A stretch of 48,808 nucleotides of DNA from assembly GCA_002753395.1 (NCBI GenBank), contig PEAB01000017.1, forward strand, positions 1 through 48,808. Reading direction: 5' to 3'. The stretch comes from Nitrospirae bacterium MYbinv3 (GTDB lineage: Bacteria > Nitrospirota > Thermodesulfovibrionia > Thermodesulfovibrionales > Magnetobacteriaceae). The position numbers and the translations under genes are program-made. Each line of letters begins with the position of its first letter. The first letter of the stretch is position 1. The notes below the pieces were generated by a model. The model searched no databases, was not told the origin of the DNA, and saw nothing but the letters and a program-made list of their open reading frames with translations. Shown in pieces: positions 1-48,808 of this stretch.

Positions 1-228
1 TTTATGCACCCTCACGCAATTATTACACCTAAAAATATCATATAATATCAGCTACTTACAGAGTTGTTTTTTTTCCACATTTTACATAACATGTACTTTT
101 GCAAGAGGCTCTCATGCTTACAGATCACTTACAGGGGGCATAAGAAAAACGTGGGAACTAAATATATTTACGGCGGTCTTGCGGAAAGTCAAGGGGACTG
201 CCCAGCTTAAAATAAAATGCTTGCCATT
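1..228. other. Intergenic region with a degenerate repeat copy
   Basis: No coding region can be supported here. The stretch is AT-rich and begins with TTTATGCACC. It contains a GGGGGCATAAGAA module at about 134-146 and a GTCAAGGGGACTG half-palindrome at about 188-200. Both are pieces of the dispersed two-stem repeat seen intact elsewhere in the window, so this is probably a decayed copy downstream of the PilZ gene. Confidence 0.5.
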
Positions 229-726
229 TTACGGCATTAGGAACGTGCCAATAAGCTGATCTGTATGGACGTCAAGATTTTTAAATCTAATGCCCATAGT
301 AAACTTATAATCGTTGGCTTGAATAACCCTGACGATCTCCCCTTGTGCCTTTATAATGGATTTACTAGGTGATAGAGAAAAGAGCAGGGTCAGGATCTCT
401 CCGATTTTTTCATAGTTCTTAGAAAAGTCTCGCATAGAGCCTTCTATTCTCAGACCAGTGCGTGAGATGTCTATGATTACCCCTGATTTGGCTTCTACTG
501 CAAAAGGGTCCTTTATATCTTTGTTAGAATAAGAGACTGGTCTCTTGATGTTGGCGCGATAGAAGTCGCGTTTATTTATCTTAACCAGAAATGTCTCATT
601 ACACTTGGGACAGATTATCCTAAAGTCATCATCAGGAGGGTACTCTCTTTTGACTCTCCCCTCAAACCCACATGCAGGACACCTTACCTGCATAATACAG
701 GCTGGATATACATTTACGATCTTCAT
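229..726 (-). CDS. PilZ domain protein with N-terminal zinc finger
   Basis: A 165-residue protein with two parts. Residues 16-42 hold a CxxC-x19-CxxC zinc ribbon (C16, C19, C39, C42) of the MJ0042 type, followed by a PilZ domain from about residue 52. The c-di-GMP signature is recognisable as arginines in RANIKR (58-62) and a DISRTG motif (DxSxxG). PilZ proteins of this kind bind cyclic di-GMP and change the activity of a partner; the zinc ribbon may serve nucleic-acid or protein contact. It is monocistronic, transcribed towards the window start, with an ATG start. No partner gene is adjacent, so its target is unknown. Confidence 0.8.
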   Translation of the reverse strand: MKIVNVYPACIMQVRCPACGFEGRVKREYPPDDDFRIICPKCNETFLVKINKRDFYRANIKRPVSYSNKDIKDPFAVEAKSGVIIDISRTGLRIEGSMRDFSKNYEKIGEILTLLFSLSPSKSIIKAQGEIVRVIQANDYKFTMGIRFKNLDVHTDQLIGTFLMP

Positions 727-804
727 GTTTTAACTAACATATCCTAAATATTTATCATACTATGCTTTTGCACTTTTTTATAAACCAGTATTTTATGCAG
801 CTCT

Positions 805-910
805 TGAAAATAGATTCCCACTTTCGCTGGAATGACAGCAACTGGCGTCTTTAGCTGTTCCATGTCATTCCTGAGTAAGCAGGAATCCAGAAAGTGCAAA
901 ACTATAGTAT
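805..910. repeat. Dispersed inverted repeat family 2, copy 1
   Basis: One arm reads GATTCCCACTTTCGCTGGAATGACAG and the other GTCATTCCTG..GCAGGAATCC, followed by AGAAAGTGCAAAACTATAG. Related sequence, with the TTTTGCACTTTCTGG and GTCATTCC words, occurs at about 23970-24092 and 46078-46170. The arms are imperfectly inverted around a roughly 30-base centre, as in a MITE or a REP-type element. No open reading frame lies inside. Confidence 0.6.
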
Positions 911-950
911 CATAACCTTTTGTCTAATCTCTACTTTCAATAACCTTGTC

Positions 951-1685
951 TTACATTGTCCTGCACGTTTCACACTGTGGATCTCTGTGAGCCTTAAATG
1001 ATTTAAACTCAACCCTTGCACCATCCCACATCATGAGTCGTCCTTTCAGGTTTTGCCCTTGACCTGATAGATACTTAATTGCCTCAAGGGCCTGTAGTGA
1101 ACCTATAACGCCTGGTGTGGTCCCCAATACCGGAAAGACCTCAGAGGGGGGAGGCTCAGGAAAGAGACATCTCATACACGGTGTGTGCGGTACGTGGATA
1201 AACGATAATCTGCCCTCCATTCCCCAGATGCTTCCATAAACAAGCGGGATGCCTTTTCTTATAGCACACTCGTTTAGCACGTACCTGGTTGGAAAGTTGT
1301 CCATACAGTCCAATATAATATCAGCCCGGCCCACGAGGTCGTCCACGTTGCCCTCGTCAATCCTGTCTGTAAAGGCGACAACCTCCACATCAGGGTTGAG
1401 TGCTGCAAGGGTCTTTTTAGCTGATAGTGCCTTGTTTAATCCAAGCCTCGTGTGGTCGTGCAGTATCTGTCTGTTGAGGTTTGACCAATCGGGATTATCG
1501 AAGTCACATATCCTGATCGTGCCTATGCCGGCAACGGCTAAAAATATGGCAACTGGACTTCCCAATCCGCCTGCTCCAGCTACAAAGACAGTGGCCCCTT
1601 TGAGCTTCCTCTGAGTCTCCTCTCCCCAGCCGTCCATCATCATCTGTCTGCTGTAACGCTTTAACTCTTCCTCTGATAGGTTCAT
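951..1685 (-). CDS. E1-like adenylyltransferase, ThiF/MoeB/HesA family
   Basis: A 244-residue member of the ubiquitin-activating E1-like superfamily, which adenylates the C-terminal glycine of a ThiS/MoaD-type sulfur carrier. Visible features are the ATP-binding GAGGLGS (37-43), the DFDNPDWSNLNRQ segment (61-73), the DCMDN core near 126-130, and a zinc site formed by C170/C173 and C238/C241. The CxEAG segment that carries the E1 cysteine in MoeB/ThiF is absent: PPPSEVFPVLGTTPGVIG runs straight through. That form is known in a HesA/MoeB subgroup. No sulfur-carrier gene is adjacent, so thiamine versus molybdopterin use cannot be decided. The start ATG lies about 60 bases before the UvrA stop region. 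Confidence 0.85.
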   Translation of the reverse strand: MNLSEEELKRYSRQMMMDGWGEETQRKLKGATVFVAGAGGLGSPVAIFLAVAGIGTIRICDFDNPDWSNLNRQILHDHTRLGLNKALSAKKTLAALNPDVEVVAFTDRIDEGNVDDLVGRADIILDCMDNFPTRYVLNECAIRKGIPLVYGSIWGMEGRLSFIHVPHTPCMRCLFPEPPPSEVFPVLGTTPGVIGSLQALEAIKYLSGQGQNLKGRLMMWDGARVEFKSFKAHRDPQCETCRTM

Positions 1686-1730
1686 AGGATTCCTCCAAAA
1701 CTTAGTATGATGTATGATACAGATAGTTTG

Positions 1731-4490
1731 TTACAGGGTCAAGTGGACAAGTCCCCTTTTAGCCAATCCCCTCCCCGTGTGGCTGCTGTGGTGCATAGAT
1801 AGAGCCTGTGGTGTGCCTTCAAACACGATTGTCCCTCCTCTGTGTCCACCCTCTGGGCCGAGGTCGACACAGTAGTCTGCCACACTTATGACGTCAAGGT
1901 TGTGCTCTATGATGACCACCGTGTTGTCTGACTCTACCAACCTCCTGAGTATGGCCATTAGGGCACCAACGTCGTGCATGTGCAGCCCAATGGTTGGCTC
2001 ATCCAGGATATAGACAACTCCTGTTTTTGTCTGCACCCCAACCTCGGCGCATATCTTGAGCCTCTGGGCCTCACCTCCTGATAGTGTTGTTGCCGGCTGC
2101 CCTATCTTTATGTAACCTAGACCTATGTCCTTTATAAGCGTTAGCTTCTTTATGATTGCAGGATGCTCAGAAAAGACCTCGGCGGCCTCCTCTACTGTAA
2201 GCTCCAGACACTCGCTTATCGTAAGGCCGTTGTATCGCACCTTTAGGGCGTCGGGGCTGTACCTGCTGCCATTACAGTCCTGACATTTAACGTACAGATC
2301 CTCAAAGAAGTACATCTGAAGTTTCTGAAACCCCTCACCTTTGCACGTCTCACACCTGCCTCCTGCTATATTGAAAGAGAAGTAACCGGCGTCATGGGCG
2401 AAAACCTTGGCTTCAGGCTGTTGCGCAAAGAGACGTCGTATGTGGTCAAAGAACTTTATGTACGTAGCCGGATTGGAACGCGGATTGCGGCCTATGGGAC
2501 TCTGGTCGATGAGACAGACGTCCTTTACGTTCTCCAGTCCTTCTATGCTATCATGTGGCATCGGAGGAGGTACAGTATGTCGGAGGTGTCTTGCCAGGGC
2601 GTTGTAGAGCGTCTCCACCACGAGGGTGCTCTTCCCAGAGCCTGATACGCCGCTGACCACCGTTAGAGACCTCAGCGGTATAGTCAGGTCAACACCCTTT
2701 AGGTTATGTCCGGTTGCCCCCCTGAGTCTTAGTGCACTCTGTACTGACCGCTGCTGAACTCCGTAGTGGCTGTCAGCCGATAAGAAAACACCACGTATGT
2801 ATTTGGCCGTAACGGTATCGGCCTTGAGAAAATCGTCAATAGTGCCGTTAAAGACGAGCTGTCCGCCATTTTTTCCACCGCCTGGGCCAAGCTCCACGAC
2901 CCAATCTGAGGCGCCAATTATCTCTGGGTCGTGTTCAACGATGATAATGGTATTTCCCTGGTCGGCCAGTTCGTTGATTATTCTGGCAATGCGTTCGTTG
3001 TCGGAGCTGTGCAGCCCTACCGTGGGTTCATCTAAAACATACAACGTGCCAGCCAGGCGGCTTGAGAGTTGGTTGGCGAGGTTTATGCGCTGGAACTCTC
3101 CGCCTGAGAGTGTCATGGTCTGCCTGTTGAGCGTAAGATAGTCTAGACCAACCCTTATCATGAGGTCGAGCTTGGAGTTTATGTGTCGTAAGACCTCCTC
3201 CACTACCGTCCTTTGATGTTCTGTGATGGGAGGGGCCTTAAAAAACTCGTACAGTTTGTCTATCGTTATGCGGTTCATATCTGCGATATCAATCCCGCCT
3301 ATCCTAAAGGCGAGTACCTCCGATTTTAGCTTCTTGCCCATGCAGGAGGGACATTGCAACGGCATTCGATAGTAGCTTAAAAAGACACGTATGTGCAGTT
3401 GGTAGCGCTTTGATTCCAGGGTCTCAAAGAAGTCATTCAGGCCATAAAACCCTTTTCCCCCATCATAGAGCACCTTCTTTTGCTCCTCTACCAATTCGCT
3501 AAATGGCGTATTTATATCAATGCCGTAGCCTGCGATGCGGTCAAGCATCTGTGTCTTCCACCACTTAAACGCTGGTTTTTCCCACGGCTCTATAGCACCT
3601 TCTGCCAGGGAGAGATGCTGGTCTGGTACGATGAGGGCCTCGTCGTACTTTAGGATATTGCCAAACCCCTTGCACTGTGGACAGGCCCCAACAGGATGAT
3701 TGAAGGAAAACAGTACCGGAGTAGGTTCTGGCACCGCTGTGTTACATCTATCACAGGTGTTGCCTTGTAAAAAGTGTAACTCGTCTCCACCGTATATGAT
3801 CACCTTAATCCTGCCTTCACCATACCTCCAGGCCAGCTCTATCGAGTCCGCAAGGCGCGATTCGTCCCTGATGACGACCCTGTCAACGACTACCTCGTAT
3901 TGTTTCATGTTATCAGGCAAGACATTAATGCCGCCATCAAACATCTCTTTGATCTGGCCGTCTATGTAGAGTCTGTAAAATCCCTGCTCTCTGAGGGCTG
4001 CAAGTGGAAGTTGCGTGGTAAAGGTTATCATTGCCCTGGCGTTAGCGTGATTGGTTACAAGATGATGCAGCGCCATAGTAGGCGTCCATTTTTTTACCTC
4101 TTGGCCGCACTGTGGGCAGAATGGCGTGGAGATGCGCGCAAACATGAGCCTCATCAGGTCGTATATCTCCGTTACTGTCCCCACGGTTGAGCGTGAGCTT
4201 TTGACAGGGTTGCGTTGTTCGAGGGCAATGGCTGGGCGGATGTTGAGTATCTCATCGACGTCGGGGCGGTTGAGTTTTTCTAGGAACAGCTTGGCGTAGC
4301 TCGATAGGGACTCTATAAACCGCCACTGTCCCTCTGCAAAGATGGTGTCAAAGGCTAACGATGATTTGCCAGAACCGGAGACACCCGTTATGGCTACTAC
4401 CTTGTTGTGGGGAATCCTAAGCGTTAGGTTTTTGAGGTTGTTTTGTCGTACGCCCTTTATTTCAAGCCAGTCGATGTCCAAGGGTGTCAA
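1731..4490 (-). CDS. uvrA: UvrA-family excinuclease ABC subunit A
   Basis: A 919-residue tandem ABC ATPase. UvrA dimers scan DNA for damage and load UvrB in nucleotide excision repair. Seen in order: Walker A GVSGSGKSS (36-44), the interaction region with RPAIALEQ and the STVGTVTEIYD segment, a CxxC zinc module (CDRC...CPQC), signature LSGGEFQR with DEPTVGLH, a second Walker A GVSGSGKSTLV, the CETCKGEGF...CQDC zinc finger, and signature LSGGEAQR with DEPTIGLH. Length is slightly under the usual 940 or so. Divergence in the insertion region suggests it could be a UvrA paralogue and not the main UvrA. The start codon is TTG without a clear ribosome binding site, so the 5' end is uncertain. Confidence 0.85.
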   Translation of the reverse strand: MTPLDIDWLEIKGVRQNNLKNLTLRIPHNKVVAITGVSGSGKSSLAFDTIFAEGQWRFIESLSSYAKLFLEKLNRPDVDEILNIRPAIALEQRNPVKSSRSTVGTVTEIYDLMRLMFARISTPFCPQCGQEVKKWTPTMALHHLVTNHANARAMITFTTQLPLAALREQGFYRLYIDGQIKEMFDGGINVLPDNMKQYEVVVDRVVIRDESRLADSIELAWRYGEGRIKVIIYGGDELHFLQGNTCDRCNTAVPEPTPVLFSFNHPVGACPQCKGFGNILKYDEALIVPDQHLSLAEGAIEPWEKPAFKWWKTQMLDRIAGYGIDINTPFSELVEEQKKVLYDGGKGFYGLNDFFETLESKRYQLHIRVFLSYYRMPLQCPSCMGKKLKSEVLAFRIGGIDIADMNRITIDKLYEFFKAPPITEHQRTVVEEVLRHINSKLDLMIRVGLDYLTLNRQTMTLSGGEFQRINLANQLSSRLAGTLYVLDEPTVGLHSSDNERIARIINELADQGNTIIIVEHDPEIIGASDWVVELGPGGGKNGGQLVFNGTIDDFLKADTVTAKYIRGVFLSADSHYGVQQRSVQSALRLRGATGHNLKGVDLTIPLRSLTVVSGVSGSGKSTLVVETLYNALARHLRHTVPPPMPHDSIEGLENVKDVCLIDQSPIGRNPRSNPATYIKFFDHIRRLFAQQPEAKVFAHDAGYFSFNIAGGRCETCKGEGFQKLQMYFFEDLYVKCQDCNGSRYSPDALKVRYNGLTISECLELTVEEAAEVFSEHPAIIKKLTLIKDIGLGYIKIGQPATTLSGGEAQRLKICAEVGVQTKTGVVYILDEPTIGLHMHDVGALMAILRRLVESDNTVVIIEHNLDVISVADYCVDLGPEGGHRGGTIVFEGTPQALSMHHSSHTGRGLAKRGLVHLTL

Positions 4491-4545
4491 TTACAGGGCA
4501 ACTGCATATGAAACTCTCGTAGTTGAGGATTTCTTAGCGGCTCGT

Positions 4546-4778
4546 TTAAACGTTTCTCTCCAGGTATAATCTCAACTCAATTAGCGAGGTGGATTTTTTA
4601 ATAAGCTCCCCAAACTCATCCAATTTATCTATCTATCAATGCTCCTAACCATATCCATAAGCCTAAGCCCCTCAGTGCCATACTTGATTTCAAGCATCCC
4701 TTCTATCCCTTCCCGCTTGCCCTTCGTGAATACATCCTTAAAGACTTTGCTGTCTTCTATATCAATGGTTATAGGCAT
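4546..4778 (-). pseudogene. Small Rpn-like C-terminal protein, frameshifted
   Basis: The first ATG after a good GGAGG (8-base spacing) opens a 49-codon frame beginning MPITIDIEDSKVF and containing KGKREGIEGMLEIKYGTEGLRL. This resembles the C-terminal segment of Rpn/PD-(D/E)XK transposase-related proteins. The frame stops at 4629 inside a GATAGATAGATA tract. Another frame then carries the expected continuation (IDKLDEFGELIKK...LRLYLERNV) to a stop at 4546. The two halves together would give about 77 residues. I read this as a frameshifted small gene. A longer upstream start at 4871 is open but lacks a ribosome binding site. Confidence 0.55.
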
Positions 4779-4843
4779 ATTCATTACCTCCACTTTTAGC
4801 TTAGTATACAACTTTCTTAACTCAGAAATATATAGTAACTTCC

Positions 4844-4945
4844 GGGTGCATAAGAATTTCATGGGGGACAATAAAAATTAATGGGGTCAAGGGGACTGGT
4901 CCCCTTGTGGGTGGGTCTGAGGGAGGGCAAAGCCCTCCCTCTTTA
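4844..4945 (+). repeat. Two-stem palindromic repeat, copy 1
   Basis: GGGTGCATAAGAA (4844-4856) is followed by stem 1, CAAGGGGACTGGTCCCCTTG, a GTGGGTGGGTCTGA linker, and stem 2, GGGAGGGCAAAGCCCTCCC, ending in CTCTTT. Stem 1 is a perfect 9-base inverted repeat around TG. This copy sits between the minus-strand fragment and the plus-strand DUF5618 gene. Confidence 0.85.
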
Positions 4946-4997
4946 CCACTTGCTCGACGATGATTAGAGCAGTTATAATATTGCGGGAGGTTTATTT

Positions 4998-5405
4998 ATG
5001 GCTAAGAGACACATTAGAAAAGAAGGCGAGGCGCTGTGGTATCTGGAAAACGCTAGGGAGATACTAAAAGGCGCTCAGATAGAAAACAATATCTACATGG
5101 ACAAGAAGCCTGTGAGGGAAGCCTTTGGAACTGCTTACCTAGCCGTATTGGAGGCCGTTAATGATCCGTTAATAAAGAAGGGCTTAACCGAAAAACAGTT
5201 ACCTCAAAAGATAGAAATTTATAGAATTGCCCTGCAGGAGCATTTTTCGGTTAAGAACGGAAAGCTCTTAAAAGAATTCAATAGTCTCTATGACTCATTA
5301 CACATAGCAGGCTACTATAAGGGTTTGCTTTATGAGGCACACATAGTTAAAGATGCTATGAAGGCTGCTGAAAGGTTTATTAAGAAGATATCAGGCGGTG
5401 TTTAA
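4998..5405 (+). CDS. DUF5618-like helical protein
   Basis: A 135-residue, mostly helical, basic protein with no signal peptide or membrane segment. The stretch LWYLENAREILKGA followed by REAFGTAYLAVLEAV and a C-terminal YKGLLYEAHIVKDAMKAAERFI resembles DUF5618 proteins, which are small HEPN-like helical proteins of unknown role. I am moderately sure of the family and claim no function. A strong GGGAGG lies 6-7 bases before the ATG. Its stop codon overlaps by one base the proposed start of rsmG, so the two are probably co-translated. Confidence 0.6.
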   Translation: MAKRHIRKEGEALWYLENAREILKGAQIENNIYMDKKPVREAFGTAYLAVLEAVNDPLIKKGLTEKQLPQKIEIYRIALQEHFSVKNGKLLKEFNSLYDSLHIAGYYKGLLYEAHIVKDAMKAAERFIKKISGGV

Positions 5406-6064
5406 TAGCCGGTAAGGAAGCCAAACCCACATTCCCTGTAACGATCCTTACGGAGGGATTAAACGCTCTCACACTCCCAGCCACAGAGAGGGTCGTTGAC
5501 GCGTTCACCTTATATCTCAGGGAACTCAAGAAGTGGACAAGGGTACATAACCTAACCTCTATCACTGAGGATGTTGGCATTGTCCAGAGGCACTTTCTGG
5601 ATTCGCTATTGTACTTAAGTTGCCTGCCAAAAGAAGCCCAGAGTGTGATTGACGTGGGCAGCGGGGCAGGTTTTCCGGGTTTACCTCTAAAGATAATCAG
5701 GCCGGAGCTGACCATGTACCTATTGGAGCCTACTGGTAAGAAGGCCGCTTTTCTCAGACACATGGTTACAACGTTATCCCTTATGGATGTCAAGGTGGTT
5801 CAAGGAAGGCTTGAGGATGCCTCTACCCTTATGCAGGGAACCAAGTTTGATGCGGCAGTAGTGCGGTCGCTATTTTCGATAGGAGATTTTGTCGCTAAAG
5901 CGGCAGATGTGGTAAAATCAGGCGGCGTTATGATCCTTAGCAAAGGCAGGGATTATAAAAAGGAACTTTGGGGGATCAATAGTGAAGACCTGTGCATTAG
6001 GGAGATCACTATACCTGCCACCGACATACAGCGATTTATCATAGTGGCAATCAAGGGGTGTTGA
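5405..6064 (+). CDS. rsmG: 16S rRNA (guanine-N7) methyltransferase RsmG
   Basis: RsmG methylates G527 of 16S rRNA with S-adenosylmethionine. The frame encodes KKWTRVHNLTSI, RHFLDSL, the SAM-binding VIDVGSGAGFPGLPLKI and the LEPTGKKAAFLRH segment, all typical of the family. The only ATG/GTG/TTG start that leaves the family core open is TTG at 5609, which would remove RHFLDSL and the first 68 residues. The frame is open upstream to 5384 without an NTG codon. An ATA at 5405 shares one base with the preceding stop (TAATA) and follows AGGCGGTG by 4 bases, giving 219 residues, the normal length. I therefore place the start there. tRNA-Ala follows. Confidence 0.85.
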   Translation: MAGKEAKPTFPVTILTEGLNALTLPATERVVDAFTLYLRELKKWTRVHNLTSITEDVGIVQRHFLDSLLYLSCLPKEAQSVIDVGSGAGFPGLPLKIIRPELTMYLLEPTGKKAAFLRHMVTTLSLMDVKVVQGRLEDASTLMQGTKFDAAVVRSLFSIGDFVAKAADVVKSGGVMILSKGRDYKKELWGINSEDLCIREITIPATDIQRFIIVAIKGC

Positions 6065-6111
6065 TTTTAGCCTTACGTTTATGAAAGAATATAAGATGTC
6101 ATAGAAACAGT

Positions 6112-6184
6112 GGGCGGTTAGCTCAGTTGGGAGAGCATCACGTTCGCAACGTGGGGGTCGGGGGTTCGAATCCCCTACCGTCCA
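6112..6184 (+). tRNA. tRNA-Ala (anticodon CGC)
   Basis: A 73-base cloverleaf. The acceptor arm GGGCGGT pairs with ACCGTCC with one G-U pair. The D arm carries AGCTCAGTTGGGAGAGC. The anticodon stem TCACG/CGTGG encloses the loop TTCGCAA with anticodon CGC, which reads GCG alanine codons. The T arm is GGGGGTTCGAATCCCC. The 3' CCA is not encoded. It lies just after rsmG. No integrase gene lies beside it. Confidence 0.97.
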
Positions 6185-6277
6185 TATAAGCAACCTGTGG
6201 CCACATCGCTATTGTATATGTGTTTTCAACGATCATACTTGAGCTTAATCTGTGATTCAGAGCTGTAAATAAATAAT

Positions 6278-7801
6278 ATGTTCACCTATAGTATCAGGTG
6301 GAAGTTTATAATAGTTGTAGTGTGCTTAATCATAAGCGTTATAACGATCATAACTGTTATGAACATAAACACCCAAGAAATAGCCATAAAAAAAGAACTC
6401 AAAATGCATATCGATGTAATGAAAGATTCCATGAGGGAGAGAGCTATGGATTTTTCACATGGTTTAAGATCTACAATCGAAGAAGCCATGGCAACGTTTG
6501 ATATCTCCAGCATAATCGCACAAACGGACAGATACGTTAAAAAGGCAAAGTACAGCGGTGAACCAGCCTATATCATATTGATGGATAGTAACTCGATGGC
6601 GCATATACATACCTTACATCCAGACTTATGTCAGACTAAACTTAGAGGGAAGGCTGATTTGTTTGCCATAACCCAGAGTAAAGAGACCGTTAACGAGTAT
6701 GTTAGGGGAGATACTGAGTATATGGAGTCTATTGTCCCAATAAACTTTGCCTCTAGCCACTGGGGTGTCCTGCGAGTGGGTTATTCGCTTAAAAGACTTG
6801 ATTCCATGATAAAAGATTCTTATAAAGAAATTAAACATAGAAAAAGCGAAATGGTATTTCATTCAATCATTGTAGCCATTGTCTTTATAATTATAAGTTC
6901 GATTATAGTTTTAATCCTTTCAGGCACATTAACAAATCCTCTTATCAATCTGACCAAAACGGCTGAGGAGATTGCAAAGGGGGATTTTTCAGCCTCTGAT
7001 GGAATATCTGTGAGATCAAGGGATGAGGTTGGTATTTTAGCTCATACATTTATAGATATGACACATAAATTGAGAACCTCGCATGAACAACTAGAGCAAT
7101 ATAGCAAAACCCTCCAATTCAGGATTGATGAACTGGTCAATGCACAGCTTTCTATTCGTAAGCTATCCCAAAAAGTCTTGACAGCCCACGAGGAAGAAAG
7201 AAAAAGGCTTTCAATGGAGATTCATGATGGCATTGGGCAAACGCTTTCTGCATTAAAACTGAATTTAATGATTATAGAACGAGATATTAACGATGGCAGA
7301 ACTGTACAGCCTACACTCATTTCTAATGTTGTAAAGGAAATCTCTACGGGTATAGATGAATTAAGAAGTATAATATTGGAACTGAGACCTACTTATTATC
7401 TGAGTAATCTGGATATGGGTGAAATATTTATTTTTTATGCAAAAAAGTTTGAACATAGATTTGCAATAAAGGTAACAGTAACAGTGATAAAATCAATGGA
7501 GATATCTGCGGTGATCAAGGACAATCTGTTTAGGGTATTTCAGGAAGCGCTACATAATATCTATAAACATGCCGGTGCAAATAATATTGAGGTGCAGTTA
7601 GACTGTGATAATAATATGTTAATATTATCAATATCAGACAATGGAGTAGGATTTGACACATCTAAAAACCAGGATTCACATAAAGAAGGATTGGGTATAC
7701 TTACTATGCGTGAGCGCACAGAACTCCTCGATGGGACATTTACAATGGAAAGTTCTCCTGACAGTGGAACTACTATATTAATTAAGGTGCCAGTCCAATG
7801 A
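6278..7801 (+). CDS. NarX-like sensor histidine kinase
   Basis: A 507-residue membrane kinase. TM1 spans about residues 8-28, an extracytoplasmic sensor region about 30-192, and TM2 about 195-215. A HAMP domain follows (about 216-268), then a coiled linker and a HisKA_3 dimerisation domain with EIHDGIGQTL (phosphorylated H316). The HATPase has EALHNIYKHA (N-box) and DNGVGFD and GLGILTMRER motifs. This is the NarX/LiaS/DesK family that phosphorylates NarL-type regulators. Its stop overlaps the start of the response regulator downstream (ATGA), so the two form a cognate pair. The signal sensed cannot be told from the sequence. Confidence 0.9.
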   Translation: MFTYSIRWKFIIVVVCLIISVITIITVMNINTQEIAIKKELKMHIDVMKDSMRERAMDFSHGLRSTIEEAMATFDISSIIAQTDRYVKKAKYSGEPAYIILMDSNSMAHIHTLHPDLCQTKLRGKADLFAITQSKETVNEYVRGDTEYMESIVPINFASSHWGVLRVGYSLKRLDSMIKDSYKEIKHRKSEMVFHSIIVAIVFIIISSIIVLILSGTLTNPLINLTKTAEEIAKGDFSASDGISVRSRDEVGILAHTFIDMTHKLRTSHEQLEQYSKTLQFRIDELVNAQLSIRKLSQKVLTAHEEERKRLSMEIHDGIGQTLSALKLNLMIIERDINDGRTVQPTLISNVVKEISTGIDELRSIILELRPTYYLSNLDMGEIFIFYAKKFEHRFAIKVTVTVIKSMEISAVIKDNLFRVFQEALHNIYKHAGANNIEVQLDCDNNMLILSISDNGVGFDTSKNQDSHKEGLGILTMRERTELLDGTFTMESSPDSGTTILIKVPVQ

Positions 7802-8421
7802 TAAACGTTGTAATTGCTGATGATCACTGTCTATTCAGAGACGGTCTTAAAAGCCTTCTCTTGTCAGATAAGGACTTGGGAATAGTCATCTTAGGTGAGG
7901 CACAAAATGGGCAAGAAGCGTTATCTCTGATAGAAGAGAAAGCCCCTGACATTGCTGTTGTTGATATATCGATGCCTATATTAAATGGTATAGAAGTTAT
8001 TAAATCTGTTAATGAAAAGGAGCTTGCCACCAAAATAGTTATTCTAACGATGCACAATGATCAGAAGCAACTTAAATTGTGTCTAAAGTTAGGAGCATAT
8101 GGATACGTACTCAAAGATAATGCCTTTGAAGAACTCAAACATGCTATCCAAAACATAACCAATGGCAAGAAATATATAACCCCCTCGCTAATATTTGAAA
8201 CGATAGACCTATATGAGGATGAAGTTAGCATCTTAACCAACCGTGAGAAGGAGATCCTTGTTTTGATAGCTAAAGGGCTTTCAAGCAGGAAAATCGCACA
8301 ACTCCTGTACATAAGTATAAAAACAGTAGAAACTCATAGAACAAAGATTATGAAAAAACTTGATGTCCACAAAACATCAGAATTAGTTAGATACGCTATC
8401 AACATGGGTTTAACGAAGTAG
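7798..8421 (+). CDS. NarL/FixJ-family response regulator
   Basis: A 207-residue two-domain regulator. The receiver has the acidic pair D8/D9, phospho-acceptor D56 (VVDISMP), the LTMH threonine segment and a lysine in YVLKD. A LuxR-type helix-turn-helix fills about residues 143-205, with LTNREKEILVLIAKGLSSRKIAQLLYISIKTVETHR. It starts at an ATGA overlap with the kinase gene and is thus translationally coupled to it. Its target genes are not known. The Ter cluster begins 240 bases downstream but is separated by a terminator-bearing repeat and its own likely promoter. Confidence 0.93.
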   Translation: MINVVIADDHCLFRDGLKSLLLSDKDLGIVILGEAQNGQEALSLIEEKAPDIAVVDISMPILNGIEVIKSVNEKELATKIVILTMHNDQKQLKLCLKLGAYGYVLKDNAFEELKHAIQNITNGKKYITPSLIFETIDLYEDEVSILTNREKEILVLIAKGLSSRKIAQLLYISIKTVETHRTKIMKKLDVHKTSELVRYAINMGLTK

Positions 8422-8482
8422 TAATACTAAGTTGCATTCAAAGAGGTATATTATGTTTCAGAATGTAAGATGTTGTATTTTA

Positions 8483-8580
8483 ATGGGGTCAAGGGGACTG
8501 GTCCCATTGCAGAGGGGTCTGAGGGGAGACAGAGTCTCCCCTTTTTTGACACCCTCCACGGCTTTCTTATGCGCCCCCTT
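8483..8580 (+). repeat. Two-stem palindromic repeat, copy 2
   Basis: Stem 1 is CAAGGGGACTGGTCCCATTG with one mismatch. Stem 2 is GGGGAGACAGAGTCTCCCC, different in sequence from copy 1 but still perfectly paired. The copy ends with the TTCTTATGCGCCCCC module. It lies 60 bases after the response regulator stop. Confidence 0.85.
8523..8547 (+). terminator. Intrinsic terminator formed by repeat stem 2
   Basis: GGGGAGAC and GTCTCCCC pair around AGA and are followed directly by six T residues (8542-8547). This is a textbook rho-independent terminator for the kinase-regulator operon, supplied by the dispersed repeat. Confidence 0.8.
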
Positions 8581-8592
8581 CTTTATCTTTAT

Positions 8593-8622
8593 TTGATTCA
8601 TACACTTTATATATGTTATATT
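8593..8622 (+). promoter_or_regulatory. Possible sigma-70 promoter for the Ter cluster
   Basis: TTGATT (8593-8598) and TATATT (8617-8622) are separated by 18 bases and lie 41 bases before the TerF-like start. The region is very AT-rich, so the -10 assignment is tentative. Confidence 0.35.
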
Positions 8623-8662
8623 AATGTACATTGTGGATTCTTGTATATAGGAGGAATAATGA

Positions 8663-10027
8663 ATGAAAGATTTTGTACGTGGGCAAAAATCAAAACTATC
8701 TGATATAGCCACCTCACAACAACTAATAATCGCCCTAAGCTGTATCAACAGCGCTAACGCCGCCTTGGACGTTAGTTGCTTCGGTCTGGATGCCAACGAC
8801 AAACTCTCCGACGACAGATACCTCATCTTCTATAACCAGAAATCCTCTCCATGCGGCTCAATATCGGCAATCGGTCAAGAAGGTGACTACATCGAGAGAT
8901 TCAACATAGACCTAAGTAAACTCCCATTGTATATAAAAAAGCTCGTCTTTGTGATGACCATAGACGGCAGCGCTGTGATGTCGCAGATCAAAAGCGGTAG
9001 ACTCAGCATCATTGAATCTGGCATCGAGATGGCGAAATTCCAATTCGAGGGGGCCGATTTTGCCTCAGAGAAGGCGCTCATTATCGCCGAGCTTTACTTT
9101 AAAGACTTCTGGCGCTTTACCGCCGTGGGTCAGGGATTCAACGGTGGTCTGAGCGCCCTCTTGTCCCACTTCGGCGGCACAGAGACCTCTACCCCGCCTC
9201 AGCCGCAAAAAGAAAGTGCCAGCGGGACACAGATGGAGTCCAAAAGGGTCTCATTGGAGAAAAAGATAGCCGAAAAGGCCCCTCAACTGGTATCCCTCGT
9301 CAAGACCGCTCAGGTGTCGCTGCAAAAACACAACCTAACCCAACATACGGCAAAGGTCGCCCTCTGCCTTGACATCTCCGCCTCAATGAGCGCCCTATAC
9401 AGCTCTGGGAAGATGCAAACCCTAGCTGAGCGGGTACTAGCCCTAGGCTGCAACTTCGATGACGACGGCTCTATTGACATGTTCCTCTTTGGCGAACAAC
9501 CTCACGCTGTGGGTCAGTTCGGTATCGACAACTTCAACGGCTTTATAAAACAACTACTAAGAAACTACCCCTTGGAAGGCGGAACATATTACGGCAGGGT
9601 GATGAAGGTCATAAGAAACTTCTACTTTCCTGATGCAAGGGGCGATAAACGGACGTCTGCCGTTATTGCAGAGAAGCCCGTGTATGTGATGTTTGTAACC
9701 GACGGAGCCACCGCTGACCAGAGCGCGACTGAGGAGCAGCTCAGGTGGTCATCCTATGAACCAATATTCTGGCAGTTTATGGCAATTGGCAAGTCAAAGA
9801 AGGACGTAAAAAAGACCGGTATAAAGGGCTGGTTTCAAAGCGTTAGCGCCAGTGACTTTGCGTTCTTGGAAAACCTCGATACGCTGAGCGGCCGTTACGT
9901 GGATAACGCCAACTTTTTCAGCGTAGAAGACCCGCAGCATATAAGCGACAACGAGTTGTATGACCTCCTGATGGCGGAATATCCAGCGTGGCTTAAACTT
10001 GCAAAAGAAAAAAGACTTTTATATTGA
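8663..10027 (+). CDS. TerF-like protein: TerD domain plus VWA domain
   Basis: A 454-residue soluble protein. Residues about 15-175 form a TerD fold (NAALDVSCFGLDANDKL, FWRFTAVGQGFNGGL). The usual Ca-binding GDNxTGxGxGDDE is reduced to AIGQEGDYIERF, so calcium binding is doubtful. Residues about 230-430 form a von Willebrand factor A domain with the MIDAS motif D237-I-S-A-S (CLDISASMS), LEGGTYYG and FVTDGAT. TerF/TerY-type VWA proteins act in Ter chemical-stress and phage-response assemblies. AGGAGG sits 8 bases before ATG 8663; another ATG at 8659 opens only a 14-codon frame. First gene of a four-gene cluster. Confidence 0.88.
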   Translation: MKDFVRGQKSKLSDIATSQQLIIALSCINSANAALDVSCFGLDANDKLSDDRYLIFYNQKSSPCGSISAIGQEGDYIERFNIDLSKLPLYIKKLVFVMTIDGSAVMSQIKSGRLSIIESGIEMAKFQFEGADFASEKALIIAELYFKDFWRFTAVGQGFNGGLSALLSHFGGTETSTPPQPQKESASGTQMESKRVSLEKKIAEKAPQLVSLVKTAQVSLQKHNLTQHTAKVALCLDISASMSALYSSGKMQTLAERVLALGCNFDDDGSIDMFLFGEQPHAVGQFGIDNFNGFIKQLLRNYPLEGGTYYGRVMKVIRNFYFPDARGDKRTSAVIAEKPVYVMFVTDGATADQSATEEQLRWSSYEPIFWQFMAIGKSKKDVKKTGIKGWFQSVSASDFAFLENLDTLSGRYVDNANFFSVEDPQHISDNELYDLLMAEYPAWLKLAKEKRLLY

Positions 10028-10064
10028 AGCCTCATAACAAAATAGAAATAAAGGGAGTGTATGT

Positions 10065-10802
10065 ATGCCTGAGTTTCAAGTAGTAGGAAATGTGGATCCC
10101 TTTTTGCTCGTAACGCTTAAAAAGGGAGAACGCATCTATGCCGAGTCCGATGCGATGGTCACCATGGATGCCGTCTTAGAGCTTAAGGGCAAGATGTCGG
10201 GAGGCTTCTTTGGCTCTCTGGCAAGGAAGTTGACAGCGGGTGAGTCCTTCTTTCAGCAGTCGCTTGAGGCCAACCACGGCGAGGGCCAGGCGCTGTTCTC
10301 TCCAATCCTCCCCGGTGATATCGAGATCCTTGACATCGGTGGAAATCAGTACCGCTTAAACGACGGCGCCTTTGTTGCCGCCACGGACGATGTACAGATA
10401 AGCGTAAAGACCCAGGGTATAGGCAAGGCCATATTTGGCGGGACAGGCGGGTTGTTTATCATGGAGACCTCAGGGCAGGGAAAACTGGCAGTGTCAGGGT
10501 TTGGGGCTATGTTTGGCTTGGACGTTAAACGTGGCTCAGACGTTATTGTGGACAACTTTCACGTTGTAGCATGGGACAGGAACCTCAAATACGAAATAAG
10601 TCTTTCCACGTCCAAGGGCGGTTTCTTTAGCAACCTGGTTGGCAGCGTGACAACCGGTGAGGGGATAGTCAACCGGTTCAGTGGAGATGGGAAGGTCTAC
10701 GTGTGCTCCCGTAATCGCGGAGGTTTTCTCAGTTGGATAGCATCCAGTCTGCCGGGGGCTCAAAACAGGAACAACACAAGCAGTAGTAGAAACATCATTT
10801 AG
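10065..10802 (+). CDS. AIM24 family protein
   Basis: A 245-residue beta-rich protein of the AIM24/TIGR00266 family, with repeated glycine-rich strands: KMSGGFFGSLARKLTAGESFF, GGTGGLFIMETSGQGKLAVSG, and TSKGGFFSNLVGSVTTGEGIV. In bacteria these proteins are often neighbours of TerD genes, and their biochemical role is unknown; the yeast namesake is mitochondrial. No signal peptide or transmembrane helix is seen. A GGGAG lies before the ATG. The next gene starts 10 bases after its stop, so these form an operon. Confidence 0.85.
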   Translation: MPEFQVVGNVDPFLLVTLKKGERIYAESDAMVTMDAVLELKGKMSGGFFGSLARKLTAGESFFQQSLEANHGEGQALFSPILPGDIEILDIGGNQYRLNDGAFVAATDDVQISVKTQGIGKAIFGGTGGLFIMETSGQGKLAVSGFGAMFGLDVKRGSDVIVDNFHVVAWDRNLKYEISLSTSKGGFFSNLVGSVTTGEGIVNRFSGDGKVYVCSRNRGGFLSWIASSLPGAQNRNNTSSSRNII

Positions 10803-10812
10803 GAGATGTATT

Positions 10813-11394
10813 ATGGCAGTTAGTCTTTCCAAAGGACAGCAGATATCGTTAGAGAAGGAGGCCGGGGGCAGACTCACAAAGGTGATAATGGGGCTTGGCT
10901 GGGACGTCAAGAAATCAAAGGGATTCTTAGGATTTGGGCAAAAAACCAAACAGATTGATCTTGATGCCTCCTGCGTCCTCTTTGACGAGGGCGGCGCACA
11001 GGTAGATGAGGTGTGGTTTAAGCAGCTAAAGAGCAAGAATGGCAGCATTACCCACACGGGTGACAACCGCACAGGTGCTGGTGAAGGTGATGACGAGCAG
11101 ATAATCGTTGATCTCACAAATGTACCTTCAAACGTCAAGACGCTGATGTTTGTGGTCAATAGCTTCACGGGTCAGAGTTTCAATGAGATAGAGAACGCCT
11201 TTTGCAGAGCTGTAGATCAACAGACCGGTAAAGAGATTGCCCGTTTCAATCTGAGTTCACAGGGGTCTCATACTGCACTGATTATGGCAAAGGTCTACCG
11301 TCATAGCGGGGAGTGGAAGATGCAGGCTATTGGCGAAAATGCAAGCGGACGCACGTTCAAGGACTTGATGCCCGTTATGCGTCAACATCTCTAA
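10813..11394 (+). CDS. TerD-family protein, TerZ-like
   Basis: A 193-residue TerD-fold protein. It has MAVSLSKGQQISLEKE, GLGWDVKK, the KGFLGFGQK insertion, QIDLDASCVLFD, VWFKQLKSKNGSI and the Ca-binding [14 protein letters not shown]. The FLGFG insertion and VWFKQLKS wording match TerZ more than TerD or TerE. These proteins bind calcium and belong to the Ter stress system (tellurite, phage, colicin phenotypes in other bacteria). Here it lies between AIM24 and a second TerD paralogue. GGAG precedes the ATG by about 8 bases. Confidence 0.88.
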   Translation: MAVSLSKGQQISLEKEAGGRLTKVIMGLGWDVKKSKGFLGFGQKTKQIDLDASCVLFDEGGAQVDEVWFKQLKSKNGSITHTGDNRTGAGEGDDEQIIVDLTNVPSNVKTLMFVVNSFTGQSFNEIENAFCRAVDQQTGKEIARFNLSSQGSHTALIMAKVYRHSGEWKMQAIGENASGRTFKDLMPVMRQHL

Positions 11395-11454
11395 ACGTCG
11401 TTTAAGACAAGGTAATATAAAAACATCTGTACTAAATAAAATGGAGGTTTTACA

Positions 11455-12033
11455 ATGGCTATTAGTCTTACAAAAGGTAGTAATGTTTCCTTAACGAAAA
11501 CCGATCCAAATTTAAAGAAGCTGGCTGTCGGTCTTGGATGGGACTCCCGTATCACTGATGGTTCAGCTTTTGACTTGGACGCCAGTGTCTATTTGCTCAA
11601 CGCCAGCGGGAAGGTGCGCAGTGACAGCGACTTCATATTTTTCAATAATCTCAAGTCTCCAGAGGGAGCTATAGAGCATATGGGGGATAACCTTACAGGG
11701 GCCGGTGAGGGCGATGACGAGATGGTGAAAGTAGACTTAGACAAAGTCCCTGTCGATGTATCAAAAGTGGTATTTGGTGTTACAATCTACGACGCAGATA
11801 AGCGTAAACAGAACTTCGGTATGGTCCGCAACGCCTTTATTCGTATCGTTAATCAGGATGATAGTAAAGAGGTTGCCCGCTACGACCTCTCCGAGGACTA
11901 TAGCACGGAGACAGCCATGCTCTTTGGCGAACTGTACAGACACAACAACGAATGGAAATTCAAGGCCATAGGCGAAGGGTTCTCTGGAGGCCACGCAGCA
12001 ATGGCAAATAGCTACGGCGTTAACGTCGGCTAA
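11455..12033 (+). CDS. TerD-family protein, TerD/TerE-like
   Basis: A 192-residue protein with [61 protein letters not shown] and the C-terminal [19 protein letters not shown]. All Ca-binding residues of the TerD motif are intact. Last gene of the cluster, with a GGAGG ribosome binding site and a 60-base gap from the TerZ-like gene. No TerC membrane protein, TerA or TerB is in the window, so a complete tellurite operon is not shown. Confidence 0.9.
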
Positions 12034-12084
12034 TCCTTTACTACCAGATTAAGGGGAATGGATAGTAAAAAGGGGATACCCTGT

Positions 12085-12282
12085 CTAATGCCGCAGGGGG
12101 TTGCGAACCCCTGCGGCAGAGGCAAAGCCCTCCCCATCTTTCATCTTTACAGCCTTAAGTCAACAGCATTACCCCCTCAGCCCCGCCCACAAGGGGCCAG
12201 TCCCATTGAGCAGGGGATCGCTTGCCCCCTTCATTATATGTACCTTGTCTACATAGATTTCTTATGCCCCCGACAATTTTAG
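12085..12282. repeat. Two-stem palindromic repeat, copy 3 (composite)
   Basis: A mosaic of modules: a perfect 10-base hairpin GCCGCAGGGG/CCCCTGCGGC (12090-12117), GGCAAAGCCCTCCCC, CTTAAGTCAACAGCATTA, CCTCAGCCCCGCCCACAAGGGGCCAGTCCC (a variant of stem 1 in reverse orientation), and TTCTTATGCCCCC. It fills nearly all of the 315-base gap between the TerD-like gene and the pseudo-receiver gene. A 74-codon open frame at 12058-12282 is made of repeat sequence and is not a gene. Confidence 0.8.
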
Positions 12283-12348
12283 GGGCTTGCTTTATTTCAA
12301 ACAAAAATTTAATACTATTAAGATATTTACATACTAAGGAGTGATTTT

Positions 12349-13944
12349 ATGAGTGACACCAGCATTATAGTCATAGACGATGATAAGAATAACTCCCAGC
12401 AGATAAGTGAAATATTAAGGCAGGAAGGTTATACAGTCTACAATACCACGACTAAAGCCGAGTCTGTAGCTCAGGTGAAAAAGGGGGCGCCTGGACTGGT
12501 GTTTGTTAAGTCGATGTTAATGGATGCAAGCGGGTATGAGATCATCAGAGATATAAGAAGCACACACCCTGATATACCATTTATCATGCTCACCGAGATT
12601 GACAAGAAATACGATGACCGGTATAGGACTATCTATAAGATCGTCGATACCGTCAAGATACCTGTGGAAAGGGATGAGCTTTTAGCTAAGACCAGGGCCC
12701 ACATCGTTTATGCAGATGAACCTCTGAGCGAAACCGCCTCCTTCGACTTCGATAAAACTGATCTTATCGCAGAAAAGGAACCTCAAAAGCCTGAGCCTCC
12801 TAAATATGAGCGTGAACAAGAAGATGAACAAGACAATAAACAAGAAGAGCTGGCTGATACTCTTGGGTACGGTAAACATAAAAGTGATAGGGGTGGGCTG
12901 TTTGAGTTAGAGGAGGTAGAGCTTCAGAAGGACCCTGACATGGAGGAATTTGACCAAGACACTGAAATACTTGATGAAGTCCCAATGGAAGACTACCCTA
13001 AAGCCGAGGAGAAACCCGAATTTGCCAATCTACGAAAAAGGGCCTCAAGTTCCGATTTCGAAGAGGAGATAAAGCGCCAAAAGAAACCATACACAGAGGA
13101 TATAACCACTATTGAACCTGACGAAGAGGAGTTTATAAGGTCTTTAAAAGAGAAAAACGATAAACGGAAAAAAATAATTGTTGGATTAGCCGCGGCAGTT
13201 TTCCTTGTAGTGTTGAGTGTGGTATACCTGTTTGGAGTCAAAGGCAAATCTACAAAAACCTCAAAATCTCTCATTGCGCAAAAAGGCAAACCAGCAGTCA
13301 TGTCGCCTGTGGTAAAGGTCTCGCCTCCACCAACTCCGCTCCCTACTGTGCCGTCTGCTGTCGTTGAACCCACGCCTCTGCCGTTGAAACAGGTTTCTCC
13401 AGAGCCGCCTCAGCATATTACACCTGAATATGTAAAACCGGAAGAGGTCAAGCCCGACAAAAATGAGTTAACTGCAAAGGCACAACGACCACAACACAAG
13501 GAAAAGCCTGCAAAGAAATCTCCTAAACCCCATAATGTACCTGTAGAAAAAGCCGCCAAGTCTAGCGAAGAGGCAGTTGATGCAAAAGGGTCAAAGGCAC
13601 ACAAAGAGGTCAGGGCTGCAAAGGAGGTCAAACCGGCAAAAGCAGTAAAGTTGGCCAAGAAGGAGGAGAGAGAGACGCCAGTTGCGCCTGAAAAATCTTC
13701 TAAAGAGGCTTTCTCTATACAGCTAGGCTCCTTTGAAGACCCAGCAAATGCCAAACGATTAACGGAGTCGCTTAAGAAAGATGGCTTTAATGCCTTTGTC
13801 AAGGAATACCCCGGACAGTCAGGGCGAAATGTTACAACTCATAAAGTGTTTGTAGGGCGTTATGAAAACAAGACAGACGCTCTTAAGACGATGAAAAAGC
13901 TGAGAGATTCAAGAAAAGTGGACGTGATCCTTAGAAAGATCTGA
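12349..13944 (+). CDS. Pseudo-receiver, transmembrane, SPOR domain protein
   Basis: A 531-residue protein with an unusual order of domains. Residues 1-125 form a response-regulator receiver with the acidic DDD (10-12) and a late lysine (VKIP). In VFVKSMLMDASG the phospho-acceptor aspartate position is K54, so it cannot be phosphorylated normally. A long acidic, low-complexity region follows, then basic KRKK and one TM helix at about 275-297. A Pro/Lys/Ala-rich linker comes next, then a SPOR domain (about 454-531; FSIQLGSFEDPANAKRL...KVFVGRYENKTDA), which binds denuded peptidoglycan glycan strands. The topology implied is a cytoplasmic receiver and a periplasmic SPOR. GGAG precedes the ATG. 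Confidence 0.85.
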   Translation: MSDTSIIVIDDDKNNSQQISEILRQEGYTVYNTTTKAESVAQVKKGAPGLVFVKSMLMDASGYEIIRDIRSTHPDIPFIMLTEIDKKYDDRYRTIYKIVDTVKIPVERDELLAKTRAHIVYADEPLSETASFDFDKTDLIAEKEPQKPEPPKYEREQEDEQDNKQEELADTLGYGKHKSDRGGLFELEEVELQKDPDMEEFDQDTEILDEVPMEDYPKAEEKPEFANLRKRASSSDFEEEIKRQKKPYTEDITTIEPDEEEFIRSLKEKNDKRKKIIVGLAAAVFLVVLSVVYLFGVKGKSTKTSKSLIAQKGKPAVMSPVVKVSPPPTPLPTVPSAVVEPTPLPLKQVSPEPPQHITPEYVKPEEVKPDKNELTAKAQRPQHKEKPAKKSPKPHNVPVEKAAKSSEEAVDAKGSKAHKEVRAAKEVKPAKAVKLAKKEERETPVAPEKSSKEAFSIQLGSFEDPANAKRLTESLKKDGFNAFVKEYPGQSGRNVTTHKVFVGRYENKTDALKTMKKLRDSRKVDVILRKI

Positions 13945-13982
13945 TGTCTATTTGAAAATTTTTTTATATACATATCAGAGCC

Positions 13983-15116
13983 GTGTCAACTGAAAGGTAT
14001 TTATTAGCACAAGGGTGTTGCTTAAAATTGATTGAAACACCGTGTGTCTATCGTATCGGTAGTGATGATCTGTATGAAGTTGACAACAAAGCTTTTGAGT
14101 TTTTAACAAGGGCTGCCTCTCCTGAAGGAGCCTTAAGTGGTAATAGCGAGTTCGTTGAATTTTGCATACAAGAAGGCATCCTAACTCAGAACTCTCAACC
14201 ATGTAAAAGACCCGTTATTGCACAATCACCGCTGCCATCCCTAAGATACCTTGAACTTCAGATCACCGATGAATGTAATCTGAGCTGCAAGCACTGCTAC
14301 ATTGGGGCGTCTCATCATATTAGAATGGATATTGAGCGGATATCAGCGGTTCTAATGGAGTTTGAGGATATGCAGGGGCTAAGGGTGTTGATTACTGGCG
14401 GTGAGCCGACAATGCATCCGGATTTCTTGAGACTCAATGAAATGCTTCCTCAGTTTAGCCTTAGAAAACTCTTGTTTACAAACGGTCTGTTGTTGGACAG
14501 CCATATGCTAGATATTTTAAACGTAGATGAGGTAGTAATAAGTGTGGATGGAATGCAAAACGGACATGAGACGTTAAGGGGTACAGATACGTTTAGCAGG
14601 ACTATTAAGGCCATCGAGGCCGCTATCAGGAAGGGGTTTGACACGTCTGTCTCAACGATGATACATGCCTCAAACGTGGATGAATTTGACCAGATGCAGC
14701 AGATGTTTATAGATATGGGCGTCAAGGATTGGACGGTCGACGTTGCCGTTGTTGCCGGTAACCTTAAGCAGCATTCATTACTAAAGGTATCACCGATAAC
14801 GGGGGGGAGATTGTTGAATTACGGTTTTGGTGGTGAGATACATGGCGGTCATAGCGAATATGGATGCGGCTATCATTTAATGTCCGTTTTAGCAGATGGC
14901 AGGGCAGCCAAATGCGCCTTTTATGCCGAACAACCGGTGGGCAGGATAGAGGAGGGTCTCCAGACTTGCTGGGAGCGCGTTAAACCCATACCTTTAGCCA
15001 TTCTTAAATGCGACTGTGATGTAAAACTAATATGCAGAGGTGGGTGTCGGTACAGGGCTGCAAACTTTGGTGACCCGCTCGGTAAAGATTTCTACAGGTG
15101 TCACGCTAATCTATAA
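13983..15116 (+). CDS. Radical SAM/SPASM protein with PqqD-like N-terminus
   Basis: A 377-residue enzyme. Residues 10-70 (VYRIGSDDLYEVDNKAFEFL...FVEFCIQEGIL) resemble a PqqD-type RiPP recognition element. The radical SAM core has C98-xxx-C102-xx-C105 (ECNLSCKHCY) and ITGGEPTMHPDF. The C-terminal quarter is Cys-rich (GCGYH, KCAFYAEQ, KCDCDVKLICRGGC, FYRCHANL), as in SPASM domains that carry auxiliary iron-sulfur clusters. Such enzymes typically modify ribosomal peptides, for example by forming Cys-to-carbon thioether links. Start is GTG. The neighbouring short frame at 15291-15365 is a possible substrate. An alternative role as an enzyme-maturase (anSME-like) cannot be excluded. Confidence 0.85.
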   Translation: MSTERYLLAQGCCLKLIETPCVYRIGSDDLYEVDNKAFEFLTRAASPEGALSGNSEFVEFCIQEGILTQNSQPCKRPVIAQSPLPSLRYLELQITDECNLSCKHCYIGASHHIRMDIERISAVLMEFEDMQGLRVLITGGEPTMHPDFLRLNEMLPQFSLRKLLFTNGLLLDSHMLDILNVDEVVISVDGMQNGHETLRGTDTFSRTIKAIEAAIRKGFDTSVSTMIHASNVDEFDQMQQMFIDMGVKDWTVDVAVVAGNLKQHSLLKVSPITGGRLLNYGFGGEIHGGHSEYGCGYHLMSVLADGRAAKCAFYAEQPVGRIEEGLQTCWERVKPIPLAILKCDCDVKLICRGGCRYRAANFGDPLGKDFYRCHANL

Positions 15117-15125
15117 CACGCAAAA

Positions 15126-15229
15126 TGGTAGTCCTGCACAAGTAGTGGTGACATTAAGCTTAACACCCTCCCCTAACCCCTCCCATCAAGGGAGGGGAAT
15201 TGAATATCACTACCTCTGCAGGACTACCA
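15126..15229. repeat. Long inverted repeat (MITE-like or structured RNA)
   Basis: TGGTAGTCCTGCA (15126-15138) is matched by TGCAGGACTACCA (15217-15229), a perfect 13-base inverted repeat. Pairing continues inwards imperfectly (AGTAGTGGTGA with TATCACTACCT). A central hairpin CCCCTCCC/GGGAGGGG lies at 15177-15197. It begins 9 bases after the radical SAM stop and ends 62 bases before the short Cys-rich frame, so it may be a mobile element or act on their shared transcript. Confidence 0.75.
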
Positions 15230-15290
15230 GTTTCCCGTACTAAATTTTATAATTTATGTTACAATTAAAGATAGATTATTATGAAGAAAG

Positions 15291-15365
15291 GTGGTGGAAA
15301 AGGTGACGATAAAAAAAGTAGCGAAGAAGGCAGCTATTACTTGCAAATGTAAAGGGTCTTGTTAG
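15291..15365 (+). CDS. Candidate Cys-rich RiPP precursor peptide
   Basis: A short frame starting at GTG 15291 (24 residues) or, better, GTG 15303 (20 residues). It encodes a basic leader MTIKKVAKKAA followed by ITCKCKGSC and a TAG stop. The GTG at 15303 has AGGTGGTG 6 bases upstream, a good ribosome binding site. The C-terminal C-x-C-x3-C core, Lys-rich leader and position 190 bases after a radical SAM/SPASM gene fit a modified-peptide precursor. The length is small even for RiPPs, and a random frame of this size is not rare, so confidence is limited. The other frame from ATG 15281 has no ribosome binding site. Confidence 0.4.
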   Translation: MVEKVTIKKVAKKAAITCKCKGSC

Positions 15366-15403
15366 GAAACAAGAGTATATCGATTTTGTATACAAGGTTG
15401 ATT

Positions 15404-15437
15404 AAAGAAAGAGGGATTAGCTCATCTCTCTTTCTTT
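15404..15437 (+). terminator. Hairpin between the short peptide and the TPR gene
   Basis: AAAGAAAGAGGGAT and ATCTCTCTTTCTTT form a 14-base stem with one G-U pair around a 6-base loop. The 3' arm is pyrimidine-rich and ends in TTT. It may end or attenuate the peptide transcript 39 bases after its stop. It is weak as a classical terminator because the stem is AT-rich. Confidence 0.4.
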
Positions 15438-15457
15438 ATAACCTAATAGAGTTGGTT

Positions 15458-17176
15458 ATGAAAAAAGAAAAGAGATATTATGAGAGATTAGTTAAAAATT
15501 TCTGTGCTTTAGTTACAGTGATTTTAGTATTTATGGCAGCGTCTCTATGCTGTGCTAAAGAAAGCGGGGCATTTTATAAAAAAGCAGCCTATAATTTTAT
15601 GTTAGGCGCCTTAGCAGAGTCTTCAAGGAACTGGGAGGGCGCTTTAAAATATTATAGGGAAGCAATAAAGGAAGACCCTGAATCACCCTATCTGAAGATG
15701 CAGGTAGTGTTGATCCTCTGGCGACAGGGCATGGTAAACGATGCTATCAAGGCCAATAAAGAGATACTAAAGAAAAATCATGCTTACGTGCCAGCCTTAA
15801 AACTTATGGCTGAGATTTACAACTCTCAAAACGATTTTGATAATGCCATAAAGTCTTATGAGAAGATACTTGAACTCAATGTTGATGATAAAGATGCCTA
15901 CGTATACCTTGGGGCAATGTATCTATCAAAACTTGATTATGAAAATGCTGTCAGGGTCTTCTCTGATCTTATTGCCAAAGACCCTGATAATCCTATGGGC
16001 AATTATTACCTCGGTGTGATAGCTACGGAGAAGGACGATCTCAATACAGGCGAGAAGTACATGCGCAAGATTTTAGAGTCTAACCCTGAGTTTGACTCCG
16101 CCTACGTTGCACTTGGGGTTATTGGGGTAAAAAGGGGCAATAAGGAAGAGGCCTTTAGCAATTTAAAAGAAGCTCTAAGGGTAAATCCGCATAATTTAAA
16201 GGCCCGCGAGATGCTCTCGAAGTACTATCTCCTGGATAAGGACTTTGGAAAGGCTGCACAGGAGCTTCAAGAACTAAGTAAAGAACTGCCAGAAAACCTT
16301 GAAATACATCTAAAGCTTGGGCTACTCCATATAGAAAACGGGAATTACGAAAAAGCCATTGAAGAACTCATGATCGTTAAGACAGCTGGTAACAACATAG
16401 CATCACGCTTTTATCTGTCTATAGCGTATGAGGCCATAAAAAAATATGACCTGGCTATAGAAGAGTTAAAACAGATAGTCAATATGGATCCTAAGAACCT
16501 AAATGCCTTTCTAAGACTTGGCTTTCTTTATGCGGAACAAGAAGACTACAGGATGGCCGCCAAATATTATGAAGAGATCCTGTCCTTTGATGAAAGCAAG
16601 CCTGAGTTCTTTTTATACCCGTCGCTGTCATATTCGCACTTGAAAGAATATGACAAGGCAAAGGAATTCCTACTTAAAGGAATTGGGAAGTATCCTAGTG
16701 ACGAGGATTTGTTTTTTAACCTTGCCGTTATATATGAAAAGGAAGGCAACTTCGATGTGATGGTCAAGTATCTTAGAAAGGTGATAGAGTTAAACCCTAA
16801 TCATGCCGAGGCCCTTAACTATCTTGGGTATAGCTACGTGGACAAAGGGCTCAACCTGGATGAGGCCACTGAATTGATAAAAAAAGCCTTAGAAATAAAA
16901 CCCGAGAGCGGCTATATCACAGACAGTCTGGGATGGGCCTATTTTAAAAAGGGCATGTACTCTGAGGCATTGGTTGAGCTGGAGAAGGCCCTCACTCTGG
17001 TTACAGACGACGCCGTACTGTATGATCACCTCGGTGATGTTTATCATGTCCTTGGCATGGAAGAAAAGGCAGAAGAGGCTTGGAAAAAATCTCTTGAGTA
17101 TGTCAAAGAAGATATTGGTCTTGAAGAAAAGGTTAAAGGCAAGATTGAACAACGTCAACATAAAACCAAAAAGTAA
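15458..17176 (+). CDS. Exported tetratricopeptide-repeat protein
   Basis: A 572-residue TPR protein when started at ATG 15458 (MKKEKRYYERLVKN). This follows a hairpin and gives a normal signal sequence (basic start, then CALVTVILVFMAASLCCA). An upstream TTG frame at 15359 overlaps the hairpin and is unlikely. About 14 TPR units follow (for example NAIKSYEKILELNVDDKDAYVYLGAMYLSKLDYENAVRVF, and ALNYLGYSYVDKGLNLDEATELIKKALEIKPESG). This resembles bacterial outer-membrane or periplasmic scaffold TPR proteins. The stop is 24 bases before ispE, so the two may share a transcript. The substrate or partner is unknown. Confidence 0.85.
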   Translation: MKKEKRYYERLVKNFCALVTVILVFMAASLCCAKESGAFYKKAAYNFMLGALAESSRNWEGALKYYREAIKEDPESPYLKMQVVLILWRQGMVNDAIKANKEILKKNHAYVPALKLMAEIYNSQNDFDNAIKSYEKILELNVDDKDAYVYLGAMYLSKLDYENAVRVFSDLIAKDPDNPMGNYYLGVIATEKDDLNTGEKYMRKILESNPEFDSAYVALGVIGVKRGNKEEAFSNLKEALRVNPHNLKAREMLSKYYLLDKDFGKAAQELQELSKELPENLEIHLKLGLLHIENGNYEKAIEELMIVKTAGNNIASRFYLSIAYEAIKKYDLAIEELKQIVNMDPKNLNAFLRLGFLYAEQEDYRMAAKYYEEILSFDESKPEFFLYPSLSYSHLKEYDKAKEFLLKGIGKYPSDEDLFFNLAVIYEKEGNFDVMVKYLRKVIELNPNHAEALNYLGYSYVDKGLNLDEATELIKKALEIKPESGYITDSLGWAYFKKGMYSEALVELEKALTLVTDDAVLYDHLGDVYHVLGMEEKAEEAWKKSLEYVKEDIGLEEKVKGKIEQRQHKTKK

Positions 17177-17200
17177 GGCGCTCCCTTAAGCCTGCGACGT

Positions 17201-18058
17201 TTGCCTGTGCTGCGCTATCGTGTCCCTGCAAAGATCAATTGGTTTATCTACGTTACCGGTAAGAGGGATGACGGCTATCATAATCTTTTATCCATAATGC
17301 AGACTGTCTCACTGTACGATGAATTGACAATTGAACCCGCAGAGTCACTTGAGCTTGTTACGGACATGAACGTGTCAGTAGCGGATAACCTGGTCTTTAA
17401 GGCCGCTTCGCTCCTGAAGGTTGACACAGGCAGTAATATGGGAGCAAAAATCCATCTGAAAAAGGTAATACCAACAGAGGCAGGACTTGGTGGAGGCTCA
17501 AGCGACGCCGCTTTTACCTTGCTTGGTCTGAATAATCTATGGAACCTGGGGCTTAGCACAGAGGAGTTAACAACGCTAGCCGCACGACTTGGTTCAGACG
17601 TGCCGTTTTTTGTAAGTGGCAACTGCGCCTTTGTCAGCGGCCGCGGCGAGGTTGTTACCCCTCTTAATGTAAACGCAGCCTATGACGTCTTAATAGTCAA
17701 GCCTCCATTTTCGATCTCAACCGCTCAAGCATATAAAAAAATCACTACCTATAGCAGCCCCAACTACTGTACCATCGACTTGATTAAGCATTTCTGTGAT
17801 GCGTTAGACAGCGGCAGCTTTAACGCCCTCTTACCGCTTATGAAAAACGATATACAGGAGGCCATCATGGCCGATTACCCGATGATTGATGAGATACGTT
17901 TGGGCCTCTTACGCAACGGCGCACAGGCAGCTATGTTAAGTGGCAGCGGCTCAGCCGTTTTTGGGATCTTTAAGGATGCCCATAATGCAGAGGACGCATG
18001 TAGGAACCTTGCAAACTCTATACCTAACTGTCAGAGCTTTTTAGTTAAGACGTTATAA
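17201..18058 (+). CDS. ispE: 4-diphosphocytidyl-2-C-methyl-D-erythritol kinase IspE
   Basis: A 285-residue GHMP kinase that phosphorylates CDP-methylerythritol in the non-mevalonate isoprenoid pathway. The sequence shows VPAKINWFIYVTGKRDDGYHNL, the ATP loop PTEAGLGGGSSDAAF (about residues 90-104), LGSDVPFFVSGNCAFVSGRGE and the C-terminal LSGSGSAVFGIF, all diagnostic. Length is normal. The start is TTG 17201; GTG 17207 is a possible alternative. Usually ispE is next to prs or a ribosomal L25 gene; here it follows a TPR gene and is followed by a repeat with a terminator. Confidence 0.95.
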   Translation: MPVLRYRVPAKINWFIYVTGKRDDGYHNLLSIMQTVSLYDELTIEPAESLELVTDMNVSVADNLVFKAASLLKVDTGSNMGAKIHLKKVIPTEAGLGGGSSDAAFTLLGLNNLWNLGLSTEELTTLAARLGSDVPFFVSGNCAFVSGRGEVVTPLNVNAAYDVLIVKPPFSISTAQAYKKITTYSSPNYCTIDLIKHFCDALDSGSFNALLPLMKNDIQEAIMADYPMIDEIRLGLLRNGAQAAMLSGSGSAVFGIFKDAHNAEDACRNLANSIPNCQSFLVKTL

Positions 18059-18060
18059 AA

Positions 18061-18225
18061 TTCTCCTCCCCCGTTAAAAAGGTAGGGCTTTGCCCTCCCT
18101 AACCCCTAATGCTGTTGACTTAAGCATCTATGTAATATTATAGCAACCACGCCTGACATCTACGGGGTCAAGGGGACTGGTCCCCTTGCGTGGGGGTCTG
18201 AGGGGGAGCAGAGCTCCCCCTTCTT
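18061..18225 (+). repeat. Two-stem palindromic repeat, copy 4 (composite)
   Basis: Modules in order: GGTAGGGCTTTGCCCTCCC, TAATGCTGTTGACTTAAG, AGCAACCACGCCTGACAT, stem 1 CAAGGGGACTGGTCCCCTTG, and stem 2 GGGGGAGCAGAGCTCCCCC (18202-18220) followed by TTCTT. Stem 2 again differs from other copies while keeping full pairing. It can terminate ispE transcription. Confidence 0.85.
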
Positions 18226-18244
18226 AAATCGAGGAGGCAATTCG

Positions 18245-18307
18245 ATGGCTTGTTATACTTACGGCAGTAGATGTAAAATATGTAATGACGCAGATGTTAG
18301 CACTTAG
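18245..18307 (+). CDS. Possible 20-codon leader peptide upstream of bioB
   Basis: ATG 18245 follows a strong GAGGAGG by 8 bases, the best ribosome binding site in this region. It opens a 20-residue frame (MACYTYGSRCKICNDADVST) that ends at 18307, 20 bases inside bioB in another frame. BioB itself has no clear site. The arrangement suggests translational coupling or a decayed gene remnant. It may also be chance. Confidence 0.3.
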   Translation: MACYTYGSRCKICNDADVST

Positions 18308-19253
18308 GGATAAGGTATTGGCAGGCAAACGGTTAAACGATACCGAGACATTGGCCCTTGTCAGAGCGGAGGGACCATATGTGTACGAGCTATTTAGCTG
18401 CGCCAATTACATAAGACAGTTTTATAGGAAAGACTGCGTAGACCTCTGTTCAATAATGGGGGTTCTATCTGGAGGCTGCTCAGAGGATTGCGCCTTTTGT
18501 GCACAATCGATAAGCAGTAATGCCGACATAGATAGTTACCCGCTCAAGGACAAGGACGAGGTGCTTATGACAGCCCAGGGAGCTAAAGACAGCGGAGCCA
18601 AACGGTTCTGCCTGGTTACGGGCGGTAGAGCAGTCTCCAAGCGTAGCCTCTCCGACATTGCGGCTATGCTCTCCGACATCAGCGCTATGGGACTCCTGCC
18701 ATGTGCCACACTGGGGCTTGTCGATATAGATGACCTGACCATGCTAAAACAGGCTGGCTTAAACAGATATCATCACAACATAGAGGCCTCTGAGTCGTTC
18801 TTCCCTGCGATATGCACCACTCACACCTTTAAGGATAAGCTCAAAACCATCGAAGCCGTAAAACAGACCGGACTGTCGCTGTGCTCAGGGGGGATTTTTG
18901 GCCTGGGCGAGTCATGGCAAGACAGGATAGACATGGCCAAGGTGATCAGAGACGTCGAGGCCAACTCTGTGCCGATTAACTTCCTTACACCAATAAAAGG
19001 CACAGCGATGGGAGGCCGGAGCACGCTAAACCCCATTGAGGCGCTTAAGATAATCAGCCTTTACAGGTTTATGCTTCCAGAGCGGGAGATCCGCATCTGC
19101 GGGGGAAGAATGCAGACACTAGGGCAGTGCAACTCCTTTATATTCATGGCCGGAGCTGACGGTCTCTTGATAGGCAACTACCTGACAACTCGCGGCAGAG
19201 CACCGTCTGAGGATCTCGAGCTGATCAAGATCGTCGGGCTTAGACCCTGTTAA
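18285..19253 (+). CDS. bioB: Biotin synthase BioB
   Basis: A 322-residue radical SAM enzyme that inserts sulfur into dethiobiotin. The cluster motif is C65-xxx-C69-xx-C72 (GCSEDCAFCAQS). Other family marks are GLVDIDDLTMLKQAGLNRYHHNIEAS, SGGIFGLGESWQDR, PINFLTPIKGT and ICGGRMQTL; the conserved arginine that binds the second cluster is in the RICGGR segment. Two ATG codons (18285, 18294) could start it, both without a good ribosome binding site. The bioW gene begins 5 bases after its stop. No BirA operator is seen upstream. Confidence 0.95.
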   Translation: MTQMLALRDKVLAGKRLNDTETLALVRAEGPYVYELFSCANYIRQFYRKDCVDLCSIMGVLSGGCSEDCAFCAQSISSNADIDSYPLKDKDEVLMTAQGAKDSGAKRFCLVTGGRAVSKRSLSDIAAMLSDISAMGLLPCATLGLVDIDDLTMLKQAGLNRYHHNIEASESFFPAICTTHTFKDKLKTIEAVKQTGLSLCSGGIFGLGESWQDRIDMAKVIRDVEANSVPINFLTPIKGTAMGGRSTLNPIEALKIISLYRFMLPEREIRICGGRMQTLGQCNSFIFMAGADGLLIGNYLTTRGRAPSEDLELIKIVGLRPC

Positions 19254-19257
19254 AGCC

Positions 19258-20088
19258 GTGCTGTACAGTGTAAGGATGAGGGCGCAAAAGAAACAAACCC
19301 ACGTATCTGGGGCTGAGGACATCTGCGCCGAAGATGTCGTCCATAAAGAAGCGGCCGACCTTGTACTACGCGCCCTGCAACACTCAAGGGGCAAACCAGA
19401 TAACATCACGATCAACGTAGAATGTTTAGACATACCTCTACGCATGATACGTTCACTGCCCGTTGTTACCTGTCAGATAGAGGATGAAGAGGAGGCACAA
19501 AGGGCGCTCCAGCGGCTCTTGCTAAGTCTTGGGATTGAAGATACTGTTATCACAATGGCTCTTGGATTAATATATGGAGACAACCGGTTGACAGGAGCTG
19601 CCCTCTTTGACTCACAGACGGGGCAGAGGCTTGAACCTGTTCCCTCGAATGGGATACGGGTTTCAAGGCTCGGTATAACCCAACAGGCAAGAGACCTGCT
19701 CACTCAGCAGCTGGAAACGACCGTGGGACAGACGGGCTCGGTGCATAGGGTGATTGAGGCTGTCGTCCTTGCCTCAAAGGTTGCCTCTGCAAGGATAGAT
19801 TCGGTCAGCGCAGTCATAGCCGAGCTGTGTGTCTCAGACAATCCTGACTACACAACTGGTTACGTTGCCTCTGAGAGATTCGGATATGTGCGCATCACCC
19901 ATATTAAGCACAGTGGGGATTATGCCGGAGGCAGGGTGTTTTTCTTAAAACCAGACCTATCTTTAAATGATACGTTATTAAGCGATTTTATCCATTATAT
20001 AGAGAGAGTGCCGGTAATTATAGACACTATCTCACCAATTCGAGGTATAAGGACAATAGATGAGATCATCGGCGCTACTAATAGTTAA
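19258..20088 (+). CDS. bioW: 6-carboxyhexanoate-CoA ligase BioW
   Basis: A 276-residue pimeloyl-CoA synthetase that activates pimelate with ATP and CoA at the start of biotin synthesis. It matches BioW closely: LYSVRMRAQKK, HVSGAEDI, ALQHSRGKPDNITINVE, LGLIYGDNRLTGAALFDSQTGQR, GIRVSRLGIT, SVSAVIAELCVSDNPDYTTGYVASERFGYVRITHIKHSG and GGRVFFLK. Start is GTG. It is coupled to bioB. No bioF, bioA or bioD is in the window. The end overlaps the lipid kinase start by 29 bases. Confidence 0.93.
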   Translation: MLYSVRMRAQKKQTHVSGAEDICAEDVVHKEAADLVLRALQHSRGKPDNITINVECLDIPLRMIRSLPVVTCQIEDEEEAQRALQRLLLSLGIEDTVITMALGLIYGDNRLTGAALFDSQTGQRLEPVPSNGIRVSRLGITQQARDLLTQQLETTVGQTGSVHRVIEAVVLASKVASARIDSVSAVIAELCVSDNPDYTTGYVASERFGYVRITHIKHSGDYAGGRVFFLKPDLSLNDTLLSDFIHYIERVPVIIDTISPIRGIRTIDEIIGATNS

Positions 20089-20947
20089 TCCAATATCAAC
20101 AAAATATAAGGAATCAAAGATAGATGCGGCCAGGGCAATGCTCAAGGCCGCAGGCTACAGTGTAGACCTCTATCTGACACAAGAGAAAGGACATGCTGAG
20201 AGCCGGGCCAAACAGGCCGTTTCAGAGCCTTACTCGCTGGTGTTTGCCGGCGGCGGGGATGGGACGGTCAACGAGGTTGCAAACGGTCTGGCCTTTTCAA
20301 ACTCTGTTATGGGTATCTTGCCACTTGGGGGCAGCAACGTCTTTTCAAGGGAGATTGGCTCCAAGGGAATGGTACATAGGGCTGTTGCATCGGCTATTGC
20401 AGGTCGACCTCACCGTGTGTCCCTTGGACGCATACGTGCGCCCTGGGGTAGCCGATACTTTACAACGATGTCGGGCATAGGGTTTGACGCCCTTACGGTG
20501 TACAATGTCGATAAGGCCTTAAAAAAGGTGATCGGTGTTCCAGCCTACGTAGTTAGCGGGATAAGATGCCTACTAAGCTACAAGACTGAGGCGATCACCC
20601 TGCGGGTTGACGGACGGGACATCAGCGGGTACTCAGCCATTATTAGTAATGCTACACGTTACGGCGGTGATTTTCGTATCGCCCCACAGGCCGGCATCAA
20701 CATGGCTGACCTCTATGTGCACGTCTTTCAGGGATGGGGCAGAGGCGCTCTGTTAAAACACACAGCAGGCATATTGGGCGGGCTGCAGCTTGATAAACTA
20801 AGCGGGGTTTTGGGGTTAAGATGCAGCAGTATCAGCATTACAGCCGAGAGCCACATACAGATGGATGGCGATTACTTCGGTAAATGCAGCACAAACGATC
20901 CCGTGGAGATAGACGTATGCAAAGATGCCTTGATGCTCGTATATTAG
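20060..20947 (+). CDS. Diacylglycerol kinase-like lipid kinase (YegS/DgkB family)
   Basis: A 295-residue DAGK-family protein with LLIVNPIS at the start, the nucleotide-binding VFAGGGDGTVNEVANGL (about 60-76), ILPLGGSNVFSREIG and GIGFDALTVYNV. The normal motif reads PLGTxNDFAR; here GSNVF is a known variant. Members phosphorylate diacylglycerol, sphingoid bases or other lipids; the substrate is not readable. It overlaps bioW at its start and the GT2 gene at its end. It probably belongs to a lipid or envelope-glycan set with the next two genes. Confidence 0.85.
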   Translation: MRSSALLIVNPISTKYKESKIDAARAMLKAAGYSVDLYLTQEKGHAESRAKQAVSEPYSLVFAGGGDGTVNEVANGLAFSNSVMGILPLGGSNVFSREIGSKGMVHRAVASAIAGRPHRVSLGRIRAPWGSRYFTTMSGIGFDALTVYNVDKALKKVIGVPAYVVSGIRCLLSYKTEAITLRVDGRDISGYSAIISNATRYGGDFRIAPQAGINMADLYVHVFQGWGRGALLKHTAGILGGLQLDKLSGVLGLRCSSISITAESHIQMDGDYFGKCSTNDPVEIDVCKDALMLVY

Positions 20948-21630
20948 TAGTGCTTCCCGCCTACAATGAAGAAAACAACATCGGCGGTGTCATAGACAAG
21001 ATACGTACACACAACGTAGTCAACGATATCCTCGTAGTGGACGACGGCTCAACAGATGAAACTGAGTTAGTAGCCACAAACAAGGGTGTTGAGGTCATCA
21101 AGCACACCATCAACCTAGGCTACGGCGGGGCCCTTCAGACGGGTTTTCGCTTTGCACTAGAAAAGGGGTACGATTATGTCGTAACCTTAGATTCAGACGG
21201 TCAACATGACCCTCAATACATTTGTAATCTCTTTGACGCGATGCAGGAGACAACCGCTAACGTGGTCATAGGCTGCCGTATAATAGACCAAAACTATAGG
21301 ATGGGCTTTGCCAGACGCATAGGGTCGTTTATCTTTTCCTTCATTACGATGCTGTATACAGGTAAGAGGTTTACTGACCCAACGAGCGGCTTTCAGCTTA
21401 TTGATAAAAAAGCCTTTAAGTATTTATCAAAGGGTGACAACTATCCGTTGGACTACCCAGATGCCAATATTATTATACTCTTACACAAGAACAGTTTCAC
21501 GGTAGTTGAGACCCCTGTGCGTATGTACGAACGACGCAGCGGCAAGTCCATGCACAGCGGCTTAAAGCCGGTCATTTACGTCTTGCGGATGCTTCTGTCC
21601 ATTGCTATGGTGATTCTCAGGAGGGACTGA
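20917..21630 (+). CDS. Glycosyltransferase family 2, dolichyl-phosphate type
   Basis: A 237-residue GT2 enzyme when started at ATG 20917, which has GGAGAT upstream; an ATG at 20884 is open but lacks a site. Motifs: RILVVLPAYNEENNIGGVIDKI, ILVVDDGSTDET, YDYVVTLDSDGQHDPQYI (the DxD metal site), and DPTSGFQLIDKKAF. No membrane helix is obvious apart from a hydrophobic C-terminal VLRMLLSIAMVILRR. The family makes polyprenyl-phosphate sugars for wall or envelope glycans. It sits next to a DUF2304 membrane protein, its usual partner. Confidence 0.9.
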   Translation: MQRCLDARILVVLPAYNEENNIGGVIDKIRTHNVVNDILVVDDGSTDETELVATNKGVEVIKHTINLGYGGALQTGFRFALEKGYDYVVTLDSDGQHDPQYICNLFDAMQETTANVVIGCRIIDQNYRMGFARRIGSFIFSFITMLYTGKRFTDPTSGFQLIDKKAFKYLSKGDNYPLDYPDANIIILLHKNSFTVVETPVRMYERRSGKSMHSGLKPVIYVLRMLLSIAMVILRRD

Positions 21631-21632
21631 AG

Positions 21633-22019
21633 ATGTCGATAGGGGCAAGGGTCTTTATAATATGTTTGGGTATCTTTATCTTTGGATTTGTGTTCGAGCT
21701 TGTCAGACGCAAGAGCTTTAGAGAGGATCTATCGATCTTGTGGTTTGTTGTAGCCTTCTTCATCGTCATCGGCGCTTTTGCCGATTTTTTGATCAACCCG
21801 TTGGCAAAGCTCCTTGGTATAGGTTATCCGCCTATTATGATCTTGGTGCTTTTGTTTGTCCTGTTGATATTAGCCCTTTTGTACTTTTCAGTTGTCATCT
21901 CAGACCTAAAGAGCAGGCTCAAGGAGTTGACGCAAAAGACCGCCTTTTTAGAGCACGAATTGAGGTCTTTAAGAAAGGTTAACGCTGCCCAACCTCAGCC
22001 CCCTCTGCAAGGGGACTAG
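21633..22019 (+). CDS. DUF2304 membrane protein
   Basis: A 128-residue protein with three TM helices (about residues 6-24, 36-55 and 67-90) and a coiled C-terminal tail LKSRLKELTQKTAFLEHELRSLRKVN. DUF2304 proteins regularly accompany GT2 polyprenyl-glycosyltransferases, probably as membrane anchors. The last residues (QPQPPLQGD) and the TAG stop are encoded by a copy of the dispersed repeat, so the original C-terminus may have been shorter or different. Start overlaps closely with the GT2 stop (2-base gap). Confidence 0.85.
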   Translation: MSIGARVFIICLGIFIFGFVFELVRRKSFREDLSILWFVVAFFIVIGAFADFLINPLAKLLGIGYPPIMILVLLFVLLILALLYFSVVISDLKSRLKELTQKTAFLEHELRSLRKVNAAQPQPPLQGD

Positions 22020-22145
22020 TCCAATAGCAACCACACCCTGACATTTAAGGGGTCAAGGGGACTGGTCCCCTTGTGGGTGGGTCTAAGGGAGGGCAAAGCC
22101 CTCCTTTTTTTCATCTTAACAGCCTTCAGTCAACAGCATTAACTT
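21993..22145. repeat. Two-stem palindromic repeat, copy 5, overlapping two genes
   Basis: Begins CCTCAGCCCCCTCTGCAAGGGGACTAGTCC inside the DUF2304 gene. It continues with AGCAACCACACCCTGACATT, stem 1 CAAGGGGACTGGTCCCCTTG, stem 2 with T7, and GTCAACAGCATTAACTT inside the end of the DUF3187 gene. It spans the whole gap between these two convergent genes. Confidence 0.85.
22088..22111 (+). terminator. Intrinsic terminator from repeat copy 5
   Basis: GGAGGGC and GCCCTCC pair around AAA and are followed by seven T residues. It would terminate the bioB-to-DUF2304 transcript. Confidence 0.8.
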
Positions 22146-23127
22146 GAGTGGGGGCTGAGGGCATCGCTTTTTTGTATGAAAGGTTGAAGAAGAAGTCTGA
22201 CGCCCCTGACGTGCTTGGGTCTTCAACGAACGAAAGCTCTGCGTAATCCTTATTGAGCCTGTATCTTGCCCCTATTGCAAGCACCACGGCAGGTCTGTCT
22301 ATTTGTTGGATATGGGTTTTGGGGTAGGCAGAGCCTTGGGCAGTGAGCTGTCCGATGAGTGAGATTTGTTTTGATATCTCATACTCTAAGGCTGCACCAG
22401 CGTAGAGATAGTTTCTGAGCTTAATCGTCTCATATCCTCGGTAGTTGCCTGGAAAGACAACACCTGCAATTGCGTAGGTCTGAAGGCTGTTACTAAGGCT
22501 TTTGCTTATCATAAGGCCGCCGCCTGCATCAAGGCTGCCGTTACCGATGCCCGTTTTTGGGCTGCTGCCAGTTGGAAGCTCTACCTCAAACACTATACTA
22601 ATGAGCGGGTCTGAGGTCAGGAGCGCCTTCTTTATGCCAAGCCTGATGTCGCCTAACCCAAACCGTCCGTCTTTGCCTTCTATCAGCACCTTGCCATTTT
22701 CCTTGAGGTTAAAAAGAAACGAGTTAACCGGTCTGTTCCTTCTACCGTAGTCGTCAAAGCCAAAAGTATCGTGATACTTGTTAATAAAGCCATCCATAAA
22801 GCCTGCGTTAAAACCGACAATGGGGAGTTCTGCCGTTATCTCTATAGTATCGTATATGATCCTTCTCAGTCCAAGACGCAGCTCAGTACTTTCCAGGTCA
22901 AGGCCGACAGAGTAGTCCCTTGACTGTCTTACCATGTGAATGGAACTATAGGCGAGGTTCACCGTCATGCAATCCTGCACCTGTGGCGATTCAAACCGCG
23001 GCGACAGGATATTTAAGGTCAGCGGGAACTGATTTTTTACTTGCAGGGGACTATCGAATGCTGAAACACTCAAAGGTATCATAAGGGTAAGGAGAAGGGA
23101 TGTTAATATAGTAGCATTTACCGCCAC
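22126..23127 (-). CDS. DUF3187 outer-membrane beta-barrel protein
   Basis: A 333-residue secreted protein. The signal peptide is MAVNATILTSLLLTLMIPLSVSA with cleavage near SAFD. The mature part is beta-rich with alternating hydrophobic strands. The FPLTLNILSP region, FGLGDIRLGIKKAL and the DFFFNLSYKKA end fit DUF3187, a predicted outer-membrane barrel of unknown cargo. The start is GTG and overlaps the acyltransferase stop by 10 bases, so the two are one operon. The last codons (VNAVD and stop) coincide with the CAACAGCATTA repeat module, so the true ancestral end may have been altered. Confidence 0.75.
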   Translation of the reverse strand: MAVNATILTSLLLTLMIPLSVSAFDSPLQVKNQFPLTLNILSPRFESPQVQDCMTVNLAYSSIHMVRQSRDYSVGLDLESTELRLGLRRIIYDTIEITAELPIVGFNAGFMDGFINKYHDTFGFDDYGRRNRPVNSFLFNLKENGKVLIEGKDGRFGLGDIRLGIKKALLTSDPLISIVFEVELPTGSSPKTGIGNGSLDAGGGLMISKSLSNSLQTYAIAGVVFPGNYRGYETIKLRNYLYAGAALEYEISKQISLIGQLTAQGSAYPKTHIQQIDRPAVVLAIGARYRLNKDYAELSFVEDPSTSGASDFFFNLSYKKAMPSAPTQVNAVD

Positions 23128-23891
23128 TGTTTTAGCTTCTCGGTGATGAAGTTGACAATCCAGAGATGCTCGTCAATCCCTCTGCCCTTGATAAACATCG
23201 GTTGTCCGAAGGCAAAGTAGACGGTTTTGGCGGGGTCTATAATGCCAAAATCCTTAATGAGCTTACCGCTGCCCCAGGCGTCCGTCTTAAGTGCAACGGG
23301 GATAACCGGTACGTTGGCCTGTACAGCTAGCTTAATCCCGATAGAGTTGAACGTCTTGCGGTCAAACTCTATACTCCTGCTGCTTTGAGGGAAGATAAAT
23401 AGAGATCTGCCCGCTGCTAAAATCTCGCTTCCCTTAGTTAAAACCGTGGCCAGGTCTTCGCGGGCGTTTTTACGGCCAACGACAATAGGCCTCATCGACA
23501 TCAACAGATGGCTAAAGACTGGATACGTTGCAAGCTCCTCCTTTATAACAAATGTGATGTCCTTGTAGTTTCCCATAATGGCCGGCATGGCAAGCGTCTC
23601 TAGTACGCTCATGTGGTTGCCTATAAACACACACGGACCATTCAGACCGCTGACGTTATCCAATCCCGATATGTCAAACCTGACTCCTACAGCTTCAAGG
23701 CTCGTAAAGACGCGGCGGCTACTCATACACACCCCAGGATGCCCGTAAAACCTTGCATATTTGGCTAAAAAGCTGCCGTGAGAAACAATGGCCGCTAACT
23801 TCGGATAAAAAACCAACGCTGCGAGATCCTTGGAGAAGCTCACTCCAGGTTTAGTTCTATAGCAACCGTCTTGTAACGGCAATGCCTTCAT
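23118..23891 (-). CDS. PlsC-like lysophospholipid acyltransferase
   Basis: A 257-residue protein of the 1-acylglycerol-3-phosphate acyltransferase family. The catalytic block reads GNHMSVLET: H93 with E98 where most members have H-x4-D. The second block is FPQSSRS (167-173) where FPEGTRS is usual. The segments NVPVIPVAL and GQPMFIKG also match. The two motif changes make the acceptor uncertain; it may acylate something other than lysophosphatidate. An amphipathic or weakly hydrophobic N-terminal region (about 20-45) could attach it to the membrane. It is co-transcribed with the DUF3187 gene. Confidence 0.8.
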   Translation of the reverse strand: MKALPLQDGCYRTKPGVSFSKDLAALVFYPKLAAIVSHGSFLAKYARFYGHPGVCMSSRRVFTSLEAVGVRFDISGLDNVSGLNGPCVFIGNHMSVLETLAMPAIMGNYKDITFVIKEELATYPVFSHLLMSMRPIVVGRKNAREDLATVLTKGSEILAAGRSLFIFPQSSRSIEFDRKTFNSIGIKLAVQANVPVIPVALKTDAWGSGKLIKDFGIIDPAKTVYFAFGQPMFIKGRGIDEHLWIVNFITEKLKQWR

Positions 23892-23969
23892 CTTATGATA
23901 GTATAATAGATTTTCAAGAAAAATTCATCCTGACAGTAAAATTTTTTGTATCTTAGATTTATATTTCAT

Positions 23970-24092
23970 GGTAATTATGCTTTTACGCTTTCTGGATTCC
24001 TGTTTGCCCCTGTTTAAGCCAGGGGCAGGCTGTGGAATGATATATTTGGGAAACTGCCATTACTGTCATTCCCACGAAATTGAGAATCCATC
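23970..24092. repeat. Dispersed inverted repeat family 2, copy 2
   Basis: TTTTACGCTTTCTGGATTCC at the left, an internal GCCCCTG/CAGGGGC hairpin, and CTGTCATTCCCACGAAATTGAGAATCC at the right. The outer words match copy 1 at 805-910. Confidence 0.65.
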
Positions 24093-24175
24093 CCTTCCAC
24101 AAGGGGACCAGTCCCCTTGACCCCATTAAAGCATGTTTTTGTTCCCATAAGCTTCTTATGCGCCCACAAAATTTC
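24091..24175 (-). repeat. Two-stem palindromic repeat, copy 6
   Basis: CAAGGGGACCAGTCCCCTTGACCCCATTAA in reverse orientation, then a linker and TTCTTATGCGCCCAC. Stem 2 is absent, so this is a partial copy. Confidence 0.75.
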
Positions 24176-24180
24176 CCCTA

Positions 24181-24208
24181 TTGACTTTATGAGAATGAAC
24201 TATATAGA
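24181..24208 (+). promoter_or_regulatory. Probable sigma-70 promoter
   Basis: TTGACT (24181-24186) and TATAGA (24203-24208) are separated by 16 bases, 64 bases before the lipoprotein start at 24272. A second AT-rich ATAATAT lies nearer the gene. Confidence 0.45.
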
Positions 24209-24271
24209 ATTAGAGTTTATATAACATGGGATAATATAAGATTAAGATATCAAAAGAGAAGGAGACTTGGA

Positions 24272-25096
24272 ATGAAAATAACAATAACGTTATTAATAAT
24301 GCTGGTGTTTTTTACAGGATGTGCTAAAGATAGAACACCAATCGTAATAAAGGAAGGGATGATTGAGTTTTCAGGTTCGTATAAGGTGATACGAGGTACA
24401 GGGATTGCTAGTGGTGCAATCTGGATGGACTATTTTGATAATCTTAAAAATGTGTATGGGTTTGGTTCTATTGCACATGTTAGAGGGGAGGTAACGATCT
24501 TCAACTCTAAGCTATATGTTTCAAAGGTCTACGACAAGACTGTTAATATGTACGACAAAACCCGATATAAGGTGAATGATCCGTCGTTTGGATTACAGGA
24601 AGCCTATCAATTTGTGTGGTTACAACAGGAAGAGTGGCAGGACATACCCATACCAAATACCGTTAAAACCTATAAGGATCTGCAATTGTTTGTCAAGGAG
24701 CAGGCAGAGAAGGCTGGTCTTGACGTAGGAAAACCGTTTGCTTTTTTGATGTACGGAATGCCAACAGAATTCAAATGGCATATATGCAGTAACGTCTATG
24801 ATGTAAAGGAGTTCCCAAGGAATACATTTATCATATCAAAGGTTCAATACTATACAATAAAGGAGATGATAGATATCATAGGAGTTTATGCACCAGTTGA
24901 TTCAGAGTTGTATTATGAACAGTTTGATCTCAGAACGTTTTCACAAGTAAAAGAGGATGTAATCATGCGTCTTCATTTTGTCTCTCGAGATAGCGATGCG
25001 GCTGGACGTCTTTATGACTTGATACTTGGCCCTGACATGGTGCTGCGATTACCGGTAAGACCGCCTGTAGTAAACCCGTCTGTAAAGCCAAAATAG
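24272..25096 (+). CDS. Lipoprotein, possibly acetolactate decarboxylase-like fold
   Basis: A 274-residue protein with a lipoprotein signal: MKITITLLIMLVFFTGC, lipidated Cys at residue 17. The mature region YGFGSIAHVRGEVTIFNSKLYVSKV followed by KPFAFLMYGMPTEFKWHI has the spacing of alpha-acetolactate decarboxylase (GDFGIGTF, GELIxLDGxxY, then PFAxVTxF). Whether the metal ligands are kept cannot be confirmed by eye. If the match holds, it would be an exported member of that fold and probably not the classical cytoplasmic enzyme. The C-terminus is Pro-rich (RLPVRPPVVNPSVKPK). It has GGAG before the ATG and is monocistronic. Confidence 0.55.
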   Translation: MKITITLLIMLVFFTGCAKDRTPIVIKEGMIEFSGSYKVIRGTGIASGAIWMDYFDNLKNVYGFGSIAHVRGEVTIFNSKLYVSKVYDKTVNMYDKTRYKVNDPSFGLQEAYQFVWLQQEEWQDIPIPNTVKTYKDLQLFVKEQAEKAGLDVGKPFAFLMYGMPTEFKWHICSNVYDVKEFPRNTFIISKVQYYTIKEMIDIIGVYAPVDSELYYEQFDLRTFSQVKEDVIMRLHFVSRDSDAAGRLYDLILGPDMVLRLPVRPPVVNPSVKPK

Positions 25097-25430
25097 CACA
25101 AATAGCCTAGTAGTTTGAACTAGGGGATGGACACATGGTGTACAATGCCCCTTTATAAATTTAAACGAACGCATCTGGTTTCGTTATTAAACAAACTAAG
25201 AACTCTTTACGTTTTGTTAATTAATCATCTTAACAACATGTTAATCCATCTTTAGAAATACACCGCATCTAAATCTTAACTACCTGTTATCATTGCGTTT
25301 TTCTATTGTGCTTATCCGGCACAGTATTTGCATGTTCTGCATGTTATTGGCGAACAAACACTCTCTGTGATATCTATGATAATTGGAAAAAAGGTGCAAT
25401 AAGATAGAAAGGAGAATAACAGGTATATTT
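25097..25430. other. Intergenic region, AT-rich
   Basis: No gene or two-stem repeat is seen. It holds short TTGTTAA and TTAACAA words about 15 bases apart near 25215-25245, possibly an operator or a chance palindrome in AT-rich DNA, and no convincing promoter. Confidence 0.4.
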
Positions 25431-25781
25431 ATGTTAAATCTAACGTACAATGAAACAGGTGAAGACATAGGAGTCCTATCGTTAATGGGCGAGCTGGTAA
25501 TAGCAAACGCCGATGAGATAAAAAACGGTTTGCTGTTGGCCTTGGGAGACACCAAACAGCTTAAGCTAAACATCAGCGATGTAACGGAGGTTGACCTGTC
25601 CTGCATACAGATCCTGTGTGCCGCTCACAGGTTTGCCACTAAACTTAAGGGACATCTGAGCTTTGCAGTAGAACCGCCAGAGGTATTTAAGGATGTCGTA
25701 AGAGCCACTGGTGTTGCTAGACATAAGGGCTGCGTGCACGATGTAAACAATAGCTGCTTGTGGCTTAGAGATTGGGCCTGA
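25431..25781 (+). CDS. STAS domain protein
   Basis: A 116-residue single STAS domain, as in anti-sigma factor antagonists and in STAS proteins attached to chemosensory clusters. Starting at ATG 25431 gives MLNLTYNETGEDIGVLSLMGELVIANADEIKNGL, a normal first strand; the TTG frame at 25383 adds 16 residues without a clear site. The phosphorylatable position is likely Ser in TEVDLSCIQILCAAHRF. It is 31 bases before cheA and probably co-transcribed, so it may link CheA activity to a Ser/Thr phosphorylation switch or act as a scaffold. Confidence 0.8.
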   Translation: MLNLTYNETGEDIGVLSLMGELVIANADEIKNGLLLALGDTKQLKLNISDVTEVDLSCIQILCAAHRFATKLKGHLSFAVEPPEVFKDVVRATGVARHKGCVHDVNNSCLWLRDWA

Positions 25782-25812
25782 TATTAATCTGAACAGATAG
25801 GGAGTTGATCCT

Positions 25813-27948
25813 ATGAGTGAAAGTCAATTTAGAGAGGCCTTCAGAGAAGAGGCTCAAGAACATCTAACAGATCTTGAAAACACCATTATGGAGCTTGAAG
25901 AGAGGCTTGATGACGAAGACCTTATAAATAGGGCATTTCGTTCTATGCACACGTTGAAGGGATCCAGCGCTATGTTCGATTTTACTGATATCTCAGCCTT
26001 TACACACAACATAGAGACCGTATTCATGCTTGTCAGAGACGGTAAGATGAAGATGACAAAGGAGATACTCTCGCTATCTATGCAGGCCAGGGATCAGATA
26101 AAATACATGCTTAATCCTGAGACGGGTTCCGAGCTGTCAAACACATCCAAGCGGGAGGAACTCACAAAAAGGTTTAAGGCAATAGCTCAGGGGCAAGATA
26201 AGACCGGCGATACCGCTGTCAAGGAAGCCTCTCCCGCGGCTACTGCTCCGGAAAAGAAAAAATACACCTACCGGATACGCTTTCGTCCACACTCGAGTAT
26301 CTTTATGATGGGTACAAACCCTATCCTCCTTGTCAAGGAGGTGGCCCAGCTTGGACGCTCAAAGGTAGTGGCCCATACAGATAACATACCATTCTTGGAT
26401 GAGTACGACACTGGTTTGTGTTACATATTCTGGGATATAATCCTTACGACAGACAAGGGAATGGATGCGATAAAAGGCGTGTTTGTCTTTGTAGAGGACG
26501 ATTGTGAGTTAAAGATTACCGTTATTGACGAATCAGACTCCTTTAGCGAAGATCTTGACTATAAAAAGCTAGGCGAGATACTCTTAGAGCGCGGTGACAT
26601 TCATCAGGAGGACCTTGACGAGGTACTTGGTACACGTAAACTCCTTGGAGATATGCTCGTTGATGCTGGTCTTATACAAGTAAGTCATATTGAGGCTGCC
26701 CTGGTTGAGCAGGAGCACATACGTCAGGAGCGTCAGGGTCGTCAGAGGCCGGAGGAGACTATATCTACCATAAAGGTGCCTGCTGAGAAGCTAGATAGGC
26801 TGGTCAACCTTGTGGGTGAACTCGTGACCGTTCAGGCCAGGCTCACGCAGATGGCGGTCAAGCGGGTTGACTACGAGATGTTGTCAGTGGCCGAGGAGGT
26901 CGAACGTCTTTCCTCAGAACTAAGAGACAACACGATGAACATAAGGATGCTGCCAATTGGCACCATCTTCAATAGGTTCAAACGGGTCGTGCGAGACCTG
27001 TCAAACGAGCTCAAAAAAGAGGTTGAGATGACCACCGAGGGTGAGGCCACAGAATTAGACAAGACCGTAATAGAAAAGCTCAACGACCCTCTCGTCCATC
27101 TCATAAGAAACAGCATAGACCACGGGATAGAGACACCTGATGTCCGTGCTGCCGCTGGTAAACCCCGCAGGGGTACCATTCATCTGTCGGCGGAGCACTC
27201 TGGCGCTCATGTGTTGATACACATACGGGATGACGGTATGGGGCTTGACAAAGAGGCCATAAGACTCAAAGGTATTGAGAGGGGTCTAATAAACGCATCG
27301 GCAGAGCTGTCGGACAACGAGTTGTTTTCGTTGATATTTGCAGCCGGCTTTTCAACAGCAAAAGAGGTAACCAGCGTATCGGGCAGGGGTGTGGGGATGG
27401 ACGTGGTTAGGCGCGCCATCGAGTCCCTGAGAGGCTCTATTGAGTTAAACAGCGTAACGGGCAAGGCAACGATCATTTCCATTAAGCTGCCTCTGACGCT
27501 GGCCATTATAGACGGACTTTTAGTAAAGGTGGAAAAAGGCCAGTTTGTATTACCGCTGGCCTCTGTCATAGAGTGTGTATCAATCACTGCGGAGCAGATC
27601 AGCAGGGCACACGACAACGAACTGGTCATTGTGCGTGGTGAGATAGTGCCCTACATAAGTCTGAGAAAGCAGTTCTACATAGACGGCAAGTCTCCTGAGC
27701 TGCAACAGGTAGTCATAACAGAGGTAAACGGCGCTCGCGTGGGGTTTTTAGTTGACCACGTCGTTGGCGAGTATCAGACTGTTATTAAAAAGCTCGGCGG
27801 CCTTTATAAAAACGTAATAGGCATGTCGGGGGCCACCATTCTAGGCGACGGTTCTGTGGCTATCATCTTAGACGTCCCGCGCCTTATAGATCTGGCCAAA
27901 CAAGAGCAAGGGTTACAGACGAATAGAAATATAAGCAAGGGGGGTTAA
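25813..27948 (+). CDS. cheA: CheA-type histidine kinase
   Basis: A 711-residue hybrid chemotaxis kinase. The Hpt domain contains RAFRSMHTLKGSSAMF (phosphorylated H46). A ferredoxin-like P2-type region follows (about 155-255). Two repeated helical units come next (KLGEILLERGDIHQEDLDEVL, LLGDMLVDAGLIQVSHIEAALVEQ) that resemble the N-terminal domain of GspE/PilB ATPases. Then dimerisation and HATPase parts (LVHLIRNSIDHGIE, DDGMGLD, GRGVGMDVV, KATIISIKLPLTLAII) and a C-terminal CheW domain. It autophosphorylates and passes phosphate to CheY-like partners, none of which is in this window. Receptor partner: the MCP 87 bases downstream. Confidence 0.93.
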   Translation: MSESQFREAFREEAQEHLTDLENTIMELEERLDDEDLINRAFRSMHTLKGSSAMFDFTDISAFTHNIETVFMLVRDGKMKMTKEILSLSMQARDQIKYMLNPETGSELSNTSKREELTKRFKAIAQGQDKTGDTAVKEASPAATAPEKKKYTYRIRFRPHSSIFMMGTNPILLVKEVAQLGRSKVVAHTDNIPFLDEYDTGLCYIFWDIILTTDKGMDAIKGVFVFVEDDCELKITVIDESDSFSEDLDYKKLGEILLERGDIHQEDLDEVLGTRKLLGDMLVDAGLIQVSHIEAALVEQEHIRQERQGRQRPEETISTIKVPAEKLDRLVNLVGELVTVQARLTQMAVKRVDYEMLSVAEEVERLSSELRDNTMNIRMLPIGTIFNRFKRVVRDLSNELKKEVEMTTEGEATELDKTVIEKLNDPLVHLIRNSIDHGIETPDVRAAAGKPRRGTIHLSAEHSGAHVLIHIRDDGMGLDKEAIRLKGIERGLINASAELSDNELFSLIFAAGFSTAKEVTSVSGRGVGMDVVRRAIESLRGSIELNSVTGKATIISIKLPLTLAIIDGLLVKVEKGQFVLPLASVIECVSITAEQISRAHDNELVIVRGEIVPYISLRKQFYIDGKSPELQQVVITEVNGARVGFLVDHVVGEYQTVIKKLGGLYKNVIGMSGATILGDGSVAIILDVPRLIDLAKQEQGLQTNRNISKGG

Positions 27949-28043
27949 ACATGTAAAAATTATGGGATTAAAGGGCTTTCAAAAGTGCTTAATGAAGTAA
28001 ACGCCGTAGGCATACGGTAGACTATTATAGAGAGGTGGATACT

Positions 28044-31000
28044 ATGAAGTGGTTTTATGACATGAAAACCGCGACGAAGCTGGTGGGCAGCTTTGTTGTT
28101 GTCGCGTGTATAACGGTAATAGTAGGTGTCGTCGGTATTGTCAATCTCCACAAAATTGACGACGCCGACACATTCTTGTATGAGAAAATGACAGTACCGA
28201 TAAGTCAGATTGCCGACATAACCCAGGATTTTCAACGAATAAGGATAAATCTAAGAGATTTTGCGACGGCAACAAGTAAAGAAGAGAAAGCTGAAGCACT
28301 TAAAACGATAAATTCTCTTAGAAACAATATAGACAAATTATCCTCGGAGTTTGAAAAGACGGTTTTTACAGAAGAAGGTAAGAAAGTGTTTAACAATTTT
28401 TTAGATACCCGAAAGGCATATGGATCGGTCATAGATAGGATCGTAGAACTTGAAAATGCAGGAAAAGAAACGGAGTCTTTAGAGCTAATGAAAAATGAGG
28501 GGAAAAAGGCAGCCCAAGCAGAACAGGTCGCAATAGACGCCCTCCAGGAAAGAAAGTTAAAACAGGCGAAAGAGACATCCGATTCAAACACAGTTGTTGC
28601 TAAAAATGTTTCAAACCTGGTACTTGCCATAACCATAGTCGGATTTATCATAGCTATATTGTTGGGTATGTTTATATCGGCTTCAATAAGCAACCCATTA
28701 AAGGCTATGGTCAAGGCGGCTGATGGTATTGCCGTTGGCGATTTAGGTGTCAACATCGAGTATAACTCAAGGGATGAGGTTGGAATGCTTGCTCAAGCCT
28801 TCAGGTTTGTTATAGACAACATCAGGGAGTCAGCCTCAACGGCTGAGAAGATTGCCGGCGGCGACCTGAGTATTGAGGTCAAGGCAAAATCGGATAAAGA
28901 CGTACTCAGCAAGAGCATGCAGTCGGTTGTTGAGACCTTGCGCAATCTGGAGGCAGAGGCGGCAATGTTGACAAAGGCAGCGGTTGATGGTAGGCTTGCA
29001 ACCAGAGGCAATGCCGAGAATTTCAATGGCGGCTACAGAGAGATAGTTACTGGCGTTAATAAGACCCTGGATGCCGTTATAGGACCTTTAAACGTGGCAG
29101 CAAACTATGTAGACAGAATAAGCAAGGGTGATATACCGCCAGCCATTACAGATACGTATAACGGAGACTTCAACACTATCAAGGGCAACCTTAATGCTAT
29201 GGTAAAGATGATGAACGAGCTCTTGGCTGAAACCGACGTCATCATCAATGCTGCTGCCAACGGCGAACTAGACAAACGTGCCAACGACAAGCTCTTTGTA
29301 GGCGGCTGGCAGAAGCTCGTCTCAGGTGTCAACGACACGATAACCAACATAGTCAACCCGCTGATGGTAACGGCCGATTACGTGGATAAAGTCTCAAAGG
29401 GCGTGATACCACCAACGATAACGACCGAGTACAAGGGACAGTATAACGTTATCAAGGGCAACCTAAATGCTATGGTAAAGATGATGAACGAGCTCTTGGC
29501 CGAGACGGACGTCATAATCAACGCTGCTGCCAACGGCGAACTAGACAAGCGAGCCAACGACAAACTCTTTGTAGGCGGCTGGCAGAAGCTCGTCTTAGGC
29601 GTCAACGACACGATAACCAATATAGTCAACCCGCTGATGGTAACGGCCGATTACGTGGATAAGGTATCAAAAGGTGTGATACCACCAACGATAGCGACCG
29701 AGTACAAGGGACAGTATAACGTTATCAAGGGCAACCTAAATGCTATGGTAAAGATGATGAACGAGCTCTTGGCCGAGACGGATATTATTATCAAGGCTGC
29801 AGCTAATGGAGAGCTAGACAAACGTGCCAATGCCAATTTGTTCGTAGGCGGCTGGCAGAAACTCGTCGCCGGCGTCAACGACACGATAACCAACATAGTC
29901 AACCCGCTGATGGTAACGGCCGATTACGTGGATAAGGTATCTAAGGGCAACATCCCTCCAGCTATTACTGCTGAGTACAAGGGGCAGTACAATCTAATCA
30001 AAAACAACCTAAACTCCTGCATCACAAACATCAACGCGCTCGTAGCTGATGCAAACGTACTTGTAGAAGCAGCGGTAGCCGGTAAACTTGCTACCAGGGC
30101 GGATGCAACTAAGCACAGCGGGGACTACAGAAAGATCGTCGAAGGTGTAAACAAGACCCTCGATGCCGTGATAGGACCGCTAAACGTTGCAGCCAACTAT
30201 GTTGACAGGATCAGTAAGGGCGACATGCCGGAGGTCATCACCGATAGTTACAACGGAGACTTCAATACGATCAAGAACAACCTAAACGTACTAATTAAGG
30301 CTATGAACCGTATAACAGATGTGGCAAAGGAGATAGCCAACGGTAACCTCGTTATCGAGGTAAGAGAGAGGTCGACAGAAGATGAACTGATGAGGGCACT
30401 AGGGGCTATGATTCAGAAACTTACGGAGATAGTTACAGAGGTTAAAACCGCATCAGATAACGTGGCGGCAGGAAGCACGGAGTTAAGCTCCAGCTCTCAG
30501 GATATGTCTCAGGGCGCTACCGAACAGGCAGCCGCGGCAGAACAGGCCTCATCCTCTATGGAGGAGATGTCGGCCAACATCCGGCAGAATGCAGACAATG
30601 CCCTTCAAACCCAGAAGATATCGGAGAAATCCGCAGTCAACGCTGAGGAAGGCGGCAAGGCCGTATCAAAGACCGTAACTGCAATGAAGGATATTGCCGG
30701 TAAAATATCAATAATAGAGGAAATAGCCAGGCAAACGAATCTGTTAGCACTCAATGCGGCAATAGAGGCCGCACGTGCAGGAGAACACGGTAAGGGGTTT
30801 GCCGTTGTTGCCTCCGAGGTCAGAAAATTAGCAGAGAGAAGTCAGATGGCGGCTGGCGAGATCACACAATTGGCCTCGGCAAGCGTTGAGGTAGCCGAAA
30901 AGGCCGGTGAGATGCTGTCTGTTATCCTCCCAGACGTTAGAAAAACGGCAGAACTTGTACAGGAGATAAGCGCTGCAAGCAACGAACAAAACGTGGGCGC

Positions 31001-31358
31001 CGAGCAGATCAACAAGGCTATGCAGCAGTTGGATCAGGTTATACAGCAGAACGCATCAGCATCGGAGGAGATGGCCTCCACCTCTGAGGAACTCTCATCC
31101 CAGGCCGAACAACTACGGGCGATCATCTCTTTCTTTAAGATCGGCGACGAAGGCAGGGAAGGTTCCTCGGCAATCGTACGTAGAAGACCGCTCTCCTTAC
31201 AAAAAACAAAGGCAGCCCACGTTGCTAAAAAAGACGCCGACAGATCCGAACCTCACGCCAAACAAAAGGAGCTCGGAGATAGAAAAAAGATAGGTGTATC
31301 CCTGGCTATTAAAAACAGTGACAGCGACAATGACAGCAGAGATTTTGAGAGGTACTAA
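28044..31358 (+). CDS. Giant methyl-accepting chemotaxis protein with tandem HAMP-like repeats
   Basis: A 1104-residue receptor started at ATG 28044 ([13 protein letters not shown]), with AGAGGTGG upstream; GTG 28035 is also open. TM1 lies near 12-34 and a helical periplasmic domain (4HB type) extends to TM2 near 192-214. A HAMP domain follows, then five 91-residue units ([25 protein letters not shown].., [25 protein letters not shown]..), poly-HAMP style. Three central units are nearly identical at DNA level (period 273 bases). The signalling hairpin has [42 protein letters not shown]. No CheR-tethering pentapeptide ends it. It presumably works with the adjacent CheA. Confidence 0.92.
29105..29923 (+). 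repeat. 273-base tandem repeats inside the MCP gene
   Basis: Three consecutive copies of 273 bases (91 codons), starting near 29105, 29378 and 29651, are highly similar at DNA level. Examples are the shared AAGATGATGAACGAGCTCTTGG and GGCGGCTGGCAGAAGCTCGTC words. Flanking units (about 29030 and 30160 regions) are more diverged. The pattern points to recent in-frame duplication or gene conversion. Confidence 0.85.
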
Positions 31359-31377
31359 AGAATTACCATAGTTGCTA

Positions 31378-31480
31378 ATAGAAGGGAGGGCTTTGCCTAC
31401 TGACGCAGGGGTTCGCAACCCCCTCCCTCAGACCCACCCACAAGGGGACCAGTCCCCGTGCCCCCATTATATCGCAGTTT
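31378..31480. repeat. Two-stem palindromic repeat, copy 7
   Basis: GGGAGGGCTTTGCC, a GACGCAGGGGTTCGCAACCCCC hairpin, CCTCAGACCCACCCACAAGGGGACCAGTCCCCG and CCCCCATTATATCG. Reverse orientation, slightly degenerate, 20 bases after the MCP gene. The remaining part of this 313-base gap (31481-31671) shows nothing else that I can name. Confidence 0.75.
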
Positions 31481-31671
31481 ATACATAATGTTTCAATCGC
31501 ATACTGAAGTATTACCTTTATGTCTGTTTACTTTGAAGTTTGAGTATCCGTTAATGTAACGTATATTTACAAACTTCATTTCTCTTGTTTATACTATTGG
31601 TCGTGTTTATGAAGGAGCTTCTTTTAGACATTGTCAGTATTGCCGAGACGTTGATTTTGCCCAAATAGTGT

Positions 31672-34056
31672 ATGTTTAAAATGAAGTCTTATAGAGTCGT
31701 TTTGCTTATTGCCTTGTCTATTGTAATTGTTTTACCGCTTGTAGACGTTTTTTTGGTCTACCCTGCGTTTATTAATCTCTTGGTAAAGAGTACGGAGGAT
31801 GAGGCGGTACGTGTTGCTAGACACATGTCAGCCCTTTTACCCTTGCAGGATAAAGGGATAAAGAAGGACTCGTTACCTGGTGATTTTTCCTTTAAGATAG
31901 AGGCGTTAAGGACGGACTTCAATATTGTTAAGGTGAAGCTGTTTGCAATAGACGGTCAGGTCTTGTTCTCTACTGACCCTGCGGACGTTGGCATGATAAA
32001 CACGAAAGAATACTTTAAAAATGTTGTCATTCGTGGACAGGTCTTTACGAAATTTGTGCAGCAAGGCGTCAAATCCTTAGAAAAACAGAAATACAGTTCT
32101 GACGTTATTGAGACATACGTACCGGTTTTTAGAAACTCTAAGGTAATCGGAGCATTTGAGATCTATTATGACGTTACATCCAGAAAAATGGCCCTAGACA
32201 AACTTATCAGCCGATACTTCATTATTCTTTTTATACTGGCTTTTAGCTACATACTCACGATCATCATCATCAACCTGAGGGCCAAGGCAACAGAAACCTT
32301 GCAGCATGACATGGAACATGACAAACAGTCGGCTGTCAAGTTGGTGGCAATTATGATTGTTGTAATATTTGCTACAGAAACCTTAATTATGCTTTTTATA
32401 CATTACATTATACCGTCTTTACCTGACATGTTAGGGGGCTTTGTTGACAGCTTCCTGTTGGTAGTTATTGTAAGCCCTGTTCTGTACGTGTTGGTCTTTA
32501 GACCCATGCTGGCTCAGATAAGACATCGACAGCAGGCAGAACACTTAAGCAAGGAGACGTCTGTTTATCTTGACAACATATTAAATTCCTCTACAGACAT
32601 GGGCATAATTGCTACTGACGTCAACTTACACATTAAGTATTATAATCAGGAGGCCGAAAAGCTATTGGGTTTTGGCAGGGATGTGGTGTTAGGGAAAACC
32701 GTCATGCAGATGCACGTGATGGCAAGAGTAAGTCCGTTGCGTTTTGATTCAATCCTGAAAAGACTCCAAAATACGGAGTCCCACTCTTTTGAGTTTCAAC
32801 TAAAAAAAGAAGACGGTGTACACTATATAGAGGCTAGGGTCAGTGGTATATGGGACAACCAGACGGTCTTAGCCGGCTACGTTATGACAATTAAGGATAC
32901 CACTGTGCACAGGGCCGAGCAGGAACAGATGCGGCGTCTCATTCGGAGTGTTGAATCAGCAGGGGAATCTGTTATCATAACGGACATCTCCGGTGTTATC
33001 GAATACGTAAATCCCTCGTTTACAAAGCTGACCGGATATACGATATCTGAGGCAATCGGCAAGAACCCCAAAGTTTTAAAAAGCGGTCTTCACAGTAATA
33101 GCCTTTACAAAGAGCTTTGGGACACAATCCTAAGTGGTGAGGTATGGTCTGGTGAGATTACGAACAAACGAAAGGATAGGACATTGTATGAGGTGCAGCT
33201 TACCGTTGCTCCGGTTTTTGGAGATCAAGGAAAAATCGAGGGTTTTGTTGCGATTCAGAGGGATATAACTGAGCTTAAGGAGCTGCACAAATCTCTGGAG
33301 CAAAAGGTAGAAAGTGGGATCAGGAAAATTTTCCAACAGCAGCAGATGTTGGTACAACAATCCAAGATGGCCACCATGGGGGAGATGATCGGGTCCATTG
33401 CCCACCAGTGGCGCCAACCCCTCAACGCCCTTGGCTTGATAATCCAGGACGTAGAAGACGCATATGAATATGGAGAGCTGGACAAGAACTACATCGACAA
33501 TCTTATAAAAGACTCTATTACGCAGATTAATTTTATGTCTCAAACCATTGATGATTTCAGGAACTTCTTTAAACCTTCAAAAGAAAAAACCACGTTTAAC
33601 ATTGTCAAGGCAATTAAAGAGGTCATCGTTATGGTTAAGGCCATGCTAAATAGCAAGAGTATTAAAGTTGAGACTGAAAGCGAAGAAGATATTACCGTTA
33701 CCGGATACCATAACGAATTCATGCAGGTTATACTCAACATGATTAATAATTCAAAGGATGCTATCTTAGAAAACAGGATAAACAACGATATTCATGGCGG
33801 TATAATATCAATAAGCATAAATAAGCATGATGGTATTGTGAAAATAGAGATCAAAGACAACGGAGGCGGCATCCCTGAACACGTCAAAGAGCGTATATTT
33901 GAACCATATTTTACAACCAAAGGTGAAGAGCATGGCACAGGGATTGGTTTGTACATGTCAAGGATCATTATTGAAAAAAACATGGGCGGTCACCTTTACG
34001 TTGATAATTACGTTAAGGATGGTGTAAGCGGTGCAATCTTCACAATAGAGATATAA
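31672..34056 (+). CDS. PAS-containing sensor histidine kinase (orphan)
   Basis: A 794-residue kinase. TM1 is near residues 8-30, followed by an extracytoplasmic region to about 180. TM2 is near 183-203, and two more TM helices lie near 220-280 (LVAIMIVVIFATETLIMLFI, FLLVVIVSPVLYVLVF). Two PAS domains follow (about 290-410 and 420-540; the second has GVIEYVNPSFTKLTGYTISEAIGKNPKVLKSG). The kinase core has MGEMIGSIAHQWRQPLNALGL with phospho-acceptor H578, then MIINNSKDA-type N-box, DNGGGIP and GTGIGLYMSR motifs. HQWRQPLN is common in histidine kinases of anaerobes with c-type PAS sensors. No response regulator is adjacent, so its partner is elsewhere. Confidence 0.9.
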   Translation: MFKMKSYRVVLLIALSIVIVLPLVDVFLVYPAFINLLVKSTEDEAVRVARHMSALLPLQDKGIKKDSLPGDFSFKIEALRTDFNIVKVKLFAIDGQVLFSTDPADVGMINTKEYFKNVVIRGQVFTKFVQQGVKSLEKQKYSSDVIETYVPVFRNSKVIGAFEIYYDVTSRKMALDKLISRYFIILFILAFSYILTIIIINLRAKATETLQHDMEHDKQSAVKLVAIMIVVIFATETLIMLFIHYIIPSLPDMLGGFVDSFLLVVIVSPVLYVLVFRPMLAQIRHRQQAEHLSKETSVYLDNILNSSTDMGIIATDVNLHIKYYNQEAEKLLGFGRDVVLGKTVMQMHVMARVSPLRFDSILKRLQNTESHSFEFQLKKEDGVHYIEARVSGIWDNQTVLAGYVMTIKDTTVHRAEQEQMRRLIRSVESAGESVIITDISGVIEYVNPSFTKLTGYTISEAIGKNPKVLKSGLHSNSLYKELWDTILSGEVWSGEITNKRKDRTLYEVQLTVAPVFGDQGKIEGFVAIQRDITELKELHKSLEQKVESGIRKIFQQQQMLVQQSKMATMGEMIGSIAHQWRQPLNALGLIIQDVEDAYEYGELDKNYIDNLIKDSITQINFMSQTIDDFRNFFKPSKEKTTFNIVKAIKEVIVMVKAMLNSKSIKVETESEEDITVTGYHNEFMQVILNMINNSKDAILENRINNDIHGGIISISINKHDGIVKIEIKDNGGGIPEHVKERIFEPYFTTKGEEHGTGIGLYMSRIIIEKNMGGHLYVDNYVKDGVSGAIFTIEI

Positions 34057-34087
34057 CCACAGCAGTAATCGTTCAACCGTATGTATT

Positions 34088-34410
34088 AAGAAGGGGAGGC
34101 TCTGCATGTTGCCGCAGTGGGTCGCAACCTCCTCCTCAGACCAGCCCACAAGGGGACTGGTCCCCTTGCAGAGGGATCTGAGGGGTAATGCTGTTGACTT
34201 AAGGTTGTGAAGTTGAAAAAAGGGAGGGCTTTGCCCTCCCTTAGACCCTCCCACAAGGGAACTTGTTCCCTTGACCCTGTAAATGTCAGGCGTGGCTGCT
34301 TAAAATGTCGCCATGTGCATACATGTTAATGCTTAAGTCAACAGCATTAGGGCTGAGGGGCATGGCGCAACTTCTATTTCCAAAAAACACGATGTTTTTC
34401 TTATGCACCT
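34088..34410. repeat. Two-stem palindromic repeat, copy 8 (multiple modules)
   Basis: In order: GGGGAGGCTCTGC, a CCGCAGTGGGTCGCAACC variant of the third hairpin, CCTCAGACCAGCCCACAAGGGGACTGGTCCCCTTG, TAATGCTGTTGACTTAAGG, GGGAGGGCTTTGCCCTCCC preceded by AAAAAA (a terminator on the minus strand), AATGTCAGGCGTGGCTGCT, CTTAAGTCAACAGCATTAG and TTCTTATGCACC. It contains every module of the family in one place. Confidence 0.8.
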
Positions 34411-34426
34411 TTTTCCCTGCCACTAT

Positions 34427-34454
34427 TTGACAAAACCTTATCAATGCCTATATA
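34427..34454 (+). promoter_or_regulatory. Probable sigma-70 promoter for glutamate synthase
   Basis: A perfect TTGACA (34427-34432) and TATATA (34449-34454) are 16 bases apart; TATAGT two bases further downstream is an alternative -10. It lies about 45 bases before the first glutamate synthase gene. Confidence 0.6.
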
Positions 34455-34499
34455 GTTATATACTTGTACTAAGGAAGTAATATATGATGAGGAATACAT

Positions 34500-35627
34500 A
34501 TGTGTAGATTAAGCGCAATAACATCAAATGACTACATATCGCCCATCGAAAACATCCTGGCCCTCGAGACCATGAAAGAGGGACATGATGGATCGGGTAT
34601 GGGGCTTATCTTAAAAGACCTCGGCGGCGATTTCCAGCAACTCAAACAATACCCCATCCTATCGGGGATATGCTCAAAGAGAGGACTCAAGACCCTCGAC
34701 GACTACATGACCGGTGAGGGCTTTAGGCTCATCCACACGTGGTCGCCTACACTCAAACACCTAAAGGGCGTCAAGGCGAGGGAACACTACTTTGCAAGGG
34801 CATACGACTACCCTCCCCATGTCGCAGACAGCCCCACGGAGGTCAAGGAAGAACTCCTCCTTCGGACACGCTTGGCATTGCGCATGATGGGCGAAGAGGA
34901 CGAATCGATCATCGTCTTCTCCTTCTACCCCGACGTCATTACCCTTAAGGAGGTTGGGGATCCGCTGCAACTGTGTGAGTTCTTTAATCTCGACACCGCT
35001 AACATTAAGGCAAAGATAGTGTTTGCACAGGGTAGACAAAACACCAATTACGCCATAAATCTCTATGCCTGCCACCCCTTCTTCATCCAAGGCTACGGCT
35101 CTATGACCAACGGCGAAAACACCGCATTTATACCAATCCGCGAGTACCTCAAAAGCCGTGGATTCCCCGGCTACATAGGCTACAACAGCGACAGCGAGGT
35201 CTTTACACACATACTGCACTACGTCTGTAAGACCCTGAAATACCCTCTCAAATATTACAAGGACGTCATAACCCCCCTAAAGGCCTCCGAGATTGAGACC
35301 AGACCTGACAAAGACGCCGTCAGGCTGCTAAAGATGTCGCTGAGGTTCCTGTGCATAGATGGGCCAAACTGCGTGATAGGCTTCACGCCAGAGGGGTCAT
35401 GCTTTATGGTGCAGGATGCAAAGAAGCTCAGACCCGGCGTTGTGGGCGGTGTCAAGGGCAAAGTGGCGCTGATGTCCGAGGAATGTGGACTGAACAAGAG
35501 TATCCCACAACGGATATGCGAAACAGATATATTTCCGATGAAATACGACATGGTAATTGTTTCACCGGGCGCTCAGGAGGTTAAGGTATGGAACCAGCTT
35601 CAAGGTTGGACAACAATCATGAATTAA
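34500..35627 (+). CDS. Glutamate synthase, glutaminase (GATase II) subunit
   Basis: A 375-residue class II glutamine amidotransferase. The N-terminal nucleophile cysteine is residue 2 (MCRLSAITSNDY), exposed after Met removal, followed by GHDGSGMGL and a later NLYACHPFFIQGYGSMTNGENTAF segment. This is the separate glutaminase piece of the archaeal-type, three-gene glutamate synthase, which releases ammonia from glutamine. The next gene overlaps its end by 40 bases, so the two are translated together. GAGG stands before the ATG, and a strong promoter lies upstream. Confidence 0.88.
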   Translation: MCRLSAITSNDYISPIENILALETMKEGHDGSGMGLILKDLGGDFQQLKQYPILSGICSKRGLKTLDDYMTGEGFRLIHTWSPTLKHLKGVKAREHYFARAYDYPPHVADSPTEVKEELLLRTRLALRMMGEEDESIIVFSFYPDVITLKEVGDPLQLCEFFNLDTANIKAKIVFAQGRQNTNYAINLYACHPFFIQGYGSMTNGENTAFIPIREYLKSRGFPGYIGYNSDSEVFTHILHYVCKTLKYPLKYYKDVITPLKASEIETRPDKDAVRLLKMSLRFLCIDGPNCVIGFTPEGSCFMVQDAKKLRPGVVGGVKGKVALMSEECGLNKSIPQRICETDIFPMKYDMVIVSPGAQEVKVWNQLQGWTTIMN

Positions 35628-37249
35628 CGCTAAAGGAGTTTCCTTACATTATAAAGTGGCGGGATGACAGGTGCAAGCGGTGTGGCCGGTGTACCGCCGT
35701 CTGCCCGATGTTTGCCATCTATCCAACGGTTGCGGCCCACAGGGTTGTTCAATCGATAGGCCCTATACCCACGCCTAGTACCGAAAGACGCGTCGTTACC
35801 GTAGTAAAACAATCATCCAATATAAACAACTACTGCACCGGATGCGCCACATGCAGCCTGGTGTGCCCAAACGACGCCATAGAGCCGGAACTAAACCCAA
35901 ATCACAAGTTCATCTTCTACAAGAACACCGGTGGAACCCCCTATACAAGAGGCGGGCGCAGAAACGACCCATCCATCTCCACCCTCGACAGGCTCAAGTT
36001 TACGAGGATATCCATGCTCACCGACCCGGCCCTCGACGCCGGACGACACGAGTTCCGCATCCGCACCTACCTTGGCAGGATACTGCCGCCAGAGGAACTG
36101 CCCGTAACCGTTCAAGGCGACGATGTGATGTTGGATACGAAAAACACAACGTTTGTCCCGCCGGTCAGAGAGATATATCCTGTGATGATAGGGAGCATGT
36201 CTGTCGGAGCCCTGTCACCCACAATGTGGGAGGGGTTGGCTATGGGGATAACGTATCTCAACGAGGTAGAAGGGATGCCAGTGGTGATGTGCTCCGGTGA
36301 GGGAGGAATGCCGCTGCGGCTCTTGAAATCAAGGTTTATTAAGTACTTCATCCTTCAGATAGCCTCTGGCTATTTTGGATGGGATGAGATAATCAGGGCT
36401 ATCCCCGACATGGTGGAAGACCCCTGCGCTATAGAGATCAAATACGGTCAAGGTGCAAAGCCCGGCGATGGCGGCCTGTTGATGGCCCACAAGGTGCTAA
36501 AGCTCATCTCAGAGATTAGGGGTGTGCCCCAGGGCGTAGACCTGCCCTCGCCCCCCACACATCAGACCAAGTATTCTATTGAAGAGGCCGTAGCAAAGAT
36601 GATCCAGTCGATGTATCTTGCATGGGGCTTCAGGGTGCCGGTGTATCCAAAGATATCCGGTAGCAGGACGGCAAAGGCGGTTCTGAACAACCTTGTTAGA
36701 AACCCATTTGCAGCAGCCCTGTCCATAGACGGTGAGGATGGGGGCACCGGGGCCGCCTACAACGTCTCGATGGACAAGATGGGGCACCCCATCGCCTCTA
36801 ATCTCAGGGAGTGCTATCTTGACCTGGTTAAGCAGGGCAAACAGAACGAGCTGCCCCTGATTGCAGCAGGTGGTGTCGGTAAGCGTGGTAACCTAGCGGC
36901 CAATGCAGCAGCATTGATTATGTTGGGCGCCTCGGCTGTGTCGATAGGGAAGTACATCATGCAGGCGGCTGCCGGCTGTCTCGGCGATGAGAACAACCGC
37001 TGCAACGTCTGTAACATTGGGCGTTGTCCGAGAGGGATAACGACACAGGATCCTAAGCTCTACCGCAGGCTCGACCCCGACAAGGTGGCCGAGAGGGTGG
37101 TGGAGGTGTATAAGGCGCTGGACGTTGAACTTAAAAAGATCTTTGCCCCAATGGGTAGGAGCACAGAGCTGCCAATTGGCATGTCAGACGCCATAAGCGC
37201 CGACGACCCCGCCGTTGCCCAAAGGCTGGAGATAAGCTATGCCTGCTGA
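35588..37249 (+). CDS. Glutamate synthase, FMN central subunit with ferredoxin domain
   Basis: A 553-residue protein. The N-terminal part has two 4Fe-4S motifs (CKRCGRCTAVCP, CTGCATCSLVCP). The FMN-binding TIM barrel follows, with SVGALSPTMWEGLAMG, EGGMP, KYGQGAKPGDGGLLMAHKV, SIDGEDGGTGAAYN and LIAAGGVGKRGNLAANAAAL. Cysteines in GDENNRCNVCNIGRCPRGI near the C-terminus bind the 3Fe-4S cluster. It converts 2-oxoglutarate and ammonia to glutamate using electrons from the GltD-like partner. Start ATG 35588 is inside the preceding gene. Confidence 0.92.
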   Translation: MEPASRLDNNHELTLKEFPYIIKWRDDRCKRCGRCTAVCPMFAIYPTVAAHRVVQSIGPIPTPSTERRVVTVVKQSSNINNYCTGCATCSLVCPNDAIEPELNPNHKFIFYKNTGGTPYTRGGRRNDPSISTLDRLKFTRISMLTDPALDAGRHEFRIRTYLGRILPPEELPVTVQGDDVMLDTKNTTFVPPVREIYPVMIGSMSVGALSPTMWEGLAMGITYLNEVEGMPVVMCSGEGGMPLRLLKSRFIKYFILQIASGYFGWDEIIRAIPDMVEDPCAIEIKYGQGAKPGDGGLLMAHKVLKLISEIRGVPQGVDLPSPPTHQTKYSIEEAVAKMIQSMYLAWGFRVPVYPKISGSRTAKAVLNNLVRNPFAAALSIDGEDGGTGAAYNVSMDKMGHPIASNLRECYLDLVKQGKQNELPLIAAGGVGKRGNLAANAAALIMLGASAVSIGKYIMQAAAGCLGDENNRCNVCNIGRCPRGITTQDPKLYRRLDPDKVAERVVEVYKALDVELKKIFAPMGRSTELPIGMSDAISADDPAVAQRLEISYAC

Positions 37250-37269
37250 GATAAAGAGAAGAAAAGAAC

Positions 37270-37345
37270 AAGGAGGGCGGCTCCGCCCCCTCCTTGACCT
37301 CCACTGCAAGGGGGCCAGCCCCCTTGACCCCATCATAGCACATTC
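37270..37345 (-). repeat. Two-stem palindromic repeat, copy 9
   Basis: Stem 2 is GGAGGGCGGCTCCGCCCCCTCC and stem 1 CAAGGGGGCCAGCCCCCTTG, followed by ACCCCATCATAGCAC. In stem 1 the A-T pair next to the centre is replaced by G-C on both arms, a compensatory change. The copy is inverted relative to copy 10 at 38846, and together they bracket the island. Confidence 0.85.
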
Positions 37346-37433
37346 TTGTCCCTATGAATTGTTTATACACCACTGAAAATGGCATGAGCTGGCCTATGTC
37401 TGTAGACGATGTTATTCAGAAGGTGAAATATCT

Positions 37434-37745
37434 ATGGTTCATCTGGTAAAGAGTAAGATAGAAGCCATACTACAGTGTTGCGTTAAATATTACGTAAAGC
37501 GTTTGGAGGTTTTTGGTTCGGCGGCACTAGATGGCGTCTGAGATTCAATAATTGGAGACGTTGATTTTCTTGTAGAGTTCACTTCTTCATCCCCCGTGGA
37601 ACATTGTACTAGTTATTTCGGTTTGCATGAAGAACTTGAAAAGATACTTAATATGCGCGTTGACCTCGTAGAGATCAAGGCAATGAGGAATCCTTATTTT
37701 ATACGACGTGCCAATGAAAGCAGAAAACTGATCTATGCCGCATGA
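37434..37745 (+). pseudogene. MntA-like nucleotidyltransferase antitoxin with in-frame TGA
   Basis: Reading from ATG 37434 gives VKRLEVFGSAALDGV, a TGA at 37539-37541, then DSIIGDVDFLVEFTSSSPV and on to YFIRRANESRKLIYAA with stop at 37745. This is a minimal nucleotidyltransferase with the GS-x10-DxD motif; the TGA lies in the middle of that motif. All the remaining frame is intact, so one substitution (for example from TGG or CGA) would restore it. In MntA/HepT systems this protein AMPylates and silences the HEPN toxin. It overlaps the toxin start by 11 bases. Confidence 0.75.
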
Positions 37746-38073
37746 CCCAGAAAAATACGTTTATGATGCGCTTGAAGCCTGCGAAACGGTTATGCAATTC
37801 GTTAAAGGCAAAAAATACTTAGATTATACTGCAGACAAACTGTTACGCTCAGGAGTTGAACGACAACTGATAATCATAGGCGAGGCACTGAACAGGTTAC
37901 ACAGAGAATCACCAGGAATTGCTTCTGAGATAAAGGACTTTCAAAAAATAGTGAATTTTCGTAATATTGTCGTACATAGTTACGATATTGTTGAAGATGA
38001 GACAGTCTGGGGTATTGTAGAATTTCATATACCTTTATTATACGAAATACTGGAAACATTACTGAAAAAATAA
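37735..38073 (+). CDS. HepT-like HEPN toxin (DUF86 family)
   Basis: A 112-residue helical protein. The catalytic motif is R76-x4-H81-x-Y83 (RNIVVHSY), the ribonuclease site and AMPylation tyrosine of HepT. The IIIGEALNRL and LRSGVERQL segments are typical. It follows and overlaps the broken MntA gene, as in normal antitoxin-toxin pairs. With the antitoxin interrupted, the toxin may be untranslated, inactive or neutralised by another copy. DNA here is more AT-rich than the flanking glutamate synthase genes. Confidence 0.85.
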   Translation: MPHDPEKYVYDALEACETVMQFVKGKKYLDYTADKLLRSGVERQLIIIGEALNRLHRESPGIASEIKDFQKIVNFRNIVVHSYDIVEDETVWGIVEFHIPLLYEILETLLKK

Positions 38074-38144
38074 AGAGGTATTATTCTGAGATATTTGGAG
38101 CTTATAGAGATATTAAATAAAGTAAAGTTTTGGGATGATTTAAC

Positions 38145-38681
38145 ATGATCTGGGAATCTTGGCCTTGGAAACGTGAATTGTTTAGAATTGCTTCCCGCTT
38201 GGAAAAACGGAAACAGCAAAAAAAATGGCCAGAACCTTCGCTTGCAAAAGTAGAAATGGAAATGTTTTTTGCCGCTTACAGTCTAAGGAAACTTTTTGAG
38301 GCTGCAAAGATATCTGACAACACCACAACATCCCAGTTTGATGTTAAGGTATATGATTTTATTGGGACAAATGTTACAAAACTAAACTGGCATAAAATTG
38401 ACAAGCATTATGATTTAACTAAATCAGTGCATAGCAAGAAGGAAGCCTTGTTTATTTGCAACCAGCTTATTCATAGTTACGTATTTGTTTTACTTTTTGA
38501 AGAGACAGGTGGGCTATCGGGCATATATTTTTGCTCTGATAGAGAGCGGCATAAACATCTTTACCTACTTGACATAGATGATCTGATATCATATCTGGTT
38601 AAGGTTAGCCAAGACGAGCCACACACTATAAAGTCAGTATTCAACGAGAAGAAACGAGATTACGATGAGTATATTTGCTGA
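38145..38681 (+). CDS. Hypothetical protein in the island
   Basis: A 178-residue, basic, soluble protein that I do not recognise. It begins MIWESWPWKRELFRIASRLEKRKQ, has a helical middle (FFAAYSLRKLFEAAKI) and a mixed C-terminal half (LIHSYVFVLLFEETGGLSGIYFCSD). No signal peptide, membrane helix or known motif is visible. It is 71 bases after the HEPN gene and strongly AT-rich compared with neighbouring genes. It lies between the same inverted repeat copies, so it was probably brought in with the toxin-antitoxin pair. Confidence 0.65.
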   Translation: MIWESWPWKRELFRIASRLEKRKQQKKWPEPSLAKVEMEMFFAAYSLRKLFEAAKISDNTTTSQFDVKVYDFIGTNVTKLNWHKIDKHYDLTKSVHSKKEALFICNQLIHSYVFVLLFEETGGLSGIYFCSDRERHKHLYLLDIDDLISYLVKVSQDEPHTIKSVFNEKKRDYDEYIC

Positions 38682-38845
38682 CGTTATACGAAGCATAATT
38701 AAATGTTTTTAGTGCAAAGTAAATTGGACATTAAAATTAATTTGACAATATAATATCGATTTATTATAGTATGAGGCTTAACTATTATAAAAGCCATTGA
38801 CAAGTAATAGGACATAAATGTTTACAATATCAGGATTGAGGAATA

Positions 38846-38905
38846 CGGGGTCAAGGGGACTGGTCCCCTTGCGGGGGGCTAAGGGGGGGCGGAGCCGCCC
38901 CCTTC
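38846..38905 (+). repeat. Two-stem palindromic repeat, copy 10
   Basis: GGGGTCAAGGGGACTGGTCCCCTTG (stem 1), linker, and GGGGGCGGAGCCGCCCCC (stem 2, about 38885-38902), followed by TTCTTCTG. Terminator-like for transcription from the island. Confidence 0.85.
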
Positions 38906-38952
38906 TTCTGTTTTCCCTTGGCTGAACAATGACAATATAGGGAATTAGGTAC

Positions 38953-41283
38953 ATGGATAAAGTAGTAATATACGGTAATAAGGATTCACAGAGGGTCTCA
39001 TCTAGGGAGCTTGAGAGACAGATACAGGAGGCAGTTAGTCGCGGGGCGCGTGACATCGAGGTGATATCCGATGGACAGCACGCTATAGGCGGGCGCATAT
39101 GGCCCAGGGGCGAGACCGTCAGATTCAGGGTAAAGGGACAGGCCGGCCAAAGGCTTGGCAGCATGGGCATGTTCGGCACGGAGATTGTGGTCAACGGCAG
39201 CGTCTCAGACGATGTTGGATGGCTTAACTGTGGGGCGGTCATAACCGTCCTGGGTGATGTCACAAATGGCGCACACAATGCCTCAGCCCAGGGAAGGCTC
39301 TACGTGCAGGGCAGCGGTGGTGCCCGGTGCGATACCATGACAAAGCACAACCCCAAGTTTGCTCCGCCTGAGTCCTGGTACTTTAGAGACGTGGGCGACA
39401 CCTTCGCCGAATTCAAGGCTGGAGGTATTGCCGTAGTGTGCGGCGTTAATCCCCGCAACAAAAAGAGTATCCTCGGCTATCGGCCATGTGTTGGTATGGT
39501 TGGAGGGGTGGTCTACTTTCGCGGCCCTATAGAAGGCTACAGCGAGTCCGATGTGAGACTCCTTGAGCTTACGGATCAGGACTGGCAATGGCTTGTGGAA
39601 CACATAAGGCCGTTTCTTGAGACAATCGATAGGCTCGACTACTACAACGAGCTAACCGCCTCGATACAGGACTGGAGAAAACTCCTGCCATATACCGCCG
39701 CCGAACGCTCTAAGAAGAGACCTTTTAAGATGACAATCGCCGACTTTCGTAAGGATGTCTGGGAGAAGGGCGTTGGCCAGGGCGGCATATTTGCCCCCTA
39801 TCTGACTCATCCCCTTACAGTCCTGCCCTACGTTACCAGCGGCGCTGACAGGCGGATGAAACCCCTGTGGAATAACGAAAAGTATGCCCCCCCGTGTCAG
39901 GCATACTGCCCCAGCGGTATACCAACTCAAAAACGCGCAGCCCTCATAAGGTCAGACAGGCTGCACGAGGCCGTTGAGCTTATATTAAAGTACTCCCCGC
40001 TGCCTGCAACGGTATGTGGGGAGATCTGTCCAAATCCCTGCATGGACGCCTGTTCGAGAAAACACCTTGACAGGCCGCTTAACATCAAGGGACTTGGCAG
40101 GGTCGGTTTCGATGTAAAGGCGCCAGCTGCTGCACCAAAGACAGGCAGGAGAGCGGCCATCATAGGGGGAGGACCAGGCGGGCTTTCGGCAGCCTGGCAG
40201 TTGGCACTCAAAGGGCATGACGTAGATATCTACGAGGCCGAGGGCAAGCTGGGCGGCAAGGTAGAGCTGTGTATCCCCAAAGAGAGGCTGCCCCAGGAGG
40301 TGCTCGACCACGAGTTGGCGAGGTTTAAGTCGATCGGCGTCAACACGGTGTTAGACACAAAGGTGGACGCCGGTAAGTTTAAGGAGATATATGACGCGTA
40401 CGATGCTGTTATCGTGGCCTGTGGGGCACATAAACCGCGTAAGTTAAACATACCTGGAATGGAGGATACCACAGACGCCTATGATTTCCTAAAAGAGATA
40501 AACATGTCCTGCCGCCCCGACTTTAGAGACAAGCGGGTGGTGATCATAGGGGCCGGAAACGTGGGTATGGACGTTGCTGCTCAGGCATATGCCTGTGGCG
40601 CCAAGGAGGTTACGGCCGTGGATGTGCAAAGGCCAGCCGCCTTTGGTAAAGAGCTTGAGATAGCTACGTCTTTAGGTACAAAGGTGTTGTGGCCTAAGTT
40701 TACTAAGAGTTACGACAAGGGCAGTGGAAACGTTTACTTTAATGATGGTTCTTCACTTAGCGCCGATGTCGTGATTGTGAGCATTGGCGACACTCCGATA
40801 ACGGACTTCCTGCCATCTAGCGTGCACGTAGATATAAACGGTTGGATAGAGTCTGATGAGGCCGGCTTCACAAGCGATCCGAAGGTCTATGCAATCGGCG
40901 ATGCTACGCGGCTTGGACTGGTTACCCATGCCATAGGGCATGGTCTAAGGGCGGCAGAGGCGGTCAACGCACTGCTTTCAGGCCGGTCATACTATAGACC
41001 TGCCATCAAGCCCTCCATCCCTTATGCAAAGATAAAGGCTGCCTACTACGAGCAGTGTAAGGAGGAGACCTTTACGTTTAAGGGTGAGGCAAATCGTTGC
41101 ATGTCTTGTGCCGTGTGCAGGGACTGTCACATGTGTGAGGTAGTCTGCCATCAGACTGCCATCAGCAGGCGGGAGATTGACGGCGTTTATGAGTACGTGG
41201 TCGACGAAAAGAACTGTATAGGATGCGGCTTCTGTGCCGGGGTGTGTCCATGCGGTATCTGGGAAATGATTGATAATATATAA
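38953..41283 (+). CDS. Glutamate synthase GXGXG domain fused to GltD-like oxidoreductase
   Basis: A 776-residue fusion. Residues 1-245 form the GXGXG beta-helix of the glutamate synthase large subunit (GRIWPRGETVRFRVKGQAGQRLG, NGAHNASAQGRLYVQGSGG). A GltD-type module follows with CPSGIPTQKRAALI and CGEICPNPCMDACSR (iron-sulfur), FAD site AAIIGGGPGGLSAAWQLALKG, NAD(P) site VVIIGAGNVGMDVAAQAYACGAK and YAIGDATRLG. The C-terminus has two ferredoxin-type motifs (CMSCAVCRDCHMCEVVC; CIGCGFCAGVCPCG). It completes the enzyme of the two genes upstream and passes electrons from NAD(P)H or ferredoxin. It is separated from them by the 1.7 kb island. Confidence 0.92.
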   Translation: MDKVVIYGNKDSQRVSSRELERQIQEAVSRGARDIEVISDGQHAIGGRIWPRGETVRFRVKGQAGQRLGSMGMFGTEIVVNGSVSDDVGWLNCGAVITVLGDVTNGAHNASAQGRLYVQGSGGARCDTMTKHNPKFAPPESWYFRDVGDTFAEFKAGGIAVVCGVNPRNKKSILGYRPCVGMVGGVVYFRGPIEGYSESDVRLLELTDQDWQWLVEHIRPFLETIDRLDYYNELTASIQDWRKLLPYTAAERSKKRPFKMTIADFRKDVWEKGVGQGGIFAPYLTHPLTVLPYVTSGADRRMKPLWNNEKYAPPCQAYCPSGIPTQKRAALIRSDRLHEAVELILKYSPLPATVCGEICPNPCMDACSRKHLDRPLNIKGLGRVGFDVKAPAAAPKTGRRAAIIGGGPGGLSAAWQLALKGHDVDIYEAEGKLGGKVELCIPKERLPQEVLDHELARFKSIGVNTVLDTKVDAGKFKEIYDAYDAVIVACGAHKPRKLNIPGMEDTTDAYDFLKEINMSCRPDFRDKRVVIIGAGNVGMDVAAQAYACGAKEVTAVDVQRPAAFGKELEIATSLGTKVLWPKFTKSYDKGSGNVYFNDGSSLSADVVIVSIGDTPITDFLPSSVHVDINGWIESDEAGFTSDPKVYAIGDATRLGLVTHAIGHGLRAAEAVNALLSGRSYYRPAIKPSIPYAKIKAAYYEQCKEETFTFKGEANRCMSCAVCRDCHMCEVVCHQTAISRREIDGVYEYVVDEKNCIGCGFCAGVCPCGIWEMIDNI

Positions 41284-41308
41284 CAAATAGAAAGGAGTAA
41301 TTCTAAGT

Positions 41309-42988
41309 ATGTCAAGTTTAAACAAGGTGCCTGGCTCACAGTGGAGGGCCATCATAGAAAGTGCGATGTACGCAAACTCTGTGCGTAAGACCAACATGGC
41401 GGAGTTGTACGAACACGCAATAAAGCAGCCCGAGGTAATAGTAACATCTGAGCCTATGTACAAACCAGAGACCTATGGTCTTCCTGCAGATGCAAAGGTA
41501 CTGGTGTCCAACGACGGAACTATTGTGGGGCGTACTGCCAGGGCAAGACGCCTGGTACGTCAGATGGGCAAGGATAGAGACAGCTACCTTACTATACTGC
41601 GTGAAGCAGTGTATCAGTTTAATAAGAAACCGGCCTTCTGGATGGAAGGCATTGCAGGGCTGCATAGCGACTTTATGGTTAAGGCACACCTGATAAGCCC
41701 CGTCACCGACGCAAAGAACATGCTGGATTGGGCAATGAACTTTACCCCGTGGATGAAACCCTGGTCAGACAATTACGCAAGTTCGAGGGCGTTGGACGAG
41801 CTGGACATTATAGTGCTTGCCGATCAGGATTGGTCGCACCCAGGGTTTCCCGATGGGTTGATCATTGTCGATGAGATGCAAAACTGTATAGCAATCCTCG
41901 GTCTGAGATATTTTGGGGAGCGTAAGAAGGGGACCCTGACGCTGGCCTGGAGCATTGGCGTTAGACAGAACATGGTGGCCTGTCACGGGGGAATAAAAAA
42001 GATTGGGAAGAATCCGCCCATTGCAGTATTTGGACTGTCCGGTTCAGGGAAGTCTTCCATAACCAACAGTGATAAACACGAAAGCGCCCTCAGTCCTGGT
42101 GAGAAGGTCACGGTCATACACGACGACGCCTTCTTGATAGACCTTGACAATGATTTATCCATAGCGATCGAACCAAACCTCTTTGATAAGACCGATGCTG
42201 TAGTGTTTGATGACCCAATAATCAAATACTTCTACTCGGCACAGAACGTTGGCATAACCATGGTTGCTGGAGACAAACTCAAGCTGGTCTGTGGCGATAT
42301 CCGTAATAGAAACGGAAGGTGCATAAAGACTCGCGACATGTTCAACCATATGGATCACTGTGAGAGGCCGGGTAAGGTCATATGGCTGCAGAAAGACACC
42401 TCTCTACCCCCCGTCAGTAAGATAAATAACCTGTGGCTTGCAGTTGCTATGGGGGCATCCCTAAGCACGCTTAGGGCCAAGGGGGTAGAAAACGTAGACC
42501 CAAAGGAGCTAGAAAAACTCGTAATAGAGCCATTTGCCAACCCCTTTAGGGTGCATCCTCTCCTGTGGGACTGCCAACAGTTCTACAAGCTGTTTCAGGG
42601 GGGCACCGAGTGTTATGTCTTGAACACACACGCCTTTGGACTCCCTGATAATCTCATAGACATACCAAAAGAAATCTCCCTATCCATCGTAACAGAGCTT
42701 GTGCGTAACACCATAGTGTGGGAGGACTGGACGGCGTTTCAGGGGCTGTTGATCCCTAAGAACGGGAACGAACTCTTTGGCACAGACTTTGAGAGCAAGT
42801 ACAGACCATCTCAGGACGATACCTACCTCACTTACCTGCGAGACAGGATGCAGGATAGGATAACCTTCCTGTCAAATAAGAGAGATATAGAAAATGACAT
42901 GGACAGCGCAATCATCGATCCTATTGTTGCAGCAAGAACGGTATTGGATCAGTTGTTATCTCCGCTATCCAAGAAAGTAGCAAAGTAG
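41309..42988 (+). CDS. Divergent ATP-type phosphoenolpyruvate carboxykinase
   Basis: A 559-residue protein of the PEPCK (ATP) family, which interconverts oxaloacetate and PEP. Recognisable are LRYFGERKKGTLTLAW (active-site Lys region), MVACHGG (metal-ligand His), the P-loop IAVFGLSGSGKSS and VTVIHDDAFLID. The substrate-binding GRSPxDKF is only loosely kept as GRTARARRL, and the usual GDDEHGW segment differs, so catalytic activity is likely but not certain. It starts 26 bases after the glutamate synthase fusion gene with GGAG and is probably co-transcribed. The pairing suggests coupling of nitrogen assimilation with the C4/C3 node. Confidence 0.75.
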   Translation: MSSLNKVPGSQWRAIIESAMYANSVRKTNMAELYEHAIKQPEVIVTSEPMYKPETYGLPADAKVLVSNDGTIVGRTARARRLVRQMGKDRDSYLTILREAVYQFNKKPAFWMEGIAGLHSDFMVKAHLISPVTDAKNMLDWAMNFTPWMKPWSDNYASSRALDELDIIVLADQDWSHPGFPDGLIIVDEMQNCIAILGLRYFGERKKGTLTLAWSIGVRQNMVACHGGIKKIGKNPPIAVFGLSGSGKSSITNSDKHESALSPGEKVTVIHDDAFLIDLDNDLSIAIEPNLFDKTDAVVFDDPIIKYFYSAQNVGITMVAGDKLKLVCGDIRNRNGRCIKTRDMFNHMDHCERPGKVIWLQKDTSLPPVSKINNLWLAVAMGASLSTLRAKGVENVDPKELEKLVIEPFANPFRVHPLLWDCQQFYKLFQGGTECYVLNTHAFGLPDNLIDIPKEISLSIVTELVRNTIVWEDWTAFQGLLIPKNGNELFGTDFESKYRPSQDDTYLTYLRDRMQDRITFLSNKRDIENDMDSAIIDPIVAARTVLDQLLSPLSKKVAK

Positions 42989-43096
42989 GGATTTTGAGTC
43001 GGGCAAGACACGTCAGTGTTTCACGCTAATCTGGATTGGCAGGTACGGTCAAGCCGAGGCTAAGGCCGGTGTCATCTTAACTATAAGGGATACGAA

Positions 43097-43792
43097 ATGG
43101 ATATAGTAGAGATATTGAGAAGCCTTTCGGTGGCTGCCCTGCCCATCCTCGTAGCGATAACCTTTCACGAGGTTGCTCATGGATGGGTTGCAAACAAACG
43201 CGGCGACCCCACGGCCAAAGAAATGGGGAGACTAACGTTAAACCCTATAGCACACATAGACTTGGTGGGCACCATTATAATGCCCATAATGCTGTTTATA
43301 CTGTCAAGAGGTTCGTTTATGTTTGGATCGGCAAAGCCGGTGCCAGTTAATTTTGCTAACCTTAAAAATCCAAGGGTAGACGCTGCGCTTGTCGCTGTTG
43401 CCGGACCTGGGGCTAACATCGTAATAGCAACGTTGAGTATAGTGTTTTTAGCTGTAATTTTCAGACTTTACCCCGCCTCCTATCCTACTCAACCCTGGAT
43501 TACAAAGATATTGGTACCGGTTGAGCAGATGCTGCGTTACAGCATATCGTTTAACGTATTTCTGGCGGCCTTTAACTTGATCCCTATCCCCCCGCTTGAT
43601 GGCGGCAGGATTGTCGTCAGTATGCTGCCATACAGACAGGCATATCAGTATAGCAAGATCGAGCCTTATGGGATATTTATAGTGCTTGCCTTGTGGGCAT
43701 TTGGTCTGGCGCACTATATAATAACGCCTATTCAGAGAGTCGTACAGTTTTTAATAGGCATTATCCTTATGCCTTTGGGGAAAATTTTTTAA
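43097..43792 (+). CDS. Site-2 protease family membrane metallopeptidase (M50)
   Basis: A 231-residue integral membrane protease. The zinc site is H24-E25-xx-H28 (FHEVAHGW) in TM1, and the second conserved motif is NLIPIPPLDGGRI, with the third zinc ligand Asp. Four to six TM segments are visible, and the protein lacks the PDZ domain of RseP. This compact form is common in bacteria beside trpS and segregation genes. It presumably cleaves a membrane protein, which is not identifiable here. The trpS gene begins 12 bases downstream. Confidence 0.92.
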   Translation: MDIVEILRSLSVAALPILVAITFHEVAHGWVANKRGDPTAKEMGRLTLNPIAHIDLVGTIIMPIMLFILSRGSFMFGSAKPVPVNFANLKNPRVDAALVAVAGPGANIVIATLSIVFLAVIFRLYPASYPTQPWITKILVPVEQMLRYSISFNVFLAAFNLIPIPPLDGGRIVVSMLPYRQAYQYSKIEPYGIFIVLALWAFGLAHYIITPIQRVVQFLIGIILMPLGKIF

Positions 43793-43804
43793 TAAGGAGA
43801 TCTG

Positions 43805-44851
43805 ATGCAAATCGGTGAAATTCAATCGATTCAGACAGGGGGGCAAGTTGACGAGCCAGGTTTAAGGTTTAATAACCGTGTATTGAGCGGTATGCAGCCA
43901 AGTGGGTTATTGCATATTGGAAACCTGGTAGGTGCGCTTCAAAACTGGGTAAAACTGCAACAACAGTACGAGTGCTATTATTTTGTGGCGGATTGGCATG
44001 CCTTAACGAGTAACTACGCAGAACCTGCACTTATAAAGCAATACTCAAACGAACTTGTCCTGAACTTTCTATCGGCTGGTTTGAGTCCAGATAAATGCAC
44101 CATATTCATACAATCAAAGGTACCGCAACATGCAGAACTGTGCTTGCTACTAAGTATGATAACGCCTTTAGGATGGTTACAGCGTGTGCCCACGTACAAG
44201 GAAAAGCAGTTTGAGATAAAGGACAAGGATCTGGACACGTTCGGTTTCCTTGGATACCCCGTTCTTCAGTCGGCAGACATTCTGGCCTACAGGGCAAAGT
44301 ATGTCCCAGTGGGGATAGACCAAGAACCGCATTTAGAGATTACAAGAGAGATCGCACGTCGCTTTAATTTCCTCTACAGTACAGAGGTAATGGTAGAGCC
44401 TCAGGCGCTTCTTACGGAGTTTCCCAAGGTGGTCGGTCTTGATGGCAGAAAGATGTCCAAGAGCTATAATAACTGCATCTACCTCTCCGATACACCGGAG
44501 GAGGTAGAGACCAAGATCAGGACGATGATGACTGACCCGGCAAGAAAGCGGCGTACGGACAAGGGAGACCCTGAGTTATCTCCAGTATTCCAACTACATA
44601 AGGTATTTTCTACAAAGGAAGAACAGGAGTATGTAGCTGATGGCTGTCGTACTGCTAAAATCGGTTGTATCGACTGTAAAAAGATCCTCATTAAACACGT
44701 GCTGACCCTTCTTGAATCTATATGGGCAAAACGCAAGGAACTGATTAAATCCAGTGTCCTTACAGATGTCGTGCGGGAGGGAAACGCAAGGGCAGCACAT
44801 GTAACCGAGGAATCAATGCAGCTTATAAGGGAGGCTATGAAGCTCAATTGA
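43805..44851 (+). CDS. trpS: Tryptophanyl-tRNA synthetase
   Basis: A 348-residue class I aminoacyl-tRNA synthetase that charges tRNA-Trp. Signatures: SGMQPSGLLHIGNLVGALQNW (HIGH-type motif), ECYYFVADWHALTS, YPVLQSADILAYRAKYVPVGIDQEPHLE and KMSKSYNN. The first 25 residues precede the normal start of the family; a start nearer residue 26 (in front of RVLSGMQPSG) is possible, but GGAG stands before the annotated ATG. It is in one transcript with the site-2 protease. Confidence 0.96.
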   Translation: MQIGEIQSIQTGGQVDEPGLRFNNRVLSGMQPSGLLHIGNLVGALQNWVKLQQQYECYYFVADWHALTSNYAEPALIKQYSNELVLNFLSAGLSPDKCTIFIQSKVPQHAELCLLLSMITPLGWLQRVPTYKEKQFEIKDKDLDTFGFLGYPVLQSADILAYRAKYVPVGIDQEPHLEITREIARRFNFLYSTEVMVEPQALLTEFPKVVGLDGRKMSKSYNNCIYLSDTPEEVETKIRTMMTDPARKRRTDKGDPELSPVFQLHKVFSTKEEQEYVADGCRTAKIGCIDCKKILIKHVLTLLESIWAKRKELIKSSVLTDVVREGNARAAHVTEESMQLIREAMKLN

Positions 44852-44916
44852 CTGATACACTCCCATATGTTTACAAAGCATGATCACACAATATTCATGG
44901 AGGGGGGTGAACAGGT

Positions 44917-45123
44917 ATGCCTATATTTGAGTATACGTGTAATAGCTGTAACAAAGAGGTAGAGTTATTGGTCTACGGTAATAAACAGCCGCGCTGTCCC
45001 AACTGCGGGTCACCGGAGATGAAAAAAAAGATGTCCATATTTGGCGTAAGCGGCGTAGATAAGCAGGTCAAGGGGACAAGCGATTGTGGAAGCTGCCACA
45101 AAACTTCCTGCAGCACGTGTTAA
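44917..45123 (+). CDS. FmdB-type zinc ribbon protein
   Basis: A 68-residue protein starting MPIFEYTCNSCNKEVELLV, with a zinc ribbon formed by C8/C11 and C27/C30 (CPNCGS). The tail has additional cysteines (CGSCHKTSCSTC). This is the FmdB/CxxC family of small putative regulatory proteins with unknown targets. GGAGGGGGTG precedes the ATG. Confidence 0.9.
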   Translation: MPIFEYTCNSCNKEVELLVYGNKQPRCPNCGSPEMKKKMSIFGVSGVDKQVKGTSDCGSCHKTSCSTC

Positions 45124-45330
45124 ACTGCCCCTATTTTGACATCAACCACAAACGTGGATTTAATTAAGCAGGTGGAAAAATTTGCCTAAATAAATCTCTA
45201 AATATTGTTATATACATTTTGGATAGTTTTATTGTACACTAAATGTAAGATGTAGGCTTGTGGGATTTCATACCTATTTAAGTGATGAGGTCTTTTTACA
45301 GAAACCAATTTAATAAGGAGTTTAACAACG

Positions 45331-45666
45331 ATGGGGAAAAACATTTATGTAGGCAACATTTCCTTCAGGGCAACAGAAGACGACCTGAAAGACCTTTTCA
45401 CGAAGATAGGAGAGGTAGAGCTGGTTAAGATAATTACTGATGCGCAGACGGGACAACCAAAGGGATTCGGTTTTGTAGAGATGGCAAACGAGGAGGACGC
45501 CAAAAAAGCTATAGCTGCACTCAATGGCAGCAGCTTTATGGATAGGACATTGTCAGTTGCCGAGGCAAAACCACAGCAGAAGGACAGGCGTGGCGGTTTT
45601 GAGGGGAAGAAAGGCGGTGGTTATGGAGGCGGCGGTGGTAACAGGGAGCCTAGAAAATGGAGATAA
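45331..45666 (+). CDS. RRM-domain RNA-binding protein
   Basis: A 111-residue protein of the bacterial glycine-rich RNA-binding type. RNP2 is KNIYVGNISF and RNP1 KGFGFVEM, with a normal 80-residue RRM. The tail is Arg/Gly-rich (RRGGFEGKKGGGYGGGGGNREPRKW). Related proteins are cold-induced RNA chaperones in cyanobacteria and other bacteria. An ample 207-base leader precedes it, and rpsU starts 6 bases after its stop, so the two are likely co-expressed. Confidence 0.93.
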   Translation: MGKNIYVGNISFRATEDDLKDLFTKIGEVELVKIITDAQTGQPKGFGFVEMANEEDAKKAIAALNGSSFMDRTLSVAEAKPQQKDRRGGFEGKKGGGYGGGGGNREPRKWR

Positions 45667-45672
45667 GCAGTT

Positions 45673-45867
45673 TTGTATATAAAAGTATATGAAAACGATG
45701 TTGAAAAAGCCCTTAAAACCTTAAAACGCCAGCTTCAAAAAGAAGGTCTATTTAGAGATATTAAAAATAGAAGCTTCTACGAAAAGCCCTCTGTAAAGAA
45801 AAAAAGGAAACAGAGAGATGCAAGGAAAAAGAGGCTGAAGGCCATGAGATTTAAGAAAGCAGTCTGA
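45673..45867 (+). CDS. rpsU: 30S ribosomal protein S21
   Basis: A 64-residue basic protein matching S21: YIKVYENDVEKALKTLKRQLQKEGLFRDIKNRSFYEKPSVKKKRKQRDARKKR. It sits on the small subunit near the 3' end of 16S rRNA and helps initiation. The start is TTG (TTGTATATAAAAG), supported by family alignment. Directly after the RRM gene. The typical partners dnaG and rpoD are not adjacent. Confidence 0.95.
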   Translation: MYIKVYENDVEKALKTLKRQLQKEGLFRDIKNRSFYEKPSVKKKRKQRDARKKRLKAMRFKKAV

Positions 45868-45933
45868 AATGCGCATTAAACTTTATGCTATCGCCGACCT
45901 CTAATCACCACAAACCGTAAGGCTATGACAATA

Positions 45934-45974
45934 AATCCGATTTATGCAACTGCGCCCCTTGAATAAATCGGATT
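45934..45974. terminator. Hairpin between convergent rpsU and tgt
   Basis: AATCCGATTTAT (45934-45945) and ATAAATCGGATT (45963-45974) form a perfect 12-base inverted repeat around a 17-base loop. It lies between convergent genes and could act in both directions as a terminator, although no T-run follows. It may also be part of an unrelated repeat. Confidence 0.45.
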
Positions 45975-46077
45975 GAGTCAACACGACTCCTCTCTCAGAT
46001 AAGAAAGCGGCCAAAGGAAAAAATCCAATAATCTCTGTCATCAACCCATCGCTAAACATATAGCTTTTTCTTACGTC

Positions 46078-47262
<1,185 letters not shown>

Positions 47263-47276
47263 TCAGCAGACCGATT

Positions 47277-47939
47277 TTACTTTATTGACCTAGTATTGTC
47301 AAGGTCTACAATATCGTAAACAACATCGTTGATGGGGTCATACGCTGAGAGCTTACCTACATACACTGCGCCTGTATCAATGACGACAGAGTTTTTGTAC
47401 TTAGTGACCTCCTTGTGCGGCGTGTGCCCTACAATGATGGGTTTACCCCTATAATGGTCGTAATTCCTGTCCCACAACAGTGCCCTTGGCTGGGCGCTCT
47501 TAAGTGTCTCACCCAAAGGGATGCCTCCGTGGACAAAAATATGCGTGGGTGTCTCGTAATAGTACAGAAGCGATTCAACAAAGGGCATAAGTTGTTTTTG
47601 CGCAGCCTCGTAGTTTTCATAACTGTTTATTGTGTTAATGCCGCCGTTTATAAACCACAACTGAACGTGACTGCTGTATCTGGTTTTAAATGCATTATAG
47701 GCAAGTAGCTCATGATTGCCCATCAAGAGGATGATATTATCTGGGTGTTTTTTTTTCAGATCGTCCACGTAGGTCACTACTTGCATGTTATTTTCGCCTC
47801 TGTCTATGTAGTCACCTATGAAGATGAGTTGATCGGTGTTGGGGTCAAACCGTATTACACCTTCAATCAGGTCTACCATAAGGGAATAGCAGCCATGTAT
47901 ATCACCAATAGCGATCTGTCTCTTCATCTCTTCCAACAC
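47277..47939 (-). CDS. Metallophosphoesterase, Ser/Thr protein phosphatase (PPP family)
   Basis: A 220-residue phosphatase of the PP1/PrpE/ApaH-like family. The metal-binding motifs are GDIHG (D13, H15), GDYIDRG (D43, D46, R47) and GNHE (N75, H76), and a histidine in FVHGG follows. It may act on phosphoproteins or diadenosine tetraphosphate. The start could be GTG 47939 or ATG 47927 (MKRQIAIGDIHG), the latter closer to GGAAGAG. Only 20 bases separate it from tgt, so they are probably one operon. Confidence 0.9.
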   Translation of the reverse strand: MLEEMKRQIAIGDIHGCYSLMVDLIEGVIRFDPNTDQLIFIGDYIDRGENNMQVVTYVDDLKKKHPDNIILLMGNHELLAYNAFKTRYSSHVQLWFINGGINTINSYENYEAAQKQLMPFVESLLYYYETPTHIFVHGGIPLGETLKSAQPRALLWDRNYDHYRGKPIIVGHTPHKEVTKYKNSVVIDTGAVYVGKLSAYDPINDVVYDIVDLDNTRSIK

Positions 47940-48019
47940 TATATAGTAATAGCGTAACTAAATATTGTCAAGGGATTGTATAAACTTTTATTCCTGTGGG
48001 TGTTGTAGTCGATTAACTC

Positions 48020-48394
48020 CTAATGTGGTAAGTTAAGCACTGCATCCTCTGACTCATAGATATTAATAAGACTATTGTAGAATCCAGCTGTTTTAAATAT
48101 CCTGTTTACATCCTCATCAGTGGAAACAAAATATATCTTCTTTCCATCAGCAGTTATTTTCTTGAGGATCAGGAGAATGCCCCTTAGTCCTGCACTGCTT
48201 AGATGATCAAGTTTATCGAGGTTAACTATAATAAAGTCTTCACCCTCCGATAGCTTCGTTTCTATTAACCTGGTAAATTCATTAGTAGTTAGACTATCCA
48301 AGTTGCCACTTAGTGCAACAATAAATGCATTCTGTTCCTTTCTCATCTCAAAATTCAGCATTGCCTTCTGGTCTTCTTTTGCATCAAATCTCAT
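48020..48394 (-). CDS. STAS-domain anti-sigma factor antagonist
   Basis: A 124-residue STAS protein. The conserved segment DKLDHLSSAGLRGILLILKK contains the phosphorylatable Ser of RsbV/SpoIIAA-type antagonists. Family members, when dephosphorylated, bind an RsbW-like kinase and release its sigma factor. The matching kinase gene lies just upstream on the same strand but is truncated. ATG 48394 is the start used; a shorter start at MLNFEMRKE is possible. Confidence 0.88.
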   Translation of the reverse strand: MRFDAKEDQKAMLNFEMRKEQNAFIVALSGNLDSLTTNEFTRLIETKLSEGEDFIIVNLDKLDHLSSAGLRGILLILKKITADGKKIYFVSTDEDVNRIFKTAGFYNSLINIYESEDAVLNLPH

Positions 48395-48428
48395 AAACCA
48401 CCCATTTAATGTTATTTACTTTAAAAAG

Positions 48429-48740
48429 TTAAACACGATTTTTGCTATACTTGGTCATGGTTAAAGTTCCAACGCCATCTTTATATACATAAGATACCTG
48501 ATCCATTAATTGTTTCATAAAATATACCCCTAGACCTCCAATTTTCCTATTCTCCAACGAGGAGAGGAGATCTGGGGTGGGAGCATCATCAACACTAAAG
48601 GGCTTACCATAACTTATAGCTGACGCTACAAAATCAACGTTACATTTTTCAATTAATATATCGATTTTGCCCTCTTCTGTTTCCTCGTAGTTAAGTACCT
48701 GGACAAAAGTTTTTATATGAAATATAATATGTGATGAAGT
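48429..48740 (-). pseudogene. RsbW-like anti-sigma serine kinase, 5'-truncated
   Basis: A 103-codon open frame without ATG, GTG or TTG near its 5' end. It carries the back half of an RsbW-type HATPase: ISYGKPFSVDDAPTPDL, then ENRKIGGLGVYFMKQLMDQVSYVYKDG. The expected N-terminal ATP-binding helix with its N-box is missing, replaced by a poorly conserved FVQVLNYEETEEGKIDI start, and a stop occurs upstream. The other half seems lost or moved. Its STAS partner follows 34 bases downstream. An insertion near 48720-48740 would explain it. Confidence 0.65.
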
Positions 48741-48808
48741 TTACAGACGACTATGAGGAGTGGATTTTTATCATGAGATTTATTAAAGGTTTAAGTCAAG
48801 AAACAATA
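48734..48808 (+). CDS. Start of a plus-strand frame, incomplete at window edge
   Basis: An ATG at 48734 opens a frame running off the window (MKFTDDYEEWIFIMRFIKGLSQETI). The IMRFIKGLSQETI wording resembles the N-terminal arm of tyrosine recombinases (xxYLxxxxGLSxxTI), but 25 residues are too few to be sure. No clear ribosome binding site is present. It lies divergently against the truncated RsbW. Confidence 0.35.
   Translation, partial: MKFTDDYEEWIFIMRFIKGLSQETI

Follow-up and report, generated by a model that had tools for sequence, protein, structure and literature searches.

SkfB, SuiB and CteB are RiPP maturases of the radical-SAM/SPASM class composed of an RRE-like N-terminus, a radical-SAM barrel and SPASM clusters. 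In the cofactor systems PqqA-PqqD-PqqE and MftA-MftB-MftC the precursor is very short and conserved and is accompanied by an RRE and a SPASM enzyme; the cores of the PQQ and mycofactocin precursors contain Tyr. The motif CxC is a copper-thiolate motif of known metallothioneins. Bufferins and methanobactins are copper-binding RiPPs made by MNIO enzymes, and bufferin precursors carry Sec signal peptides (PMC12452194). Short recognition motifs have been described for other RREs, HIxxI being one example (PMC12710340).

In the present work we analysed a stretch of 48,808 nucleotides from Nitrospirae bacterium MYbinv3 (hereafter the window), which carries a radical-SAM/SPASM maturase gene followed by a gene for a peptide of 20 amino acids. 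The two very probably constitute a RiPP system, as the first-pass annotation of this DNA had proposed; co-occurrence, maturase architecture and leader conservation all support that proposal. The maturase gene (13983..15116, + strand) starts with GTG and encodes 377 amino acids; it was identified by Pfam family PF04055, by its orthologues and by an AlphaFold2 model. The peptide gene (15303..15365, + strand) lies 186 bases downstream, counted from the enzyme stop at 15116 to the GTG at 15303. Its frame reads (V/M)TIKKVAKKAAITCKCKGSC and then TAG (15363-15365), the whole of 15303-15365 translating as MTIKKVAKKAAITCKCKGSC, and comprises a basic leader (residues 1-13) and the core CKCKGSC (residues 14-20; 15342..15362, + strand). 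A ribosome-binding site, AGGTGGTG (15289..15296, + strand), is found six bases 5' of the GTG. The earlier annotation was thus right in its coordinates and motifs for both genes, namely GTG 15303, AGGTGGTG six bases before it and a CxCx3C end. A TATAAT at 15248..15253 (+ strand) is a candidate -10 box and putative promoter element of the peptide gene, judged from its sequence and from the consensus TATGATATAAT upstream of the relatives' genes.

The enzyme matches Radical_SAM (PF04055) with E=1.6e-19. The three cysteines of the cluster motif C98-x3-C102-x2-C105 (14274..14297, + strand) and the seven of the SPASM region C295-x10-G306-x4-C311 ... C343-x-C345-x5-C351-x3-C355-x17-C373 (14865..15101, + strand) are invariant across 69 aligned orthologues. 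The latter region follows the SPASM pattern CX9-15GX4C...CX2CX5CX3C...C, but with CxC in place of the textbook CxxC at C343/C345, and the Pfam SPASM profile gave weak matches in only 6 of the 69 orthologues. Modelling by AlphaFold2 with the orthologue alignment yielded a mean pLDDT of 94. In VIA-align, model residues 4-377 were superposed on SuiB (5v1q) over 357 residues with a Z of about 26.2-26.6, and residues 10-360 on SkfB (6efn) with a Z of 26.8; the nearest solved structures were SkfB and SuiB, followed by anSME, CteB, ChlB and PqqE. None of the NCBIfam maturase families among the 25 matches listed (WgkB, StsB, PapB, mycofactocin, GeoRSP, ScmE/F and others) reached its cut-off: scores were 49-80 bits against cut-offs of 180-725, the best being 80 bits against 650. 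Among the plasmid matches with the best coverage are NirJ, MftC and unclassified radical-SAM proteins, 22-26% identical to the enzyme.

The first 78 residues or so (13983..14216, + strand) are predicted to fold into strands 4-8, 12-16, 20-24 and 29-32 and helices 35-44 and 56-63, and would form an RRE domain, an assignment made by fold only, through the alignment with SuiB and SkfB. A PqqD-like, RRE-type N-terminus had been suggested in the first-pass annotation, together with modelling it against such folds. The fold part of the suggestion stands, the region being modelled at a pLDDT of about 93 within the whole enzyme, but neither PF05402 nor the Pfam RRE-PqqD profiles matched the N-terminus by sequence, and the 78-residue fragment modelled alone, without an alignment, gave a pLDDT of 53. 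Among the orthologues, D28 of this domain is invariant and L30, Y31 and D34 are nearly so. Since no Pfam RRE profile matched and no NCBIfam cut-off was reached, we regard the enzyme as a separate family. As a side observation, in 58 of the 67 enzyme orthologues at loci L081-L160 a TATAAT-like box lies no more than 22 bases upstream of the start codon (13.6 in shuffled sequences) and in only 6 of the 67 is there a Shine-Dalgarno-like site, which suggests that the enzyme transcripts may be leaderless.

The short frame is a genuine conserved gene. A DNA pattern fixing the core (CKCKx[S]C-stop) had one match in the source genome and was positive in 39 of 60 related genomes, with zero matches of the reversed pattern, used as control, in the same 60. 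The homologous genes have their own start codon, and nearly all are preceded by AAAGGAGGTG-like ribosome-binding sites; among 82 distinct peptide genes, 78 have exactly 20 codons and 4 have 19. This pattern leaves the leader free, so that leader conservation could be assessed independently of the search: over 78 aligned genes the leader has a pN/pS of 0.34 when read in frame, compared with 1.49 and 0.92 when read in the two alternative frames. The strong bias towards synonymous changes speaks against the equality of both kinds of change that the first-pass annotation had named as refuting its proposal.

Because the core is fixed by the pattern used for co-occurrence, its conservation was re-tested with a second one, which fixed some leader positions, the three cysteines and the stop and left residues 15, 17, 18 and 19 open. 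In 149 genomes of the order it retrieved 112 distinct sequences, 110 of them intact. K15 and S19 are present in 110/110, residue 17 is K in 85 and H in 25, giving the core CKC[K/H]xSC, and residue 13, likewise not imposed, is Thr in 97. The conserved leader residues are I3-x-K5-[V/I/L]6, which we suggest may resemble in kind RRE recognition motifs such as HIxxI. No match of the precursor was found in Pfam or NCBIfam up to E=10, 20-residue queries being insensitive in profile searches. Two decayed copies were also seen (G285:C8:3894-3950 and G053:C228:4243-4299), with a stop in the leader or none after the core; extra copies of the gene thus arise and die.

Enzyme relatives were collected with an alignment query, which gave 290, the best 80 of these 290 being annotated as Nitrospirota or uncultured; a single-sequence query found no relatives in the contig collection. 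The enzyme occurs once per genome, except for one broken copy counted twice. In 396 Nitrospirota genomes (enzyme threshold E at most 1e-60; core-fixing peptide pattern), the enzyme was present in 118, the peptide in 117 and both in 111 (Fisher 3e-81). When peptide presence was shuffled within families, at most 139 of 169 genomes were concordant, compared with 157 of 169 observed, so that shared ancestry at the family level is insufficient as an explanation. The source organism's own family is split, 3 of 13 sampled genomes carrying both genes and 10 neither; the enzyme of the closest enzyme-bearing genome, which matches Candidatus Magnetobacterium casense MYR-1, is 71% identical.

There were 13 discordant genomes, 7 with the enzyme only and 6 with the peptide only. 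The enzyme lies at a contig end in G070, G089, G094 and G353, the last of which still retains the hairpin leader described below; in G315 the enzyme gene is fragmented, with an enzyme end 5' of each of the two copies of the peptide gene; G054 and G319, with the enzyme and no match to the peptide with Lys at residue 17 (Lys form), carry the form with His at that position (His form); and the match in G345 is due to chance. Unexplained are G031, G293, G311 and G396, with the Lys-form peptide and no enzyme found, and G303, with the enzyme and no peptide found. In genomes with the peptide and no enzyme, the peptide may act without it, or the assemblies may be incomplete.

At 54 of the 80 named orthologue loci the peptide gene lies just 3' of the enzyme gene on the same strand; elsewhere it is found at another place in the genome, sometimes far off, and co-occurrence still holds. 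Conservation of the short frame with the enzyme homologues, which the first-pass annotation had proposed as a check, is therefore borne out, beside the enzyme or away from it. No other gene is conserved with the enzyme at the 80 loci, and beside the pair there is no conserved exporter, peptidase or immunity gene and no conserved signal peptide. The cluster of the TPR protein encoded at 15443-17176 recurs in 15 of the 80 loci, sometimes beside an unlinked peptide, and was set aside as a partner and treated as an old neighbour on this account. Other neighbours are noted for the record. The gene at 12349-13944 encodes an uncommon fusion of an N-terminal response-regulator receiver with a C-terminal SPOR domain, and a SPOR-like protein end also lies 5' of the enzyme in G001. 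By eye, genes at 8663-12033 resemble the TerD family (tellurite resistance/stress) with a von Willebrand-type partner, and a Fe/Mn superoxide dismutase, sometimes with a nitroreductase, was noted at L059:1-3024 and in 13 of the L081-L160 loci; it is close to the pair in 13 loci and also close to an unlinked peptide in G019.

The His form is a second, unlinked precursor with the same leader and the core CKCHxSC. Of the 33 genomes in which it was found, 30 also carry the enzyme (Fisher 2e-14); G028 and G313 have this peptide and no detected enzyme. As each genome has just one gene for the enzyme, that enzyme would act on both the Lys and the His form. A copper/heavy-metal P-type ATPase, a YHS/heavy-metal-binding protein or a Met-rich secreted protein is encoded within 1.5 kb of 24 of 30 His-form loci, as compared with 1 of 93 Lys-form loci; these neighbours were first flagged by motif, and nine examples were then checked by Pfam. 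Copper ATPase, heavy-metal-binding and YHS domains were confirmed in examples by Pfam and NCBIfam, and the Met-rich proteins, where tested, matched no family in either. Met-rich secreted proteins adjoin the His form at L194:1506-2069, L197:1606-2250, L209:1518-2150 and L219:854-1519. A metal role of the His form is rather likely on this evidence. The Lys form has no copper neighbour, so that the case for a metal link comes from its relationship to the His form, and its chances of a metal role would fall a little short of even.

The first-pass annotation had drawn attention to a structured inverted repeat between the two genes. This repeat (15126-15235) has a 31-base core, CCTCCCCTAACCCCTCCCATCAAGGGAGGGG, of which the source genome holds 68 copies with up to 3 mismatches, and it was not seen in the relatives' downstream stretches that were read; as a dispersed genomic repeat it was rejected as a regulatory part of the system. 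In many other families the Lys-form peptide gene is preceded by a leader RNA of two covarying hairpins with AUGAA-like loops (three hairpins in one family), the second of which covers the ribosome-binding site; examples are L016:1425-1474, L055:1560-1608 and L139:4138-4185, with about 45 more. Among 38 sequences, picked by the loop motif at a fixed place, a choice favouring the loop and not the pairing, pairing holds in 90.8% of cells, compared with 71.5% after shuffling, and 65 cells changed on both sides, against 19; sliding the partner abolishes the signal. The leader RNA has no match in Rfam at the gathering score. It is absent from the source organism's family, and no convincing copy was found in the window.

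Matches to a model of this leader RNA also lie 5' of TonB-dependent receptors in G028, G040 and G047, the last of them a weak match, and 5' of a cytochrome/[NiFe]-hydrogenase-like operon in G363. The RNA stands directly 5' of such receptors in three families (L256:995-1042, L253:2511-2558 and L255:2543-2589), and at L256 and L253 a 9-codon frame ends in a TGATG that overlaps the receptor start. In two genera it lies 3' of a LuxR-type regulator (L258:997-1044 and L254:79-126), and at L258 it is followed by genes for a multihaem cytochrome and for a protein resembling the small subunit of [NiFe]-hydrogenase.

The reading that we favour, with a probability of about 0.6, is that of a RiPP pair in which the leader is bound, the core is modified, the product is an intracellular metal ligand and the His form serves copper export. 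The RRE-like domain would bind the short basic leader through I3, K5 and the hydrophobic residue 6, and the radical-SAM/SPASM part would then modify the core CKC[K/H]xSC by means of its iron-sulphur clusters, most likely by joining one or more Cys sulphurs to a neighbouring residue. The three invariant Cys make a thioether, of the sacti- or ranthipeptide type, a possible linkage among others, and a 20-residue peptide with three Cys might bind metal even without being modified. The product would be a small thiolate ligand for metal, and probably remains intracellular, because the pair comes without an exporter, a protease or a signal peptide. The same enzyme would act on both precursors, the Lys form being the common one. 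For the pair, the recognition of the leader, the type of modification, the product's place in the cell and, above all for the Lys form, the binding of metal are what we infer.

Other readings account for part of these data. Like PqqE and MftC, the enzyme might turn the peptide into a diffusible cofactor or a small molecule bound to a carrier, and not into a metal ligand. PqqE and MftC are distant relatives, and a core near-invariant throughout the phylum with no exporter suits a housekeeping cofactor better than an antibiotic; the core, however, has no aromatic residue except His, unlike the Tyr cores of the PQQ and mycofactocin precursors, the His form lies within copper operons and the system has no linked enzymes dedicated to later cofactor steps, all of which makes this reading unlikely. 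The copper operons, and the CxC motif shared with known metallothioneins, would also fit unmodified mini-metallothioneins, the enzyme acting elsewhere and being merely co-inherited, and the few genomes in which the peptide was detected and the enzyme was not point the same way. Yet the Lys peptide accompanies the enzyme in 111 of 118 genomes, concordance within families is well above that of the shuffles, the architecture of the enzyme is that of a RiPP maturase and no other gene is conserved alongside it, so that such peptides are distinctly improbable as an explanation.

A secreted antimicrobial or signalling peptide of the sacti- or ranthipeptide kind comes to mind since SkfB and CteB, which are related to the enzyme, produce such peptides or have them as substrates; it is made very improbable by the lack of a conserved adjacent exporter, peptidase, immunity gene or signal peptide and by a core nearly constant across the phylum, unlike those of competing antimicrobials. 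The frame could finally be a translated regulatory leader controlling downstream genes, its product being irrelevant, in keeping with its position directly 5' of the TPR gene in several genomes and with the structured RNA 5' of the peptide in other families. But the downstream genes vary between genomes, the amino acids are conserved despite many synonymous changes and the peptide tracks the enzyme rather than any neighbour, and we find a purely regulatory frame barely credible.

The favoured reading, a modified intracellular metal ligand, points to an undescribed, probably metal-handling, modified-peptide system. The first-pass annotation had considered the system possibly undescribed, and the literature searched, with partial coverage, holds no named family or paper that covers the pair. 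With 19-20 residues and a core of 7, the precursor approaches the minimum size and can readily escape gene callers. We know of few RiPPs that belong to the housekeeping equipment of a phylum, as opposed to weapons confined to a lineage, and to our knowledge metal-binding peptides have so far come from MNIO enzymes. If the product binds copper, it would represent a radical-SAM route to metal-binding peptides, and a dedicated metal-handling peptide for anaerobic and magnetotactic Nitrospirota.

Among described systems, SkfB, SuiB and CteB are the best structural matches and share the three-part architecture, and SkfB and CteB also act on Cys-containing substrates. Identity to the three is about 18-24% over the aligned region, and here the substrate has only 20 amino acids, 7 of them forming the core, an exporter and a protease are lacking, and the precursor genes come in two kinds and frequently lie apart from the enzyme gene. 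PqqA-PqqD-PqqE and MftA-MftB-MftC resemble the pair in their very short conserved precursor, their RRE and SPASM enzyme and their housekeeping-like conservation. They differ in that the RRE is fused here, that the core consists of Cys/Lys and not of Glu/Tyr or Val/Tyr, and that no further cofactor genes are found; the enzyme also stays below the mycofactocin equivalog cut-off. GeoRSP and the other NCBIfam radical-SAM/SPASM families belong to the same superfamily, with the enzyme below their cut-offs. Bufferins and methanobactins are likewise Cys-based RiPPs tied to copper homeostasis, as the context of the His form is here, but the enzyme of the present pair is a radical-SAM protein with no MNIO (DUF692), and its peptides, unlike bufferins, carry no signal peptide. 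Tentatively, and at clearly less than even odds, the pair would be the radical-SAM counterpart of the copper-binding RiPPs, in which one maturase arms several unlinked intracellular precursors of 20 residues as metal ligands, with a general Lys form alongside a His form of copper operons, through much of the phylum; in many members the Lys gene would stand under a hairpin RNA that has not been described and is found ahead of TonB receptors as well.
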